Shown piece after piece: positions 1 to 64,000 of a stretch of DNA of 64,000 bases. Both the position numbers and the translations under genes were made by a program. The notes beneath the pieces are model-generated. The model ran no database searches. It was not told the DNA's origin and saw only the letters and a list, made by a program, of their open reading frames with translations. Numbering within the stretch: position 1 is the stretch's first letter; each line of letters begins with the position of its first letter. Location of the stretch: positions 1-64,000 of the forward strand of contig PDLQ01000021.1 of the NCBI GenBank assembly GCA_002591745.1, in the 5' to 3' direction. This stretch comes from Lewinellaceae bacterium SD302. GTDB lineage: Bacteria; Bacteroidota; Bacteroidia; Chitinophagales; Saprospiraceae.

Positions 1-201
1 TATTACCGACTGAAACTCTGGTGGTATACGAAGCATGATCAAGATGTCAGATACCTTAATCTACTTCACATCAGAGTTTCTTTAAAATACTGGCCGGTTA
101 GCAAACCGCTAAAGTCCAGTTTAGAGCTTGTTAGGAATTCAGCATTCGGCCTCATTTCGTTCCTTTTCGACCTCGGCGGCGTTAGCAAAATCCTCATTTA
201 G
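1..201 (+). other. Open frame at left edge, possible gene 3' end
   Basis: Frame 1 of the plus strand is open from the first base to a TAG at 199-201; the other two plus frames and all minus frames are closed within the first 120 bases. The translated stretch is Trp/Tyr-rich at its start (RLKLWWYTKHD) and could be the tail of a gene beginning outside the window. The last 80 bases run into the palindromic repeat at 123-286, so the real product, if any, may end in repeat-derived residues. I do not recognise a family, and this may be non-coding. Confidence 0.2.
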
Positions 202-286
202 CTATGGCTAAGCTCCGGTTCTGCTGCCTTGCCGAGGCCAAAAAATCCTCGAAATCGGCCAGAAAACCGAAATCCTAACAAGCTCT
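123..286. repeat. Long imperfect palindrome, MITE/REP-like
   Basis: The outer arms AGAGCTTGTTAGGA (123-136) and TCCTAACAAGCTCT (273-286) are perfect inverted repeats, and the match continues for about 18 bp with one mismatch. Inside are further nested complementary blocks (CCTCGGC/GCCGAGG, GGCC/GGCC) and a small central hairpin TTAGC-TATG-GCTAA. The right arm abuts the TAA stop of the leftward regulator gene, so the element could serve as its terminator. The size and nesting suggest a non-autonomous palindromic element, but no second copy is in the window. Confidence 0.7.
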
Positions 287-1017
287 TACAACTGCTGTAA
301 ACGCCGGAGCACTTCTTCTTTGAACCCTTTGCTCAGGGGGATTTCTTGACCCTTAACCCTGATGACCATATCGTTGGTATCCACGCTTTCCAGCCAGTCG
401 AGATTGGCCAGGTAACTGCGGTGGCTGCGCAGGAACTGCTCCTGGTTGAGCTTGGCGGCCATCTCACTGATGGGAATACGGACGGCGAATTTTCGAGCCT
501 GGAGCGTGTGAATCATACTGTAACGGCCATCGGCTTCTACGTAAACGATGTCTTCGGTCCTGACTTTCTCCAGCTTGTTGCCAACCTTGATGAAGAAGCT
601 GTCGGCCAATTGGAGGTCTGATTCGGCGAAGTCCACCGTTTCTTCTTCCTTCGCGACCAGTTGACTGACGGCCAGCTCGATACTGCGCTGTAACTGTAAT
701 TGATTGAAGGGTTTGACGATAAAACCCACGGGTAGGATGGCGCTGGCCCGTAAGAAGGTGGCGTCATCAGCCAATGAGGTGATGAAGATGGTCGGGATAG
801 ACCGGTGGCTATTCAGTTTTTCGGCCAGTTGGATACCGTCAGTTTCGCCTACCAGGTTGATGTCGGACAGTAATAGATCGGGTTGCAAGCGGTGAAAAGC
901 ATCCAAAGCGGAAAAAGCATCTTCACAAGTGGCGACTACTTCGTAGCCCAGCTGTTCGCAGAGCATTTCGATCTGGTCGGCAAACAAGGCTTCGTCTTCA
1001 ACGATTAGGATCTTCAT
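286..1017 (-). CDS. LytTR-family response regulator
   Basis: Two-component response regulator of about 243 aa. An N-terminal receiver domain starts MKILIVEDEA and has the acidic pocket (VEDE) and phospho-acceptor Asp at about residue 52 (LLLSDINL). The conserved Thr/Ser (FITS) and Lys (VKPF) follow. A C-terminal LytTR DNA-binding domain (residues about 145-243) contains RSHRSYLANL. I chose the ATG at 1015-1017 because it begins exactly at the receiver domain; the longer frame upstream adds 12 unlikely residues. It is divergent from, and 25 bp away from, the histidine kinase at 1043, which is probably its partner. Target genes are not evident. The gene ends inside the palindrome at its 3' side. 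Confidence 0.93.
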   Translation of the reverse strand: MKILIVEDEALFADQIEMLCEQLGYEVVATCEDAFSALDAFHRLQPDLLLSDINLVGETDGIQLAEKLNSHRSIPTIFITSLADDATFLRASAILPVGFIVKPFNQLQLQRSIELAVSQLVAKEEETVDFAESDLQLADSFFIKVGNKLEKVRTEDIVYVEADGRYSMIHTLQARKFAVRIPISEMAAKLNQEQFLRSHRSYLANLDWLESVDTNDMVIRVKGQEIPLSKGFKEEVLRRLQQL

Positions 1018-1035
1018 ACCTTGAAGGTAAAACAT

Positions 1036-1045
1036 TGCTACTTTG
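1036..1045 (-). repeat. CAAAGTAGCA dispersed motif, copy 1
   Basis: Motif-strand context GACTTCAAAGTAGCAATG. It lies between two divergent genes and overlaps the TTG start codon of the kinase. Confidence 0.8.
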
Positions 1046-2878
1046 AAGTCCAAGCTATACAGTATCGTCTGCTATTTTTGCTGGCTCCCTTGGTTCTGCC
1101 AAGCTCAGGAAGCGAACATTGACAGCGCTTATATTGATTTCGAAAATGCGATGGCGGCCGTCGTTGAATCAATTGATGAGGGTAAACTGCAAACAGGCTT
1201 GCGGCAATTGAAGGAACTGGAAAACGTAGCCGCCAACCTGAAAACTAAAAGAGACCTGGCGCTGGCCGAAGTCTATAGCCGGCAAACCACCGTATTGGAT
1301 GATCTGGGAGACTTTGACGAAGCGTTACGCTACGTCGATCTGGTTCGTCTTACACTCAAGGGTCGGGAACCGGAAGAATTCTTGCTGAGAACCTACATTG
1401 AAGAGGCCTCTATCTGGTCTAAAACGGGGAGATACGAACTGGTGATGCCAAACCTGCGTGAAGGTCTGCGGCTAGCCCGACGAGCGGAAGACCGCTTTTA
1501 CATCGGCCGCTTCAACCGGCTGCTGGCATCTTATGCGGTTGATTCGCGGGACTCGATACCCATCTGGCTGGAACGGGCACAAGTTGCCCTGAGCAACGAT
1601 GAAAATAAAGGGGAGGTACTGGAAGTAGACATGACCTGGGTACGTTATTGGTACTACGGAGGAAGTTTTGAAAAAGTGCTGGAAGTACTGCGCCCTCACC
1701 TGGAAATGTGTGTTGTTGATTCTCCACCGATTAACTGCCGGAACATCAGTTTCTACCAGGCCGTCAGTCTGGATACGCTCAATCGCATGGAGGAAGCAGA
1801 ATATTGGGCCAAGTTGGGGGTAAGGGCCAGTAAGAAATTTGCGGACCCCCGCCACCTCCGCAACAGCTACGATTTGCTTTCCTGGGTACAATATAAAAGG
1901 GGCAAGATGCGGGCCGCCTACGATAATCTCTACGAGGCGATGGCCTTGGGAGATACCATTTTCAGAGATAATCTAGAGAACGCCCTGGCCGACGAACGCG
2001 TACGCCAGAACGTAGCCGCTGCAGAGGAAGATAAGCTGGCAGCCGAGGTGAAGGCCGAGCTGCTCACTGCTCGGAACCGACTGTGGATCGGCCTTGCGTT
2101 GGCCCTCGGTCTGTTACTTGCCGTTGGTGGCTTTTTATTGGTGCAGCTACAAAGAGCTCGCCGCCACCTAAGTGACAATAACCGGAAACTGGCAGCTTTG
2201 AATGCCACCAAGGATAAGTTCTTTGGCCTCATTGCTCACGATCTGCGTAGCCCGGTTGTTGCCTTTAGCGGGGTGGGGGAACAGATGCGCTATTATCTGG
2301 AAAAAGAAGAGCCGGAAAAAATGAAAAGGCTGGCCGAGCGGGTGGAGCAAACGGCCGATGGCCTCTCCGGTTTGCTGGATAACCTATTGAATTGGGCGCT
2401 GTTGCAGCGCGGGATGATTCCCTACCAACCCGAGCGGGTTTGCGTGGCGGAAGTTTTCGCGGAAAACGAGCAATTGTTCCACGAAATGGCCGAACGCAAG
2501 CGGATCACCATCAACTGTGCCGCCGCACCGGAATTGCAAGCCTACGCCGATCCTCGCGCCCTCTCCACGGTGGTGAGGAACTTGCTGAGCAATGCGCTGA
2601 AATTTTCGGAAACAGGCCAGGAAGTGAAGCTCATGGCTAAGGCTGAAGGAGATCGGGTGCTGATTGAGGTGATCGACGCCGGAACCGGAATTTCTCCGGA
2701 GCGGCTGGAAAAATTATTCGCCCTGGAAAAACATTCCACCAAAGGAACAGCTGGGGAAAAAGGCAGCGGACTGGGCCTGCGGCTGGTGGGCGAATTGGTG
2801 GAACTTAACCGGGGCGAAGTGTCAGTATCCAGCGAGCCAGGGCTTGGCAGTTGCTTCCGTGTACGTTTGCCGCGCTGA
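1043..2878 (+). CDS. TPR-containing sensor histidine kinase
   Basis: Membrane sensor kinase of 611 aa. A signal peptide (KSKLYSIVCYFCWLPWFCQA) is followed by a periplasmic helical TPR-like region to about residue 330. One transmembrane helix lies at about 350-370 (WIGLALALGLLLAVGGFLL). The HisKA dimerisation helix has phospho-acceptor His399 in LIAHDLRSP, and the HATPase_c domain has the N box (NLLSNALKF), G1 (DAGTGIS) and G2 (GSGLGL). The start is TTG at 1043: an in-frame TAA lies at 1028-1030 and there is no ATG between it and the signal peptide. It is probably the cognate kinase of the divergent LytTR regulator. This architecture is common in Bacteroidota; the signal is unknown. Confidence 0.9.
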   Translation: MKSKLYSIVCYFCWLPWFCQAQEANIDSAYIDFENAMAAVVESIDEGKLQTGLRQLKELENVAANLKTKRDLALAEVYSRQTTVLDDLGDFDEALRYVDLVRLTLKGREPEEFLLRTYIEEASIWSKTGRYELVMPNLREGLRLARRAEDRFYIGRFNRLLASYAVDSRDSIPIWLERAQVALSNDENKGEVLEVDMTWVRYWYYGGSFEKVLEVLRPHLEMCVVDSPPINCRNISFYQAVSLDTLNRMEEAEYWAKLGVRASKKFADPRHLRNSYDLLSWVQYKRGKMRAAYDNLYEAMALGDTIFRDNLENALADERVRQNVAAAEEDKLAAEVKAELLTARNRLWIGLALALGLLLAVGGFLLVQLQRARRHLSDNNRKLAALNATKDKFFGLIAHDLRSPVVAFSGVGEQMRYYLEKEEPEKMKRLAERVEQTADGLSGLLDNLLNWALLQRGMIPYQPERVCVAEVFAENEQLFHEMAERKRITINCAAAPELQAYADPRALSTVVRNLLSNALKFSETGQEVKLMAKAEGDRVLIEVIDAGTGISPERLEKLFALEKHSTKGTAGEKGSGLGLRLVGELVELNRGEVSVSSEPGLGSCFRVRLPR

Positions 2879-2996
2879 TGCCAAACTGCCTCAGCTCCCC
2901 TCAACCCCTGGTCTTGGCATAAGCGGCCAACGATTCGCATGCATTTCAGTTCACAAGCACTGCTTCTATGTTAGCCAAAAACAGTTGGTGAAATCA

Positions 2997-4013
2997 CTAG
3001 TTGAAACGCTCATCACTCATGAATTCCCAATCCGTCAGCGTATTCAGGAAGTCGATGATCTGCTCCTGTTCCGTAGGCGTGAGAGGAATTCCACTCTGTA
3101 GTTCAGGGGCCAGCGTTGGGGATTGGATGATCCCGTCATTATAATGTTGGAGGGTGGCTGGCAAAGTAGCCATGCGGCCATCGTGCATATACGGAGCCGT
3201 GCGTGCGACGTTCCGCAAAGAAGGTATCCGGAATTTCCCGAGATCGAGTGGGTTTCCGCTGATGGCGGCGCGACCTTCGTCAGTGAAAGTACTGTCGAGC
3301 CCGTTGTTAGCGTAGCCCTGGCTGGTAAATAGCGGGGGAGTGTGGCAGCTACTGCAATGCTGGTCGAAAAGTTGTTTGCCGGCTAGCTCATCGGCAGTAA
3401 AGCTGGCGTTGTTGCGGCCTAGAACCACGTCATCGTATTTGCTGCGATCTGAGACAAGCAGGTTGGTGAATTGGGAAAATGCTTTGAGCATCAGACCCGA
3501 AGTAATGGTGTCGGTACCGAAAGCGGCTCGGAAGAGCGCCGGATAGTCACTGTCGGATTGCAGGAAGTCCACGGCCTCGGCCAGCGTGTTCCCCATTTCG
3601 ACCGGACTTTCCAGGGCGTTGATGGGTACGAAGTCCAGGTGGGAAACGCCGCCGTCCCAGAAGAACTCACTCATAAACACAAGGTTGGTGATCTGGGGTG
3701 CATTACGGGTGCCGGTAGCATCGTTTACGCCCTGGCTCAATCGATGCTGGGGATCAGCAAAAGCCACTGCCTGGGCGTGGCAATTACTACATGCTACGGA
3801 GCGGTCGGCCGATAGACGGGGATCGTTGAACAGCTTAATGCCCAATTCCACCCCGGCGCGGGTGATGGGGTCATTTTCCAGATCATAGGCCGGTGGCGGA
3901 AAATGTTCGGGTTGGTTAAAGGCGAAGAGATCTTGCGGGGTAACAGGTTCGTCTTGACCACATCCCAGGATGAATATGGCAATCAGGCAAAGAAGGACAC
4001 TTGCGTTTCGCAT
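2997..4013 (-). CDS. Di-heme cytochrome c peroxidase, MauG/MbnH-like lipoprotein
   Basis: Exported di-heme enzyme of 338 aa in the CCP/MauG family. A lipoprotein signal peptide with lipobox ILGC is followed by two heme c motifs: CSNCH at residues 75-79 and CSSCH at 220-224. The length matches the family. The gene lies 59 bp downstream of an MbnP-like gene on the same strand. In methanotrophs MbnH is a di-heme MauG homologue that oxidises a Trp of MbnP, so this gene may be its counterpart; that assignment is inference from context. The alternative is an ordinary periplasmic H2O2-reducing peroxidase. Confidence 0.88.
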   Translation of the reverse strand: MRNASVLLCLIAIFILGCGQDEPVTPQDLFAFNQPEHFPPPAYDLENDPITRAGVELGIKLFNDPRLSADRSVACSNCHAQAVAFADPQHRLSQGVNDATGTRNAPQITNLVFMSEFFWDGGVSHLDFVPINALESPVEMGNTLAEAVDFLQSDSDYPALFRAAFGTDTITSGLMLKAFSQFTNLLVSDRSKYDDVVLGRNNASFTADELAGKQLFDQHCSSCHTPPLFTSQGYANNGLDSTFTDEGRAAISGNPLDLGKFRIPSLRNVARTAPYMHDGRMATLPATLQHYNDGIIQSPTLAPELQSGIPLTPTEQEQIIDFLNTLTDWEFMSDERFN

Positions 4014-4072
4014 AGGACTCGTTTAGTAAGTGCGGTTTACGGCCACGCCATAAACCGCACTTGATGCATTGG

Positions 4073-4945
4073 TTACTCGTGAATGTGGTCGAAGCGGAAA
4101 GCGGCTACCACATTATCAATGGCGTTGCTACCGTCTACCGGTCGGTGGACATTGTTGTTGCCGGTGAAGTCGATGTCGCCGCCGGGGCCTTTGAAGATGG
4201 ACTCAACGTCAAACTCCAGGTGGACACGGGGTACTTCCTCGGCTGCTACGTGCGCATGGCTGTCGAAGTCGAGACTGATTTCCCGGACGTTGTTCGTAAA
4301 GGCGGGGGCGCCGTCCACTTCTTTCCAGCCACCGAGGTGATACACGATGCCGTTGGGGGTATCCTGGTCGACGGTCTCACCAAAAGCGCCACCAACGGAG
4401 ACGTCGGACTGGCCTTCGAATTTGAGGGCTACGTAGCCGGCGTTCCAGTTCCAGAACATGTGATTAGTAGCCGGGTCTAGTACGCCGCCCGCGGCACCTT
4501 CCAGTACACCGCTGCTGTCTACGCCCAGGGTGAAGACGATGCGGTCGTACTCGCCGGTCGGCACATTTTCCAGGGTGACGGTCTGGCTGCTGCCGTCGGC
4601 TTCGTCAATCAGGTAGTAGCCCTTGGAGTTAACGGCGTCAACGAGGGTTTCATCCTCGTAAACCAGTCCGTCTTCGCCTTCGAGACGAACGTTGCTGACG
4701 AAGTAGCGTAGTAGGGTGACGTTGAAGTTTTGCTCCATGCCATTGCTGTAACTGTAATCGGTCGAACCGACCTCGCTGAGGCCGAAACCACGCTGATCAT
4801 CGTTGCTGCCGATCACGTTGTCGAACTCGATTTCGATACTTCCGAAAGTCGGATCGGTCATGCTGCCGTCGTCGCTGTCATCGTCACAGGCAGTAAAAGA
4901 AAGAAGGGTGAAAATGGCCATCAGGGCCAGAGAAAATTGTTTCAT
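4073..4945 (-). CDS. MbnP-like copper-associated lipoprotein
   Basis: Exported protein of 290 aa with lipoprotein signal peptide (LLSFTAC) followed by an Asp-rich linker. The body resembles the MbnP family. It has an N-terminal strand FGSIEIEFDNV, the segment ATNHMFWNWNAGYVALKFEG typical of that family, and a late His/Trp region (YHLGGW). The Trp-rich MFWNW segment is the part expected to carry the redox-modified Trp in true MbnP. It is followed 59 bp downstream by the di-heme peroxidase, the usual partner. Copper binding is inferred from family knowledge and not visible as a classical motif. Confidence 0.8.
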   Translation of the reverse strand: MKQFSLALMAIFTLLSFTACDDDSDDGSMTDPTFGSIEIEFDNVIGSNDDQRGFGLSEVGSTDYSYSNGMEQNFNVTLLRYFVSNVRLEGEDGLVYEDETLVDAVNSKGYYLIDEADGSSQTVTLENVPTGEYDRIVFTLGVDSSGVLEGAAGGVLDPATNHMFWNWNAGYVALKFEGQSDVSVGGAFGETVDQDTPNGIVYHLGGWKEVDGAPAFTNNVREISLDFDSHAHVAAEEVPRVHLEFDVESIFKGPGGDIDFTGNNNVHRPVDGSNAIDNVVAAFRFDHIHE

Positions 4946-4996
4946 TAGTTACATGATTAATTGCGAATGGCCACTATAATGGCAGACGCGAAGTGA

Positions 4997-5902
4997 TTAA
5001 AATTGATAGTAGACATCTGCGGATAACCGGAGGCCACTCCGAACTTCTCCGTTGGCATAATCATCGGCCAGCGGGATCAGTAGCGTGGAGCCACAGGTGA
5101 AGCGCGGAAAACGAAATTGTACACCCGCCCGGCCTAGTAAAGCTTTGCCGCCGGTGGCGTGTACGTCATTACCACTGCGGGAGCGGTTGGCGGTAATGTG
5201 GTCGAATTGCAAGCCAACGAAGGGCACCCAGTTGCTTTGTTTGCCCAACAATAGCTCGCTGAAAGCCTGAGCAGCCAGTCGGCTTTCCGTTCCGAAGCGA
5301 TAATCCCCCTCGGTTTTGCCGTGGATTTTTAGCTCTCCGCTAAAACTGAAACCCATGCGCTGGCCGCTTAAGGCAACCAGGAAATTTGGGGAGTAAGCCA
5401 CGGCACCACGGCCGGGCGAGAAGTTGTCTGGCAGGAAGTAATCTTCCAGCGGATCGGCGACGTAGCGACCGGTAGGTAAGAAAAGATCGAAGCCCGCTTC
5501 CAGATAGAGCAGCTGATCTTTTAGAACTATACGGTCATTTAGGAGGGTGTAAACCGCCCCGATCCGTAGATCACCGAATCCATCGAGTTGCTGATCTCCG
5601 ACTTCACCGGTCCTCCGGTTAGCGTGGTAACTCTGGCTTACTTGTACCCGGAATCGATCCAGTGGGCTGAAGCGGGCAGATAAGGTGGTCGTATGAAAAG
5701 CGTCTTCCGTTCCCGTCGCTTCACCTGAAGAATAGTAAGACCGGAAGCCGGCGTAACCGTACTGCAAACCGATGAAGTTGGAACGGTAAAGCCCCAGCAA
5801 ACCGAAGCCGCCCCCGCCAACACCACAGCCACAGGCATCACAGGCGGATAAGGAAGTGCACAAAAGAAATACTCCCAATAGGGAAAGGATGATCCGACGC
5901 AT
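4997..5902 (-). CDS. Outer-membrane barrel-like protein with N-terminal Cys motif
   Basis: Exported protein of 301 aa. The signal peptide ends near SLSA and is followed at once by CDACGCGVGGGG, a compact Cys-rich segment that could bind metal or act as a lipobox (LSAC). The rest has alternating hydrophobic beta-strand character (for example FRVQVSQSYHANRR) and an aromatic C-terminus VDVYYQF, as in outer-membrane barrels. It is 51 bp upstream of the MbnP-like gene and on the same strand, so probably co-transcribed. A role in metal, perhaps copper, handling is inferred from this operon. No specific family name is certain. Confidence 0.7.
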   Translation of the reverse strand: MRRIILSLLGVFLLCTSLSACDACGCGVGGGGFGLLGLYRSNFIGLQYGYAGFRSYYSSGEATGTEDAFHTTTLSARFSPLDRFRVQVSQSYHANRRTGEVGDQQLDGFGDLRIGAVYTLLNDRIVLKDQLLYLEAGFDLFLPTGRYVADPLEDYFLPDNFSPGRGAVAYSPNFLVALSGQRMGFSFSGELKIHGKTEGDYRFGTESRLAAQAFSELLLGKQSNWVPFVGLQFDHITANRSRSGNDVHATGGKALLGRAGVQFRFPRFTCGSTLLIPLADDYANGEVRSGLRLSADVYYQF

Positions 5903-6174
5903 GAGAACGGAGGATTTAGTTCAGCCCGTTAGGGATTGAACTGGTTCGGAAATGAAGTAGAAAAGGGTAGTGTTTGTCGTCGTCCGCTCGATTGCGCATT
6001 GAGCCGACCGTGGGGGTAATAACAGCTACAAGTACCTCAAAGAGTGGTCAGGAAACCCAGGGGCGACCCACGACTAAGCCGGAGCGGTCTGAAGTACTCG
6101 CTAGAACGACAATACCAGGCAGCCTTCACGATCTGGAAGGGCCGGAACTTTACGACAAATAACTACGATCAAGG

Positions 6175-6576
6175 TTACGCACGCCGGGGCGGGTGAAAAA
6201 TATCCGTTGCATAGCCGTCTGCCTGAGCATAACGGTAACGGAAGTTCGCGGGGGGCAGAATGGCCCGGGGGCGTCGACTCAGTACGGGCAGCGGCCGCAG
6301 GGGCGGCTGGTCCATGACGGTAAGTTGTAAGCGTTCGGTAGTAGAAGCGGGAAGGGTAGGATCGTTCTCTCTGGCCGGGGCAACCTGGTTGGCTACGATC
6401 TCGCGCAGGTAACATTTACCGCTGCAGAGTACTACTTTTTCCAGATTGCGATTCTCACACTTGGTAGCAGCGATCTCAGCTTGATTGGCGTAGAAATAGC
6501 CAATACTGAGCGGGAGGCTCAGTATCTGGACGCTTAACAGCAAGATTCCCGCAATGGCGACGAGTTGGCGAATCAC
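6175..6576 (-). CDS. Small Cys-containing secreted or anchored protein
   Basis: Protein of 133 aa with an N-terminal hydrophobic segment (ILLLSVQILSLPLSIGYF) and then KCENRN and LCSGKCYL, which place three to four cysteines within about 20 residues. The C-terminal half is Pro/Arg-rich and probably disordered. The start codon is GTG at 6574-6576. It lies upstream of the metal-related gene group, same strand, with a 272-bp gap. Similar CxN...CxGKCYL proteins occur in Bacteroidota; I infer but cannot show metal binding. Confidence 0.6.
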   Translation of the reverse strand: MIRQLVAIAGILLLSVQILSLPLSIGYFYANQAEIAATKCENRNLEKVVLCSGKCYLREIVANQVAPARENDPTLPASTTERLQLTVMDQPPLRPLPVLSRRPRAILPPANFRYRYAQADGYATDIFHPPRRA

Positions 6577-6816
6577 GGCGCAAAACTAGGAATACTGTTG
6601 TTAACTGAGTGTCAATTAAGTACCCGAATAAAACTGATCGCACCATTTACCTCGACATCCTTTGACCTTGAGTTTCGTCTAAAAGCCTCGTAAACACTAA
6701 AGTCTCGGCTACATTTTTCGTCTCGCTCAAAGCCAATATCTATCAGATTTAAATGGCGCAATTTGTTCTGTCCAAGTACTTAAGTTGCTCGACACGATTC
6801 GCCGTATCTTTTCTCC

Positions 6817-7773
6817 ATGAACCAAATCGTCGCCAAATTCTATTCCGAAGCTGTGCTGGCCGAAGCCTGTGGCTGTTATGACCTTGACTTCAAAGTAGCA
6901 AAGTTGATTCGGGCCAATCAAAATCTGGTCTTTGATTGCGGAGACAAAATTTTGCGGCTGACGCTCTCCAAAATCCGCCCGGCCGAAGAGATCGAACCAG
7001 AACTGGCCTGGCTGTTAGACCTGCAGCAGCGCAGTATTCCGGTAACGGAGGTGGTACTTTCCAAAGGAGGGCATAAACTGGAAAGAATTGGAGGGGCCAC
7101 CTACTTCAGCGCAGTTTGTTTTACGAAAGTCGTGGGTCGGGTACCAACCGCGATGGACTGGAACGAAGCCTTTTTCGAGCAGTTGGGCGAACTGACCGGC
7201 CGGTTGCATCTGGCCGGCCGGTTATTTCAAAAAAAGACCTCACACCATTATCTGAGTTGGGACGAAATTGCCGAACACCACTGTGAGGATGGTTTGGTGA
7301 CAAAGGATTACGACTTTCGTCCTTTGTACAAGCGCATTACCACAATTCTTCGGCGACGGCCACAGCGGGAAGATGCTTACGGCCTTATCCATTATGACAT
7401 TCATCACGGCAATTATCTGCTGGAAGAGGAAACAAATAGAATCATCGCCTTCGACTTTGAGATGTGTTGCCGGGGCCGCCTGATCGACGATCTGGCTACG
7501 GTTTTGTATTACGCCGGACTTCATCCTCAGTCAAAGAATATTGACGATTTTGAAAAGGTGTTTTATGTTGCGCTCAAAAAGGGCTACGAAAAACATTTGC
7601 CGGTTGATCCGGAAGAAGAAGCCGGGATACCTCATTATTTACTGTACCGTGATCTGCTGGTGTTGGGTTTTGTCAATAAGGCCTGGGGGGTGGATAAGCT
7701 GGACGATGGCCAAAAGGCTTACGTGAGTAGATTGTTAGGGGCAATCGCAAGGAGGCGTAAAACAGTAGACTGA
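6817..7773 (+). CDS. APH-family phosphotransferase
   Basis: Cytoplasmic kinase-like protein of 318 aa from the aminoglycoside phosphotransferase/choline kinase/homoserine kinase II fold. The catalytic loop is visible as IHYDIHHGNYLL (Brenner-type HxDxxxxN) and the metal-binding motif as AFDFEMCCRGR. The C-terminal helical part fits the family. The substrate cannot be deduced. The gene converges with the glutaminase gene with only 4 bp between stops. A TATCTTTT box at 6805-6812 just before the ATG could be its -7 promoter element. Confidence 0.85.
   Translation: MNQIVAKFYSEAVLAEACGCYDLDFKVAKLIRANQNLVFDCGDKILRLTLSKIRPAEEIEPELAWLLDLQQRSIPVTEVVLSKGGHKLERIGGATYFSAVCFTKVVGRVPTAMDWNEAFFEQLGELTGRLHLAGRLFQKKTSHHYLSWDEIAEHHCEDGLVTKDYDFRPLYKRITTILRRRPQREDAYGLIHYDIHHGNYLLEEETNRIIAFDFEMCCRGRLIDDLATVLYYAGLHPQSKNIDDFEKVFYVALKKGYEKHLPVDPEEEAGIPHYLLYRDLLVLGFVNKAWGVDKLDDGQKAYVSRLLGAIARRRKTVD
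6891..6900 (+). repeat. CAAAGTAGCA dispersed motif, copy 2
   Basis: Context GACTTCAAAGTAGCAAAG, inside the APH gene and read as DFKVAKL. Confidence 0.8.
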
Positions 7774-7777
7774 TGAT

Positions 7778-8692
7778 CTAAAAAATGGATGATTTCGTCA
7801 CCGAAGTGAATTCTTCCAAAAAGGCCATTCCCCGGCAGGAGTTACCCTTTTCATTGAGTAGCGGGCTCCAGACGGCGATGGCGTATTCTTCCGGCTTTAC
7901 GGCTACGATACCGCCACCGACACCGCTTTTTCCTGGAAGACCGACCCGATAGGCGAACTCGCCGGCCTCGTCGTAGAATCCACAGGTTAGCATGATGGCA
8001 TTGATCCGTTTGGCCTGGCTGGGGGTCAGGATCGTTTGTCCGAGGTGATTTTTCCCGCCGCGGGCCAGGTAAAGCATACTCTGGGCCAACTCAACGCAAT
8101 TCATTTCCACGGAGCAGAGCAGGAAGTAGAAGTCGAGCACTTGATCCAGGTCATTTTCGATATTGCCGTAGGAGCGGATGAAATTGGCCAGGGCCAGGTT
8201 GCGGTATCCTTCGCCCCGTTCCGAAGCAGCAACGCGGATGTTGTAACAAATGGAGTCATTACCGGAAAGGTCACGGATGAAGCGGAGCATCGCCTCGGCG
8301 GGATTATCGAGCAGGCCACTAAGGATATCGCAAATGACGATGGCCCCGGCGTTGATGAATGGGTTACGGGGCAGACCGTTTTCCAGTTCTAATTGAATCA
8401 GGGAGTTGAAAGGAGTACCGGAAGGCTCCACGTCTACCCGTTCCCATAGTTTGCCGTCCAGTAATTGGTAAGCCAGGGACAGAGAGAAAACTTTGGCGAT
8501 ACTCTGAATGGAAAATTTCTCGTGGCTGTCTCCGACGGACTGACTGCCTGAACCATTAAGCATTTCCAGGTGGGCCCCGAACTTATCCGGAGAAATTTTG
8601 GCCAGTTCGGGGATGTAGTCGGCTACTTTTCCACTGGCCTGCTGGGCAGCGATCTGATTATATATAGGTAGTAGGCTGGAGGTATAGGACAT
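7778..8692 (-). CDS. glsA: Glutaminase A
   Basis: Glutaminase (EC 3.5.1.2), hydrolysing L-glutamine to glutamate and ammonia in the cytoplasm; serine-dependent beta-lactamase-like fold. The SxxK motif is in FSIQSIAKVF. GLPRNPFINAGAI carries the conserved Asn, and the end has GKSGVGGGIVA with the catalytic region typical of the family. The length from the ATG at 8692 is 304 aa, the normal size for GlsA; two further in-frame ATGs add six residues. It is divergent from nrdB across a 576-bp region with DnaA boxes. Confidence 0.95.
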   Translation of the reverse strand: MSYTSSLLPIYNQIAAQQASGKVADYIPELAKISPDKFGAHLEMLNGSGSQSVGDSHEKFSIQSIAKVFSLSLAYQLLDGKLWERVDVEPSGTPFNSLIQLELENGLPRNPFINAGAIVICDILSGLLDNPAEAMLRFIRDLSGNDSICYNIRVAASERGEGYRNLALANFIRSYGNIENDLDQVLDFYFLLCSVEMNCVELAQSMLYLARGGKNHLGQTILTPSQAKRINAIMLTCGFYDEAGEFAYRVGLPGKSGVGGGIVAVKPEEYAIAVWSPLLNEKGNSCRGMAFLEEFTSVTKSSIF

Positions 8693-8817
8693 CCGGCGAA
8701 GATACATCATACCCGCAGGGTGAATAAGCCAAGAGCCTACCGCTTTCTAGCCAAAACGTACCGTTTAATAATGATTTGGCACACAGGTGGAGTAGGTTTT
8801 TACAGATGTTGTCTGAG

Positions 8818-8933
8818 TTTTCCACATTATTTCATCTTTTCCACATTGTGGATAAAATCACGGAAAATGTTAATTTGCTGAAATACAGATACTTGTGTTT
8901 TTTATCCCTTTGTTATCCACAGATTGTGGAAAA
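8818..8933. other. DnaA-box cluster, candidate oriC or nrd control region
   Basis: Five DnaA-box-like sites lie in 116 bp. TTTTCCACA is at 8818-8826 and 8837-8845; TTATCCACA is at 8847-8855 (minus) and 8913-8921 (plus); TTTTCCACA is at 8925-8933 (minus). The segment between the second and fourth boxes is A+T-rich relative to the neighbourhood. To the left most genes point left; to the right nearly all point right. DnaA boxes also occur in nrd promoters of other bacteria, so this may instead regulate nrdBA. No dnaA gene is in the window. Confidence 0.6.
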
Positions 8934-9045
8934 CTGGGTTAAGTTTGGGTTAACAAATCCACTATATTGCGAAGGTAAGCGGGAAAGATAGCGTGCTCAA
9001 GCCGTTAGGTTTCCCCATTTTAGCTTACTGATACCACTATTTACA

Positions 9046-9200
9046 CCGGGGCAGTTCGATTGCGAGAACTTTTTTCCTCTCCACTGCCCCGGGATTTTTC
9101 TGGCAACACTCTTGACCACGGACCTAAGATTTTTCCTGTCTCCTAACGTTGAAAGACGATCTTGGGGAAGGATTTTTGTCGGCCGTGCCGAAGCCAACTT
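9046..9200 (+). promoter_or_regulatory. Structured leader upstream of nrdB
   Basis: A perfect 10-bp inverted repeat CCGGGGCAGT (9046-9055)/ACTGCCCCGG (9083-9092) is followed by further complementary pairs (AAGAT/ATCTT, CACGG/CCGTG) up to about 9190, about 70 bp before the nrdB ATG. This could be a 5' UTR structure or a terminator/attenuator. I found no match to a riboswitch consensus that I know. The rest of 8934-9268 shows nothing else. Confidence 0.4.
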
Positions 9201-9268
9201 AACTACCTATTAAATCACAACTTAACTATCAATTTTAACTGCCCGAGTGCACACAAAAATTATTTGTC

Positions 9269-10246
9269 ATGAACGCCCAACTGGAACCGATCTTAACCGA
9301 AAACCCGAATCGCTTCGTCCTTTTTCCCATCGAGCACGACGATATCTGGCAATTCTATAAACTTAACGAAGCCTGTTTCTGGACGGCGGAGGAAATCGAC
9401 CTCAGTGCCGACCTGACCGACTGGAACGAAAAGCTCAACGACAACGAGCGCCACTTCGTCAAGCACGTACTGGCTTTCTTCGCCGCCTCCGATGGCATCG
9501 TGAATGAAAACCTGGCCGAAAATTTCGTCAACGAAGTACAGTATACCGAAGCCAAATTCTTCTACGGCTTCCAGATCATGATGGAGAATATCCACAGCGA
9601 GACCTACTCCCTGCTGATCGATACTTACATCAAGGACCCGAAAGAGAAAGATTACCTCTTCAACGCCATCGAAAACATGGATTGCGTGAAGAAAAAAGCC
9701 GACTGGGCACTGCGCTGGATCGACGAGGGCACCTTCGCCGAACGGATCGTAGCCTTCGCCGCCGTAGAGGGTATCTTCTTCAGTGGTTCTTTCTGCTCCA
9801 TTTTCTGGCTTAAGAAACGTGGCCTGATGCCGGGACTGAGTTTCAGCAACGAACTGATCAGTCGCGACGAAGGGATGCATTGCGATTTCGCCTGCCTGCT
9901 TTACAACGAGCACATCAAGTACAAACTCGATCCGGACGTCGTCAAGAAAATTATCGTCGATGCCGTAGAGATCGAAAAGGAATTCGTCAGCGACAGTCTA
10001 CCGGTCAACCTCATCGGCATGAACGCCGATATGATGTGCCAGTACATCGAGTTCGTCGCGGACCGACTATTGGTCGCCCTCAAGCAGCCCAAGGTCTGGA
10101 ACGCGGAGAACCCCTTCCCCTGGATGGACATGATCTCCCTGCAAGGAAAAACCAACTTCTTCGAGAAGCGAGTAGGGGATTATCAGAAAGCCGGCGTGAT
10201 GGCGAACAAGGAAGATCAGGGCTTTAGTCTTGATGCGGACTTTTAA
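9269..10246 (+). CDS. nrdB: Ribonucleoside-diphosphate reductase, beta subunit (class I)
   Basis: Small (radical-generating) subunit of class I ribonucleotide reductase, 325 aa. It shows the ferritin-like helices with carboxylate/His di-metal ligands ([25 protein letters not shown], and EAVEGIFF with the later DEGMHCDF), including the Tyr in SETYSLL expected to carry the radical. Its role is electron transfer to NrdA for dNTP synthesis. The ATG at 9269 is preceded by an A+T-rich stretch. It is followed by a strong terminator and then nrdA, so the two genes may be separate transcripts. Confidence 0.96.
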
Positions 10247-10252
10247 AATCGA

Positions 10253-10298
10253 TGACTGAGGTTTTGCCAGGCGGCAAGCGCCGGCAAAACCTCAGTCA
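10253..10298 (+). terminator. Strong hairpin after nrdB
   Basis: A perfect 16-bp inverted repeat TGACTGAGGTTTTGCC (10253-10268)/GGCAAAACCTCAGTCA (10283-10298) with a 14-nt loop starts seven bases after the nrdB stop. There is only a short T-rich tail, so it could also stabilise the mRNA. Confidence 0.7.
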
Positions 10299-10304
10299 TT
10301 CTCT

Positions 10305-10362
10305 GACGTCGTCAGTACGCTCGACGAAGGAGGCGGGCTGAAGACTGTCTTTTGAATCAGGC
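10305..10362 (+). repeat. 60-bp dispersed element, copy A
   Basis: The segment has the blocks GTCGTC, CTCGACGA, GGAGG, CTGA, GACTG and TGAATCA in the same order as two copies at 62604-62668 and 62724-62784. The rest of the nrdB-nrdA gap (10363-10578) holds a small hairpin (AGCCGCC/GGCGGCT), a G/C-rich inverted repeat and one CAAAGTAGCA motif. Confidence 0.5.
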
Positions 10363-10484
10363 CCGATCAACTCGTTTCTCGATAGTACTGATGAGGACGA
10401 AAGATCTAAAAGCCGCCCTGGCGGCTCGCAGTGCGTCACCCCTCTCCCCCGGAGAGGGGCGGGGGGAGAGGCCTACACCAGCAT

Positions 10485-10494
10485 TGCTACTTTG
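10485..10494 (-). repeat. CAAAGTAGCA dispersed motif, copy 3
   Basis: Context GGCTAACAAAGTAGCAATG, in the nrdB-nrdA gap 85 bp before the nrdA ATG. Confidence 0.8.
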
Positions 10495-10578
10495 TTAGCC
10501 AGCCAAAAAAACAAACACGAACCAAAAACCCGCCCGTCTACTACCCAAATATTCGAGCGATTAAATAACAACAAGCAC

Positions 10579-13071
10579 ATGCAAGTAATTAAAAGAAGTG
10601 GCCGTAAGGAGGCCGTCAGTTTCGACAAGATCACCGCCCGTATAAAAAAACTGTGCTACGGATTGGACGAGAACTACGTCGACCACATTGAAATCTCGAA
10701 GAAAGTAATTCAGGGACTCTTTGACGGGGTAACCACCGTGGAACTGGATAACCTGGCCGCCGAAACCGCCGCCAGTATGAGTACCATCCACCCGGATTAC
10801 GCTCAGCTGGCCGCCCGCATTGCCATTTCCAACTTGCATAAGGAAACCGATAAATCGTTCAGCGCCACCATGGAGGCCCTGTTCAACTACGTAGACCCGA
10901 AAACCGGTCAGCAAGCCGGGCTGATCGGGGAGGACACCATGGCCACCATCAAAGCCAACGCCGGAAAACTGGACGCGGCCATTATTTACGACCGCGACTT
11001 CGATTTCGACTACTTCGGCTACAAAACCCTGGAGCGGAGCTACCTGCTGCGGATGGACGGCCAGGTGGTGGAACGCCCCCAGCAAATGCTGATGCGCGTG
11101 GCCGTAGGTATTCACGACCAGGACATCGAAAGCGCCATTCAGACCTACCAGCTGATGAGCGAGAAGTGGTTCATCCACGCCACGCCGACGCTGTTTAACT
11201 CCGGTACGCCCAAGCCACAGATGAGCTCCTGCTTCCTGCTGAGCATGACCGATGACAGCATCTCCGGCATCTTCGAGACGTTGACGCGCTGTGCCAAGAT
11301 CAGTCAGAGTGCCGGTGGCATCGGTCTGAGCATTCACAATGTGCGCTCCACGGGTAGCTACATCAAGGGAACCGGTGGTGCTTCCAACGGCATCGTACCG
11401 ATGCTGAAAGTTTACAACGATACGGCTCGCTACGTCGACCAGGGTGGTGGCAAGCGTAAAGGAGCTTTCGCCGTTTACCTGGAGCCGTGGCACAGCGATA
11501 TCTTCGAGTTCCTGGACCTCAAAAAGAACCACGGTAAGGAAGAAATGCGCGCCCGCGACCTCTTCTACGCCATGTGGATCAATGACCTGTTCATGGAGCG
11601 CGTCAAAAACAACGAAAAGTGGACCCTGTTCGACCCGAACGAAGCCCCCGGCCTGTTCGACGTACACAGCGGCGAGTTTGAAGCGCTTTACCACCAGTAC
11701 GAGCAGGAAGGAAAAGGTCGCAAGACCATCGAGGCCCGCGACCTCTGGAACGCTATCCTGGAGAGCCAGATCGAAACCGGCACGCCTTACATGCTGTACA
11801 AGGACGCAGCCAACCGCAAGAGCAACCAGCAAAACCTGGGAACCATCCGCAGTTCCAACCTCTGTACCGAAATTCTGGAGTACACCAGCCCGGACGAGGT
11901 GGCCGTTTGTAACCTGGCCAGCCTGGCCTTGCCCAAATACGTCAAAGAAGATACCCGCGAGTACGACTTCCAGAAACTCTACGAGATCACCCGCGTGGCC
12001 ACCCGCAATCTCAATAAGGTCATCGACCGGAACTACTACCCGATCGAAGAGGCCCGCAACTCCAATATGCGCCATCGTCCGATCGGCCTGGGCGTTCAGG
12101 GACTGGCCGATGCCTTCATCCTGATGCGTCACAGTTTCGACAGCCCCGAGGCGCGGCAGCTGAACAAAGACATTTTTGAAACCATCTACTTCGCCGCTTG
12201 TACCGAGAGTATCGCCCTGGCGGAAAAAGAAGGCCATTACCAAAGCTACCCCGGCAGCCCCGCCAGCAAAGGTGAGCTCCAGTACGACATGTGGGGTGTA
12301 ACGCCCAGTGACCGCTGGGACTGGGCAGGCCTCAAAAAAGACCTGGCCAAACACGGCATGCGCAACTCCCTGCTCGTAGCCCCGATGCCGACGGCATCCA
12401 CCAGTCAGATCTTGGGCAACAACGAGTGTTTCGAGCCCTACAGTTCCAATCTCTACACCCGCCGGACGCTGAGTGGTGAGTTCATCGTGGTCAACAAGCA
12501 CCTGCTGCACGACCTGATCGGACTCGGTCTTTGGAACAACGACATGCGCAACCGCCTGATGAACGCCAACGGTTCCGTTCAGGATTTCCCCGAGGTGCCC
12601 GAGCACATCAAAAACCTCTACAAAACGGTTTGGGAGATCAGCCAAAAGGTCATCATCGACATGGCCGCCGACCGTGGCGCCTTCATTTGCCAGAGCCAGA
12701 GCATGAACCTCTTCGTGCAAGACGCCAACTTCAGCAAACTCAGCTCCATGCACTTCTACGCCTGGGGCAAAGGCCTGAAGACCGGCATGTACTACCTGCG
12801 TTCCAAAGCTGCCCGTGATGCCATCAAATTCACCGTGGACCAAAGCGCCTTACAGGTACCCACCGAGCAGAAGAAAGAACTGGCGGCCATGGACGGAGCA
12901 ACAACTAAGGTGGTTGACAAAGTAGCAAAGCTGGAAGCCAAGCCGAAAGCCAGCACCGTACCCCAGGGAGGCGGCGTAGCCGGCTTCGAGGAACTGACCG
13001 CCGAGCAGACCGAAGCGGTGGGCAAGGCGTGTAGTCTGGATGATCCGGATTGCATTGCGTGCTCGGCTTAG
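10579..13071 (+). CDS. nrdA: Ribonucleoside-diphosphate reductase, alpha subunit (class I)
   Basis: Large catalytic subunit, 830 aa. It starts with an ATP-cone ([18 protein letters not shown], residues about 1-90) for allosteric activity control. The reductase barrel follows with the conserved Cys in [10 protein letters not shown], the NLCTEI segment, the radical-site Cys in [12 protein letters not shown] and the P/T-A-S-T loop (MPTASTSQI). The C-terminal swinging-arm Cys pair [13 protein letters not shown] is intact. I chose ATG 10579 because it begins at the ATP-cone; the frame extends upstream but only through non-conserved sequence. A charged linker before the tail contains a CAAAGTAGCA motif ([10 protein letters not shown]). 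Confidence 0.96.
12918..12927 (+). repeat. CAAAGTAGCA dispersed motif, copy 4
   Basis: Context GGTTGACAAAGTAGCAAAG, in the variable linker before the NrdA C-terminal Cys tail. The left flank is the least typical of all copies. Confidence 0.7.
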
Positions 13072-13197
13072 GACTGCGCGCGCCTGGTGAAATCGCTTGC
13101 GTTTTTACCAGACTAAAACTGCCCTGGCTTCTATTGGAGCTGGGGCAGACTTGAATAATCTAAATAATGAAATTGTTTAAATCTGTTTGAAAGGCAT

Positions 13198-13233
13198 AAA
13201 AAAACTCCAAAAGCTTTGTATAGCCTTTGGAGT
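13198..13233 (-). terminator. Minus-strand rho-independent terminator
   Basis: On the minus strand the stem ACTCCAAAGGC/GCTTTTGGAGT (13223-13233 with 13204-13214) is followed by seven T residues. No minus-strand protein gene ends here; it fits the end of the structured RNA at 13235-13354. Confidence 0.7.
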
Positions 13234-13234
13234 C

Positions 13235-13354
13235 GGAAGATCTTGACAAATACAGGGCTTGCCACCCTTTACTTATCACAGTCTGCCATATTGGAGAATA
13301 TAAATGTAGACTGAATCTAGATATCTAGCAAGCGATAAAACGTTAAGATCTTCC
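13235..13354 (-). ncRNA. Rod-shaped small RNA candidate, 6S-like
   Basis: Four nested helices form one long rod: 13235-13244 with 13345-13354 (10 bp, GGAAGATCTT/AAGATCTTCC), 13257-13262 with 13328-13333 (GCTTGC/GCAAGC), 13279-13284 with 13308-13313 (CAGTCT/AGACTG), and a terminal ATATT/AATAT hairpin around 13288-13301. Open internal bubbles separate them. A minus-strand terminator follows immediately, giving a transcript of about 155 nt. A closed stem, a central bubble and this length are hallmarks of 6S RNA, which binds RNA polymerase. The identity is inference from shape; no promoter was confirmed. The rest of the nrdA-HNH gap (13072-13197, 13355-13421) holds only short hairpins. Confidence 0.5.
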
Positions 13355-13421
13355 TCTTTTTAGAGGGATTAACTTGGCCGCCCCGCAAGTTGCTAAGGGC
13401 CAGCATAATACATAGCGAAAC

Positions 13422-13745
13422 ATGTATAGTTTGTTTTTTAGAAACCGCAACACCAAGCGGAACGGAACCCCATTTTCTTTATTTACCCGCCAAGCTGTCT
13501 GGAATAAAGCCAGCGTGATACCTGGATACAGTCCGGCGATATTGCGCAAGGATTCCTGTGGAATAATAATCCGTTGGGGAGACTACGGTAAAACCGATTC
13601 TCAGTATGGCTGGGAGATTGATCACGTACAACCCGTAGCAAAAGGGGGAAGTGACGAGTTGAGCAATTTGCAACCACTTCAATGGCAGAATAATCGCTAC
13701 AAGAGCGATACTTACCCATATTGGACTTGCAGATTCCGAGCATAA
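13422..13745 (+). CDS. HNH endonuclease domain protein
   Basis: Small nuclease-like protein of 107 aa, all HNH domain. The core is GWEIDHVQPVAKGG, then NLQPLQWQNNRYKSD, giving the His (DH), Asn (NL) and terminal Asn/His-position residues of the beta-beta-alpha metal fold. Stand-alone HNH proteins of this type are common in Bacteroidota, next to defence or mobile genes; its target is unknown. It marks the left side of the defence island and is followed by a 130-bp gap containing the promoter of the half-size HsdS. Confidence 0.85.
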   Translation: MYSLFFRNRNTKRNGTPFSLFTRQAVWNKASVIPGYSPAILRKDSCGIIIRWGDYGKTDSQYGWEIDHVQPVAKGGSDELSNLQPLQWQNNRYKSDTYPYWTCRFRA

Positions 13746-13821
13746 TTGATTTGGATGCTGCTCTGCAAAAGAGCGGAGCAGTATCCGATTTTAGAAAAAA
13801 GCTACTAGTTTTTAAAAATGC

Positions 13822-13852
13822 TTGCAAGTCTGATAGAGTAACTATATATTTG
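13822..13852 (+). promoter_or_regulatory. Bacteroidota-type promoter before hsdS'-hsdM
   Basis: The -7 box TATATTTG (13845-13852) matches TAnnTTTG exactly, and a TTG at 13822-13824 lies 20 nt upstream as the -33 element. The predicted start is about 15 nt before the ATG at 13875. Confidence 0.65.
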
Positions 13853-13874
13853 TGTTATTAGAAAATTGCTACTA

Positions 13875-14453
13875 ATGATAAAAAGTGAAATCGTGCAGCT
13901 GGGAACAATGCTTTCTAAAGTTAAATATGGCCCCTATCTAAAAGCCAAAACGGAGGGTAGCGTCCGTTACTTACGAGGCCAGGATTTTTCAGATCATGAC
14001 CTGTTGATTAATGATGGAAAAGGGTTCGTAAATGTCGAGAATCATGATTCCAACAAGGATTTGCTAGAAGAAGGACAAGTGATTCTAGCTGCTAAAGGCT
14101 TCCGGAATTTTGCTTGGGCCTATTCAGGCGACGCTGGAGAATGCATTGCATCAAGTATGTTTTTTGTGCTTTCCGTCAATTCGAATTTAATTGATCCTCG
14201 GTATCTGTCCATTTATTTGAATAGTCAAAAAGTTAAAAGACGACTGTTAAGCCTAGGAGCGGGAACTTCTCTGCCTACACTACCAAGAAAGGAACTGTTG
14301 GCTCTGGAGATCAGTGTGCCTCCATTTTTAATGCAGCAACGGGTAATAAGGCTTCGGGAACTTCAAAAGGAGCGGAGTAAAATTCAACAATCAATACAAA
14401 GTGCGGAACACCTTTTAGATTCCGCGATCATTGAAAACATCTTAAACCAATAA
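13875..14453 (+). CDS. Half-size type I specificity subunit (single TRD)
   Basis: Protein of 192 aa resembling one half of HsdS. It has a single target recognition domain (residues about 1-145, with VKYGPYLKAK, RYLRGQDF, GQVILAAKGF and SLPTLPRKELLALEISVPP) and one coiled-coil spacer (RLRELQKERSKIQQSIQSAEHLL). Normal HsdS has two of each. The ATG at 13875 is preferred over an upstream TTG at 13866. It sits five bases upstream of hsdM, in an operon position. It may work as a homodimer, replace the full HsdS downstream to alter specificity, or be a decayed copy. Confidence 0.8.
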   Translation: MIKSEIVQLGTMLSKVKYGPYLKAKTEGSVRYLRGQDFSDHDLLINDGKGFVNVENHDSNKDLLEEGQVILAAKGFRNFAWAYSGDAGECIASSMFFVLSVNSNLIDPRYLSIYLNSQKVKRRLLSLGAGTSLPTLPRKELLALEISVPPFLMQQRVIRLRELQKERSKIQQSIQSAEHLLDSAIIENILNQ

Positions 14454-14458
14454 TAACT

Positions 14459-15934
14459 ATGCTAGATCAAGACACGATTAATAAACAGGTTTGGAAAGCT
14501 TGTGATACTTTCCGGGGTACGATTGATGCAGCTCAATATAAAGATTATATTCTGACTATGCTCTTCGTTAAGTACATCAGTGATGTACTCAAAGACAAGC
14601 GCGCTGCTTACGAAGAAAAATACGATGGCAATGAAGCCAGAATTGCACGGGCAATGAGTCTTGAGCGGTTCACGATCCCTGGATCGGCTACTTTCGAAAG
14701 CTTTTACGCCCGGCGCAATCAAGCTGATTTAGGTGAGGTGATCAATATCGCACTGGAAGAGATTGAGGAAGCCAACCGGGACAAATTAGCTGGTGTATTT
14801 CGCAACATTGACTTTGCAAAAGAATCTAATCTAGGACAGACCAAAGATCGGAATCGCCGGCTTAAAAATTTGCTGAACGATTTCAAAGACCTCGATCTAC
14901 GTCCCAGCAACTTAGCGGGTAATGACGTAATTGGAGACGCCTACGAATACCTGATCTCTAATTTTGCCAGCGACGCAGGCAAGAAAGCTGGAGAATTTTA
15001 TACACCGAGCAGAGTCTCTACGCTGTTGGCTAAATTAGTAGAACCTCAAGAAGGCAATCGCATTTGCGATCCAACTTGTGGCTCTGGTTCACTACTGATA
15101 AAAACGGCCAAAGAAGTCGGCAATCGTAACGTTAGCTTATACGGTCAGGAAGCGAACGGTAGCACCTGGGCCCTTGCTAGAATGAATATGTTCCTCCACG
15201 AAATGGACAATGCTACTATTGAGTGGGGAGATACGATCAATACGCCAAAATTATTGGAGAACGATAGTTTGATGACTTTCGATATCGTTGTCGCCAATCC
15301 TCCTTTCTCTCTAGACAAATGGGGCGCTGAAAATGCACCGGCGGATCAATACAAACGTTTTTTCCGGGGAACGCCACCGAAGAGTAAAGGCGATTACGCC
15401 TTCATTACGCACATGATCGAGACGCTCAACGAACACGGGAGGGCCGGGGTGGTGGTACCCCACGGCGTATTATTCCGGGGAGGCTCCGAAGGGAAGATTC
15501 GTAAAAAGTTTATTGAGGAAAATCTATTGAGCGCGGTGGTCGGCCTTCCGGCTAACCTTTTCTACGGTACCGGTATTCCCGCTGCCATCATGATTTTTGA
15601 TAAAGCTAAAGCAGATGATCAGTTGCTTTTTATCGACGCCAGCGCGGACTTTGACTCCAGTAAGAACCAGAATGTTCTTACCTCCGACCACATCGAGAAA
15701 ATTCTAACGACTTACCGGCAACGCTCTACTATCGATAAATATAGTTACCTGGCACCGCTGGCCGAAGTAGCGGAGAACGATTACAACCTCAATATCCCGC
15801 GCTACGTAGACACCTTCGAAGAGGAAGAGCCGGTCGATATCGCCGCCACTCAACAAGAAATCAAACAACTGAAAAGCGAGTTGAAAGCCGTGGAAGCGGA
15901 GCTGGCCGATTACCTGAAACAACTTGGCTACTAG
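14459..15934 (+). CDS. hsdM: Type I restriction-modification DNA methyltransferase
   Basis: M subunit, 491 aa, transferring a methyl group from SAM to adenine N6. It has an N-terminal helical domain (INKQVWKACDTFRGTIDAAQYKDYIL), SAM-binding motif I DPTCGSGSLL at about 204-213 and the catalytic motif IV NPPF at 280-283. The C-terminal coiled coil (QQEIKQLKSELKAVEAELADYL) contacts HsdS. It is complete and in the family's usual length range. The genes that follow are not hsdS but a Shedu nuclease and an AbiF module; the full hsdS comes 2.5 kb later. Confidence 0.95.
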   Translation: MLDQDTINKQVWKACDTFRGTIDAAQYKDYILTMLFVKYISDVLKDKRAAYEEKYDGNEARIARAMSLERFTIPGSATFESFYARRNQADLGEVINIALEEIEEANRDKLAGVFRNIDFAKESNLGQTKDRNRRLKNLLNDFKDLDLRPSNLAGNDVIGDAYEYLISNFASDAGKKAGEFYTPSRVSTLLAKLVEPQEGNRICDPTCGSGSLLIKTAKEVGNRNVSLYGQEANGSTWALARMNMFLHEMDNATIEWGDTINTPKLLENDSLMTFDIVVANPPFSLDKWGAENAPADQYKRFFRGTPPKSKGDYAFITHMIETLNEHGRAGVVVPHGVLFRGGSEGKIRKKFIEENLLSAVVGLPANLFYGTGIPAAIMIFDKAKADDQLLFIDASADFDSSKNQNVLTSDHIEKILTTYRQRSTIDKYSYLAPLAEVAENDYNLNIPRYVDTFEEEEPVDIAATQQEIKQLKSELKAVEAELADYLKQLGY

Positions 15935-16037
15935 GATTGCATAAAATGCGATGAGCCTCCCGGGGGAAGCTCATCTTGGTCGGCGGGAGGTTTCTGAGAC
16001 AGCCCTTTCGGTGCAATCCTTCTCAGAGCTTTCCGCC
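15934..16037 (+). promoter_or_regulatory. Structured intergenic element between hsdM and sduA
   Basis: Several overlapping complementary segments are present: GGATTGCA (15934-15941)/TGCAATCC (16012-16019), GATGAGC (15950-15956)/GCTCATC (15969-15975), and a near-continuous 17-bp stem from GGCGG...TCTGAGA (15982-15999) to TCTCAGA...CCGCC (16021-16037). The first pairing crosses the last, as in a pseudoknot or alternative structures. It may terminate the hsdM transcript or be a small RNA for the Shedu gene. Confidence 0.45.
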
Positions 16038-16092
16038 CTTATTCTTCATCAAATATACGACTATTATCAATCACTATTAAAAGCAGGACATT

Positions 16093-17241
16093 ATGTATAC
16101 AACACCAAAACTCTCAAGAGAGGATATTGCGATGAACTCTCTTCCCAACCATCTTTACGTCAACGAAGTTCCAGAGCATAAGGTAAAGTTCTATCGGGTA
16201 GTACTTGAAGAAGATGAGTCAACAACGTATCAGGCTAGCACACGAACACAAATCCAATTAACGAGGAAGTTGACGGATGGCGAGTTCAGTAGGTTAGAGA
16301 TTGTTAAAATGGTTAGCGGTAAAGAAACCGGTCGAGTGGTACTACCTAAATTTACGCTGGAAGAAATGTACGGGTTCATGCAAATTATTGCAGGAATGGG
16401 CGTTGATGATTCAACTGCCAGAAGAAGCCTGATTGTAAACGAAAATTTGAAAAATTTAGACTCAATCACTCGCGAAGCAATAGTTGAAACCTTATCCGGA
16501 GCCGAAGGGATGGATGTCGTCAAAGAACTAATTGATAGCGGCGCATTGAATGAAAAAGACTTTGTGAACACTGGCTATCGTAGGGTTCAATTGGGCATTT
16601 TCTACAAATTGCTGTACGAGAACCATTTAGCGACTTACAAAGAGGAAGAAATGGGAAAGCCCAATACCAAAGACGAAATAGCGTGGCAGCATTTCTTCGC
16701 CAAAAATCCGTGGATATTTGGTCACGGATTGGGAGTTCGCTTCAACACTATTTTACAGAAGGAATTTGCCGCTTCCGATACTACCGCGGCGGGTAAGGAG
16801 CAAGTGAATGCCGATTTTCTGCTAGCGGACACCAGATTTACCACCTTCGTAGAATTAAAAAGACCGGATACACCACTTTTCGGACCTGCGAAGAACAGAG
16901 CAAGAGCCTGGAAGCTTTCTACGGAATTGCAAGACGCTAAGAGTCAGATACTGGAACAGAAGGCTTCTGGGACGCTAAAGTTGGAACAAACGCGAGACCT
17001 GACTGACGACCAAGGCCGTTTAATTACCCAGAGGGCGTACGACCCTCGCGTTATCGTGGTGATCGGTAGCTGGAGCGAGATAACGGATGATGTCTACCAA
17101 GAAAAGCTTGTTAAGCAGAAGACCTTCGAACTCTTTCGTCGTGACTCTCGTAACGTTGAATTCATTACTTACGACGAACTATACGAAAAGGCTCACCACA
17201 TTGTAACGAATGGACTGCCAGACCAAGCTTTAGCCGCATAA
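16093..17241 (+). CDS. sduA: Shedu immune nuclease (DUF4263)
   Basis: Defence nuclease of 382 aa. The C-terminal half is the DUF4263 domain: IAWQHFFAKNPWIFGHGLG, then the PD-(D/E)xK core with Asp241 (NADFLL), Glu254 and Lys256 (VELKRPDTPLFG), then the WKLSTELQDAKSQI helix. The N-terminal about 190 residues are a regulatory/sensor region. SduA alone protects against phage in known Shedu systems by nicking or degrading DNA. It is encoded between hsdM and the AbiF module, so it travels as cargo in the R-M operon. It starts at the first ATG after the structured element. Confidence 0.88.
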   Translation: MYTTPKLSREDIAMNSLPNHLYVNEVPEHKVKFYRVVLEEDESTTYQASTRTQIQLTRKLTDGEFSRLEIVKMVSGKETGRVVLPKFTLEEMYGFMQIIAGMGVDDSTARRSLIVNENLKNLDSITREAIVETLSGAEGMDVVKELIDSGALNEKDFVNTGYRRVQLGIFYKLLYENHLATYKEEEMGKPNTKDEIAWQHFFAKNPWIFGHGLGVRFNTILQKEFAASDTTAAGKEQVNADFLLADTRFTTFVELKRPDTPLFGPAKNRARAWKLSTELQDAKSQILEQKASGTLKLEQTRDLTDDQGRLITQRAYDPRVIVVIGSWSEITDDVYQEKLVKQKTFELFRRDSRNVEFITYDELYEKAHHIVTNGLPDQALAA

Positions 17242-17272
17242 GCTCAAGATATAACGCCAAAACAAAAAATAT

Positions 17273-17304
17273 TTTGATAGAGAACAAAAAATCTACTACT
17301 TTTG
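17273..17304 (+). promoter_or_regulatory. Promoter of the AbiF-associated RNA
   Basis: The -7 box TACTTTTG (17297-17304) fits TAnnTTTG exactly. TTTG at 17273-17276 lies 20 nt upstream, the canonical -33 spacing. Transcription is expected near 17310, directly before the first RNA repeat. Confidence 0.7.
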
Positions 17305-17309
17305 CGGTA

Positions 17310-17450
17310 ACAGAACCAACCACGCTTCCCGTCAGATCAGCGCAACAGGTATGGTCGTTGCCCGTTGTAAAGGTAGCTTTTACAGCTACTTATGAACGGG
17401 CCGAACCCGCCACGCTTCCCGTAAGATCAGCGCAAAGAGGCGGGTCTTTT
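17310..17450 (+). ncRNA. Two-repeat structured RNA upstream of abiF (antitoxin-like)
   Basis: Two 26-nt repeats, 17320-17345 and 17410-17435, differ at one base and are exactly 90 nt apart. Each sits in a hairpin: an outer stem (ACCA.CC/GG.TGGT for the first; ACCCGCC 17405-17411/GGCGGGT 17439-17445 for the second), an inner stem CGCT/AGCG and the same apical loop TCCCGTNAGATC. Between them a third hairpin GTAAA/TTTAC lies inside GCCCGTT/AACGGGC. The last hairpin is followed by CTTTTAATTT. Promoter, repeats, terminator and then toxin gene is the layout of RNA-antitoxin modules; AbiF-type genes are known to have an associated RNA. Matching to that family is inference. Confidence 0.75.
17405..17450 (+). 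terminator. Terminator at end of abiF RNA
   Basis: The stem ACCCGCC/GGCGGGT encloses the second repeat and is followed by CTTTT. The abiF ATG comes 14 nt later, so read-through would set toxin expression. Confidence 0.6.
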
Positions 17451-17463
17451 AATTTAGGTGGTT

Positions 17464-18363
17464 ATGCGTTATAGTAAACCAGCCATCACCATTAAAGCTC
17501 AGTTGCTGCAACTCAAGTCGCGTGGAATGAGCATCAGCGATCACGCGGAAGCCAGACATTTCTTACGGACCGTAGGTTACTATCGGCTGGCCGGTTATTG
17601 GTGGACGATGCAATCTAACGCCGAAACGCACCGCTTCCGCCGGGGAAGCAGTTTCAAGCGCGTCATTCAACGCTACAATTTTGATCGGGAACTTCGCCTG
17701 ATTGCACTTAATATGATTGAAAGGGTAGAGGTTGGATTGCGGACGCAGATGATCTACCAACTATCTTTGGCCCATCAGCCCCACTGGTTGGAAGACGAAA
17801 CACTGGCCAAAACCAGGGGGAATTGGATCAAGAACCGCAACAGTATAACGGAGGAAGTACGCCGCAGTAAGGAACAATTCATCTTAGAGCACAAGGCAAA
17901 GTACACCGAGGACGAGCGCCTGCCCCCATCCTGGAAAAGCCTGGAGGTCGTTTCCCTTGGAACGCTCTCTAAGGTCTATCGTAATATGAAAGACGATCTA
18001 CCGGAAAAGGCCACCATTGCCACCGGTTTTCAACTCGATGATTACAAAACGTTGAGTAACTGGCTCCACGCAATTGCGCTACTACGTAATGTCTCCGCTC
18101 ACCATTGCCGCTTATTTCAACGCACTATGGAAATCTGGCCGCGTCTGCCGCGTCGATTACCAGGCCCTTGGATGAATACGAGAAATGTAGACACAAAGTC
18201 AGTCTACGCCCACCTATGCTGTCTGCAATATCTTCTGCATACGATCAGTCCGAATAATCGTTTCCCCGACCGACTGGAACAACTTTTTCTTGATTATCCG
18301 CAAGTAAGGCACCGCGAACTCGGTTTTCCCGCCAATTGGCAACAACAGCCGGTTTGGCGATAA
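17464..18363 (+). CDS. Abi_2/AbiF-family HEPN protein (probable RNase toxin)
   Basis: Protein of 299 aa of the abortive-infection Abi_2 family. The N-terminus has the family signature (SKPAITIKAQLLQLKSRGM, then LRTVGYYRLAGYW). The C-terminal half carries the HEPN motif R-x4-H as RNVSAHH, Arg208 to His213, in the expected position for RNA cleavage. The ATG at 17464 is chosen over a GTG six bases upstream. It follows a repeat RNA with its own promoter and terminator, so the pair probably forms a toxin-antitoxin defence unit. It is inserted between sduA and hsdS. AbiF-like HEPN proteins are proposed relatives of Cas13. Confidence 0.88.
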   Translation: MRYSKPAITIKAQLLQLKSRGMSISDHAEARHFLRTVGYYRLAGYWWTMQSNAETHRFRRGSSFKRVIQRYNFDRELRLIALNMIERVEVGLRTQMIYQLSLAHQPHWLEDETLAKTRGNWIKNRNSITEEVRRSKEQFILEHKAKYTEDERLPPSWKSLEVVSLGTLSKVYRNMKDDLPEKATIATGFQLDDYKTLSNWLHAIALLRNVSAHHCRLFQRTMEIWPRLPRRLPGPWMNTRNVDTKSVYAHLCCLQYLLHTISPNNRFPDRLEQLFLDYPQVRHRELGFPANWQQQPVWR

Positions 18364-18377
18364 TTTTTTTATACTAA

Positions 18378-18387
18378 CAAAGTAGCA
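18378..18387 (+). repeat. CAAAGTAGCA dispersed motif, copy 5
   Basis: Context TACTAACAAAGTAGCAGTG, in the 52-bp gap between abiF and hsdS. Confidence 0.8.
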
Positions 18388-18415
18388 GTGCCTACGCCCA
18401 CAACCACCCCAAACC

Positions 18416-19666
18416 ATGAATAAAACAAACATAAAAAAAACCCCCAACGAAAATCGCCCCGGTTACCGGAAAACGAAGTTGGGGTGGCTGCCCGAAGAAT
18501 GGGAGGTGGTGAGATTGGAAAAAATTACTACAATCGGGAACGGTACAACACCCAGTAAAAAAGAAGATAGGTTTTGGCGAAATGGAAGTATTCCATGGTT
18601 GCCAACTGGAAAAGTGAATGATGCTGAGATTTGTGAAGCAGATCAGTTTGTTACTCCTCAAGCAGTAGAGGAAACATCGTTGAGATTACTGCCGAAAGAT
18701 ACAGTGCTTATTGCAATGATCGGTCAAGGTAAAACTAGGGGTAAAGCAGCTATAACTAGAATTGATGCAACTGTAAATCAAAATTTTGCTTTTATAATCG
18801 CTAATAATAAATTGAACTCCAATTACCTATTTTCTAAATTGACATTTGATTATTTAAAGCTAAGGGGAAGTGCAAGAGGCGGTGGACAGGAATCACTAAA
18901 CTGTGGAATTATAAAAAAGTATAAAATCCCCCTCCCCCCTCTCCCCGAACAAACCCGCATCGCTGATCTCCTGAGCAGCTGGGACCGCGCCATCGCCACC
19001 ACCGAAAAACTCCTCGCCGCCCAACGCCTCCGTAAAAAAGGCCTCATGCAACAACTGCTGAGCGGGAAAAAACGACTGCCGGGATTTAGTGGGGAATGGG
19101 AAGAGGTGAGGTTAGGAAATTATTTGATAAAACATAATGAGACTACCACGGAGAATAATCAATATCCTGTTCTGACATCATCAAGGAAAGGGCTTTTTTT
19201 TCAAAAGGATTATTACAAAAAGCAAGTCGCTAGTGAAAACAATATTGGATATAATGTGGTGCCCAGAAACTACTTCACCTATCGGCATATGAGTGACGAC
19301 TTGATCTTTAAATTTAATATAAATGTTTTATGTGACAAAGGTATGGTAAGCACTCTTTACCCTGTTTTTAGAAGCAATGATATTGATCAATATTATTTAT
19401 TGTGTTTGCTAAACGAAGGGGACGCATTTAAAAAGTATGCACTTCAACAAAAGCAAGGCGGTTCTAGAACATATATGTATTTTGGAAAACTAGAGAAACT
19501 TAAAATCAATCTTCCGCCCCTTCCCGAACAAACCGCCATTGCCAAGGTCTTATCCGCCGCGGACGCCGAGATCACCTTGCTGGAAGAAAACCTTGCTACT
19601 TTGCTAGTCCAAAAGAAAGGACTGATGCAACAATTACTGACTGGTGAAAAGCGCTTGCTGAGCTAA
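18416..19666 (+). CDS. hsdS: Type I restriction specificity subunit
   Basis: S subunit, 416 aa, setting the target sequence of the R-M complex. Two TRD/spacer halves are visible: TRD1 (LGWLPEEWEVVRLEKI to IPLPPLPEQTRIADLLS), a coiled spacer ending KKGLMQQLLSG, then TRD2 (GEWEEVRLGNY to INLPPLPEQTAIAKVLS) and the second spacer ending KKGLMQQLLTG. The TRD coding parts are clearly A+T-rich compared with the G+C-rich spacer parts, as expected for exchanged recognition domains. A CAAAGTAGCA motif lies in the second spacer. It is 24 bp upstream of hsdR. Confidence 0.93.
   Translation: MNKTNIKKTPNENRPGYRKTKLGWLPEEWEVVRLEKITTIGNGTTPSKKEDRFWRNGSIPWLPTGKVNDAEICEADQFVTPQAVEETSLRLLPKDTVLIAMIGQGKTRGKAAITRIDATVNQNFAFIIANNKLNSNYLFSKLTFDYLKLRGSARGGGQESLNCGIIKKYKIPLPPLPEQTRIADLLSSWDRAIATTEKLLAAQRLRKKGLMQQLLSGKKRLPGFSGEWEEVRLGNYLIKHNETTTENNQYPVLTSSRKGLFFQKDYYKKQVASENNIGYNVVPRNYFTYRHMSDDLIFKFNINVLCDKGMVSTLYPVFRSNDIDQYYLLCLLNEGDAFKKYALQQKQGGSRTYMYFGKLEKLKINLPPLPEQTAIAKVLSAADAEITLLEENLATLLVQKKGLMQQLLTGEKRLLS
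19594..19603 (-). repeat. CAAAGTAGCA dispersed motif, copy 6
   Basis: Context GACTAGCAAAGTAGCAAGG, in the C-terminal spacer of hsdS (read LATLLV). Confidence 0.8.
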
Positions 19667-19690
19667 CGACCAGATAATAAAAGTCAAACG

Positions 19691-22600
19691 ATGAAACACC
19701 TGCCCTCCTTTCGCGAAGACCACGTTTCCCAGGTGCCGGCCCTACAATTGCTGATCAATCTGGGCTACGAGTACGTGCCCCCACGGGAAGCCGAACGTCT
19801 GCGGGGCGGGCGTAAATCTAACGTGCTGTTCGAATCCGTGTTGCGGGAGCGGCTGGGGGAGATCAACGACATCACCCGGCGGGGAACGACCCATAAATTT
19901 TCGGAGGCCAACGTCAGCGCGGCGATACTGGCGGTGCGTCACCTGCCCTTGCAGGACGGCCTGATCAACGCCAACGCGGCCCTTTACGACCTGCTGACCC
20001 TGGGCAAGAGTTTCGAGGAGCGGATCGAGGGCGACCTGAAAAGCCACTCTATCCACTTTATCGACTGGGAGCGGCCGGAGAACAACCGTTACCAGGTGAC
20101 CGAGGAGTTGCCGGTGACCCGCAACGGGCGTTCGGATACCTACCGGCCCGACATCGTTTGCTACGTCAATGGTATTCCACTGGTCGTTATCGAGTGCAAA
20201 TCGCCCGCCCTGAGCGGGAACAAAAGTCCGGTGGAGCTGGGGATCGAGCAGCATATCCGTAATTTCAAGCGGGACGGCATTCGTGACCTTTACGTGTACA
20301 GTGGTTTACTGCTCAGTCTGGCCACCAACGCAGCCCGCTACGCTACGACGGGAACGAGCAAAGAATTTTGGTCGGTCTGGAAAGAGCGGCACGGCAACGA
20401 TGCTTTCGAGGCCCGCTACCTGAACCGGCTATCGGCGATCAAGAACCGCCCGCTAGCCAAAGCTACCAAGGATGAGTTGTTCAGTGAGCGCACCTATGGC
20501 TTTCACTACGCCCGCCGCTACTTCGATGGACTGGAAACGGAAAAGCGATTGATTACGGTTCAAGACCAGCTGCTGTACGACATCTGCCGACCCGAGCGAC
20601 TGCTGGATCTGGTACGGAATTTTACGGTTTACGACGCGGGGGTCAAAAAAGTAGCCCGCTACCAACAGTATTTCGGGGTGCGGGCGGCACTGGAGCGTAT
20701 CCGCCAATTGAAGCCGGATGGAAGCCGGCCCGGCGGCGTGATCTGGCATACCCAGGGTAGTGGTAAATCACTAACAATGGTAATGCTGGCGCAATTACTG
20801 GCTAATTTGCCGGTGGAGGAACTGGCCAGAGCGCAAACGGGATTACGGAAGGGAGAATTACCCGCCCCGGCGAGGATCATCCTGGTGACGGATCGGGTGG
20901 ACCTGGACGATCAGTTGTTCAAGACCTTCAAAAAGTGCCAGCAGGAAGTTGTACGGGCACGTACCGGAACCCACCTGTCTGAACTGCTGATGGACGACGG
21001 AGACGAAATCATCACCACCGTGATCAACAAATTCGAGGCGGCGGTGAGGCAAACCAAAACACCTTTTGATTCCCCCAATATTTTCGTGCTGATCGATGAG
21101 GGGCACCGCACCCAGTACGGAAGTTTCAACGTGAGTATGGAACGGGTTTTTCCCAAAGCCAGTTTCCTGGCGTTCACCGGGACGCCACTGATGAAAAAAG
21201 AGAAGAATACGGCGTTTAAATTCGGGGGCTACATCGGCTTGCCTTACAAGGTTAATGACGCAGTAGAAGACGGGGCGGTGGTTCCTTTGTTGTACGAAGG
21301 TCGTCACAACAGAATTGACCTGAACGAGGAGCCGATTAATCGCTATTTCGATCGGATTTCGGAGCCGCTGAGTGCGTACGGGCGTAATCAACTCAAGAAA
21401 AAATTCAGTACGGTAGCTCACCTGAACCGGGCCAAACAAGTGGTGTACGCCCGGGCCTGGGACATTAGCGAGCATTACCGCGATTTCTTTCAGACTAAGG
21501 GAGATAAATACAAACCCAAGGCGCAATTAGTAGCGCCCAGAATAGCGACGGCACTGCTGTATAAAAAGTACCTGGACGAAATCGGCATGGTAACCAGCGA
21601 AGTCATCGTTACCCGCGGTGATCAAAGAGAAGGGCACGAAGACGGCTTTCGGGAAGATAATGAGGAAAAAGCCTACGAGGATGAATACTTCGCCGCGATG
21701 CACGACAAATACGGCGATCAAAAACAATTTGAGGATAGTGTTATCAGTCAGTTCAAAAAGCAGGAGCATCCTGAGATATTGATTGTTGTCGCTAAACTAT
21801 TAACCGGCTTCGATGCGCCGGCAAACACGGTCTTATACTTGTGCCGCTCGTTAAAAGAGCATACGCTGTTGCAAGCTATCGCCAGGGTCAACCGGGTTTA
21901 TCCGGGTAAAGACTACGGATACATTATCGATTATTACGGCGTACTGGAGGATCTAAGCAGCGCGCTGGAGACCTATACGAGCCTAGATGAATTTGACGCC
22001 GAGGATCTGGATGGCGCACTAACAAATATCAAGGTAGAAGTGGTGAAACTACCCCAGGCACACGCCGAGGTGTGGGATATTTTCAAGACGATAAGGGAGC
22101 GAAAAGTAGAGCCTACGGTCTACGAAGAGTTTCTGGAGCCGAAAGACCGGAGAGATATCTTTTATGAAAAACTGACTGCATTTGCGAAGTTGCTCAAGAT
22201 GGCCTTGTCGACGGTAGATTTTGTTGAACAAACATCTGCTACAAAAATAGACGACTACAAAAAGGACTTGAAATTTTTCCTGCAACTCAGGGTAGACGTC
22301 AAACGACGCTATAACGACGAATTGAGCTACCGTGAGTATGAACCGAAAATTCAGAAATTGGTGGATAGTCACATTACTACGGTCGGTGAGACGCTAAAGG
22401 TTACGGAACTCGTAGATCTTTTTGATCCGAAACAGCGGGAGGAAGAATTAGCCAAGATCAGTAGTGTAGCCGCTCAGGCAGACCACATTGCCAGCCGCAC
22501 GACCAAGGCTATCAATGTGAAAATGGACGAAGACCCCATCTACTACAAGAAACTGGCCGAATTGATCCGGGATACGATTGCGGCTTATCACCAACGGCGA

Positions 22601-22996
22601 ATTGACGAAGCTGAATATCTGAAACGGATCAAAGAGCAAGAAGATCGGTTCTTTAACGGCCGGTCAGATGAGGCTCCGGAAGCTCTAAAGGGGCGGGAAG
22701 CAGCACTTACATTTTACGATTTTAGCCGTGATTCGTTTACGGATGAGGCGCTGTTGAAAAATGATTTTCACGTTGAGGTAGCACTGGCGATCGAAGACGT
22801 TATGCTAAGGAATATTTACCTGAACGGACAAAAGATCGTTGACTGGGTTAACAATACGGATATCGCCAATCGCATCCAGTTACAAGTTGGTGACCGCATC
22901 TATGATTTGCTGGACAAGTATAAACAGCCAATAAACTGGGAGGCCATAAAAATTATCGAATCCGGTTGCCTAAAAGTGGCTTTTAATAAGTACTAA
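19691..22996 (+). CDS. hsdR: Type I restriction endonuclease, R subunit
   Basis: ATP-dependent translocase/nuclease, 1101 aa. The N-terminal PD-(D/E)xK nuclease has Asp in YRPDIVCYVNG and ExK in VVIECKSP. The SF2 motor has Walker A QGSGKS near residue 356, Walker B as DEGH at 469-472, FTGTPL (motif III) and QAIARVNR (motif VI). A long helical C-terminus binds the methylase core. It is complete. Its TAA overlaps the ATG of the DUF45 gene by one base (TAATG), which suggests translational coupling. Confidence 0.96.
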   Translation: MKHLPSFREDHVSQVPALQLLINLGYEYVPPREAERLRGGRKSNVLFESVLRERLGEINDITRRGTTHKFSEANVSAAILAVRHLPLQDGLINANAALYDLLTLGKSFEERIEGDLKSHSIHFIDWERPENNRYQVTEELPVTRNGRSDTYRPDIVCYVNGIPLVVIECKSPALSGNKSPVELGIEQHIRNFKRDGIRDLYVYSGLLLSLATNAARYATTGTSKEFWSVWKERHGNDAFEARYLNRLSAIKNRPLAKATKDELFSERTYGFHYARRYFDGLETEKRLITVQDQLLYDICRPERLLDLVRNFTVYDAGVKKVARYQQYFGVRAALERIRQLKPDGSRPGGVIWHTQGSGKSLTMVMLAQLLANLPVEELARAQTGLRKGELPAPARIILVTDRVDLDDQLFKTFKKCQQEVVRARTGTHLSELLMDDGDEIITTVINKFEAAVRQTKTPFDSPNIFVLIDEGHRTQYGSFNVSMERVFPKASFLAFTGTPLMKKEKNTAFKFGGYIGLPYKVNDAVEDGAVVPLLYEGRHNRIDLNEEPINRYFDRISEPLSAYGRNQLKKKFSTVAHLNRAKQVVYARAWDISEHYRDFFQTKGDKYKPKAQLVAPRIATALLYKKYLDEIGMVTSEVIVTRGDQREGHEDGFREDNEEKAYEDEYFAAMHDKYGDQKQFEDSVISQFKKQEHPEILIVVAKLLTGFDAPANTVLYLCRSLKEHTLLQAIARVNRVYPGKDYGYIIDYYGVLEDLSSALETYTSLDEFDAEDLDGALTNIKVEVVKLPQAHAEVWDIFKTIRERKVEPTVYEEFLEPKDRRDIFYEKLTAFAKLLKMALSTVDFVEQTSATKIDDYKKDLKFFLQLRVDVKRRYNDELSYREYEPKIQKLVDSHITTVGETLKVTELVDLFDPKQREEELAKISSVAAQADHIASRTTKAINVKMDEDPIYYKKLAELIRDTIAAYHQRRIDEAEYLKRIKEQEDRFFNGRSDEAPEALKGREAALTFYDFSRDSFTDEALLKNDFHVEVALAIEDVMLRNIYLNGQKIVDWVNNTDIANRIQLQVGDRIYDLLDKYKQPINWEAIKIIESGCLKVAFNKY

Positions 22997-23715
22997 TGGT
23001 AAATAAGCAATTGGTTTATGGCACCCAAGTTATTGACTACAGCTTGGCCTACGCAGAGCGTAAAACAATGCGGATCAGGGTAGATCCAGAAGGTGATGTT
23101 AGTGTGGTAGCACCAATCGGATCGACAGAGGAAATTATAGAAGAAAGGTTATTAAAAAAGGCTAGTTGGATTCGTCGACAACGTGATTTCTTTTTGTCAT
23201 TTCAGCCGCGGCGTTCCGCTCGCAAATACGTATCCGGAGAAAGCCACTTTTATCTTGGAAAACGCTATCGGCTGCGTTTAGTAAGTGTTGACGCAGTTGA
23301 AAATGAATTCGTAAAACTAATTGCCGGACAACTCGTGATACAAACGCAGGATGTAGAAAACAAGGAGCAAATAAAATCACTCCTTTACGATTGGTACAAC
23401 GATAAAGCAGCATTACACTTTTCTAGCTTACTGGATTCGCAGTTAGTATTCATCAAGCCATATTACGAAGGAGAGATTAAACTCGACTGGAAACAACTGG
23501 AGAAGCACTGGGGTATATGCCGGAAAAATGGCCGGATGACACTTAATTTGGAACTTATTAAAGTTCCTAAGCATTGCATCCGATATGTCATTATTCATGA
23601 ACTGTGTCATCTAAAATACTTTAATCATAGTCACAAATTTTGGACATTACTGACTCGAATATTACCGAACTGGAAGAATACAAAAGAGGAGTTAGAATAT
23701 TTTTTGGATAGATAG
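22996..23715 (+). CDS. YgjP-like (DUF45) zinc metallopeptidase
   Basis: Protein of 239 aa of the DUF45/YgjP family, M48-like. It has the zinc motif HELCH at 201-205 followed by HSHKFW with the third ligand region, and an N-terminal beta-rich part (YAERKTMRIRVDPEGDVSVVAP). It is fused to the hsdR stop by a one-base overlap, a frequent arrangement for DUF45 proteins with type I R-M loci. A role in proteolytic control of the R-M complex is possible but unproven. It is the last gene of the island. Confidence 0.88.
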   Translation: MVNKQLVYGTQVIDYSLAYAERKTMRIRVDPEGDVSVVAPIGSTEEIIEERLLKKASWIRRQRDFFLSFQPRRSARKYVSGESHFYLGKRYRLRLVSVDAVENEFVKLIAGQLVIQTQDVENKEQIKSLLYDWYNDKAALHFSSLLDSQLVFIKPYYEGEIKLDWKQLEKHWGICRKNGRMTLNLELIKVPKHCIRYVIIHELCHLKYFNHSHKFWTLLTRILPNWKNTKEELEYFLDR

Positions 23716-23898
23716 ATTATTTCCTTCATGAGGACTACACCTGTAGAAATCATGTCTACTTACTCCTAAATGGCCTAACAAATCTCATCAAGAATAGCAG
23801 GTATTTATACCCGTTTTGGGGCGGTAAACGAAACCGCCGGACAACCAATTCAGCGCGGCTCCTTATTTTGTTCATACTGATTAGAAAAACACCGCGGT

Positions 23899-26800
23899 AT
23901 GAAATTCCCAGTTACGCCCGTTTTAACCCGATTATCGGGTGTTGTTTTATTGCTATTAGCCAGCCTTGCGACCCCGTCCGACTTCCTGTCAGGCCGGGCA
24001 GGTTTGTTAGCCCAAAGATCGATCTACGATGACGTGCAGCTGCTGCGGCAGATCGAATCCACGCCCAACCCTACGGTTACCTTCAAATTTCAGCAGCCTG
24101 ATAGTATCACGCTTGATGCCAGAATTATGACGACCAGAGCGGATTTACCCATTGACAAAAAGGAACCGATCCCCCTGGTTTATCAAGGTTATCTGAGTCT
24201 GTATTTTGAGAACGTGAGTTGGGGAGATTCAATCATTTTTACCTTTCCCGACACAACTCTTCGGTTAGCCTATCCTGCGGGTATTGACACGAGCGATATG
24301 GACATCAGTGAGCTGGAAGAAGATGGAATGGGGTGGTACTTCAACCTGGGGCTATTAGAAGATGAGATCAGGGTTTCCGGATCCGATGAGGATTTATACG
24401 AGCATTCCTTCGAAAGTGTAGAACGAAAAGTTGAGCAGGCCGAGATAGCGCTGTTTGGAACGGAAATAGTGAGGCGTTTACGCAGTCGACAGTATCAGCT
24501 CAAGGAAGATGAAGTAGAAAGGCCACTGCGCAGCAACCCCTTCCTGAGCCCGATCGTGTACGGCAATCGCAGCCGTAAGCAGGTAGACTATTATGCCCCC
24601 GTATGGAATGCCGCCGATGCACCGAAGACGTTTTTAGACGATTACTACCAAACTTATCCCTATCAGCGGTTTATCGACGGAGATTCCCTGCTGGATTTCC
24701 GCCGTAATCTGGCCCTCACCACCACGAGCAGCAGCTACCGCAACCAGATCGTAACCGCCCAAAATGAACTACAGGCCGCGAGTGCAACCGTAGACGCTAA
24801 CCGCAAAAAGAGTGGAGGGTTTAGCGCGCAAGCCGTAGCCGTAGGCTTATCGGATTTTATCGCCGAACGGGCCCAGGAAGAACTCAATCTCACTTTTTTT
24901 CACCGTTTTAAAGAAAACCTGGCCAAGGAAAGCGAACTGACCGTACTGTTTCCAGCTACCCGCGATTTGATGTTCAAATTCGAAATATCAAATTATAAGA
25001 CCTTTTTGAATTTTGCCCGGGAGACCTTTCAAAACGATCTGGACAACCTGAGCCTTAATATTCCCGGGATTCTGGACCTCAAAAAATACCAGAAGCTCAA
25101 AGACGATCCCAACGTTTTCAACCTTTCCCTGATCTATAATGTGGCGGACCTGGCTTACCGGAATGTGGAAGTGGAAAATATTCTGCTCTCCTCCCTCCAG
25201 CAATTACAACAGCGGCGCGACTTCCTCAATCAGAGTATCAATTTAGCTATTACGGATTCCATTCTTAAAGCCGAAACGCTGGAGGCCAGCCCGTTGGCGG
25301 ACTATCGCCAAAACTTGACTCGTTACCTAAGTGATGTGCAGGAAGCCAGCCAGTATATGCTGGATGTTACCGGGCGACTAGGGGAGCGATTTGAAAAAGA
25401 ACTGGAAGAGTGGGATCAACGTGATCGGGGAAACTGGTCTGTTGCTAGGATAGACGTTAGCAGGAAAATGAACCTTAATGAATTTCAGCCCAGGAACACT
25501 TCCTATGAACTCAAACAGTCGATGGTAGAAATGAATGTGTATCCGCCCATCGGTCAAGTTGTGAATTTGGATGTGGATACAGACAGTACCGTCATAGATT
25601 TTACCAAAAACTACCTGGAGGCCAAGTTGGCAGGACGCGACTACCACCTCTTTCGCCTGGACCGGGACCAACCCGAGGATTTTGAAAACTATTACCTTCA
25701 GGAACCGATCCCGGCCGAAGAAAACATCCTGGTCGGGCTAGACGCTAGTCGCGAACTACTGGACCAGGCTTACGATAACAAATTTGAGCGCTCGCTGCAA
25801 CTCATCAATAAGGGGCTGGACGATTATCAGGTGCTAAAAACCGAAAACCAGCGGGTGGGGGGGCTCACATCACAGATCGTATTCGAGCGGGCCGAAAATG
25901 CTTTTAAGCGCTTGTTCAACTTTCAGGATTTAATACAGCAAGAAGTCACCTTCTGGAAGGAAGTAAGCGCGCAAGACGAGCAAAACCATTACATTGGAGG
26001 GCTCGTTTTCTTAAGAAATCAGTTCGACAATCGATTCTATGAACTTGACCCTAGCCTGTTAAGTGGATACCGCGAGGTGACGGCAAGCCACGAAACCTAT
26101 CCCAAAGAAAGCGTTGAGTACCGAGAGTTTAACCTGTATGCGTTGGATAGTGCCAAGTTGGCGGCGGCTAATCAAAGGATACTGAGTATGAACGATGTCA
26201 TAGACGAGTACTTCGAGAAGTTCCGTAACCAGCAGAAAAGGGTAGCCACTGCTTTTTCACCCCGTTTCAACGAGTTGGCTCCGCCATATTCGGGCTTTGG
26301 TGCTCAAGACAGTAGCAGCAGTACTCCAATTCAAATGCCGATTGGGGAGCAGTACGCGAAATTGCAGTATGAACTACAACCCATAGTCTATGACGCAGGG
26401 CTTAGCCTCACCGTTTCGGATATGGATGAGGCATTTCTGGAAGATGAGGAGATGAATGATTTTAGAGATATTGAGCTACAAGGTGCCATATATCGCACCC
26501 AAAAGTTGCATCGGCAGCGAGATAGCTTACAACAGCAGTTGGCTAAGTTGGAAAAAACCTACGCTGGAAAACTGGTAGACGCCAGGCAAAATGCAGCCGA
26601 TATGTCCACTATATTTTCGATGGCCAGTCAACTGACCTTCGCCCTGCGCACCTACGATAAAGAAGAAGATAAACTCTATTACCAGGATACCCAACGGGTA
26701 GAAATCGTCCGGGAATTGCCCGGCGGACAAATGACCAAAGATTCTCTCCTGATCGACACGCTTGCGGTACCGGGCACCGATGACGAAAGTAAATCCCGCT

Positions 26801-28167
26801 GGATCACCCGCCAAGAGTTCGATGCCCTGCGCAAAGATGAGCAGGCCTGGAACCTTTACCTCGGCCTGATTTACCAGCGGCTTAGTTCGGTAGGGGAAGG
26901 CGAACAGTTCAGCCCGGAGGGAGTAGCCTTATTGACCACCAAGTTCTTTGATCTCATCAATGACATCGACGAGCAACGCAACAATTTCCGCCGTAAAAAA
27001 GCCGCCAACCCCAAGTCCATCACTTTTCAGGACTACTACCCCTTCATCCGGTCTTCGGTAGATTTGTTCAACACCGTTATCACCACCCCTTTATACCGAT
27101 CGAATCAACCCACTTTTACTTCCACCGGTACCAACGGCTCTGAGAAGTTTGTAACGGCGACCCCCGAAGGCAAAGAAACAAAAGACAAAAAGGTCGGCAA
27201 GTCCAGATCCAAACAGCTTTTATCCACCACTGACCCCAACAGACTCAAGAGCCTGGGGACCCGTTCCACTACCCTGGCTATGGTGCCGCTTATCTCCAAT
27301 GAAGCACTGTCACTCTACGAGAACATCTTCGTTAAGAACTATGGCAACGCCGTCCTGAACGCCACTGAACTCCTGAAAATCCTGACCGGCCAACCCTCCA
27401 ACCAGCTAGCTAGGCTTTCGCCTCCGCTTAAAGAGCAAGCCAAAACCTCGTCTCAAAGACCGTCTGAGGATAATGAAGCCAAGAGTCAGGAAATGGCCCG
27501 GCTCACGCGCCAAGAACGAAAAGCCAAGATCAGTAATACCCGTGGCATCAACGCCGTCTTCCGCTATGGTGCTTTAATGGCCAGTATGATTGACGCCCGT
27601 ACCTCAGATCAGGTACGCAATATTCTGCGGGCAACGACCCTGCCGCCGGGCAGCTCGCGCATCAAGCGGGAGGTCGTTTCCAACGTTACCATCAACTCCT
27701 ACCTGGGGGCCGGGCTGGGACGTGATCGACTACTGGATGCACCCATGGATATTGACGCCGATGCCTTCGGTGCCGCCCTTTCGGTGCCCATCGGTATTAC
27801 CTATAGCTTCAGTCCGGCTTTTTTGCGCAACAGCAGTTCTTTCAGTGTCCACATCCCGCTGCTTGATCTGGGTGCAATTACGGCCTACCGCTCCAACCCC
27901 GGCGGCAATACGGCCAATGTCAATAATCTGCCCGAGTTGGAGTGGCGAAACCTGTTCAGCCCCGGAGCTTACTTCATTTATAACTTCGCGGATTCTCCAT
28001 TCTCCCTGGGTTTGGGCGGTCAGTATGGTCCCCAACTCCGGGAAGTGGTGCCGGAAAACGGCGAGCCGATCTTTCTCAACTCCTGGCGCTTTCCTATGGT
28101 GATGTTCACCATCGACGTGCCTTTCTACAATTTACATACGGGTACAAGAAAAATAGTGGTGCGCTAG
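23899..28167 (+). CDS. Very large exported protein of unknown function
   Basis: Protein of 1422 aa with an N-terminal signal peptide (LSGVVLLLLASLATP). The first 200 residues look beta-rich. Residues about 240-1100 are mainly charged and helical with coiled-coil stretches (for example RTQKLHRQRDSLQQQLAKLEKTYAGKL). The last about 170 residues look like outer-membrane barrel strands (INSYLGAGLGRD, FGAALSVPIGITYSFSP, FSLGLGGQYGPQL) and it ends in hydrophobic strands (FPMVMFTIDVPFYNL). It has no T9SS domain. I recognise no family. It may anchor a long periplasmic helical domain to the outer membrane. Monocistronic, convergent with the FAS1 gene. Confidence 0.85.
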   Translation: MKFPVTPVLTRLSGVVLLLLASLATPSDFLSGRAGLLAQRSIYDDVQLLRQIESTPNPTVTFKFQQPDSITLDARIMTTRADLPIDKKEPIPLVYQGYLSLYFENVSWGDSIIFTFPDTTLRLAYPAGIDTSDMDISELEEDGMGWYFNLGLLEDEIRVSGSDEDLYEHSFESVERKVEQAEIALFGTEIVRRLRSRQYQLKEDEVERPLRSNPFLSPIVYGNRSRKQVDYYAPVWNAADAPKTFLDDYYQTYPYQRFIDGDSLLDFRRNLALTTTSSSYRNQIVTAQNELQAASATVDANRKKSGGFSAQAVAVGLSDFIAERAQEELNLTFFHRFKENLAKESELTVLFPATRDLMFKFEISNYKTFLNFARETFQNDLDNLSLNIPGILDLKKYQKLKDDPNVFNLSLIYNVADLAYRNVEVENILLSSLQQLQQRRDFLNQSINLAITDSILKAETLEASPLADYRQNLTRYLSDVQEASQYMLDVTGRLGERFEKELEEWDQRDRGNWSVARIDVSRKMNLNEFQPRNTSYELKQSMVEMNVYPPIGQVVNLDVDTDSTVIDFTKNYLEAKLAGRDYHLFRLDRDQPEDFENYYLQEPIPAEENILVGLDASRELLDQAYDNKFERSLQLINKGLDDYQVLKTENQRVGGLTSQIVFERAENAFKRLFNFQDLIQQEVTFWKEVSAQDEQNHYIGGLVFLRNQFDNRFYELDPSLLSGYREVTASHETYPKESVEYREFNLYALDSAKLAAANQRILSMNDVIDEYFEKFRNQQKRVATAFSPRFNELAPPYSGFGAQDSSSSTPIQMPIGEQYAKLQYELQPIVYDAGLSLTVSDMDEAFLEDEEMNDFRDIELQGAIYRTQKLHRQRDSLQQQLAKLEKTYAGKLVDARQNAADMSTIFSMASQLTFALRTYDKEEDKLYYQDTQRVEIVRELPGGQMTKDSLLIDTLAVPGTDDESKSRWITRQEFDALRKDEQAWNLYLGLIYQRLSSVGEGEQFSPEGVALLTTKFFDLINDIDEQRNNFRRKKAANPKSITFQDYYPFIRSSVDLFNTVITTPLYRSNQPTFTSTGTNGSEKFVTATPEGKETKDKKVGKSRSKQLLSTTDPNRLKSLGTRSTTLAMVPLISNEALSLYENIFVKNYGNAVLNATELLKILTGQPSNQLARLSPPLKEQAKTSSQRPSEDNEAKSQEMARLTRQERKAKISNTRGINAVFRYGALMASMIDARTSDQVRNILRATTLPPGSSRIKREVVSNVTINSYLGAGLGRDRLLDAPMDIDADAFGAALSVPIGITYSFSPAFLRNSSSFSVHIPLLDLGAITAYRSNPGGNTANVNNLPELEWRNLFSPGAYFIYNFADSPFSLGLGGQYGPQLREVVPENGEPIFLNSWRFPMVMFTIDVPFYNLHTGTRKIVVR

Positions 28168-28189
28168 CATCTCTTGATAATACCCTGAT

Positions 28190-29338
28190 TTACCGCGGCA
28201 ACAATACCCCGTCAATTAAATGCATCACCCCTTTGCCGGCCGGTACATCCGTCTGGATGAGGTTAGCAGTATTGCCATAACTATCCATTAATTGAATTTT
28301 TCCGGACTTCAAAGTAGCAATGATGGTTTGTCCGTTCATGGCGGTCAGCTGATAGAAACCGTTGCCTTTTTCCAGGGCCGTGGTGAGGGCGGCGGCGGAA
28401 ATCGGAGCCAGGATGAGGTGGTAGCGCAGGATATTGTCCATCCGGGCGTTACTGCCGGCCGGGAGATCATCGAAAGCTTCGTTCACGGGCGCGAAGGTGG
28501 TGAACTGCCCGCCGCTACTGAAAGTGCTGAGTAGTTCGGTGGCTTCCAGCACGGAAACCAATTGGCTCAATTTGCTGATCCCCAAATGCCCTGCGGAACT
28601 GTTCGGGGCCACACTTGCTTTTGCTTGCGGAGTAAATACTGAGGCAGCCGGCGGGGGTGGCGGAGGGGGTGCTGTGGCCTTGGGGATTTCAACGGTCTCA
28701 ACCGGAGCCGGTTTTGCTCTTGGTGGGGCTTCAAACAAGGATGGAGCCGGCGGGGGTGGGGGCGCGGGAGCAACTTCTCCGGCCCTTTCTCCGGAGGTCA
28801 GCAATTTGGCTACGTTGACGCTGCCCGGTAGCAAGACGCGGTCGATGATGTGAATCATTCCGTTACTGGCTTTGAGGTCGGTTGATTTTATTTTGGCTTT
28901 TCGCCCCCGTCCGTCCTCTGCAAAGACCTCGTCCTCCAGTTCACTGAGGGTCAGGTCTGCACCTTCCAGGCTGGTTACGCTCATAGAACCGCTACCGGAC
29001 TTGATTCCCCGCATAACCTCAACGGCAGTCAGTTGACCGTTGATTACGTGATGGGCCAAAATCTTGCGCAGACTGGCTTGGTTCTCCGGTCGTAAGAGCG
29101 CTTCCAATAGACCGTCAGGTAGGGAGGCAAAAGCTTTATCGGTTGGCGCGAATAGGGTAAAGGGGCCCGTGGCGTTCAGCGTCTCTGCCAGCCCTGCTAC
29201 TTTGATAGCCCTACTCAAGGTTTTAAAATCGGTTGATTCCGCAACTGTTTCCGGAACGTTTTTTTCCTGGGCCGATAACTGGCCGGAATTCGTGAGCAGA
29301 ACGACGGCCAGGAAGATTGAGGAGAAGAGATACTTCAT
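28190..29338 (-). CDS. Exported protein with two FAS1 (fasciclin) domains
   Basis: Protein of 382 aa with signal peptide (YLFSSIFLAVVLLTNSGQLSA). FAS1 domain 1 spans residues about 30-175, with H1 TGPFTLFAPTDKAFASLP and H2 ILAHHVINGQ, MIHIIDRVLLPG. A Pro-rich linker with two poly-Pro runs follows (about 190-245). FAS1 domain 2 (about 250-382) is shorter, with FTTFAPVNEAFDDLP and VMHLIDGVLLP. FAS1 domains mediate adhesion at the cell surface. Two CAAAGTAGCA motifs lie inside the gene. The start ATG at 29338 gives a clean signal peptide. Confidence 0.93.
   Translation of the reverse strand: MKYLFSSIFLAVVLLTNSGQLSAQEKNVPETVAESTDFKTLSRAIKVAGLAETLNATGPFTLFAPTDKAFASLPDGLLEALLRPENQASLRKILAHHVINGQLTAVEVMRGIKSGSGSMSVTSLEGADLTLSELEDEVFAEDGRGRKAKIKSTDLKASNGMIHIIDRVLLPGSVNVAKLLTSGERAGEVAPAPPPPPAPSLFEAPPRAKPAPVETVEIPKATAPPPPPPPAASVFTPQAKASVAPNSSAGHLGISKLSQLVSVLEATELLSTFSSGGQFTTFAPVNEAFDDLPAGSNARMDNILRYHLILAPISAAALTTALEKGNGFYQLTAMNGQTIIATLKSGKIQLMDSYGNTANLIQTDVPAGKGVMHLIDGVLLPR
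28310..28319 (+). repeat. CAAAGTAGCA dispersed motif, copy 7
   Basis: Context GACTTCAAAGTAGCAATG, in the second FAS1 domain (read ATLKSG on the minus strand). Confidence 0.8.
29195..29204 (-). repeat. CAAAGTAGCA dispersed motif, copy 8
   Basis: Context GGCTATCAAAGTAGCAGGG, near the start of the FAS1 gene (read IKVAGL). Confidence 0.8.
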
Positions 29339-29533
29339 TTAATTACGGTTGATGCGTTACGTTGGAAATAGGAAATTACTATTAGGTATAATCAGATAGG
29401 CAAGCTTTGTTCAGGAACATTCTTGACGTCTCATTCACCTGAAATTACGTTAAATGCAGGTGAATAAGGGATAAAAAGATCCACGGCCCGGGATTTGGTA
29501 GCTATCTTCGGTTACTAGCTGGTAAAACTCACT

Positions 29534-31051
29534 ATGAAAAATCTGATCGCGCTCTTGCTATTCCTCTGCCTGAGCAGCCTTTTCACCCTAAACGCCCAAC
29601 CCGATACGGTCGTCACCGGATTGGACGCCCCCAGTGGCATCTCTATTTATAACGACCAACTGTACATTACTCAGTCCTTTACCGACGAGGTCAGTCGCTT
29701 CAGCCTCGATCTTACCTACGCTACCGTAGAAGCCGTGGCAAGTCTCGATACCCCAACGGGTACCTTCGTATTAGGTAATGATCTGTACGTGGGGAACGGC
29801 GTAGGCGTAAATGCCGGCATCTACCGACTGAATTTACTGGAGGCAAACCCCGATCCCATCCCGGTTCTGGAGGACATCGCCGTATCCGGCGTATATATCC
29901 GGGACAGCATACTTTATTTCAGTAGCCAGAATGAACAATCGGTTTATACATTCGACCTGACGGACGAGACGGCAATGCCACAACTCATCGCATCCGGTCT
30001 TGCACAACCTTCGGGACTGGCGATCTCGGATAATGAATTGTTCATCGCCGAATTCGGTAACGGGCAGGTCTCCAAACTGGATTTGACGGACAACAGTGTA
30101 TCTGTTTTCCTGACCGATTTCGATCGCCCCTACGGCCTCAACATATATGGCGGACTCTTGTACGTTTCCGATAATGCCAGTATTAATCACGTAGACCCCA
30201 ACGCAACGGACCCGCTGAAAACCCTGGTCGTCGACGGACTGGAGGCTGCCCGGCAGATGGCCTTTCGCGGGTCTGAATTGTACGTGGCGCAAGCGATTGG
30301 TTTTTTCGGTACCGGAATTGTCACCAGATTCCTGCTGCCGCTGGAATTACCCGGGGATAGCTGTCAAATTGCCCTGGGCATCGACAGTCTTCTGGGTGGC
30401 GAGATCGGCGTGGCTAGAGATTCGAGGATATTCAATAACGAAACCTATAACGCGATCGGAGCGGACCAGGGAACGGAATGTTTCGCCGGCGACGGGCCGG
30501 AGCGCACCATCTGGTATCGGTTCACCGGTGATGGAAATACCTATGAGATCAGAACGAACACCACCGGAGCCGATGATCCGGTCGGCATGGGCGATACCCG
30601 AATCGCTATTTACCGGGGTAGTTGCGCTGAACTGAGCCCGATTGGGTGTAACGAAGATGAAAACACCGACCTCGATCTCCTCAACGGCAGGGTGGAAATT
30701 GCCACCGAAGCCGGCGTGCCTTATTCGTTTTTAGTCGATACCCGGAATGGTTTAGACTCCGACGGCGGGGAGTTTCGGGTGGAAGTGACGCGGCAGGATA
30801 CCGTTTCTTCCGTATCGAATGTAGTCGACCTGAGTAACCGAATCTATCCCAATCCAACCAACGGCATCCTCTACTTTCAAGGAGAATCGCCAATTCGGGT
30901 AGTCGTTCTGAATGCGATGGGCCGACGGGTTTTCAAAACCACGGTAACTTCCAATCAGCTAGATCTCAGTACACTCCCTACCGGACTATATAGTTTGTTT
31001 GCTCAACTGCCAGATGAAACCTGGGCCAGTAGCAAGGTGATTAAAAGGTAA
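29534..31051 (+). CDS. T9SS-exported beta-propeller-like protein
   Basis: Protein of 505 aa with signal peptide (LIALLLFLCLSSLFTLNAQ). Residues about 25-270 hold repeated short strands of the type GLDAPSGISIYNDQLYITQ and LAQPSGLAISDNELFIAEF, consistent with an NHL/SMP-30-like propeller. The middle domain has NNETYNAIGADQG and RTIWYRFTGDGNTYEIRT. A C-terminal T9SS type A sorting domain starts at about 435 (NRIYPNPTNGILYFQG). Two paralogues lie at 37426 and 52800. It is exported through the type IX system; the ligand is unknown. Confidence 0.88.
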   Translation: MKNLIALLLFLCLSSLFTLNAQPDTVVTGLDAPSGISIYNDQLYITQSFTDEVSRFSLDLTYATVEAVASLDTPTGTFVLGNDLYVGNGVGVNAGIYRLNLLEANPDPIPVLEDIAVSGVYIRDSILYFSSQNEQSVYTFDLTDETAMPQLIASGLAQPSGLAISDNELFIAEFGNGQVSKLDLTDNSVSVFLTDFDRPYGLNIYGGLLYVSDNASINHVDPNATDPLKTLVVDGLEAARQMAFRGSELYVAQAIGFFGTGIVTRFLLPLELPGDSCQIALGIDSLLGGEIGVARDSRIFNNETYNAIGADQGTECFAGDGPERTIWYRFTGDGNTYEIRTNTTGADDPVGMGDTRIAIYRGSCAELSPIGCNEDENTDLDLLNGRVEIATEAGVPYSFLVDTRNGLDSDGGEFRVEVTRQDTVSSVSNVVDLSNRIYPNPTNGILYFQGESPIRVVVLNAMGRRVFKTTVTSNQLDLSTLPTGLYSLFAQLPDETWASSKVIKR

Positions 31052-31111
31052 AGTTTTATGGCTAATAACTCCGAGGAACTTGCGACGATCACCGGAGGTA
31101 AAGTAGGTGGG

Positions 31112-31316
31112 TTTCATACAGAGTGCGCGAAAGGGCAGAGGATTGATTTATGCTTCACCAGACCGGACCGAAGGGTCCTGCATTTTAATCAGGACCAAAT
31201 CTGTTAATCCGTCCTATCCATTTTACCCGTCTCATCCTCGTAAGAGCGGCAAATCCGCGTTGTCCACCAAAATTATGAGGAGGGATGACGATCAGTGGAG
31301 CTAATCTGCGTCCCAA
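31112..31316 (+). repeat. Diverged copy of the 289-bp intergenic repeat
   Basis: Shares ordered blocks with the tandem copies at 39487-40065: TTTCAT.CAGA, GGGCAGAGG, CCTGCATTTTA, AATCCGTCC, AGAGCGG.AAATCCG and CTGCGTCCCAA. Like them it follows a T9SS propeller gene. It fills most of the 361-bp gap 31052-31412; nothing else is seen there. Confidence 0.55.
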
Positions 31317-31412
31317 TCCCCAAAGACGGCGCAGCCGTTGAGATCAATCTGTGTAAACCTGTGGCCCAATTCAATCTCGGCGTAACATTATTGGCAACTT
31401 GTCCAAAACCAC

Positions 31413-32144
31413 CTACTTATATAATTCCACCAGACGCAACAACTCCGGTTTCAAGCTCCGGCTCAGCGGTATCTCGTGGCTGTTGATGCGCACGAAGTTT
31501 CCTCCGATCTCGGTCACCTCGGACAGTTGGACGACGTAGGACTTGTGAACCTGACAAAAACGACCCTCGGGCAGTTTCTCCATAAAGCCGGATAGAGAAG
31601 TCCGGATACTGTATTTATCCGTGGCAGTAGAAATTTCCAGGTAGTTGCGGAAAGACTGAAAGAACAAAATCTCCCCCAGGCGAATGCGATGATAAGTCAG
31701 TTCTTTTTTAACGAAGATGCTGTCGTCGAGGGAAACATGGGGGGCTGCTTCCGCCCGTTCTTGTTGGTGGTTTTGCAGTGCCAGTTCAATGGCCGCGTAG
31801 ATATTGGTCGGGGAGAAAGGTTTGGCGAGGTAGGCGGCCGGGCGGGTCTCACTGGCTTCGGTGATGGTGCCCTTGTCGCCAAAGGCCGTCAGGTAGATGA
31901 AGGGGATGCCGTATTGTCGTTGAATCTGTTGGCCGACCCAGATGCCGGTCAGTTCTCCTTTCAGGTGAATATCCAGAATCGCAATATCGGTCTCTCCTTT
32001 TTCCAGGATAGCGATGGCCTGCTCGGCCCGCATGGCTTCGCCGGATATCTGGTAGTCCATGTCTTCCAGCGCTTCACGGAGGCTGTCGCGGGTGATGAAC
32101 TCATCCTCGACGAGGAGGACACGGATTTGGGTTTCCTTTGCCAT
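31413..32144 (-). CDS. LytTR-family response regulator
   Basis: Protein of 243 aa. The receiver domain (residues 1-125) has acidic pocket VEDE, phospho-acceptor Asp58 (IAILDIHL), Thr in YLTAFG and Lys in LAKPF. The LytTR domain (about 145-243) has QVHKSYVVQLSEV. Its ATG is six bases after the stop of the kinase gene at 32151, so the two are an operon and almost certainly cognate. It is closely similar in plan to the regulator at 286. Confidence 0.93.
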   Translation of the reverse strand: MAKETQIRVLLVEDEFITRDSLREALEDMDYQISGEAMRAEQAIAILEKGETDIAILDIHLKGELTGIWVGQQIQRQYGIPFIYLTAFGDKGTITEASETRPAAYLAKPFSPTNIYAAIELALQNHQQERAEAAPHVSLDDSIFVKKELTYHRIRLGEILFFQSFRNYLEISTATDKYSIRTSLSGFMEKLPEGRFCQVHKSYVVQLSEVTEIGGNFVRINSHEIPLSRSLKPELLRLVELYK

Positions 32145-32150
32145 GCTGAC

Positions 32151-34220
32151 CTAAAATTGAATAGCGACGGAAGTACCGGATTCCAGCTTGATCCAGTCGA
32201 TACTGCCTTCCAGCTGGCCGACGAGTCCCTTGACAAGGTTAAGACCCAGGGAATTGCGCTGACGAATCTCGTAATCGCTGGGCAGCCCTACACCATCGTC
32301 GCTGACCCGGAGGAGGTGCTGACCATCACTTCGCTTTTCGAACTCTACGGTAATGGCTCCCCGGCGGTTGTCCGGGAAGGCATATTTGTAGGCGTTGGTG
32401 ATCAGTTCGTTGAGGATGAGGCCCAGTGGAATGGCGGTGTCGAGGTCGAGATGCTCATCTTCCACTTGCAAATCCACTGCTACTTTGCCAGTCCCCTGAC
32501 TTTTACTGACGCTATCGGTCAAATCACGTAGATACTGCTTGATGCTGACCCCGCTGAGTTGCTCCGAACGGTAGAGGTTTTCGTGGATGAGGGCCATGGA
32601 CTGGATGCGTTCCTGGCCGTCGCGGATCATTTCTTTAAGGTCTTCGCTCTCCGAGCGGCGGGCCTGTTTTTGCAACAGGGCGGAAATGATCTGAAGGTTG
32701 TTCTTGACCCGGTGGTGAATTTCCCGCAACAACACTTCTTTTTCGGATAGGGACTGATCGACGAGGGCCTTTTGGGTACTGAGATGCCGGGCGTCGCGGC
32801 GGCTGCGGAGGTAGGCCCAGACGAGTATCCCTAGTATGATGGCCGCTCCGATGGCTGCCAGGCCAAATAAGCGGGTGTTGGCCGCGGAGGCCTGTTTTTC
32901 AAGTGCCACGGCCGCCTCGGCTCGCTCACGGGAAAGCCTGTTTTCCGCTAACTCCATACTGGCCGCTGTTTGGGCGAAGGCAGCTTCGTCGTTCTTCTCT
33001 TTAATCGCCTTGTACATTTCTTTTGCGTTGCGAAAATTAGCGGCTGCCTCCCGGTATCGGCCGGTTTGCTGTTGGGCCGTGGCGAGGTTCTCCACCAGAA
33101 AGAGATAGTCCATCGTGGAGTCGACGCCAATTTCATTCATCATCAGCAAGCCTTCTTTGGCGTGGTGAATCGCGCTTTCATACTCTTTGGTTCTTGAGAA
33201 ATAGTGGGCTAAAGTAGGGTGGAGGCTAATTTTATTATCCCGAATGTTTTGCTGCCCCGGCTGGAGAAAGGTTAGTGCCATTGCCACCAGTTGCGGCGCT
33301 TTGGCCATGCTGCTATCTTGTAAGCTTAGCGAACTACCGATAATACTAACTTGCATTCCGAGATTATTTATGTCGATGCTCTGCTGAATGGCGGCCCACA
33401 TGGTATCTCTTGCTTTTTGTTTGCGGTCGGTCACGCTGTAAAGGAAGGCCAGGTTGCGCAGACCATAGACCAATCCCACGGGCTCGTTAATTTCCCTGAT
33501 GATGGCGATGGCGCTTAGCAAATACTCTTCCGAAAGGTCGTAACGCCCCAACGCATCCAGCGACATCGTTGAATTGACCAGAGCCATGGCTTCCAGCTTT
33601 TTGTCTTCCTCGCGGCGGGCGTATTCCAGTACCCGCTGAAAAGTAGCTATGGACTCATCGTAACGCGACATTTCGAAGAATGCGTTACCCAGGGTATTGT
33701 ATGAGGTGATACTATCGTAACTGGATATTCCCGGTATGGCAAGCGACTCGTAGAGTAAAGCGATGGCTGTTTGATCCCGACCGGATTGATTGTAGACCGT
33801 AGCCAGATTTCTCTTGACTAAAAACTGCATTTGGGCTTTGTCCGGATCATCGGGCAGCTCGGTAAGCAGAGTGTCCAGCTTTGCGTGATAGTAAATGCTG
33901 GAGTCGGTTATTCCCTTTGTTATGAAGACGTCTCCTAATAAACGGTAAGCGTAGGCAAGGCCGTAGGAAGGGGCGTTTTTGGTTTCGAGCCTAAGTAGTC
34001 GCCTTCCGTACTGTAACGCTTTGTCCGGGTCATCCGAAGCGATCAAATCGCCCAGGCTCAGCAGCAGTTCGGCTTCCTCGGAGGAGGTCTTCGCTTTTTG
34101 CAGGGCGGCCTCCAGACTATCCACCCGGGCGGCGTCCGCTTGAGTGAAGAGGCCGCCGAATAAGCTGCAAACAGAGAACCAGACCAATATCAGTCTGGTG
34201 AGTCTCAATGATAAGTACAT
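32151..34220 (-). CDS. TPR sensor histidine kinase, HisKA_2 type
   Basis: Sensor kinase of 689 aa. A signal peptide (RLTRLILVWFSVCSLFGGLFTQADA) precedes TPR repeats up to about residue 430 (for example YNTLGNAFFEMSRYDESIATF). A transmembrane helix (LFGLAAIGAAIILGILVWAYL) follows. The HisKA_2 domain has EIHHRVKNNLQ with phospho-acceptor His502, and then HATPase_c (NELITNAYKYAFP, DDGVGLP, SLGLNLV). The ATG at 34220 directly before the signal peptide is preferred over a start 63 bases upstream. Its partner is the LytTR regulator six bases downstream. Confidence 0.92.
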   Translation of the reverse strand: MYLSLRLTRLILVWFSVCSLFGGLFTQADAARVDSLEAALQKAKTSSEEAELLLSLGDLIASDDPDKALQYGRRLLRLETKNAPSYGLAYAYRLLGDVFITKGITDSSIYYHAKLDTLLTELPDDPDKAQMQFLVKRNLATVYNQSGRDQTAIALLYESLAIPGISSYDSITSYNTLGNAFFEMSRYDESIATFQRVLEYARREEDKKLEAMALVNSTMSLDALGRYDLSEEYLLSAIAIIREINEPVGLVYGLRNLAFLYSVTDRKQKARDTMWAAIQQSIDINNLGMQVSIIGSSLSLQDSSMAKAPQLVAMALTFLQPGQQNIRDNKISLHPTLAHYFSRTKEYESAIHHAKEGLLMMNEIGVDSTMDYLFLVENLATAQQQTGRYREAAANFRNAKEMYKAIKEKNDEAAFAQTAASMELAENRLSRERAEAAVALEKQASAANTRLFGLAAIGAAIILGILVWAYLRSRRDARHLSTQKALVDQSLSEKEVLLREIHHRVKNNLQIISALLQKQARRSESEDLKEMIRDGQERIQSMALIHENLYRSEQLSGVSIKQYLRDLTDSVSKSQGTGKVAVDLQVEDEHLDLDTAIPLGLILNELITNAYKYAFPDNRRGAITVEFEKRSDGQHLLRVSDDGVGLPSDYEIRQRNSLGLNLVKGLVGQLEGSIDWIKLESGTSVAIQF
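32478..32487 (-). repeat. CAAAGTAGCA dispersed motif, copy 9
   Basis: Context GACTGGCAAAGTAGCAGTG, inside the kinase gene before the ATPase domain (read GKVAVD). Confidence 0.8.
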
Positions 34221-34376
34221 GTCGGGTGAGTTTGGGTTAAAACTGAAATGACTAGAGAAAACCAAAATACGTTTTAGTTGCAAAATATCTGTTTTGCGCT
34301 ATTGACGACCGGACGTCCTCACCAATGTGCAGGACGTCCCACGAATCCCTTTATCCCCGGTAGCCGCCCCGTTATT

Positions 34377-34387
34377 TGTTCTGAACG
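34377..34387 (-). promoter_or_regulatory. LytTR-type site upstream of the LytTR gene
   Basis: TGTTCTGAACG is the exact reverse complement of CGTTCAGAACA, which occurs twice downstream of the same gene. It lies 41 bp before the ATG at 34429, so autoregulation is plausible. Confidence 0.5.
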
Positions 34388-34428
34388 ACGCTGATACAGG
34401 CGTTGACATCGAGCAAAAACACCTGGTT

Positions 34429-34824
34429 ATGTCTACCCATCCCGCTGATTCCTCTCCTGATAACACTGTTTATTCCGACCATACCCGCCCCGGCAAATAC
34501 CGCAAGAGTATGATCAAGGACGGCATTCTGAGTATGAAGATTCCGTTGCTGAACATTCTCTACATCCAGGCCGAGCACGTCTATGTACGCATCCACCTGC
34601 GCAATCGCCAGAGTATACTGCACCGGAGCAGCCTGACGAAAGTCTGGGAAGAATTGCAATGCCGTTATTTTCTACGGGTACACCGCAGCTACGTCGTCAA
34701 CCTGCGGGCAGTTACCTATTTCACTTCTTCTTACGTGATGATCGGGAAGAAAAAAATTGCCATTGGCCGGGCTTTTCGGGCGGAGGCCATCGCGGTACTC
34801 AGCCGCTGGGGTGACGAGGAGTGA
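34429..34824 (+). CDS. Stand-alone LytTR DNA-binding protein
   Basis: Protein of 131 aa consisting of a short N-terminal tail and a LytTR domain (MKIPLLNILYIQAEHVYVRIH, RSSLTKVWEEL, RYFLRVHRSYVVNLRAV). There is no receiver domain. The ATG at 34429 is chosen; a GTG 102 bases upstream would add a non-conserved stretch. It is divergent from the kinase/regulator operon. CGTTCAGAACA elements flank the gene on both sides, which suggests it binds its own neighbourhood and controls the downstream lipoprotein gene. Confidence 0.85.
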   Translation: MSTHPADSSPDNTVYSDHTRPGKYRKSMIKDGILSMKIPLLNILYIQAEHVYVRIHLRNRQSILHRSSLTKVWEELQCRYFLRVHRSYVVNLRAVTYFTSSYVMIGKKKIAIGRAFRAEAIAVLSRWGDEE

Positions 34825-34863
34825 AACGACAGATTGTATAGGTAATTCTACCTATTCGCGATG

Positions 34864-34897
34864 ACCGTTCAGAACAAAAAGGGTGTCGTTCAGAACA
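34864..34897 (+). promoter_or_regulatory. LytTR direct-repeat operator
   Basis: CGTTCAGAACA occurs at 34866-34876 and 34887-34897, a 21-bp period (two helical turns). ACCGTTCAG at 34864 fits the AgrA-type LytTR half-site consensus completely. A TACATTTG -7 box follows at 34936-34943, so the repeats lie where an activator would bind. Confidence 0.65.
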
Positions 34898-34935
34898 TTG
34901 GGGGCGAAAAATTATCGGTCATAGGAGACTGAAGA

Positions 34936-34943
34936 TACATTTG
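34936..34943 (+). promoter_or_regulatory. TAnnTTTG promoter box before DUF4377 gene
   Basis: TACATTTG matches the -7 consensus exactly. No good TTTG or TTG sits at the -33 position, as expected for an activator-dependent promoter. The transcript would start near 34950, 70 bp before the ATG at 35019. Confidence 0.5.
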
Positions 34944-35018
34944 GAGTAACAGCGATTAAGGAAAGGATAATTTCTGAGTTCTGGTACCAATTGATTGCCG
35001 TTTTTTCCCTGACGAATC

Positions 35019-35630
35019 ATGAGATCGCTTATCAAAAATTATGCAATGAGAATACTGCCACTCTTTCTTTTGTTGCTCGCAAGTTGTCAGGTTAATAATG
35101 TTGACCTAAAGTCCAAAAATTCCGGTGATACGATCATAATGTGGGTTGCTCATTATCAAGTTCCCTGCGTGGGCAGTGGTGCGCCGAGGTTATGCCTGCT
35201 AACTCAAGATAATAAAGAGATACAGCCGGAAGAATGGAAGTATTTCTATAGCCAAATCATTGGCTTCGATGCCTATGAAATGGGGTGGAATTATTTGCTG
35301 AGCGTAAGAAAAACGAAGCGTGTCGACGTGCCGGCTGATGCTGGGCTCTTTCGGTACGAACTGATAAAAATCGTTGATAAGCAAAAAGTAGATCGCGAAC
35401 TGGAGTTCGAATTTTCCGTGTCGGACGGAACTCCGGGTCTTCCTGCCGCCATCAGAAGAGAGCAAGACGGATCGATCACCTTGGTCGGCGAAACCGCAAT
35501 AATACTGGGTGAATCCCTTGATAACCAGGCTTTGGAATCCGCAATCAGGAATGAGCAAGAGGTTACGGGAGTTTTTACCCACGCGCCAACGCAAAACAAA
35601 CTCATACTCAAAAAGCTGAAGACGAATTAA
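35019..35630 (+). CDS. DUF4377-type lipoprotein
   Basis: Lipoprotein of 203 aa; lipobox LLASC after a hydrophobic stretch (ILPLFLLLLASC). The first half (residues about 35-125) resembles DUF4377: IIMWVAHYQVPCVG, CLLTQDN, GFDAYEMGWNYLLSVRK. The second half (EFEFSVSDGTPGLPAAIRREQDGSITL) is similar to META-like tails. ATGs at 35019 and 35046 both precede the signal peptide. It lies downstream of the LytTR direct repeats and may be the regulated target. Its function is unknown. Confidence 0.78.
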   Translation: MRSLIKNYAMRILPLFLLLLASCQVNNVDLKSKNSGDTIIMWVAHYQVPCVGSGAPRLCLLTQDNKEIQPEEWKYFYSQIIGFDAYEMGWNYLLSVRKTKRVDVPADAGLFRYELIKIVDKQKVDRELEFEFSVSDGTPGLPAAIRREQDGSITLVGETAIILGESLDNQALESAIRNEQEVTGVFTHAPTQNKLILKKLKTN

Positions 35631-35717
35631 AATTCAGTAGCACTTCACGGATAAAAATTGCTGAGTTGACTTAGCCATTTCTTCATCTGATTCACACACC
35701 TTTAAACACATATAACA

Positions 35718-37298
35718 ATGCCTGTACTGGACATTAAGCGAATTTCGGCCTTCATTTTATTGTTTTGTTTTTGTCTCACCGCGCAGCTATGGTCTCAGAA
35801 AATAACTTCTGGAGAAAATGGTGTCGCTGTAGAGCAGTTTAAACCGAATATTAAAGATCGTACGGTAAAAACTGTATACGGAACCATACCCATTATAGAG
35901 GAAGAAGGCTATTTCGACGTAGAGATCGTTGATGGTTTAGTCATTTACGAAGGAGATATCGTTTTGGGGAGGGAATCTTCCTACGATCCGGAGATCTCAA
36001 GATCTGTGGCAACAACCGTCGCGAGCAGATTTTGGTCAAACGGTGTAATGCCCTATGAAATTGAAGCCAACCACCCTCGGAAGAGCATTATTGAAAAGGC
36101 GATTGCCGAAGTCATGGATAAAACCAACTTAACTCTAGTTCCACGTAAAAGTGAAAAATCTTACCTAAAGTTCATCGATGACGACGGTTGCTGGTCATAC
36201 GTGGGTAAGCGATCAGGAAATAAAGTCAATGAAATTTCCATTGGATCCGGTTGTGGATATTTAGGAACGGTTATTCACGAAATCCTACACGCCGCCGGCA
36301 TCTACCACGAGCAGTCTTCCCCACAGCGAGACAACTATATTAAAATAAATCGTGATAATATAGAAGCTGGTAAAGAATCGAACTTTGATACCGAAGGCCG
36401 GGAAGTATCGGTCTACGATTACAACTCATTAATGCACTATGGGAAAAAGGCGTTCTCGGATAATGGTAAACCTACCATCACCTGTCTCAATTGCCCGGAA
36501 ACTTGTGGAATCGGTCAACGCGGAGGATTAAGTGACCATGATATTCTGGGCGTTAACGCGCTTTATCCTTTTAAAGTACTAGGGGTGCGGGTGCTCTCGG
36601 CGGAATTTGGTGCCGGTAGTAATTATGAAAATGTAATAGCGGCCATTAATCAACAATTGATGCAAGGAAATTCCACTTTCCTGGCAACGAAAGAAATTTT
36701 GACTGGTGGCAAAGACCCCGTAAGAGGAACGCAGAAAAAACTTGTTTTAAAGTATGTCTCGAACGGAAAAACCTACAATGAGACGATCAACGAACGTGGT
36801 GAGGTTAAGATTAAAGGAGGCATCGTCATCGAATCCGCTAAGTTCGGTACCGGCGATACTTACGTAGACGTGAAAGATGCCATCGTGGAAAGAATCTCGA
36901 TGGGAAACCGATATTTTTCCGCCACTAAAGCTAACCTGACCGGAGGCTTCGATCCGGTTCCGGGCAAAGTGAAAGAACTGAAATTGGTTTACTCTTATGA
37001 CGGTTTCCGTAAGACGAAAACGGTACGGGAAAGAGACCCCATTACCATAGAAGGCGATCTGGTCATTAAGTCGGCTAAGTTCGGTACCGGTAATCGATTC
37101 GACGACGTGAAGTCCGCCGTAGAACAAATGGTCGCTTTCGGCACCTTGACGTTCGACGTTACCAAGATGAATCTGACTTCTTGCGTCGATCCGGCCCCGG
37201 GCCAGGTTAAAACTTTGAAGTTATCCTATACGACAAAGGGGCAAAATAAAAACGTCGAAATCAGCGAACGCGGCCGCTGTACCATTAGCGTCGATTAA
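35718..37298 (+). CDS. Astacin-family (M12A) metalloprotease with three C-terminal repeats
   Basis: Secreted zinc endopeptidase of 526 aa. A signal peptide (ISAFILLFCFCLTAQLWS) and a propeptide-like region to about residue 95 precede the astacin catalytic domain (about 100-285). That domain has HEILHAAGIYHEQ (HEILH at 187-191; the full HExxHxxGxxHE) and the Met-turn YNSLMHYG. The C-terminal about 240 residues are three tandem repeats of about 80 aa, each starting with a version of SAEFG.G...YENV or SAKFGTG..., similar to DUF3395. There is no T9SS domain, so export may be by Sec only. A terminator follows. Confidence 0.9.
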   Translation: MPVLDIKRISAFILLFCFCLTAQLWSQKITSGENGVAVEQFKPNIKDRTVKTVYGTIPIIEEEGYFDVEIVDGLVIYEGDIVLGRESSYDPEISRSVATTVASRFWSNGVMPYEIEANHPRKSIIEKAIAEVMDKTNLTLVPRKSEKSYLKFIDDDGCWSYVGKRSGNKVNEISIGSGCGYLGTVIHEILHAAGIYHEQSSPQRDNYIKINRDNIEAGKESNFDTEGREVSVYDYNSLMHYGKKAFSDNGKPTITCLNCPETCGIGQRGGLSDHDILGVNALYPFKVLGVRVLSAEFGAGSNYENVIAAINQQLMQGNSTFLATKEILTGGKDPVRGTQKKLVLKYVSNGKTYNETINERGEVKIKGGIVIESAKFGTGDTYVDVKDAIVERISMGNRYFSATKANLTGGFDPVPGKVKELKLVYSYDGFRKTKTVRERDPITIEGDLVIKSAKFGTGNRFDDVKSAVEQMVAFGTLTFDVTKMNLTSCVDPAPGQVKTLKLSYTTKGQNKNVEISERGRCTISVD

Positions 37299-37308
37299 TT
37301 CTTAATCT

Positions 37309-37357
37309 GGAGATGGGGCGTAAAATCAACAGCAGTTTTTAGCCCCCTCCATTTTTT
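37309..37357 (+). terminator. Rho-independent terminator after astacin gene
   Basis: The stem GGAGATGGGGC (37309-37319)/GCCCCCTCC (37342-37350) is followed by ATTTTTT. Confidence 0.7.
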
Positions 37358-37379
37358 AAAACAAATATTCTTCATCAAT

Positions 37380-37409
37380 CAGCCTTGCAAAAACCAAGCA
37401 GCAAGGCTG
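37380..37409. promoter_or_regulatory. Inverted repeat just before T9SS gene
   Basis: CAGCCTTGC (37380-37388) and GCAAGGCTG (37401-37409) are a perfect 9-bp inverted repeat with 12-nt spacer, 16 bp before the ATG at 37426. It could be an operator or a 5' UTR hairpin. Confidence 0.45.
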
Positions 37410-37425
37410 TAAAACAACACTTATT

Positions 37426-39444
37426 ATGAAAAAGCTATACTTTATTCTTTTACTCCTTACCTGGGGAAGTTTGGCCGTGCTAAATGCGCAGCTGGAGACC
37501 GTGGCGGAAAACCTTGGAGAAATCCGAAGGGTTGCTTTAGATGGTGATGATTTGTACTATTCACGTACTACTGCCAATGGAGGAGGAATGAATGTGATTG
37601 ATGTAAGTGAAAATATGCCGTCTCCCGAAGGGGTTATATCGTCGGGTAGTATCTGGAATATGCAGATAGTCGGTGATTTACTTTATTTTTTAGATAACAG
37701 TGTTAATGAACTTAGGCGTTTGGACCTTTCGGACCCAATGGCTACTCCAGAAACTGTTACTACAGGTTATTCAAATGCTAGACCATTAGTAATAGTCGAC
37801 AATACAGTATACGTTGCAGATCAGGGGGCAAATGCGTTGTACCGAGTAGATTTATCTCAGGCCTCGCCTACCAATGAGTTTGTGACTAATTTGCCGATCG
37901 GGAACTACAACTTTATGACGGAAAAAGATAATAATTTATATATTTCTCAATTCGCACTTGGTCAAGTTTTGGTTGTTGATTTAAATCAACCAACCCCTGT
38001 TGTTTCAACGCTTTTAACGGGATTTACTGAGCCCGTTGGCTTGGCGATCAGCGGAAATTTTCTTTACATTGGTGATAAATTTTCCGTTAACCGGGTTGAT
38101 CTAAACGATCCTGATCTAACGATCATGCCATTTATTACTTCGGGGCTGCTAGATACTAGAGGAGTGGCCCTTAATGGGAGTACGATGTATATGGCTCAAA
38201 ATGGAGAAGGGGGGAAAGTTTTTCGCTTTTTCATCTCCAACCCCACCTTCTCCACCCAACCCAACGTCTGTATCAACACCAGCCCCAATAACCTGGGCGG
38301 CGCTTCCCCGATCGGCGGCGTCTACGCCGGCCCGGGCGTTACCGATAATGGCGACGGAACTACCTATACTTTCGATCCCGTAGCGGCCGGCGGTATCGGC
38401 TCCTACGACATCACTTACACTTTGAATGACGTAACTGCCAACGCCGAAATCACCGTAGTCGAAGCCCCCACCGTGGCCTTTGATCTCGGCGGACTGAGCT
38501 ATGACATCAATGACGGCACCCAAACCGGCCTCGGCGGCGGCACCCCCACCGGCGGTGTCTACAGCGGTATGGGCGTAACCGACGACGGCAACGGAATGAC
38601 CTTCACCTTCGACCCGATGGCTGCCGGTGCCGGTGAGATCGAAGTCACCTATACCTTTACTGATGACAATGGCTGTGGTGGACCGGTGATGAATATGATC
38701 AGCGTTACCGTTGCTGTAGCTAATAATGCCTGTGATGGTGCCGTTGACCTCAATGACCTCTTTGGCCAGCCTGTTGGTGAAGCTCAGACTTCGGCGCTGT
38801 TTAATAACAACGATGCGACTTCCGACCCTAGTGATCCGACTACAGGCCTAGAATGTTTCGGTGAACCTAATAGTGGCGGTGGCCCTCTGTTGAACCGGAC
38901 CCTGTGGTTTACCTTTATCGGTGACGGTAATACCTACAATATTACCACGGTTGAATGTAACGCCACGGACTATATCGATTTCGGTGATACTCAAATTGCG
39001 ATTTACAGCGGCGAATGCAATGATGTCACTCCCGTAATCTGCGCCGAGGACGAAGATCTTAATAACAGTATGTTAAATGCCTTGGTAGCTGATTTTACTA
39101 CCGAAGTGGGCGTTACCTACAGAATGCTGGTAGATGGATTTGGGGCCAACTTTCCTACTGATGGCGAATTCTGCATCGAAGTAACCCGCAACACCGATGT
39201 AGCCATCACCGATCTCCAGGACCTAGGCACCTCCCTCTACCCCAACCCCACCAAAGGCATCCTCTACTTCCAGGGCGAAACCCCGGTCCGGGTGGAACTG
39301 ATGGACCTCACCGGTCGCAAGGTGCTGGTCAGCGAAACGGCGACCAATCGCTTGGATATTAGCGAACTGCCCGCCGGTATGTACACCTTAGTAGCACAGC
39401 TGCGCGATGGGCAATTGGGCGTTTCCAAGGTGATGAAGAATTAA
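37426..39444 (+). CDS. T9SS-exported propeller protein with inserted Ig-like domains
   Basis: Protein of 672 aa. The signal peptide (KLYFILLLLTWGSLAVLNA) is followed by a propeller-like N-terminal half, paralogous to the proteins at 29534 and 52800. Two Ig-like/GEVED-like repeats follow (about 270-430; GGVYAGPGVTDNGDG and GGVYSGMGVTDDGNG). Next comes the domain shared with 29534 (RTLWFTFIGDGNTYNITT) and a T9SS sorting domain (SLYPNPTKGILYFQG). The coding sequence switches from A+T-rich to G+C-rich at about 38215, where the propeller ends and the Ig-like part begins. Confidence 0.88.
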   Translation: MKKLYFILLLLTWGSLAVLNAQLETVAENLGEIRRVALDGDDLYYSRTTANGGGMNVIDVSENMPSPEGVISSGSIWNMQIVGDLLYFLDNSVNELRRLDLSDPMATPETVTTGYSNARPLVIVDNTVYVADQGANALYRVDLSQASPTNEFVTNLPIGNYNFMTEKDNNLYISQFALGQVLVVDLNQPTPVVSTLLTGFTEPVGLAISGNFLYIGDKFSVNRVDLNDPDLTIMPFITSGLLDTRGVALNGSTMYMAQNGEGGKVFRFFISNPTFSTQPNVCINTSPNNLGGASPIGGVYAGPGVTDNGDGTTYTFDPVAAGGIGSYDITYTLNDVTANAEITVVEAPTVAFDLGGLSYDINDGTQTGLGGGTPTGGVYSGMGVTDDGNGMTFTFDPMAAGAGEIEVTYTFTDDNGCGGPVMNMISVTVAVANNACDGAVDLNDLFGQPVGEAQTSALFNNNDATSDPSDPTTGLECFGEPNSGGGPLLNRTLWFTFIGDGNTYNITTVECNATDYIDFGDTQIAIYSGECNDVTPVICAEDEDLNNSMLNALVADFTTEVGVTYRMLVDGFGANFPTDGEFCIEVTRNTDVAITDLQDLGTSLYPNPTKGILYFQGETPVRVELMDLTGRKVLVSETATNRLDISELPAGMYTLVAQLRDGQLGVSKVMKN

Positions 39445-39486
39445 TTTACGGAGGTTTTTAATTGAAGAAAGATGGCCTCGGTTTCC

Positions 39487-39775
39487 TTTTGGAGCCGGGG
39501 TCGTTTTGGTTGATAAGTTTGATTATTTCATGCAGACGGCTCGGAAGAGCAGAGGAAAAGTTTCATCTCCGTCAGGCCGGGCCGACGGGCCCTGCATATT
39601 ATGTTGATAATCCGTTGAAATCCGTCCGATTCGCATAATCCCCGGCCTATTCACGTCAGAGCGGGAAATCCGCGGCGATCTGCGAAGATCCGCGTCCCAA
39701 ATACCAGAGCGACCGGGAGGTCGCTAGCCGATCAAACCCGCGTCCCAAAAATCACCCTTATCTTCGCCCGTCACC
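39487..39775 (+). repeat. 289-bp tandem repeat, copy 1
   Basis: Direct repeat adjoining copy 2 at a 289-bp offset, from TTTTGGAGC to ATCTTC. It contains palindromic cores such as GGGCCGACGGGCCC and GCGACCGGGAGGTCGC. It follows the terminator-like end of the T9SS gene. Confidence 0.85.
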
Positions 39776-40065
39776 TTTTGGAGCAGGGGCCGTTTTGATT
39801 GATAAGTTTGATAATTTCATGCAGACGGCGCGGAAGAGCAGAGGAAAGGTTTTATCTCCGTCAGGCCGGGCCGACGGGCCCTGCATTTTATGTGGATAAT
39901 CCGTTGAAATCCGTCCGATCCGCATTATCCCCGGCCTATTCACGTCAGAGCGGGAAATCCGTGGCGATCTGCGAAGATCCGCGTCCCAAAAACCAGAGCG
40001 ACCGGGAGGTCGCTAGCCGATTAAACCCGCGTCCCAAAAATCAACGCTATCTTCACCCATTACCA
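39776..40065 (+). repeat. 289-bp tandem repeat, copy 2
   Basis: Second copy, about 90-95% identical by eye, ending at the base before the ATG of the deformylase gene, so it forms that gene's whole 5' region. A long open frame runs through it but only reflects the repeat. Confidence 0.85.
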
Positions 40066-40695
40066 ATGCCCGTCGCCGTGAAAGCTGCCTGTCAATTTAT
40101 ATTCCTGTCGCTCTTTGTCTTCCTCACCGCTTGCTCCCCCAATAGCCCCGCCGGTTTCAACGCCGTCCAGCAAGTGATGATTCAAAATGGCGACGCCGCC
40201 ACCCCGATGCGGGTTTTCAAGATCACCAGCACGTCCGATTCTCTCTTGCTGCGCACCAACAGCGAAAGGGTAGATGTAAAGTCCGACGACCCGCTATTGC
40301 CACTCTTCGTGGATCGCCTCTACGCTACGGTGCGCGACAGCCTTTCCCTGGGCGTGGGCATCGCCGCTCCCCAGGTGGGTATTTTGAAACGCATCATCTG
40401 GGTGCAGCGTTTTGATAAGAAGGAGCTTCCCTTCGAGGTCTATTTCAATCCCGAGATCGTGGAGTACAGTGAGGAAAAGCGGGAAGGCCGCGAGGGTTGT
40501 CTTTCCATTCCCAACCGCGCCGAAAACTGTCTCCGCTCCCGCTGGATCGTCATTGAATACGATAAAATGGACGGCAGCCATCACCGGGAACGGATCGAAG
40601 ATTTTACGGCGGTGATCTTCCAGCACGAGATCGACCACCTGAACGGCATCCTTTACCTGGATCATTTGGCGGAGCACGCCGGAGTTAGGCCTTAA
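40066..40695 (+). CDS. Lipoprotein peptide deformylase
   Basis: Protein of 209 aa with an N-terminal lipoprotein signal (FIFLSLFVFLTAC) fused to a complete peptide deformylase domain. All three catalytic motifs are intact: GVGIAAPQ from residue 96, EGCLS at 143-147 and HEIDH at 187-191 (metal ligands Cys and two His, catalytic Glu). Canonical PDF is cytoplasmic and removes formyl groups from nascent chains, so the export signal is odd. I chose ATG 40066; the frame extends upstream only through the repeat. It may deformylate exported peptides or act on another amide. Confidence 0.88.
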   Translation: MPVAVKAACQFIFLSLFVFLTACSPNSPAGFNAVQQVMIQNGDAATPMRVFKITSTSDSLLLRTNSERVDVKSDDPLLPLFVDRLYATVRDSLSLGVGIAAPQVGILKRIIWVQRFDKKELPFEVYFNPEIVEYSEEKREGREGCLSIPNRAENCLRSRWIVIEYDKMDGSHHRERIEDFTAVIFQHEIDHLNGILYLDHLAEHAGVRP

Positions 40696-40883
40696 TGGGT
40701 GATTTCCATGTATTAGTCATGACGCACTGGGTCGAGGACCTCCGGTCCGAGGTACTCGCCAGAGCGGTCACATCCGACTGCGTCAGGCTGGATAAACTCA
40801 ACGTGACACTCGGACCGTCCCGATAAAAATCGGGATCGACCTATTGTTCCTGAAGCAGTAAATTGCGTCTATAATCAATTGAA

Positions 40884-41711
40884 ATGCTCTTTCGCCTGCT
40901 GCGCCGCAGTCTGCTCTTTGCTGTATTGACCATCACCAGCCAGGTCGGCGGGCTGGTCTACTTAATCTACTATCCGCTGGGTAGACGGATTGCCGGGAAA
41001 GTGAAAAATGCCTGGCTTAGCCGACTGACGCGCCTGGCCATTTTTTCCGGCTTGATGCTACTGACCAGCCTGGTGATCGTGCCACCGCTAGCGAGACAAT
41101 TTGGTCGGGTGCCATTACCCTTATCTGCAAATTCTGAGCATCCGCTGCGGCCCGGTAGCTGGTTCTTCGTGGTAGCCAACCGGCATTACGTTAAATCACC
41201 ACTAGCTGACCTGCTGAAAGAAACGGCTAATCAGCTGGCTCTAAAATATTCAGGTGCGGAACTGCTATACCTGGATGCGGGCTTTCCCTTTTTTACGGGC
41301 TTTCCACTCCTGCCCCACCTCAGTCATGACGATGGTGAAAAGGCCGATCTTGCCTTCGTCTACCGGAAGGGCGACTCGCCTCAGTGGCAAACCAGCCTTG
41401 CTACTTTGCTAGGATACGGCTTCTATACCGGACCCCGCGGTGAAGAATTCGATATGCCCGAACGCTGCGCTAGTCAAGGCTATTGGCAATACGACCTCTT
41501 GGGAAAAATGGCTTTCAAACACCCGGATTATACCTTCGACGAGGCCGCTAACACTTACCTAATCAGAACCTTGGTGCGTGACAAGCGGGTAAGAAAAGTT
41601 TTTATCGAGCCTCATTTAAAAACGCGGCTTGGATTGAGTGAACGGGCCAAAGTCCGCTTTCACGGTTGCCGGGCGGTGCGCCATGATGATCATATCCACG
41701 TGGAATTGTAA
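40884..41711 (+). CDS. Membrane protein with LAS-type metallopeptidase motifs
   Basis: Protein of 275 aa. Two hydrophobic segments occur near the N-terminus (LLFAVLTITSQVGGLVYLIYY and LAIFSGLMLLTSLVIVPPL). The soluble C-terminal domain has His148-x6-Asp155 (SHDDGEKAD) and His270-x-His272 (DDHIHVE), the zinc-ligand pattern of LAS peptidases (MepA, VanY, hedgehog). A NRHYVKSPLADLL segment precedes them. I infer a membrane-anchored murein endopeptidase or carboxypeptidase, but overall similarity to a named family is not clear. Confidence 0.7.
   Translation: MLFRLLRRSLLFAVLTITSQVGGLVYLIYYPLGRRIAGKVKNAWLSRLTRLAIFSGLMLLTSLVIVPPLARQFGRVPLPLSANSEHPLRPGSWFFVVANRHYVKSPLADLLKETANQLALKYSGAELLYLDAGFPFFTGFPLLPHLSHDDGEKADLAFVYRKGDSPQWQTSLATLLGYGFYTGPRGEEFDMPERCASQGYWQYDLLGKMAFKHPDYTFDEAANTYLIRTLVRDKRVRKVFIEPHLKTRLGLSERAKVRFHGCRAVRHDDHIHVEL
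41399..41408 (-). repeat. CAAAGTAGCA dispersed motif, copy 10
   Basis: Context CCTAGCAAAGTAGCAAGG, inside the LAS-like gene (read LATLLG). Confidence 0.8.
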
Positions 41712-41721
41712 AGGGTGACTT

Positions 41722-41731
41722 CAAAGTAGCA
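41722..41731 (+). repeat. CAAAGTAGCA dispersed motif, copy 11
   Basis: Context GACTTCAAAGTAGCAAAG, 11 bp after the LAS-like gene stop. Confidence 0.8.
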
Positions 41732-41987
41732 AAGTTTTTTGTCAGTTATTGCATGACAATCAACAGAGAGAAAATAGCCACGTTGAGCTGAAAACTCTAT
41801 TCCGTTTAACTACCAGGAAGTAGGGACCGATCGTCTTTAATTAAGACTGAGTCTAGTCCGAAGCCGGCCGCATTCCGGCGGCACGACAACAACAATTTTG
41901 CTACCGCAAATTATCACCTAAACGCAGGGAGTCGCTGAAAAGCCAGTTCCTTAGTATCTTTCGCACCCAGGTTATAACCGATTTGCA

Positions 41988-43997
41988 ATGAGACACTTAC
42001 CCTTATACTTTCTGCTGCTGCTAACCAGCGGTACACTCCTGACGCAGGTAGACCCCGGAATCATCGAATGGAATTACGTTCCCTTGAATGAAGTAAATGG
42101 CGGCTGCATCAGTTTTACGGATTGCGATAATAGTTTGATCTGCTATGCCGTAACCTACACACCCACCGTTACGGCTAACCTGGTGGATTACAACTTCTCC
42201 TTTTCCGGAGACTGCGACGCCACGGGCATCAACGTGCCGGTCAATGCTTCCTGCGTGCTGTTCGATAACAGCTTCGTGAATGACTTTTGCGTCGCCAGCG
42301 GAATTTTTCAGATCGGCTCTTTTGCCAACGCCGGCCCACCCATTGCCCTTACGGAGAATACGCCGATCGTGTTGCACCAGATATGCTTCGACCTTAGCGT
42401 GTCTGGCCCGCTGGACGTGATTACCAGTCCACTGGTACCCGTTCCCCATACCGTGAACATCACCTTGCCCAATGGTACCAATACAACCGATCACCCGACT
42501 TTTGCCGGGGAGACTGCCACCGTAGATGCCTGTGTTGAGGTACCTGATTGCAGTATGTCGGACATCTGCTCGGTCAGCTTTGCTACGAACGGACCATTAA
42601 CGTTCCCCGTCAATAACCAAGGAGCCATAAACGACGGGTTTTCCGAGGGCAATTCCCAGGCGGTGTCCTTCAACTTCGATGTTTACAACGAAATTTTCGG
42701 CGACTGTACCCAGCCCGGTGGAGAGGATGATATCACCATCACGACCGAATTGATTACGACTTACGACGTTAACGGCAATGCTTTTCTCAATGAATTGGCT
42801 GGTACTGACCACCGCATCATTCAGAATTTAAACGGACTGAACGGACTGTTGCCCTTTAACATTAACCAGGCCAGTAGCTCCAGCGCCGGTGACGTACGGG
42901 GCTACCGCATCCGGGTGGATTTCGCCGACCACATTGGCGTCCGCGCCGAGCAACTGACCGTGAACCTGGGGAGTGTCAACTCGGGAGACGATGTCTTCGA
43001 GTCGGCCGTGCTTCGCTTCCTGAACAATGCCCGCGAACCTTATTCGGAGATCGATTACCTGGGCTACTTCAACGGACCCAACGACTTGAGCGGAAATTGC
43101 CTGACTACTTTACCCGAAAATTCCTATACCGTAGCCGGTGCGGGAGCCATTGTATTCAATAATTCGAACAGTGTTGATCTGACCGACCCGTGTGACCCGG
43201 TACCGGGCGTGGATAATCCGCCGGTTAACCCTTCGGTCAATGCCGCCACCAACGCTTCCCTCGCCCCGGTCAGTGTAGTTCGGGGTTTCGTCCTGGAGGT
43301 GTACGGTGAAGACGTAGCTGCCCCGGCTTTCCTGGACGACGGCAGCGGAAGCGGCCCGGATGACGGTCAGGTTGCGAATGCCCAGACTGCTTCTATGGCC
43401 CTGGCTTCCAGCGATCTTTTTGGCTACACCATCGACGGATGTGTTTTCGAGTTGATCCCTTTGCCGGTTACCTGGCTGGGATTTAATGCCACAAAAATCG
43501 ATCAGGGAGTCCAGTTGAGGTGGCAAATTACGGAGGAAGTGAATCATGATCGCTACTCGGTAGAATGGAGCCGTGACGGCCGTAGCTACCAGACCATTGC
43601 CAACGTTTACAACGATTTACCGAATTCTTCCCCGGAGGAGCAGCGTTACGCATTTACCCATCAGCAACCGGAAAAAGGCACGAATTACTACCGCATCAGG
43701 CAACACGACGTGGACGGAACAACTTCGCTTTCGGTGGTGCGACGGGTTGATTTTAGCGTTGATGGGCAAGACCTGGTGTTATTTCCCAATCCTGCCAGTG
43801 GCCCACTCACGCTTCTTTTAGGAGACGTACTACTGCAAGAGGAAAAGTTGGAGATTTATTCTTCCGCGGGCTTTATAGTTCGGTCTGTTTTTTTAGAGTA
43901 CGGGACTGAAAAGGTAACACTGGACATTACTGGTTTACAGCCCGGGCTTTACTTTATTCGAGTCGGACAAGAAACGGTACGGTTCTTGAAAACATAG
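41988..43997 (+). CDS. T9SS-exported protein of unknown function
   Basis: Protein of 669 aa with signal peptide (LPLYFLLLLTSGTLLTQ). Two Cys-containing beta-rich modules (CISFTDCDNSLICYAVTYTP and CSVSFATNGPLTFPV) follow. An FN3-like segment has WLGFNATKIDQGVQLRWQITEE and NYYRIRQHDVDG, typical just before T9SS tails. The C-terminal sorting domain (LVLFPNPASGPLTLLLG to LQPGLYFIRVG) closes it. It is probably surface-attached or secreted. The modules are not assigned to a family. Confidence 0.85.
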   Translation: MRHLPLYFLLLLTSGTLLTQVDPGIIEWNYVPLNEVNGGCISFTDCDNSLICYAVTYTPTVTANLVDYNFSFSGDCDATGINVPVNASCVLFDNSFVNDFCVASGIFQIGSFANAGPPIALTENTPIVLHQICFDLSVSGPLDVITSPLVPVPHTVNITLPNGTNTTDHPTFAGETATVDACVEVPDCSMSDICSVSFATNGPLTFPVNNQGAINDGFSEGNSQAVSFNFDVYNEIFGDCTQPGGEDDITITTELITTYDVNGNAFLNELAGTDHRIIQNLNGLNGLLPFNINQASSSSAGDVRGYRIRVDFADHIGVRAEQLTVNLGSVNSGDDVFESAVLRFLNNAREPYSEIDYLGYFNGPNDLSGNCLTTLPENSYTVAGAGAIVFNNSNSVDLTDPCDPVPGVDNPPVNPSVNAATNASLAPVSVVRGFVLEVYGEDVAAPAFLDDGSGSGPDDGQVANAQTASMALASSDLFGYTIDGCVFELIPLPVTWLGFNATKIDQGVQLRWQITEEVNHDRYSVEWSRDGRSYQTIANVYNDLPNSSPEEQRYAFTHQQPEKGTNYYRIRQHDVDGTTSLSVVRRVDFSVDGQDLVLFPNPASGPLTLLLGDVLLQEEKLEIYSSAGFIVRSVFLEYGTEKVTLDITGLQPGLYFIRVGQETVRFLKT

Positions 43998-44085
43998 CCT
44001 TGGCAGGTCACTAAGCTTCTAAAAATTGCTGAGTGATCTCGGCCAGGGAGTTGACTCACTATCTGAACAGGCATATTTCTAATGG

Positions 44086-46224
44086 CTAGTTTTTCGTCTT
44101 CGAAAACCATTGCTTTGACCAACGTATAATACGGTTCACCGCCGACGTACTGTGGCGAATACCATTGTGTGTAGCTCCTTTGATCAATGTACAATCAACA
44201 AGTTCATTCAATCTGGCCAGTGGAAGGTACTCGGAAGCGACGAATACCTCATCATCGTCGCCAACTATTATTAGGACCGGAGCATTGGTTGTGCGCAACG
44301 ATCGGCGGTAATCCACGGGCGTAGCAGCTTCCAGCGCCCGATAACTGTACTCGCGTAAAGGCAAAGTGGAAGGCAAATTATAGAATGCTACGGACAGTGA
44401 ATCATGATCATGAACGCCGTATTCGTTCATAATCTTTAACCCTAGCCCCCGGGAAAGGTGAGACTGAAAAAAATTATTTTCCAGGTCAAGATTACGCTTG
44501 GTAGTCGGTGCGTTTAATCCCAGGTGAGGCGCGTACAACAAGTAACCGTCTATATTCGTCTCGGGAAAACTTTCCGCGTGGCGCAGGATTACGCCTCCAC
44601 CCATGGAATGACCTGCCAGGACTATCCTACGGCCCGGTAATTTAGCCCTGATACCGTGAATGACTGCTTCCAGGTCGTCGGCGTATTGATTCGTGGTCAT
44701 TATGTCACCCGGCTTACCCGTGGACTGGCCATGCCCGTGTAAGTCAATGGCCAGGACTTCGGCATTCATGGCTTCGCGAATCAACCCGGCCGTTCGGTTG
44801 TAAGTGTAACTATTGGCCAAGGTTCCGTGGACGAGGACTACCGTTACCTGACTGTATTCTTTTGGAAAAAGCCTACCGTAGATCAACAGATCCTCCAAGC
44901 TTTGAAAGCTGGTGTTTTGGTGGGTATGCGGCTGAGCGAAGCCCAAATCATCAATTGCCTTCTCGTTCAGATTTGGTACGAAAGCTTTCTCAAATACCGG
45001 TTCGGGCAGATTGATGAGGGTTCTTGCCTCAAGCAGCCTGGCCTGGCGGTTGAGACCTTGTGGCGGTTGAAAAGCCTGAATGATTTGGAGCAGTAATATC
45101 GTGACTTCCCTTACTTTCTCAGCCTGATTGAAGCAGCCGGCCAGATGAAGGTCCAGTTCGGGGCAATAGAAAAGAAATGCACCATTTATGCCAGTATGAC
45201 CGATCAATCTTACCTGAGGCAGTTGTGGGTCAAAGATTGATAGCTCCAGTTTGCGCAGCCCAAAGCCATAGCTGGTTCCGAATGACTCTTCTGTCCAGTT
45301 TTGCATCCGGTGGTAGGTTTTCGGCGAGATGAGTTGGCCGTTGGTCAACGCACGGCTGAAAAGCAGCAGATCTTCGGTGGTGGTTACCATCCCGCCGCCC
45401 GCCCAGTCAATGGTAAGAATAGAGTCCTGACTGATTTCCAGATCACCCAGGTAGCATTCGCTTAACCGATTGATGACCCGGCCAGGCGAACGGCCGAAAT
45501 AATGAGTCGAGTTCATCTCTAGCGGATCAAAGATCATTTGGGCAGCCAGTTTTGGCAGTGAAATGCCGTAGTGATTTTCCAGCAGCAAGCCCAGCAGCAA
45601 GTAATTGGTGTCGCTGTAGTGGAACCGGCCACCGGGTGGCGTCTTGGCCGGAATTTTGCGAGCAATAGCTAGCATATCCGCTGGGGTCCATTTACGGGTG
45701 GGATGTTGGGTAGCCTGAACAAATAGAGAAGGTTGGTCCGTAGGAGCGTCCATAATATAATCGCCCAGGCCGGAGCGATGCCGCAATAGCTGGCCGACGG
45801 TAAGGTGCTCACTATAATCGACGCCGGAATAAACATGGACGCTGGATCGAAAGGAAGCTGGTAAGGGATCGGAAAGGGATATTTCGCCGCGTTCGATTAG
45901 TTGCCAGATCAGGGTGGCCGTCACCATCTTACCTACGCTGGCGGCGTGAAATGCGTCTTCGGCAACGTAAGGCACTCCGTTTCGATCCTGGCCGCCAGTA
46001 AAGACCCAGTCCGCATCTTCAGGTTGTTGGCCGAAGCCAATCCGGAGAAAAGCATTGTGTACGTCAGGAGCAGCCATCAGCGACTGGAACAAACTGTCGA
46101 TCTGCTTCCGCGCCAAGCGGGCTTCCGCGGGATTTAGGTGGGGCGGTGTTCCCGTTCTGCTTTGGGCGCCTAGTGAACTGACAAATAACAGGAGTGATAA
46201 CGTAGAATTGATAAAACGGTGCAT
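44086..46224 (-). CDS. Fusion of beta-lactamase-family serine hydrolase and alpha/beta hydrolase
   Basis: Exported protein of 712 aa with signal peptide (STLSLLLFVSSLGAQS). Domain 1 (about 30-390) is class C beta-lactamase/esterase-like: SVGK in AASVGKMVTATLI, the YSDTNYLLLG Tyr motif and HTGINGAF. Domain 2 (about 450-705) is an alpha/beta hydrolase with VVLVHGTLA (oxyanion region), nucleophile elbow GHSMGG, Asp in IVGDDDEVF and His in ATHNGIR. Both domains appear complete. No frameshift separates them and no internal start is obvious. The two activities may process one substrate at the cell surface. Confidence 0.88.
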   Translation of the reverse strand: MHRFINSTLSLLLFVSSLGAQSRTGTPPHLNPAEARLARKQIDSLFQSLMAAPDVHNAFLRIGFGQQPEDADWVFTGGQDRNGVPYVAEDAFHAASVGKMVTATLIWQLIERGEISLSDPLPASFRSSVHVYSGVDYSEHLTVGQLLRHRSGLGDYIMDAPTDQPSLFVQATQHPTRKWTPADMLAIARKIPAKTPPGGRFHYSDTNYLLLGLLLENHYGISLPKLAAQMIFDPLEMNSTHYFGRSPGRVINRLSECYLGDLEISQDSILTIDWAGGGMVTTTEDLLLFSRALTNGQLISPKTYHRMQNWTEESFGTSYGFGLRKLELSIFDPQLPQVRLIGHTGINGAFLFYCPELDLHLAGCFNQAEKVREVTILLLQIIQAFQPPQGLNRQARLLEARTLINLPEPVFEKAFVPNLNEKAIDDLGFAQPHTHQNTSFQSLEDLLIYGRLFPKEYSQVTVVLVHGTLANSYTYNRTAGLIREAMNAEVLAIDLHGHGQSTGKPGDIMTTNQYADDLEAVIHGIRAKLPGRRIVLAGHSMGGGVILRHAESFPETNIDGYLLYAPHLGLNAPTTKRNLDLENNFFQSHLSRGLGLKIMNEYGVHDHDSLSVAFYNLPSTLPLREYSYRALEAATPVDYRRSLRTTNAPVLIIVGDDDEVFVASEYLPLARLNELVDCTLIKGATHNGIRHSTSAVNRIIRWSKQWFSKTKN

Positions 46225-46302
46225 GGGTTAGCATTTTTTGAAGTTGAAATTGTTTTGACTCAAAGCCCGGGAGAAAACATCTCTAGATATTTTTTTAGCT
46301 AT

Positions 46303-46312
46303 CAAAGTAGCA
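46303..46312 (+). repeat. CAAAGTAGCA dispersed motif, copy 12
   Basis: Context AGCTATCAAAGTAGCAAGG, intergenic, paired with an inverted copy 100 bp away. Confidence 0.8.
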
Positions 46313-46411
46313 AGGTTGGTTAGTCCCGATTTAGGATCATGCCTCCGGATGAATGTCAATCATCCAATACTTGGATTGCCCGGGAGTGATGCAGTAATAA
46401 TTTACAAACAC

Positions 46412-46421
46412 TGCTACTTTG
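46412..46421 (-). repeat. CAAAGTAGCA dispersed motif, copy 13
   Basis: Context GCCTGGCAAAGTAGCAGTG, just past the stop of the membrane protein gene at 46443. Confidence 0.8.
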
Positions 46422-46442
46422 CCAGGCCAAATATGGCTTACC

Positions 46443-46913
46443 TTAGAAAAGAACGGCCAATGCCAAACTAAAAACGGTGCCACCAATCAACTGCAGCCAC
46501 CCCCGGCGGGAAGGTGCCGCTATCGGTCCGTTTACCAACAGGAAGAAACCGATACCATTGGCCAGCATGATCAAAATTATTCCCAGGGGACTGAAAGCAA
46601 CGGTGGAGAGGCCAGCCAGAGCCGATAAGAGTTCTTCGGCACAAAAGAAGAGCATAAACGTTAGCGAGAGCGTAGCGTAGCGGGTATTGAACAGCGTGGC
46701 AAATCCGGCCAGCGCAATACTGGCGAAACAGACCAATGGATTAAGCAGCGCCCAGCTTTCGGGCTGTAGAAAAAATGATGAATGGATGAATTCCGACCAA
46801 CTGAATGGTAATCGCGCCAGGGTATCCAAAAAGCCCAGGGCGGCCATCAGCTGTAGCGTAAGCCCGATGGGCAGGTTGGCGGGGGTGTAAGTCATATATG
46901 CTTTCATAGCCAT
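46443..46913 (-). CDS. Small membrane protein
   Basis: Protein of 156 aa with four predicted transmembrane segments (for example LIGLTLQLMAALGFL-like start, ALLNPLVCFASIALAGF, LGIILIMLANGIGFFLLV, GWLQLIGGTVFSLALAVLF). No catalytic motif is seen. The start may be either of the first two Met codons. It lies upstream of the fusion hydrolase on the same strand with 218 bp between, and is divergent from the regulator at 47037. Family not recognised. Confidence 0.7.
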   Translation of the reverse strand: MAMKAYMTYTPANLPIGLTLQLMAALGFLDTLARLPFSWSEFIHSSFFLQPESWALLNPLVCFASIALAGFATLFNTRYATLSLTFMLFFCAEELLSALAGLSTVAFSPLGIILIMLANGIGFFLLVNGPIAAPSRRGWLQLIGGTVFSLALAVLF

Positions 46914-47002
46914 GAGTTTTTAATGGGTTAGAGTGCAAAGTTGCGGCCTCCGCGCCTGCTCGTCGTTCGGAAATGAGATTCGGAACTCTTTTTAAAAGAA
47001 CT

Positions 47003-47010
47003 TACCTTTG
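47003..47010 (+). promoter_or_regulatory. TAnnTTTG promoter box before the 47037 gene
   Basis: TACCTTTG fits the -7 consensus; the predicted start is about 20 nt before the TTG codon at 47037. No clear -33 element. Confidence 0.45.
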
Positions 47011-47036
47011 AGAAGCAACATCAGCTTTACTGTTTC

Positions 47037-48824
47037 TTGAATACCCTGTCACCACCCGTTGTTACCTCAATTGTTGTGCTTCCCTTCGTGAATATGAGCG
47101 TGGAGCCGGATAATGAATACTTCAGTGACGGCATTACTGAGGAGATCATCAATGCTTTGACCAAAGTGCAGGGACTAAGGGTCATCGCCCGTACATCTTC
47201 CTTTGCCTATAAGAATAAGAACCAGGATGTGCGGGCCATCGGGCGGGAATTGGACGTAGAGTCAATCCTGGAAGGAAGCGTGCGCCGCTATGGGGATCAA
47301 TTACGCGTAACGGCTCAGCTGATCAATAGCGAAGATGGCATGCATTATTGGTCGGAGAATTTTGACCGGCGCATGGAAGACATCTTTGCTCTCCAGGACG
47401 AGATCAGCTTATTGATCGCCGGCCAAGTGCGGGATCACTTCGGTTATTACCCGATTGAAGACGAATTGGTGCCTCACCAGAAAGCGAATATTTCTGCTTA
47501 CGAGGCCTATCTGCGCGGGCGGTTTCACCAACTACGCTGGACACCGGAAGATATAAGTAAGGCGGTTGAATATTATGAGCAGTCCATTGCTCTGGATGAT
47601 AGATTCGCCCGGGCGCATTATGGCGCTATGCAAGCCTATGGCTTATTAGCTGCCTGGGGGTATATGCCCGCCGAGGAAGGTTTCGGTAAAGGTTTCAATG
47701 CATTTCTGAGGGGTAGAGAGATTGACTCGGAGATTCCGGACTATTACATGGCGATCGTCGGCCGTTTCTTCTGGAAAGAATGGGATTTTCAACTGGCCTA
47801 CGAGCACATTGAGGCCACTCTGGAAGTGAGCCCTACGCACATGGATGCTTTGGAGGCTATGGCGGAATTACTCTTGCTGCACGGTGAATTTGAGGCGGCT
47901 GAAAGCTACGTGTTACGGGCCTTAGAGGTAGATCCGCTGAGTGGAAATCACTATTATACCCTGGGCAATAATTACTATATGCGGGAGGACTTCAGCACGG
48001 CGATCACTCACCTCGACCGGGCACTGGCCTTGAACCCGGAGCTGGAACTGGCCCGTTTGCTCAAGGCGAATTGCTATTTATGGCTGAAGGATGAAAACTC
48101 TTTTAAAGCCGCTCTGCCGGCTAGTGAATTGGATGAGTTGTTGAGCTTGTTATACCGGTCAGTCAATGAACCGGATTACCTTGTTGATGCTGAATTGGTC
48201 ATGACGTGGAAGGACGTTGCTTTGGATAACAGCCAGCTGGTTCCTCTGGAACTCTTTATACTAGCCAACGGTCAGCGGGAAGCCGATGCGCTCCGGTTAT
48301 TGGCACAGTACGTTGAAGGCCGGCGGGGCCAGTTAATTAATTATCGGGTGGAACCTTTTTTGCGGCCACTGCGGGCGCTGGATGAATTTCAGTCTCTACA
48401 TCAGTCCACTCTCGATATTAGTCTGGTAACAAAGGCTAAAAGTGAAGAACAGGAAGCCAGCCAAACTCGCTTTGAAGCCGCGCAATTAGAAAAAGACGTA
48501 GAGCGGCTAAAGGAATTGCTGGAGAGCGAGAGATTATATCTAGACGCTCAATTAAGCCTCCGGGATCTAGCTGATCGCCTCGGTGTACATGCCAACTATC
48601 TTTCTTTTCTAATCAACGACCAGTTGAAGGTCAATTTCAATGAGTTGATCAACGGGCTGCGACTGGAGGCTTTCAAAAGGAGCGCCTTGGCACCGGATAA
48701 TCATCACCTTACATTGCTCGCGCTCGCTTACGATAGCGGTTTTAACTCGAAGACCGTTTTCAATACCTTTTTCAAAAAGAAAGAAGGCATGACCCCGCGC
48801 ACCTGGCTGAAAAACCAGTCCTGA
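47037..48824 (+). CDS. TolB-like/FlgO + TPR + AraC-HTH regulator
   Basis: Cytoplasmic protein of 595 aa without signal peptide. Residues about 10-145 form a FlgO/TolB-N-like domain (IVVLPFVNMSVEPDNEYFSDGITEEIINAL, RVIARTSSFAYK, ILEGSVRRYGDQLRVTAQLI) of the kind seen in adenylate-cyclase-associated regulators. A TPR array follows to about 350. The C-terminus (about 500-595) is an AraC-type double helix-turn-helix (LSLRDLADRLGVHANYLS, then YDSGFNSKTVFNTFFKKKEGMTP). The start is TTG 47037; a later GTG is possible. It is probably a transcription factor sensing through its TPR part. The effector is unknown. Confidence 0.85.
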   Translation: MNTLSPPVVTSIVVLPFVNMSVEPDNEYFSDGITEEIINALTKVQGLRVIARTSSFAYKNKNQDVRAIGRELDVESILEGSVRRYGDQLRVTAQLINSEDGMHYWSENFDRRMEDIFALQDEISLLIAGQVRDHFGYYPIEDELVPHQKANISAYEAYLRGRFHQLRWTPEDISKAVEYYEQSIALDDRFARAHYGAMQAYGLLAAWGYMPAEEGFGKGFNAFLRGREIDSEIPDYYMAIVGRFFWKEWDFQLAYEHIEATLEVSPTHMDALEAMAELLLLHGEFEAAESYVLRALEVDPLSGNHYYTLGNNYYMREDFSTAITHLDRALALNPELELARLLKANCYLWLKDENSFKAALPASELDELLSLLYRSVNEPDYLVDAELVMTWKDVALDNSQLVPLELFILANGQREADALRLLAQYVEGRRGQLINYRVEPFLRPLRALDEFQSLHQSTLDISLVTKAKSEEQEASQTRFEAAQLEKDVERLKELLESERLYLDAQLSLRDLADRLGVHANYLSFLINDQLKVNFNELINGLRLEAFKRSALAPDNHHLTLLALAYDSGFNSKTVFNTFFKKKEGMTPRTWLKNQS

Positions 48825-48939
48825 CCAGCTTTGATATTTTAAAGTGCGGATTTCTCCGCATGGGTTCGGGATTACATTCAGGAACGATCTAACGGAGGTG
48901 TTCCCCCCAGCTTTGTGGCATAAACTAAAACACAGTCTT

Positions 48940-49250
48940 ATGTCACACTCACATTATTATACCCATCCTTTCTTTATTTGGACATTAAGGCTAATCGCCT
49001 TGCTTCCCTTTTTGTTGCCGTAGAGTCCGTCTTCGCTCAGGAAAGCTTCAGTAGGCTTGTATGCGGTACCCTAGTGGATGTTGCCAATGAACAGCCCCCG
49101 ATGGGCACAACGGCTCAGCCATTAGGCGGTACGGGAACCATCACGGACACCAACGCAAAAATTTGACTGGAAAACGTTGCCCAAGGCCGGATAACCCTGG
49201 AGGCTGCTTACCTGAGTTATGCTGGTCCGCAGTTGAAGTACGGGTGTTCT
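48940..49250 (+). pseudogene. Relic of a SusC-like TonB-dependent receptor N-terminus
   Basis: The relic starts at ATG 48940 with a signal-peptide-like stretch (FFIWTLRLIALLPFLLP) closed by TAG at 49021. In another frame, from about 49020, it continues as VESVFAQE, GTLVDVANEQPPMGTTAQPLGG and TGTITDTNAKI, a degraded CarboxypepD_reg-like start of SusC receptors. After TGA it continues as LENVAQGRITLEAAYLSYAG, corresponding to the usual next strand. One frameshift and two stops are present and nothing of the barrel remains. The other parts of 48825-49327 show no gene. Confidence 0.6.
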
Positions 49251-49327
49251 GCCCAATTTCATGTAGCAAAACTACTGCTAAGCCGACTGCCCAGCACCTA
49301 TAATTATCAACTTCTAAAACAATTATT

Positions 49328-50575
49328 ATGAAACCTTATGTTCTAAACTTCTTATTCTTACTGCTGTTTTTGCTTTCCGCTTGCAACGAAGACGATGACG
49401 GCGGTATAACATCCCCACCATCAAGCCCAGTGACTACCGAGGCCGAACTCCGTACGGCATTAACGGATATACAAGCGGATGCACACGTGCCTGGATTCGC
49501 CATAAACGTGATCCATAATGGCTCCCTCGTTTTTCAGGAAGCATTCGGTGAGGCCGACTTGTCCGAAGGCCGGGCTTTTACCAATCAAACTCGCATCCCC
49601 ATCGGTTCAGTGAGTAAAACTTTCGTAGCTGCTGCAGTAACGCGGGCGATGGAACAAGGACTGTTTACGCTCGACACTAAAGTGAATGACCTGCTGGAAC
49701 AACCCATTCTACACCCCGAACTGGGTGATACCGAGATTACAATTGGCCACCTGCTTACCCACACCTCAGGTTTGCTGGACGACAACGATTATTACTTCCC
49801 CGGCTATCATCTCTTACCAGGGGGAGACAATGGCTCCGAAGGCAGCCGGATTTTGACAGACCTCATGGGGATGTCCGTTCGAACGCCGACTCCATTACCG
49901 GAGTACTTGGCCGAATATTATTATCCAGATGGTGATGGGTACCGCCCAGGGAATTTTTCCACTTCCAGCCCCGGAACGGACTGGGCCTACTCTAACATCG
50001 CTACTTCTCTGGCGGCCTACCTGGTAGAAGCTGCTTCCGGAGTGGACTACGCCGAATATGTTCGGAGCGAAGTTTTACTGCCGTTAGGGATGAATAGCAC
50101 GGCCTTTCCGGATGGTGTTACCGAACCCGAAAACCTGGCCACCCTGTACTGGGATGAAGAAACGCCTTTCCCCGCCTATGCTAATGACGGCTATCCGGAC
50201 GGCGGATTGGTCACCAACAATGAAGACTTGGCCTTGTACATGATCGACCTGGTCAAGGGTGTAAGTGATCAGGGAGGAGTGCTTTTTGAGACCGCTGCTT
50301 ATCAAACACTATTCACCCCACGCTTGGAAATCGATATGCTGCCCGAATCTCTGGGAGAGAACCAGGGTGTGAACTGGTTTTTGGCCGATAGTGAAGCCTA
50401 CCATACCGGTGCCGATCCCGGAGTTGTTTCAAGGGTGCAGCTAGGCTTGGAAAACGGTTACGCCCTGAGCATCCTGGCGAATATTGATCCGTCGACCGAC
50501 GATCATGCTTCTGCCTGGCTAGAAGTGGAAGCCCGCATCATCACCGTGATCGCTCAATTCCTGGAAGCTCGGTAG
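49328..50575 (+). CDS. Beta-lactamase-family serine hydrolase, lipoprotein
   Basis: Exported lipoprotein of 415 aa (lipobox LLSAC, then an acidic linker). Serine hydrolase of the class C beta-lactamase/D-Ala-D-Ala carboxypeptidase family: SVSK in IGSVSKTFVAAAV (nucleophile Ser), YSN in WAYSNIATSL and the KTG-like HTG in AYHTGADPG. It is likely a periplasmic peptidase or esterase rather than a resistance enzyme. The region before it carries the SusC relic. It resembles domain 1 of the fusion protein at 44086. Confidence 0.9.
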   Translation: MKPYVLNFLFLLLFLLSACNEDDDGGITSPPSSPVTTEAELRTALTDIQADAHVPGFAINVIHNGSLVFQEAFGEADLSEGRAFTNQTRIPIGSVSKTFVAAAVTRAMEQGLFTLDTKVNDLLEQPILHPELGDTEITIGHLLTHTSGLLDDNDYYFPGYHLLPGGDNGSEGSRILTDLMGMSVRTPTPLPEYLAEYYYPDGDGYRPGNFSTSSPGTDWAYSNIATSLAAYLVEAASGVDYAEYVRSEVLLPLGMNSTAFPDGVTEPENLATLYWDEETPFPAYANDGYPDGGLVTNNEDLALYMIDLVKGVSDQGGVLFETAAYQTLFTPRLEIDMLPESLGENQGVNWFLADSEAYHTGADPGVVSRVQLGLENGYALSILANIDPSTDDHASAWLEVEARIITVIAQFLEAR

Positions 50576-50838
50576 GCAGCGGTTGTCTTTGTCCGGATGA
50601 CTGTATTGTGGTGACATATGAGCGTTTTTGCCCCTCCGGGGAAACTTATTGGCTGGCTGGTCGAGGGTTTCTTCGAGGGGCTTTGTTTTTTGCTGGCCAG
50701 ACAGTTCATTATTCTAAGCCAGCCTTGCTATTATACCTTCGGTGATCGCTGCCGGTGTACAATGAGACGTTTCGGAGTTTTACCACCGGCTTTTCAGATA
50801 GATAACCGGTAGAACACCGCGTGTTTTCTTAAGGACTT

Positions 50839-50848
50839 CAAAGTAGCA
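50839..50848 (+). repeat. CAAAGTAGCA dispersed motif, copy 14
   Basis: Context GACTTCAAAGTAGCAAGG, in the non-coding stretch 50576-51048. Confidence 0.8.
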
Positions 50849-50896
50849 AGGTCGGCAAATAGACCGATCTGCTGATGTACTTGTCTAAGACCGTAA

Positions 50897-50989
50897 TTAC
50901 CCATAATTGTAGACCAGCAGTATCCGCCCGCTAAGGCCGCTGAGGCGCACGAATATGTCGATACGGGGCATAAAAAGAGAAATGTCGTA
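50897..50989 (+). pseudogene. Relic of zinc-type alcohol dehydrogenase/quinone oxidoreductase C-terminus
   Basis: A frame beginning after a TAA reads LPIIVDQQYPPAKAAEAHEY and then VDTGHKKRNVV. This is the characteristic last helix and strand of MDR-family dehydrogenases (yPL.eaaeAH.yve.GHk.GnVV). There is no start and no upstream part, and the frame runs on without the usual end. The remainder of 50576-51048 contains no recognisable gene. Confidence 0.6.
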
Positions 50990-51048
50990 CCCGCATTGGG
51001 GAAGCCTGTTGTTCGTCACTATCTTACCCACTTACCCAAAATTTCCCC

Positions 51049-51366
51049 ATGCTTTCCACCATCAAAAAATGGCTCGGTTTGCCCACTTCGCCTCCCATAA
51101 CCAAAGCAGATGTCGAAGAGGGAACCGTTATTGACGTGCGCTCACCGGGTGAATTCAACGGCGGCCACTTACCGGGAAGTGTCAACATCCCATTGGATTT
51201 ACTGGGACGCTCATCGGCCCGGATCAAGAAAATGGACCAACCCATCATTACCTGCTGTGCTTCCGGAATGCGTAGTGCCGCCGGAGCAAAAATGCTGCGC
51301 GCTCAGGGCCTGGATGCGCGTAACGGAGGGAGCTGGCAAAAAGTGGCGAGGTTAATGGATTCTTAA
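51049..51366 (+). CDS. Rhodanese-domain protein
   Basis: Cytoplasmic protein of 105 aa, single rhodanese domain. The N-terminal part has VIDVRSPGEFNGGHLPGSVNIPL, and the active loop has Cys70 in CCASGMRS, matching CxxGxR. Likely role: sulfur or persulfide transfer. It is followed 50 bp downstream by a MscS-type channel gene on the same strand. Confidence 0.93.
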   Translation: MLSTIKKWLGLPTSPPITKADVEEGTVIDVRSPGEFNGGHLPGSVNIPLDLLGRSSARIKKMDQPIITCCASGMRSAAGAKMLRAQGLDARNGGSWQKVARLMDS

Positions 51367-51416
51367 ACAAAACCTCATAAAGTGAACATCTGGGCCTGGA
51401 ACTCGCTTTTAGTCGC

Positions 51417-52223
51417 ATGCTCGAAAACGTCAAGACTTTCATCGCTACCTATGCACTCCAGGCTTTGGGGGCTATCCTCACCCTCATTATCGGCTTTTGG
51501 TTGGTGGGTAAGATCGTGCGGATCGCCGATCGTATCATGGAAAAGAAGAACTGGGACCTCTCAGTACGTGCCTTCCTGCGCTCTCTGATCAATATTGGGC
51601 TGAAGGTCTTATTGCTGCTGAGCGTAGCCTCCATGTTCGGGGTCAACGTGATGGCCTTCGTCGGGGTGTTTTCGGCTTTGGCCCTGGCGATCGGCCTTGC
51701 TTTGCAGGGGCATCTGTCCAATTTCGCCAGCGGGGTGCTGATCCTGATTTTCAAATTTTTTCGGGTTGGCGATTTCATCCAGGTCAATGGAGACAGCGGG
51801 ACGGTAAAGGAAATCTACATCTTCCATACCGTGCTGGAAGCCTTGGATCTGCGCCACATCATCATCCCTAACGGGCAGATCACGAGCAACGCTATCCACA
51901 ATTACACCACCCAGGGTTACCGCCGGCATGACCTGACCGTAGGTATCGCCTACGATGCAGATATCGACCGCGCCAAAGAAATTATCATCAGCGTCATCAA
52001 GGGGCTGCCCGACATCCACCACGAGCTCGGCCACGACGTCTTCGTTAAAGGACTGGCCGATAGTTCGGTTAATTTCGCCGTGCGTTTCGCCGCCAAGAAT
52101 GAGTTCTTCTGGCCGGCCTACAAGCTCTTCTTCGAGCGCATCAAAAAAGAATTTGACGCAGCCGGAATCGGTATTCCCTTCCCACAAATGGACGTGCACC
52201 TTAAGTCGGAGGTTGAATCGTAA
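51417..52223 (+). CDS. Small-conductance mechanosensitive channel (MscS family)
   Basis: Membrane protein of 268 aa. Three transmembrane helices occur in the first 120 residues (ALQALGAILTLIIGFWLVGKI, LINIGLKVLLLLSVASMFG, MAFVGVFSALALAIGLALQG). The pore helix with FAS-GVLILIF follows. A beta domain has GDFIQVNGDSGTVKEIYIFHTVL and the C-terminal alpha/beta part has IPFPQMDVHL. It releases solutes under osmotic downshock. The length and motifs are typical of MscS. Confidence 0.94.
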   Translation: MLENVKTFIATYALQALGAILTLIIGFWLVGKIVRIADRIMEKKNWDLSVRAFLRSLINIGLKVLLLLSVASMFGVNVMAFVGVFSALALAIGLALQGHLSNFASGVLILIFKFFRVGDFIQVNGDSGTVKEIYIFHTVLEALDLRHIIIPNGQITSNAIHNYTTQGYRRHDLTVGIAYDADIDRAKEIIISVIKGLPDIHHELGHDVFVKGLADSSVNFAVRFAAKNEFFWPAYKLFFERIKKEFDAAGIGIPFPQMDVHLKSEVES

Positions 52224-52318
52224 CTTCGTCGTGCTTGGAAATTAGAGATCGGACTGCTCCGCTGTTGGAGGTCGGGTGTCTCACGCGACGCAAGAAAATT
52301 TCGGGCTTCAATCAGCAT

Positions 52319-52328
52319 GGCTACTTTG
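52319..52328 (-). repeat. CAAAGTAGCA dispersed motif, near copy
   Basis: Motif-strand context GACTTCAAAGTAGCCATG, one mismatch in the core. Intergenic between mscS and the 92-aa gene. Confidence 0.65.
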
Positions 52329-52481
52329 AAGTCAAAAGATTACAGCTCACAAAATGGGCTAGCATGCTGCTACCTTACCCAAGTAGTCTAACAGCGCAGC
52401 GCTCTTTTTCCTGCAAACATAAAGGAGGACGAAGGACGATCAGCGAGCTGAAGTAGCAGGGTCAACTAAAACTCAGGGCCA

Positions 52482-52760
52482 ATGGCTAGCGGACCAAAAC
52501 CACAATACCTGCTACGTCTCGACGAACTGACCGACGGTTATTCAGTAGTGCTCTACGGTAACAAGAAATGGGGCGCAACCAAAACAACCTTTACCGGAGG
52601 CCGCAGCACGAAATTTTACGCGGAAGCACTGGATGGCAGCGATTTTATCAGCTTAAACCTGTATCGAACCAGAAACGGACCAAAGCTGAAACCCTGCGAA
52701 ATGCCGGCTGAAAAAGTGATCGATTTTCTGAAAAATTATATCTGTTTTGATCAGCCATAA
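52482..52760 (+). CDS. Small hypothetical protein
   Basis: Protein of 92 aa without signal peptide or membrane segment. It is beta-rich, with LRLDELTDGYSVVLYG and TTFTGGRSTKFYAEAL, and has two Cys in its C-terminal third. The codon use looks ordinary and the ATG is clear. No family recognised and no obvious operon partner; the gene converges with the T9SS gene at 52800. Confidence 0.55.
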   Translation: MASGPKPQYLLRLDELTDGYSVVLYGNKKWGATKTTFTGGRSTKFYAEALDGSDFISLNLYRTRNGPKLKPCEMPAEKVIDFLKNYICFDQP

Positions 52761-52799
52761 AGAGCCGGTTTTGGGTGATGACGGAGTTCCAAGCAAGCT

Positions 52800-53861
52800 C
52801 TAAAATTTACTCAGCTGCCCACTTACCCATCGGCCATCGGTCGTTTCCAGCAGAAAACCGTAAACTCCGGGAATTAAACCGGATAAGTCTAATTGCCCGC
52901 GGTGAGCACTAACCACCAGCACCCGCCGGCCGAAAGAATCAGAAATAATTGCCCGGCGCAGGCTGATGTTCTTCAGGTAAACCATTCCTCCCGTCGGGTT
53001 GGGGTAAATACTGGCGTCTGATTCGCCGAGTTCCGTAACGTTCACTTCCAAAGGAATAGGCAGGCGGGCCAGCCGGTTTCCTTCCCCAAAATAGAGGTAA
53101 TTCGTTCCGTCAAAGGCCATCCGGGAGGGCAGGCTTAAGTCGGTAGCTATGGCTTGCAGAGCGGGTAGGGGAGCGGACAGGTCAAAACGGGAGATCGTAC
53201 TTTCGGTAGAGATGTAAAGGTAATCGCCGACAACCGTAAGACCGTTTGGCCCCACCAGTTCCGGGACCACGGTTTCGGGAGTCGGGTTACTTTGATTGGG
53301 GTCAATTTTACGAATTGGCAGGCTGTTGAAGTAAGTGAAGTATAGCTCGCCCTCATAAAAGGCCATACCGGAAACCGGGAAGCCCGTGATCACGGTATCC
53401 AATTGCTGTGGAAAGGGCTGGCCCAACTCGAAACGGTAGATGCCGCCATTGTCCAGTGTATTGACGAATGCGACGTAGGCCCGATCATTAACTGCCAGAA
53501 ATTCCAAAGGCGTACCTGGCGGCAGCTCATCGATTACGGTTTCTGGTTCGGCGGCTGGGTCATTCAGGGGGACTCTCACTATCGAGATATCCCCATCAGT
53601 GGTAAAGTAGAGGTAATCGTCAATCACGGCAAGGCCTCTGGGGTTCTCCGTGATCAGGTAAGTACTCAAATTTGCGGGAATAGATTGATCCAGATCTACG
53701 AAATGAATCACGGTATCTACGTCTGCGGCGTAGAGGATGCCGTCCTGGTCCAGATCAACATCCTGAATGAAATTAACGCCGGTGGCTACGGTTTCTATCT
53801 GAGCGCTCAGACTATTCGTAATCAATAAGACTATCGGGAGTAAGGTGAGGAGGCTTTTCAT
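52800..53861 (-). CDS. T9SS-exported beta-propeller-like protein, short form
   Basis: Protein of 353 aa with signal peptide (SLLTLLPIVLLITNSLSA). Propeller-type repeats fill residues about 20-265 (IETVATGVNFIQDVDLDQDG, NGLTVVGDYLYIS, FDGTNYLYFGEGNRLARL). The C-terminal T9SS domain (SIYPNPTGGMVYLKN to LSGLIPGVYGFLL) follows directly. It is the compact paralogue of 29534 and 37426 and lacks their middle domain. The ATG at 53861 is chosen because it immediately precedes the signal peptide; the frame extends 36 bases upstream. Confidence 0.87.
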   Translation of the reverse strand: MKSLLTLLPIVLLITNSLSAQIETVATGVNFIQDVDLDQDGILYAADVDTVIHFVDLDQSIPANLSTYLITENPRGLAVIDDYLYFTTDGDISIVRVPLNDPAAEPETVIDELPPGTPLEFLAVNDRAYVAFVNTLDNGGIYRFELGQPFPQQLDTVITGFPVSGMAFYEGELYFTYFNSLPIRKIDPNQSNPTPETVVPELVGPNGLTVVGDYLYISTESTISRFDLSAPLPALQAIATDLSLPSRMAFDGTNYLYFGEGNRLARLPIPLEVNVTELGESDASIYPNPTGGMVYLKNISLRRAIISDSFGRRVLVVSAHRGQLDLSGLIPGVYGFLLETTDGRWVSGQLSKF

Positions 53862-54132
53862 AGTTCCGGCTTTGTGGGTAAGATGAGGATAATTCATAAA
53901 ATGAGTCCATTGCCTGAGGGTGACTCAAAATATGAGGGTGCTGAACAATCAGCGGAGCTAAGGCCGCAGGGGAGACTCTAAAATTAAAATTTCACTAACT
54001 TTATGCCCACGGCCACAGCTGTTCAGATACTGTGATTGCCGCTTTTATATCCTCCATCAATTATGATTTGCTCTGTTCCGGTCGCGTAGATTCCTACCGA
54101 CTGCGGACTTATTATTTGTTCTTTAAATCACG

Positions 54133-55971
54133 ATGATGGCTATGTTTTCCACAACTTTCCTCCGGCGTCTTTTGACCGCTGGGCTACTGCTCCTTACAGT
54201 ATCTCTGGCTGCCCAGGAGTTTGTCAACCCTTTCTACACACCTCCTCAGGCAGTCACGGGATTTGGTTACATTTCTCTGGATAAAATTTCCACGACGCAT
54301 AATTTTAGCCCCATGGGCAGCGATTCCCTGAATGTAGGTGTTAGTACGTACGCTTACGAAGATTTCAACAGTCCGGGAACGACCACAATCCTCGGGCCAA
54401 CCCTGGTTTGGCAGTACCAGGATAACTTGACGCTTGATGTGCTGAACCGGTTAGACGAACCCAGTGGAATATATTTCCAGGGTGTTAACGCAGTTGCTCA
54501 TCAAATAGGCGGTGTTCAAAATACTATTGCCCCGGATGGATTGACGGAATATTCATTCAAAATAGAAAATAAACCAACTACTTTATGGTACCATCCGTTG
54601 GTTCCCGGTGAGACCGCCGAACAAGTACAGCGCGGCTTTGGTGGTATGATCATCGTGGAAGACCAGAACGTTGACGCTACTCTTTCTTTCTGGCACGATG
54701 TATTCCCGACGAACTACGGAGTAGATGATATTCCGGTAATCGTGCAAACCAAGAAATTTCGCCGTAATGAGGCCGGTGTCATCGAGATTCAGGCTGACCA
54801 AGGCTATAATGCTGATTACACTTATCTCGTAAACGGTAGTGTAGATCCGGTGCTGAACGTAGGGGCGGATATGATCCGCTTACGTTTCCTGAACGCCGAC
54901 GCTAAATTCGCTTTCAACCTTGGCGTTACTTCCGATCTGGCTGGCCAGAATACACAAGATCTGCAATTGATCGCCGTCGATGGTGGCTATACCACTCAAT
55001 CGCGCACCAAAAGTGAGGTCTTGGTAGGTGCAGGAGAAACTTTCGAGGTATTAATCGATCTACGGGGCTTGGAAGGACAAACGTTTTACTTATTCAACCG
55101 GGTTTCCGCTATGCCAGACGGAGTGATCGGTAATTCCACGACCACTAGTGGCTACGCAACCGATCGTGCCCTGATGAAGATCGAGGTCGGCCCGTCGACC
55201 ACTATTAGTCCCATCATTGGTTTCCCGCTCAACATCTACTTCGATCCCGACCGGCCTTCGCAGACCGAGGTCTCCAATACCCGGATGAAAGTATTGCGCC
55301 AAGACCCATTACCCGCCGGAAACATCTACAATGTAGACAGCGTGCAGCTTGACACCAACGATGTGATCGATATCGTAATGCAGGACAGCGTTGAAGTCTG
55401 GACCATCGACAACACCACGGACATCGCCCACCCCTGGCACCTCCACGGCTTCAAATTCTGGGTGACCGAGATCATGGAAAATGGAACTCCATTGGATTTA
55501 TTCGATTATCCGGAAATTACTGACGGTCCCCAAACTTCCGTATTCATCCGGCCGGGCTGGACGCTCAGCTACATCACCCGCTTCAACGACTTCGGCACCC
55601 AGGTTTCTAAAGATAGTAGCTACTTGTTTCAGAGTGGTAATCTGCAGCATTTCGATAAGGGAATGGCCGGCCAGTTCGTGGTCTGGAACGGTGAGGAATC
55701 ACCCTCCAGTTTAAACAACCCGAATACAACACCCCGTGATATGGAGTTATTTCCCAACCCTACCGCCGGAACTTTACACCTGAAAGGTAATAGTGCCAAA
55801 GCCAGTATTCTCCACGTACTGGATATCAACGGTCGGTTGTTGCGGGAAATTCGCCTTGCTCCCTTCCAGGGCAGTACCGAACTCAACGTCAGCGGCCTCC
55901 CCGCAGGCACACTGGTGCTGGATTGGCGCAGCGCCGAGGGGCGTGCGGTACGGCGGGTGACCCTGCATTGA
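54133..55971 (+). CDS. Multicopper-oxidase-like protein with T9SS tail, degenerate copper sites
   Basis: Exported protein of 612 aa. Three cupredoxin-like domains are recognisable. Domain 1: LWYHPLVPGETAEQVQRGFGG corresponds to WYHSH...G.GG, but the second His is Leu. The earlier HWHG position reads YFQG. In domain 3 HPWHLHG (433-439) is intact, but the HCH...H...M segment reads FQSGNLQHFDKGM, losing the type 1 Cys and two His. A T9SS tail (MELFPNPTAGTLHLKG) closes it. It is therefore unlikely to be a normal laccase and may be a structural or single-site copper protein. Confidence 0.85.
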   Translation: MMAMFSTTFLRRLLTAGLLLLTVSLAAQEFVNPFYTPPQAVTGFGYISLDKISTTHNFSPMGSDSLNVGVSTYAYEDFNSPGTTTILGPTLVWQYQDNLTLDVLNRLDEPSGIYFQGVNAVAHQIGGVQNTIAPDGLTEYSFKIENKPTTLWYHPLVPGETAEQVQRGFGGMIIVEDQNVDATLSFWHDVFPTNYGVDDIPVIVQTKKFRRNEAGVIEIQADQGYNADYTYLVNGSVDPVLNVGADMIRLRFLNADAKFAFNLGVTSDLAGQNTQDLQLIAVDGGYTTQSRTKSEVLVGAGETFEVLIDLRGLEGQTFYLFNRVSAMPDGVIGNSTTTSGYATDRALMKIEVGPSTTISPIIGFPLNIYFDPDRPSQTEVSNTRMKVLRQDPLPAGNIYNVDSVQLDTNDVIDIVMQDSVEVWTIDNTTDIAHPWHLHGFKFWVTEIMENGTPLDLFDYPEITDGPQTSVFIRPGWTLSYITRFNDFGTQVSKDSSYLFQSGNLQHFDKGMAGQFVVWNGEESPSSLNNPNTTPRDMELFPNPTAGTLHLKGNSAKASILHVLDINGRLLREIRLAPFQGSTELNVSGLPAGTLVLDWRSAEGRAVRRVTLH

Positions 55972-55994
55972 TGAATATTTAGCCCATAAATAAG

Positions 55995-56029
55995 GAGAAC
56001 GCGTGAATGATTTTCATTCACGCGTTCTC
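55995..56029. terminator. Bidirectional terminator between convergent genes
   Basis: A perfect 16-bp stem GAGAACGCGTGAATGA (55995-56010)/TCATTCACGCGTTCTC (56014-56029) with a 3-nt loop is followed by TATTTAAAATT. Confidence 0.75.
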
Positions 56030-56098
56030 TATTTAAAATTGAGCAGAATGGTCAGGGAGACGCGACGAACTAGTCCCGGAGAATGTTTTTTTGACTAA

Positions 56099-56108
56099 CA
56101 AAGTAGCA
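56099..56108 (+). repeat. CAAAGTAGCA dispersed motif, copy 15
   Basis: Context GACTAACAAAGTAGCAATG. With copy 16 it forms an inverted pair able to make a 10-bp stem with a 19-nt loop between convergent genes. Confidence 0.85.
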
Positions 56109-56127
56109 ATGTTCAATCAGACCACAC

Positions 56128-56137
56128 TGCTACTTTG
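56128..56137 (-). repeat. CAAAGTAGCA dispersed motif, copy 16
   Basis: Context GGCTGGCAAAGTAGCAGTG; inverted partner of copy 15. Confidence 0.85.
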
Positions 56138-56148
56138 CCAGCCATAAC

Positions 56149-59100
56149 CTACCGCTTCACCACGAAGCGCCGGCTCTCCAAAGTTCCGTTCACGCTCAGT
56201 AACCTTACGGAATAAACTCCACTGACCAAGCTGCTGCAATCAATGCCATTCGCCAAATCAAAGCTGGTTTTTTGTTGAGCGACCAAACGACCGGTTGCAT
56301 CATATAGCTGGTAGCCGATCACCGTTTCCGAAGCCTCGGAAGCCAGGATGCTCAACCGCTCCGTTACTGGATTGGGATAGAGAGTGTAACCATTGCCATT
56401 GCGCCTGATCTTGGCGGATTGAACCGGAGACAGACTGCTGCTACCGTCCGTATCCACCTGACGGATGCGGTAGAAGTATTCAAGACCCGGACGTACGTCT
56501 TCGTCAATAAACTGGTAATTGCTACCAAACTCGGCTCCGCGAGTGGAAGCTTGTTGTCCGATCTTGCTGAACTCGCTTTCACCGGCAGCCATGCGCTCGA
56601 TCTCAAATGCGTCATTGTCTTTTTCACTGGCGGTACTCCAGTCCAGGCGGATATCTTTTGTCCGGGCCGTAGCTGAGAAGCCCAGCCATTCCACTGGCAA
56701 CGGGTCGAAGGTCAGGCAGATTTCTACGGACCAGCTTTGTAGCTGACCACCATCCTGGTTGGCATCGTCTACGATCTCCAGTGTCCAGTCACCGGTGACG
56801 GTTTCCCCGATGAAGTCCGCCAGGTCATCAATGGGTTGGTAGGTGAAGCCCTGGCCAAGAGGAACGCAAGGAGCGTCCAACACGCTTTCCGGAGCATTGT
56901 CGTCAAAACCAATATTGAAATTATCCGAGTTGCCGCAACGGTCGGAAAACAACTCGACTCGGGTGCCAAGAGGAGATATAAGGTGGACATCCAGATCCTC
57001 CATCCACGTATGGGTACCGCTCATATTGCTGACCACGACGCTTTCCACTACCTCCGAGCGCGTGGTAGAAACGATCGAATTATACACAATGCCCTGGCCG
57101 TTGGGTGATATGTCGAGCGGTGTATTATTGGTCAGCCCCAGGCAGGTACCGGTAGTGAAACTACGAGCTGTGGCGAAAGGTCCATCGCAGGGCAGTAGCG
57201 CCCGGACACGCCAATAATAGCTTGTCGCCAAATCTAAACTGACGGCTGGTTGGAAATTCGTGACGATAAGATTCGTATCGATCACGATCTGATTAAAAGC
57301 AGCATCGGTGGCTAACTGTAATTGATAATGCGTTACGCCAGAGATCATCGACCAGTTTAGTACCGGTGAAGTAGATACGTCTAAGGCACCATCGGTCGGC
57401 GAGACCAAGCCAACGGTCTCATTACTGGGAAATACGGTTACCAGAATGGGTAACTGGAGGAAGTCACTATTGAAATAATTGGACGCGTACACAATTATGG
57501 GATAGTCGCCGGGTGAGGTCGTATCCGCAGTGGTTACGGTTATCGTCGAACTGGTGCCGGCCGGGGGATTGTTTTCGTCGAAGTAGATGGTGTTGGGGTT
57601 CCCGTTTTCGTAGGCTGTCCAGTTGAGCGCCACGAGGCCGTCGAAGTTACCGATTGCGTTGGTATTGATGGTGAAGACCGCTGTATCGCCCTGACAAACA
57701 TCAATGCTGACCGGTACGACCTCAAAGCTATAGTTGTCTTCCACCGGCAGAATAGAAAAGTCATTGTTCGAGATGTCGTAGAAGACATTATTTGCGCAAC
57801 GGACCATTACGCGAGCGGTGGTGATCGCGCCGGCCTGTAAAGTGGGTACGGTGATGGGGATTGCACCGTTGTTGGCCACGTTTGTTGCCAGGGTAACCGG
57901 ATAGGTGAAACCACCATCATAAGAAAGCAGTACGTCTACGTTGGCGCAGTTGACTGGTTCCTGATCCGTGTTCGCAACATCCCAAATGATGGTTTTCGTT
58001 TCGCCTTCGTACCAAATTTGGTCTGGCTCGTTGGGGGCGTTTACTAAGAACGGACCGGCTGCGGAAGTTACGGTGATCAGCATGTCGTCCTCATCCGTAC
58101 AACTGGCGGTATTAAGACTGTTGTCACGTACGGTCACCCGGAAGTCCAGTTCTCTGGAAACGGAGGATAATCTTTCCCAAGGGTCGATACCATTGGCCAC
58201 AACGGTGGCCAGATTGGGAAAGAAACGTTGATTACTGGTATTGGGCAGGAGGGAGCGGAACATCGGACCCTGGAGGTTCGTCGGGTCGGGCGGCATGATT
58301 TCGGCCACTTCATTGTTGTACTGTTCCCAGCAATAAGTGAGTACGTCGTCTCCATCCTGGTCGGTTCCCGTGGCGGTAAGTACGTAGGGTGTGGAGATCG
58401 GAATGAAGTAATCGACCCCGGCGTCTACGGCCGGTGCGTTGTTGGGGTTGGCGATAATGGTCGCGCAACCACCGCCGTTGCCATTGACTACAAAATTACT
58501 GACCTCGGCCTGGCTGATGGCGTGAAAATAAGCATCGCTGTTACTCTGAACATTCGGGTTGCAAATACCGGCGTATCCCATGATGGTAGAGGCACTACCC
58601 GGCTCGAAGGAAGCCGATGAACGATTACAGCTATTGTTCTGAGTATGGTTGCCGCCAAATTGGTGACCCACCTCGTGAGCCACGTAGTCAATCCAGAAAG
58701 GATCGTTGGTGGGGTTGCCACTGCCCGTGACACCGCTGGCCTTTCCACCGCCGCAAACGACCCTCAGGCCGGCCAGGCCGCCACTATTAGTGCCATAAAC
58801 GTGTCCGATGTCATAGTTGGCCGAACCGATGTTAGCGTTGAGGTCCGGGCCGACTTCGTCGATCATTTCTCCCGGGTTGCCATTGGTATAGGGATCGGTG
58901 GCCGGGTTGTAGTAGAAGACCTCGTCGGCCTCGTCGACCAGGATCAGTCGAATGGTAAAGTCAATTTCATAAACATCATTGAGCCGGTTGACCGAAGTCA
59001 TGACCTCGGACAGTACCAGGCCGGACTGAGCCGCACTGGTGGCCCCGTGATAGTTGCTGTACTCGGCGGCGCAGGCGATAGCGATACGGTAGCTACGAAA

Positions 59101-59697
59101 CTGGCAGTCGCCGGCCTTTGCCAGGCCATTTAGACCGATATTCAGTTTTTGATCCCCTCCGGCCTTGACACCACATTCGTAAGTATCTGCGGGGGCGGGG
59201 TAGTCACTTTTGTAATAACTCAGGTAGTGTTCGGTATCACCCTTGGCGTAGGGGTCGATGAAGGCGGTGCCTTCGGGAAGAGTGAGGACGGCGCGGAAAC
59301 CCGCCAGGGTCCAGTCCAGTCGAATGCGTTGACCCGGATCGTCGACTCCACGGCCGTAGTAGGCACGTAAGGTGGGGTGTTTGGCCTGGATACCGGCTTC
59401 CATTAATTCGTAGCGGACGATGCGGAATTCAGTCGTTTGGCCGTTTGGCAAAGGGACGGAGAGAATGGCTCTTTCGTCAATCGAAGGGTAGCTGCTTTCC
59501 AGCGGAGCTGAGGCCAGAATGTCTTGCAGTCGATCGGTGTCGAGTGAAAACGCGGATGATTTGGTGGGCAAGATAAGCCGCTCTCCCGCAGGGCTAATGT
59601 CTGCTTCGTTGATGTTGCTCCAGTAGTCTCCCGCTTGGGCCTGGAGTTGAAAGAGAAAGAAAATAAAACTAGGTAAGAATAGTAGTTGCTTCAGCAT
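56149..59697 (-). CDS. Reprolysin-like (M12B) metalloprotease with P domain and T9SS tail
   Basis: Secreted zinc protease of 1182 aa. A signal peptide (FLPSFIFFLFQLQAQA) is followed by a propeptide-like region with a single Cys (YECGVKAGG) before the catalytic domain. The zinc site HEVGHQFGGNH (HEVGH at 341-345) completes HExxHxxGxxH. Further beta modules and an FN3-like segment follow. A proprotein-convertase P domain (about 885-1020) has SNMSGTHTWMEDLDVHLISPLGT and GFDDNAPES. The T9SS tail (YTLYPNPVTERLSIL) is intact. It likely degrades proteins outside the cell. Confidence 0.92.
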   Translation of the reverse strand: MLKQLLFLPSFIFFLFQLQAQAGDYWSNINEADISPAGERLILPTKSSAFSLDTDRLQDILASAPLESSYPSIDERAILSVPLPNGQTTEFRIVRYELMEAGIQAKHPTLRAYYGRGVDDPGQRIRLDWTLAGFRAVLTLPEGTAFIDPYAKGDTEHYLSYYKSDYPAPADTYECGVKAGGDQKLNIGLNGLAKAGDCQFRSYRIAIACAAEYSNYHGATSAAQSGLVLSEVMTSVNRLNDVYEIDFTIRLILVDEADEVFYYNPATDPYTNGNPGEMIDEVGPDLNANIGSANYDIGHVYGTNSGGLAGLRVVCGGGKASGVTGSGNPTNDPFWIDYVAHEVGHQFGGNHTQNNSCNRSSASFEPGSASTIMGYAGICNPNVQSNSDAYFHAISQAEVSNFVVNGNGGGCATIIANPNNAPAVDAGVDYFIPISTPYVLTATGTDQDGDDVLTYCWEQYNNEVAEIMPPDPTNLQGPMFRSLLPNTSNQRFFPNLATVVANGIDPWERLSSVSRELDFRVTVRDNSLNTASCTDEDDMLITVTSAAGPFLVNAPNEPDQIWYEGETKTIIWDVANTDQEPVNCANVDVLLSYDGGFTYPVTLATNVANNGAIPITVPTLQAGAITTARVMVRCANNVFYDISNNDFSILPVEDNYSFEVVPVSIDVCQGDTAVFTINTNAIGNFDGLVALNWTAYENGNPNTIYFDENNPPAGTSSTITVTTADTTSPGDYPIIVYASNYFNSDFLQLPILVTVFPSNETVGLVSPTDGALDVSTSPVLNWSMISGVTHYQLQLATDAAFNQIVIDTNLIVTNFQPAVSLDLATSYYWRVRALLPCDGPFATARSFTTGTCLGLTNNTPLDISPNGQGIVYNSIVSTTRSEVVESVVVSNMSGTHTWMEDLDVHLISPLGTRVELFSDRCGNSDNFNIGFDDNAPESVLDAPCVPLGQGFTYQPIDDLADFIGETVTGDWTLEIVDDANQDGGQLQSWSVEICLTFDPLPVEWLGFSATARTKDIRLDWSTASEKDNDAFEIERMAAGESEFSKIGQQASTRGAEFGSNYQFIDEDVRPGLEYFYRIRQVDTDGSSSLSPVQSAKIRRNGNGYTLYPNPVTERLSILASEASETVIGYQLYDATGRLVAQQKTSFDLANGIDCSSLVSGVYSVRLLSVNGTLESRRFVVKR

Positions 59698-59750
59698 GTC
59701 GTCCGGTTTTAAAGTCGAGCAAGTAAAGTACGGTATCGCCCAATAAACCT

Positions 59751-59760
59751 TGCTACTTTG
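59751..59760 (-). repeat. CAAAGTAGCA dispersed motif, copy 17
   Basis: Context GGCTAGCAAAGTAGCAAGG, between two divergent T9SS genes. Confidence 0.8.
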
Positions 59761-59922
59761 CTAGCCAAAATAGAGATATTAGTACTATTCAGGGCAGTAG
59801 CTAAAGCCTGAATCAGTCAGCCAGTTTAGACCAATAGCGACGTACACCAACAATTGACTAATAAATACATTTCGTATCAAACATTACTGCTTACTTTTGA
59901 TGTCCACTAAAACACAAAACCC

Positions 59923-62598
59923 ATGCTGAAGCCGATGTTTACCAGGCTAGCCCTTGCCATAGCGCTTGTCCTATCCCTTAGCGTGTCTTTGACGGCACAG
60001 GGGAAATCCATAAAAATTCCGACCAGCGCGGAAAACGCCGTTGTCGCCGCCGAAACCCGGGAGGGACGCAGCGGAGCCGGAAAAATGATCGACCCTAAAG
60101 AATTTCTCCAGTCCGGAGAGCGCTGGAATATTCGTCTTACCCAGTTGCTGAGCGTAGAAAACGCGGGACAGACGAACCAGAGTGCCACCACTCCGGAACT
60201 GTTGGAGCAAAAAAGACAATTTACCCCCGTAGATGGCCCGGAGGTGGAATTGGCCGAAGAAAGCCAGATTGTTCAATTGCAGGTTCAGGACAATTTCGTC
60301 GGCAATACCCACAGCGGCTCGACGCCACCGGACAACAGTATTGCAGTTTCCGACATCGGTAAGCTGGTTTCCGTGACTAATTCTACGCTACGCTTTATGG
60401 ACTCGGACGGAACGGTGAACCTCCAGACAAGTTTTGGGGATTACTTGAGTTTCCTGGGGCTCAACGGCTTCTACTTCGACCCCAAGGTCATCTTTGACCC
60501 GGTTACGAAGAAATACATAATGGTGGTGATCAGCGGCTCTTCTCCACCCAACAACCTGGCCATAGGGTTTTCTACTACGAATGACCCGATGGACCCCTGG
60601 TTCTTCTATGCCTTTGATGGCGCGCCCGATGGGGCTAACGCCTGGTTCGATTACCCGAATATGGCTATCTCCGAACAGGACTTTTACCTTTCCGGCAATC
60701 TGTTCAGCAACCAGAGTGGCTTCCAGCAAGTGAGCATCTACCAAATGCGTAAGGAACAGGGCCACGCCGGAGAGGAGATCGACTTTGTCTTTTACTCCGA
60801 AGTGACCGACGCCGACGGCTTCGAGGATTTCAATGTCGTACCGGTTAGCTACGGCTACGATGGAGCCACCACGCCGGGCGTCTTTATGGCCAGTACCAAT
60901 TCCTTCGGTGGTAACGATGCCCAGGTGTACTTTACGACAGACAGCGTAGGGGGTAACCCCGAATTAATGGTGTATGACGTGAGCCTGCCCGGTTACTTCC
61001 CCACCTCCAATGCTCTGATGTTAAACAGCAATAAGGTCTTACGGACCAACGATACCCGGCTGCTTTCCGGCTACTGGGCGAATGACATTCTCCACTTCGT
61101 GATGAATTCCTCAGGAAACAGCACTCCCTGGACGAGAATATACTACGGAAAAATCAACACTGGTAACCAGACCGGTACGGCTGGAACTTACGGACTGGAT
61201 GGCTTCGATTACGCCTATCCGACGATTCAGCCCATCGGTGACAATCCGTCTTTCGCCGAAAACGTCATCGGCTTCTGCCGTAGTGGAGAATCGATCTACC
61301 CCGAATACCGGGTCTTGAGCGTAGATCAGAACAACGTCTGGAACGTTTCCCAACTGATTAAAGAAGGAGATAATTCAGTGGCCTTCCTGAACGATAACGT
61401 CGAAAGATGGGGGGATTATACGGGGATTACCCGTCAATTTTCGGCTCCGGAGCCTACGATCTACCTGGCCGGAAACTATGGTAGCCCCTCTCAGGTAATG
61501 GATACCTGGATTGGCCGCGTAGGCATCGCAGAGCCAGCCGCTCCCGAGGTTGATTTTATGGCTGAGTTCACCCAGGTATTCGAGGGAGACGAAGTAAGAT
61601 TCTTCGACCAGACCCTTAACCTGCCCGATAGCTGGTCCTGGAGTTTTCCCGGCGGCGTACCGTCTACGTCTACGCAGCAGTATCCGGAAGTGACCTACAA
61701 TACCGAAGGGGTTTACGAAGTCAGCCTGACGGCAACCAATGAGTTGGGACAGGGGACGGAAACCAAAACGGGCTACATCACCGTAATCGCTCCGGGTATT
61801 GCCCCCACAGCCGATTTCGAAGCCAGTGCTACGACCATTATGGTGGGGGAAAGTATTGACTATACCGATGCTTCTCTGGGCGATCCTGATACCTGGGATT
61901 GGGACTTCCAGGGTGGCTCCCCGGATGAGTCCGCTGAACCCAGCCCTACGGTTACTTATAACGAGGCTGGAACCTACCGGGTAATCCTGCAAGTGGCCAA
62001 TTTCTTCGGTCAGGATTCCGAAGTGCGCCTCAATTATATCGAGGTGCTGGGAGAAGGCAGCGCCCCCGAAGCCGCTTTTACCGCCGATGCTTTGGAGATC
62101 GAAGAAGGGCAGAACGTTAACTTTACCGATCAAAGCACCAACGAGCCCGAGGCTTGGGCCTGGACGTTTGACGGTGGCTTACCCCTGACTTCCGACGATC
62201 AAAACCCTACGGTTCTCTATAACGACCAGGGCATTTACGACGTCAGTTTGACGGCTTCCAATGAATTTGGAGAGAATACGTTCAGTCAGGAAGCTTACAT
62301 CTCCGTAGGCGTTACCTCCGTTATTGAAAGCGACGTACTGGGTTCCTTCAGCCTTTCCCCTAACCCGGTGACTGCCGGTGGTGAGTTACGTGCTACCTTT
62401 ACCTTGGAAGAGCGTACCGAGTTGGAATTCTACGTGGTCAACGCTGCGGGCCAGGTCGTTCGCCAGTTGGCGCGGCACAGTATCAAGGCCGGCGTTAACG
62501 AGCTTTCCTTCTCCACGCGTTACCTCCCGAGCGGCAGCTACTATTTTGTCGTTCAAGGCAATGGTGATCTGCACAGCGAGCCCTTCGTGGTACGTTAG
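59923..62598 (+). CDS. T9SS-exported protein with three PKD domains
   Basis: Protein of 891 aa with signal peptide (LALAIALVLSLSVSLTAQ). The N-terminal half (about 95-540) looks like a beta-propeller-type module (PPDNSIAVSDIGKLVSVTNS, DPKVIFDPVTKKYIMVVIS). Three PKD domains follow at about 545-790, each with the WxWxF core (WSWSFPGG, WDWDFQGG, WAWTFDGG). The T9SS sorting domain (GSFSLSPNPVTAGGELRATF) ends it. Probably secreted and carbohydrate- or matrix-binding. A strong terminator follows. No catalytic residues identified. Confidence 0.9.
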   Translation: MLKPMFTRLALAIALVLSLSVSLTAQGKSIKIPTSAENAVVAAETREGRSGAGKMIDPKEFLQSGERWNIRLTQLLSVENAGQTNQSATTPELLEQKRQFTPVDGPEVELAEESQIVQLQVQDNFVGNTHSGSTPPDNSIAVSDIGKLVSVTNSTLRFMDSDGTVNLQTSFGDYLSFLGLNGFYFDPKVIFDPVTKKYIMVVISGSSPPNNLAIGFSTTNDPMDPWFFYAFDGAPDGANAWFDYPNMAISEQDFYLSGNLFSNQSGFQQVSIYQMRKEQGHAGEEIDFVFYSEVTDADGFEDFNVVPVSYGYDGATTPGVFMASTNSFGGNDAQVYFTTDSVGGNPELMVYDVSLPGYFPTSNALMLNSNKVLRTNDTRLLSGYWANDILHFVMNSSGNSTPWTRIYYGKINTGNQTGTAGTYGLDGFDYAYPTIQPIGDNPSFAENVIGFCRSGESIYPEYRVLSVDQNNVWNVSQLIKEGDNSVAFLNDNVERWGDYTGITRQFSAPEPTIYLAGNYGSPSQVMDTWIGRVGIAEPAAPEVDFMAEFTQVFEGDEVRFFDQTLNLPDSWSWSFPGGVPSTSTQQYPEVTYNTEGVYEVSLTATNELGQGTETKTGYITVIAPGIAPTADFEASATTIMVGESIDYTDASLGDPDTWDWDFQGGSPDESAEPSPTVTYNEAGTYRVILQVANFFGQDSEVRLNYIEVLGEGSAPEAAFTADALEIEEGQNVNFTDQSTNEPEAWAWTFDGGLPLTSDDQNPTVLYNDQGIYDVSLTASNEFGENTFSQEAYISVGVTSVIESDVLGSFSLSPNPVTAGGELRATFTLEERTELEFYVVNAAGQVVRQLARHSIKAGVNELSFSTRYLPSGSYYFVVQGNGDLHSEPFVVR

Positions 62599-62603
62599 AC
62601 TTG

Positions 62604-62668
62604 AAGTCGTCTGCATACTCGACAATACAGAAGGAAGTAGCTTGGTGACTTCTTGAAGATTGAATCCA
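62604..62668 (+). repeat. 60-bp dispersed element, copy B
   Basis: GTCGTCTGCATACTCGACAA with the later GACT and GAATCC blocks; a direct repeat of copy C, about 120 bp away. Confidence 0.5.
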
Positions 62669-62669
62669 A

Positions 62670-62708
62670 AATACGCGAATGCCTTCAGGGGTGTTCGCGT
62701 ATTTTTTT
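62670..62708 (+). terminator. Rho-independent terminator after PKD gene
   Basis: The perfect stem AATACGCGAA (62670-62679)/TTCGCGTATT (62694-62703) runs into seven T residues. Confidence 0.85.
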
Positions 62709-62713
62709 GGCTT

Positions 62714-62723
62714 CAAAGTAGCA
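62714..62723 (+). repeat. CAAAGTAGCA dispersed motif, copy 18
   Basis: Context GGCTTCAAAGTAGCAATG, directly after the PKD gene terminator and before element copy C. Confidence 0.8.
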
Positions 62724-62784
62724 ATGTCGTCTGCCCACTCGACGAGGTAGGAGGAGGTGGCCTGACGACTGTTATTCAATCACC
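62724..62784 (+). repeat. 60-bp dispersed element, copy C
   Basis: GTCGTCTGCCCACTCGACGA, then GGAGGAGG, CTGACGACTG and CAATCA, matching copies A and B. Its last bases overlap the 3' end of the leftward gene at 62780. Confidence 0.5.
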
Positions 62785-64000
62785 GTCGCTGAAAAACAGC
62801 TACCCAATCCACTCCCTTTTCGGGCAGGTCGAAAACAGTCTGATTACCACCCCTGGCCTCCAGCCCCGATGAGATCATCGCGCCTCCGTTTTTAGCGTCG
62901 AACCAGGAGAAGTCGAAAGTTGCCTCCTGGTCACGCAAGTCGATGCGAAGCTGTTGATTAAAGGGAACATAGACAGCGTAGATTTCTCCTTCTTTACCCA
63001 GGCAGTAGGTACCTGGGTTGACAATACCGTCCATTGGCTCCATTTCGTAAAAGGGCAAATGGTCCTGAAAAAATTGAATGGCGTGTCCACTCCAGCGCCA
63101 GGCCTGGTCGTATTTGGTCCAGTCTTCGGTAGTCAGGTCATTCTGTTCCTGGAAAGCCCCGAAGTACCATTCTGCTCCCGCGCCTCCGGCCATAAGGTTG
63201 GCCCAGAGTACGTGGGCGCGTACGCTGTCCTGATTGTTCATGTCCGCGCGGTCATCGGGGTCGAGCCCGCGCCACCAGGGACCGATCTCATCGATGGTGA
63301 CCATCCAGGAGCTACCCACCTGGTCGGTAGTATCCCGCCAATAGCGGGTCTCTTCGTGGCCGTGAACGGGTTGGTCGATTTGTACGGAGAGCCCATCCAG
63401 GCCACGGGCCCCGACCAGTTTGCCGAATACTTCCCGCCTTTGTTTACGGTTGGGATGAGTGTGTACGCTGACGTAGTTGCGGTAAGGATCGTTGTCTTCC
63501 AGCCAGGCGGCGATGTTTTTTTGTTGTTCGGTGGTGAGTGGATTCTCCGACCACTCGTTAGGCCCGTTCTCCTCGCCCAGGTTCCAGTTGACGGCCCGGT
63601 GGTGGCCAAATCGGGCAATCAGCTCGCGGAGATAGAGCTTGCGTTCCGGCCCGAGATCACCGCCGTCGAGGAGTGTTTCATTTTCAGTTTCTCCCAGCAC
63701 GAAATGAAGCATCATCCCCAGCTGGTCGTCGGCGTGATCGAAGACTTTTTCCCACTGGGCCAGTTTGCTGACGTCGAAGCGTAGTCGGTCTTCGTGGTTC
63801 AGGTAGGGCCAGACGTCCTTGCCGTCTCCGTTGATGTTCATGGCCAGAAAGTAAAAGGAGTTGATCCCCCGCTCGGCGATGTAATTCAGGGCGCCGATCA
63901 TTCCTTTGCCCTTGCCGTTCTGCCAGTCGGCGTCGCCGGGCTTCCAGTCTTTTTCGTGAACCTCGTAGCGGTGGAGGAAATCCTGACTGGTTTTGGATTC
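62780..64000 (-). CDS. Glycoside-hydrolase-like protein (DUF5060/DUF4038 type), 5' end outside window
   Basis: The gene runs off the right edge: the frame is open from 63901 to the last base without a stop, so the internal ATG at 63901 is not the start. At least 406 residues are seen. The sequence looks like a TIM barrel: GMIGALNYIAERGINSFYFLAMNING, HFVLGETENETLL, NWNLGEENGPNEW with acidic residues at strand ends (possible catalytic Glu in GEENG), and TIDEIGPWWRG with another Glu. The C-terminal small domain ends GVDWVAVFQRR, as in the putative collagen-binding domain following such hydrolases. The substrate is probably a polysaccharide, unproven. Confidence 0.82.
   Translation of the reverse strand, partial: ESKTSQDFLHRYEVHEKDWKPGDADWQNGKGKGMIGALNYIAERGINSFYFLAMNINGDGKDVWPYLNHEDRLRFDVSKLAQWEKVFDHADDQLGMMLHFVLGETENETLLDGGDLGPERKLYLRELIARFGHHRAVNWNLGEENGPNEWSENPLTTEQQKNIAAWLEDNDPYRNYVSVHTHPNRKQRREVFGKLVGARGLDGLSVQIDQPVHGHEETRYWRDTTDQVGSSWMVTIDEIGPWWRGLDPDDRADMNNQDSVRAHVLWANLMAGGAGAEWYFGAFQEQNDLTTEDWTKYDQAWRWSGHAIQFFQDHLPFYEMEPMDGIVNPGTYCLGKEGEIYAVYVPFNQQLRIDLRDQEATFDFSWFDAKNGGAMISSGLEARGGNQTVFDLPEKGVDWVAVFQRR

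Follow-up and report, generated by a model that had tools for sequence, protein, structure and literature searches.

A candidate small RNA gene divergent from a tiny HNH nuclease gene in type I restriction islands of Bacteroidota, with a segment matching its own promoter in relatives

Introduction

Promoter-matching small RNAs encoded beside defence systems have a precedent in the CreA RNAs of CreTA, as described in PMC9458426, and 6S RNA in Bacteroidota is a subject, at least in part, of PMC2864571 and PMC9723704. Regarding promoters of the phylum, PMC6847099 gives the consensus of Flavobacterium johnsoniae as TTTG/TANNTTTG, with G at −5. The locus analysed here lies in a contig of Lewinellaceae bacterium SD302 (PDLQ01000021.1), of which a stretch of 64,000 nucleotides, referred to as the window, was examined. 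A minus-strand element at 13198–13354 had been flagged there as a rod-shaped RNA with a terminator, possibly 6S RNA, at the left edge of a defence island. The 6S label, plausible but unsupported, gives way in the present study to a small-RNA family tied to a nuclease gene and to restriction islands. Within certain restriction islands of bacteria, a small RNA divergent from a tiny HNH gene looks like an undescribed family: as far as the partly accessible sources go, a literature search for an HNH gene together with a small RNA in restriction islands found no description of it.

Results

The flagged element and its fold

The four nested helices reported in the initial annotation are indeed present at their place in the sequence, spanning 120 nt: GGAAGAUCUU/AAGAUCUUCC of 10 base pairs, GCUUGC/GCAAGC and CAGUCU/AGACUG of 6 each, and AUAUU/AAUAU of 5. 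The minus-strand terminator is likewise borne out, with a stem of 13 pairs followed by seven T (Table 1). A 181-nt stretch, which takes in the terminator hairpin together with the core, has a predicted fold of −57.4 kcal/mol as compared to −36.3 ± 3.7 kcal/mol for shuffled sequences (z −5.7; 0 of 200 shuffles as good), and none of 100 shuffles equalled the 10-bp repeat abutting a terminator. The rod shape, by contrast, is not the preferred fold. Helix 2 has a pairing probability of about 1% and helix 4 of 44–62%; the 120-nt core gives −24.7 for the rod as drawn and −33.5 for the rod completed, compared to −37.4 for the best fold, which is a branched junction closed by the 10-bp helix.

Table 1. 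Position of the flagged element, its parts and the genes of the surrounding island in the window
Feature	Position	Strand	Remark
Small-RNA gene as flagged	13198..13354	−	10-bp inverted repeat, inner hairpins, terminator
Left arm GGAAGATCTT	13345..13354	−	Runs into degenerate box TAACGTTT
Right arm AAGATCTTCC	13235..13244	−	Directly before terminator
Hairpin UGAUAAGUA/UAUUUGUCA + AGGG/CCCU	13244..13278	−	Top-scoring site for the relatives' covariance model
Loop motif GGTGGCAAGCC	13256..13266	−	Counterpart in relatives GGTGAYAARCC
Extra hairpin CAGUCU/AGACUG	13279..13313	−	Absent from the five relatives
Intrinsic terminator stem-loop	13203..13234	−	Then T run 13204–13198
Short hairpin CCTCTAAAAAGAGG	13353..13366	−	Just upstream of left arm, read from sequence
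HNH endonuclease, 107 aa	13422..13745	+	Divergent from RNA
Half-length HsdS, 195 aa	13866..14453	+	31–38% identical to half-HsdS of the five relatives
HsdM	14459..15934	+	71–77% identical to HsdM of the five relatives
Shedu SduA	16093..17241	+	Island cargo
Abi_2 / AbiD protein	17458..18363	+	Island cargo
Full-length HsdS	18416..19666	+	
HsdR	19691..22996	+	

Minus-strand reading frames of at least 60 aa located just upstream (13343–13549, 13479–13682 and 13483–13827) all run antisense to the HNH gene. The canonical promoter TTTG/TAnnTTTG was not found for the minus-strand element in the window. The nearest minus-strand sigma-70-like site ends 209 nt upstream of the element, and the box TAACGTTT at the expected promoter position differs from the consensus at two positions. 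Judging from the sequence, the RNA predicted at 13198–13354 is probably real: the minus strand plausibly encodes a separate small RNA that has its own terminator, and it is the 6S identity in the original proposal that falls away.

Search for a 6S RNA and for direct relatives

No Rfam model reached its gathering score in the window, leaving the 6S identity unsupported, and the 6S models gave no match at E ≤ 10 within the kilobase around the element. The 6S model RF00013, which as a control matched in 6 of 14 genomes, had no match in the element's own genome; in 21 genomes of the genus it did not once pass its cut-off, and a single weak match appeared elsewhere (E 0.38). The 6S-Flavo model RF01685 had no match in the own genome either, but also none in any control genome. 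Among other Rfam families, the sole nearby match at E ≤ 10 was to GlsR23, a HACA-box snoRNA family, and it was dismissed, scoring 15.2 bits where the cut-off is 100 (E 2.8). The element lacks a blastn relative at E ≤ 0.001 in 20 same-genus genomes, which is unlike a housekeeping RNA. Although some extended pairing with bubbles is possible, the combination of no model match, no genus-wide relative and a rod that is not the preferred fold argues against the 6S reading, as do a gene that is lineage-restricted and part of an island and, in the relatives introduced below, a predicted transcript that begins inside the supposed closing stem. We consider the probability of a 6S RNA at this place to be next to negligible.

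The element is unique in its own genome by blastn, and no relative was found in 59 other genomes, the 20 of the same genus among them. Of 398 family genomes (own included), 282 gave matches at E ≤ 1, and two besides the element itself reached E ≤ 0.001 (G237 at 2.5e-4, G258 at 5.7e-4). When 28 such weak-match loci were re-aligned, they scored 10–25 and 27 of them lay above their own shuffles, as picked best matches would; all were put down to chance, their alignments being of about the same short length as the BLAST match itself. Searched against 199 genomes, a model of the window element alone recovered only itself. There was no match to plasmids or Escherichia coli genomes and one 38-base match to phages (E 0.1). 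That the 3′ end of nrdA holds a paralogous copy, an idea prompted by two shared words, was unsupported (score 9.0; 140 of 200 shuffles as high).

The island around the element

The placement of the element at the left edge of a defence island was correct. The HNH gene, starting 67 nt from the left arm, leads a type I restriction island in the order HNH, half-HsdS, HsdM, Shedu, Abi_2, HsdS, HsdR and YgjP-type peptidase. The left neighbour is nrdA, convergent with the element; by eye, nrdA is followed by a different sequence in the 19 other genomes of the genus that had a match to it. The idea that the RNA gene serves as the integration site finds no support: relatives carry the RNA inside the island, beside HNH, so that the small RNA looks like island cargo.

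Separate observations concern nrdA and the Abi_2 region. Just after nrdA in the window (13118–13152), a plus-strand hairpin CTGCCC/GGGCAG resembles the nrdA terminators of relatives and is without a T run, as if the island had cut it off. In another genome of the genus (G002:C24; L014 and L022, at about 9.4 and 14.5 kb), the terminal 200 bases of nrdA are duplicated. The two copies share about 95% identity and are separated by about 5 kb, as would result from integration of an element that copied the nrdA 3′ end; in this genus, nrdA may serve as an attachment site. A short ORF (17274–17474) upstream of the Abi_2 gene encodes the repeated motif EPxTLPVRSAQ. The DNA there is therefore repetitive, and it could hold a non-coding partner of Abi_2.

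Five relatives with a small RNA beside HNH

At several HNH loci, a terminator preceded by an inverted-repeat arm is located upstream of the HNH gene on the opposite strand. Relatives of the window HNH, sought at E ≤ 1e-15, are present in 6 of 198 other family genomes; on genome contigs there were 376, of which the best 80 were taken. Five distinct RNAs align well, namely L078 (Puteibacter caeruleilacunae), L056 (= L102), L058 (= L127) and L059 (= L114), all three from Saprospiraceae, and L075 (Chitinophagales). These five other Bacteroidota lineages have the same HNH/half-HsdS/HsdM island with the small RNA at the same place and on the same strand. The order is half-HsdS, RNA, HNH, HsdM and HsdS in all five loci, with the HNH start 62–94 nt from the RNA; the start of HsdR is seen in four, while the stretch of L078 ends before HsdR would come. 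The type I system of the window and of the five relatives thus has a half HsdS besides the full one.

A covariance model built from the five RNAs with the window excluded, R2, recovers these RNAs and their copies at 82.6–92.1 bits from 91 sources, along with one weak extra (L115; 17.5 bits, E 0.36) that was judged chance. R2 matches 5 of the 79 genome-contig HNH loci searched, which indicates that only a minority of HNH loci have the RNA; the HNH tree, poorly resolved as it is, does not group the RNA carriers together. The 298 family genomes yielded three strong R2 matches, all beside HNH. Weaker ones in G022, G105 and G296 (E 0.014–0.037) lie in or by other coding genes, with no HNH seen by eye in the flanks, and were judged chance. 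Since R2 found nothing at E ≤ 0.01 in 395 genomes across the phylum and viral contigs gave no match to a gapped pattern, the family looks rare. There was also no R2 match in the five viral HNH loci searched (L143–L147, of 30). Three loci (L062, L071 and L142) are similar in architecture but have no R2 match, and they are not counted as members. Two of these have, beside HNH, a small RNA-like element with a terminator and, convergent to it, a gene for a protein of 124–127 aa (L071 4411–4791, L142 4442–4813); the two proteins, one from a Flavobacterium and the other from a Rhodothermia genome, share 52.5% identity.

Relatives of the window half-HsdS are present in 15 of 203 other family genomes, each a half-length HsdS before HsdM (L189–L203). 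In four of these 15 loci, HNH is present within the flanks retrieved (about 1.5 kb); three of the four carry the RNA and the fourth is masked. Among the 11 loci without HNH, none shows a confident R2 match, the weak one in L197 (18.4 bits, E 0.013, 23% G+C) having been judged chance. In L194 and L195, both without HNH, the matches to half-HsdS and HsdM lie 20–22 bp apart, hence the RNA and the HNH gene look like a cassette inserted between these two genes in other islands.

Covariation accompanies the proposed structure. In the MAFFT alignment A4 of the five RNAs, 15 of 25 pairs change on both sides and 90.2% of the cells pair, with a covariation score of 0.560 compared to 0.223 for shuffled and 0.092–0.208 for slid alignments, in a structure that was derived from the same five sequences and is somewhat favoured by that. 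Taken alone, the inverted repeat has 7 of 9 pairs changed on both sides, and the hairpin 7 of 13. In a weaker control with further pair types, 11 of 500 shuffles were as high for the whole structure, 63 of 500 for the repeat and 81 of 500 for the hairpin; for hairpin pairs changed on both sides, it was 12 of 500. The hairpin loop of the five relatives reads GG-UGAYAAR-CC. In L075, a 13-bp inverted repeat AGTAACGAGTAAA, which looks like a small inserted element, separates the right arm from the conserved AAGTCTTA terminator.

A promoter and its complement

All five relatives have TTTG-N19-TAnnTTTG on the RNA strand, as does L071. The pattern with spacers of 18–20 occurs at 48 sites in the 2.68 million strand-bases of all loci collected, the five relatives and their copies included. 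Counted from the consensus, the predicted start is the G of GC[A/U] in each of the five, and the predicted transcripts comprise 92–96 nt, or 128 nt in L075 with its insert. The position of the promoter pattern excludes the left arm from the transcript and assigns it to the spacer of the promoter, beside the −7 box; the right arm in the relatives is an 8–12-nt segment near the RNA 3′ end, complementary to the RNA's own promoter spacer. The predicted folds leave 5–9 nt unpaired ahead of the terminator, and in four of five cases the hairpin is extended by the first bases of the right arm (six bases in L078); the transcripts folded begin one base later than those used for the duplex energies below.

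G–U pairs are absent from the repeat (0 of 42 paired cells) and present in the hairpin (7 of 55; Fisher p 0.018), as is expected if only the hairpin is an RNA–RNA helix. A covarying repeat without G–U is what pairing at the DNA level, or pairing of RNA with promoter DNA, would leave, and an RNA matching its own promoter suggests self-regulation, a guide or an operator. The last of these is the main rival we keep. An island DNA-binding protein would bind a half-site in the promoter spacer together with its inverted copy at the gene end, and the RNA hairpin would be a separate matter. The repeat, which has no G–U pairs, would suit such an operator; the left arm falls between the boxes at −33 and −7, where repressors bind; the arms would both change with the specificity of the protein; and in the five relatives they are placed at a near-constant distance of 59–63 bp, which is about six helical turns. 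Half-sites so distant need looping, however, and in the window the arms are 100 bp apart. Moreover, the right arm ends at the terminator or at most 2 nt from it, except for the insert in L075, a position that speaks against the operator. Overall, we rate it as somewhat unlikely.

When up to 2 mismatches were allowed, the own genome of the window gave 23 promoter-like matches to the left arm, one of which is the element itself; the control pattern read backwards, in which the often rare word CTAG occurs, returned 4. Ten of the 23 sites were read and showed no second promoter-like target, the nine other than the element being located in open frames of at least 186 codons, with no TTTG at −33.

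Relationship of the window copy to the RNA family

The sequence makes it likely that the window element belongs to the RNA family of the HNH cassette, as a diverged member. Position, strand, repeat, loop motif (GGUGGCAAGCC) and terminator are common to the window and the relatives. In the window, the element is divergent from HNH, less than 100 nt from its start, in a half-HsdS/HsdM island; it has the inverted repeat whose right arm abuts an intrinsic terminator; and next to the right arm it has a hairpin with the loop GG-UGRNAAR-CC, one mismatch from GGTGAYAARCC, under a loop pattern that was widened after the window had been seen. A descriptor of repeat and terminator found 54 places in 2.56 million strand-bases, in which L056, and apparently L058 and L059, were covered only as the copies L173–L175. 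Eight of these places (five distinct, the window included) hold the loop motif, and all eight are beside HNH.

With the filters off, R2 ranks the window hairpin first in the 350-nt gap (both strands searched), on the right strand, at 6.9 bits and E 0.17; in the 64-kb window at E ≤ 1, it did not find the element. Sequence similarity of the window copy taken alone is not significant, 127 of 2000 shuffles being as high. The promoter TTTG-N19-TAnnTTTG, present in all five family members, is absent in the window, and the copy there differs by its extra hairpin, its longer arm spacing and the gene order, in that the RNA–HNH pair precedes the half-HsdS, which it follows in the relatives.

The degenerate promoter, the weak R2 score and the uniqueness of the element in its genome by blastn would also suit a decayed or chance structure, that is, a cassette that has lost its RNA and retains hairpins as leftovers without a transcript. 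Yet a perfect 10-bp repeat abutting a strong 7-T terminator, with a fold z of −5.7, and a loop motif on the right strand would be unusual leftovers, and we give such decay a low probability.

The HNH protein

The window HNH is 51–60% identical to the HNH of the five relative loci. By sequence, its nearest solved relatives are Cas8f-HNH (E 1.3e-5) and then ZRANB3 (0.033) and Cas9 (0.041) or weaker ones. Its structure model is of middling confidence (pLDDT 76.6), and the fold search gave no match at E ≤ 0.001, the best being the Gme HNH nicking enzyme at 0.26. Among the proteins of the island, none known to load an RNA guide was recognised. Abi_2 as a partner of the RNA was set aside because none was recognised, by eye, in the ORF lists of the five relatives.

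Discussion

Considered as a whole, the locus is best explained, with a confidence that we put at about even, by a small RNA of an HNH cassette having a promoter-matching segment. The element at 13198–13354 would be a diverged copy of a small-RNA gene forming a two-gene cassette with the divergent HNH nuclease gene, and the cassette would be at home in one lineage of type I restriction islands of Bacteroidota (half-HsdS, HNH, HsdM, HsdS and HsdR). In the relatives, the sequence shows a promoter of sigma-ABfr type and a predicted transcript laid out as a covarying hairpin, an 8–12-nt segment and an intrinsic terminator, in that order; the segment is complementary to the spacer of the RNA's own promoter, and both arms change together. 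We infer that the segment may act on the promoter DNA of its own gene, together with a protein partner that could be the HNH or another island protein, and that this action would limit synthesis of the RNA or mark the locus as self. The window may have the same system, its promoter being decayed or replaced. That pairing with the own promoter is the working mechanism we regard as possible but rather doubtful.

A hairpin, a seed and a terminator make up the usual layout of small RNAs, and the predicted transcripts fold about in this way. An ordinary sRNA, acting in trans or as a cis-antisense RNA on messages of the island or the host, could be envisaged; the RNA of the five relatives runs antisense to the stretch that separates half-HsdS from HNH. 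The duplex energies with the start regions of half-HsdS, HNH, HsdM, HsdS and HsdR are, however, no better than with shuffled targets (z −1.5 to 1.9, with no pairing consistent from locus to locus; for the window, with a guessed transcript start), and ordinary regulation of messages does not explain why the segment matches the RNA's own promoter. We therefore hold an ordinary sRNA to be unlikely.

In a bolder version of the promoter-matching account, the RNA and the small HNH would together constitute a minimal RNA-guided unit of two parts, carried by type I restriction islands. The hairpin would be the protein-binding scaffold and the 8–12-nt segment before the terminator would be the guide; the own promoter, beside TAnnTTTG, would present a built-in self target for autoregulation, and HNH would cut or guard when the balance is disturbed. 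If true, this would be a guide-RNA system without Cas9, IscB or TnpB; we regard it as very unlikely. Independently of this version, a 3′ segment covarying with its own promoter is an unusual pattern, and it would imply a new autoregulatory RNA, a nuclease guide or an unusual operator.

The comparison with known systems brings out what is particular to the cassette. Type I restriction–modification islands with cargo likewise comprise HsdM, HsdS, HsdR and accessory defence genes; the half-HsdS and the RNA–HNH pair are extra here. 6S RNA and 6S-Flavo are likewise small RNAs of similar length with their own terminator, whereas the window RNA has no match to their models and is tied to an island HNH gene, and the closing stem of 6S RNA is missing from the predicted transcript in the five relatives. 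The HNH domains of the RNA-guided effectors Cas8f-HNH, Cas9 and IscB are the closest solved sequences to the window HNH, but the HNH here stands alone, at about 100 aa. The CreA antitoxin RNA, as PMC9458426 portrays it, likewise has a short segment complementary to a promoter and is encoded beside a defence system. A promoter-matching segment of the CreTA type is present in the five relatives, where it concerns their own promoter; CreA, in contrast, matches the promoter of the toxin RNA and makes use of Cascade and CRISPR-like repeats (PMC9458426).
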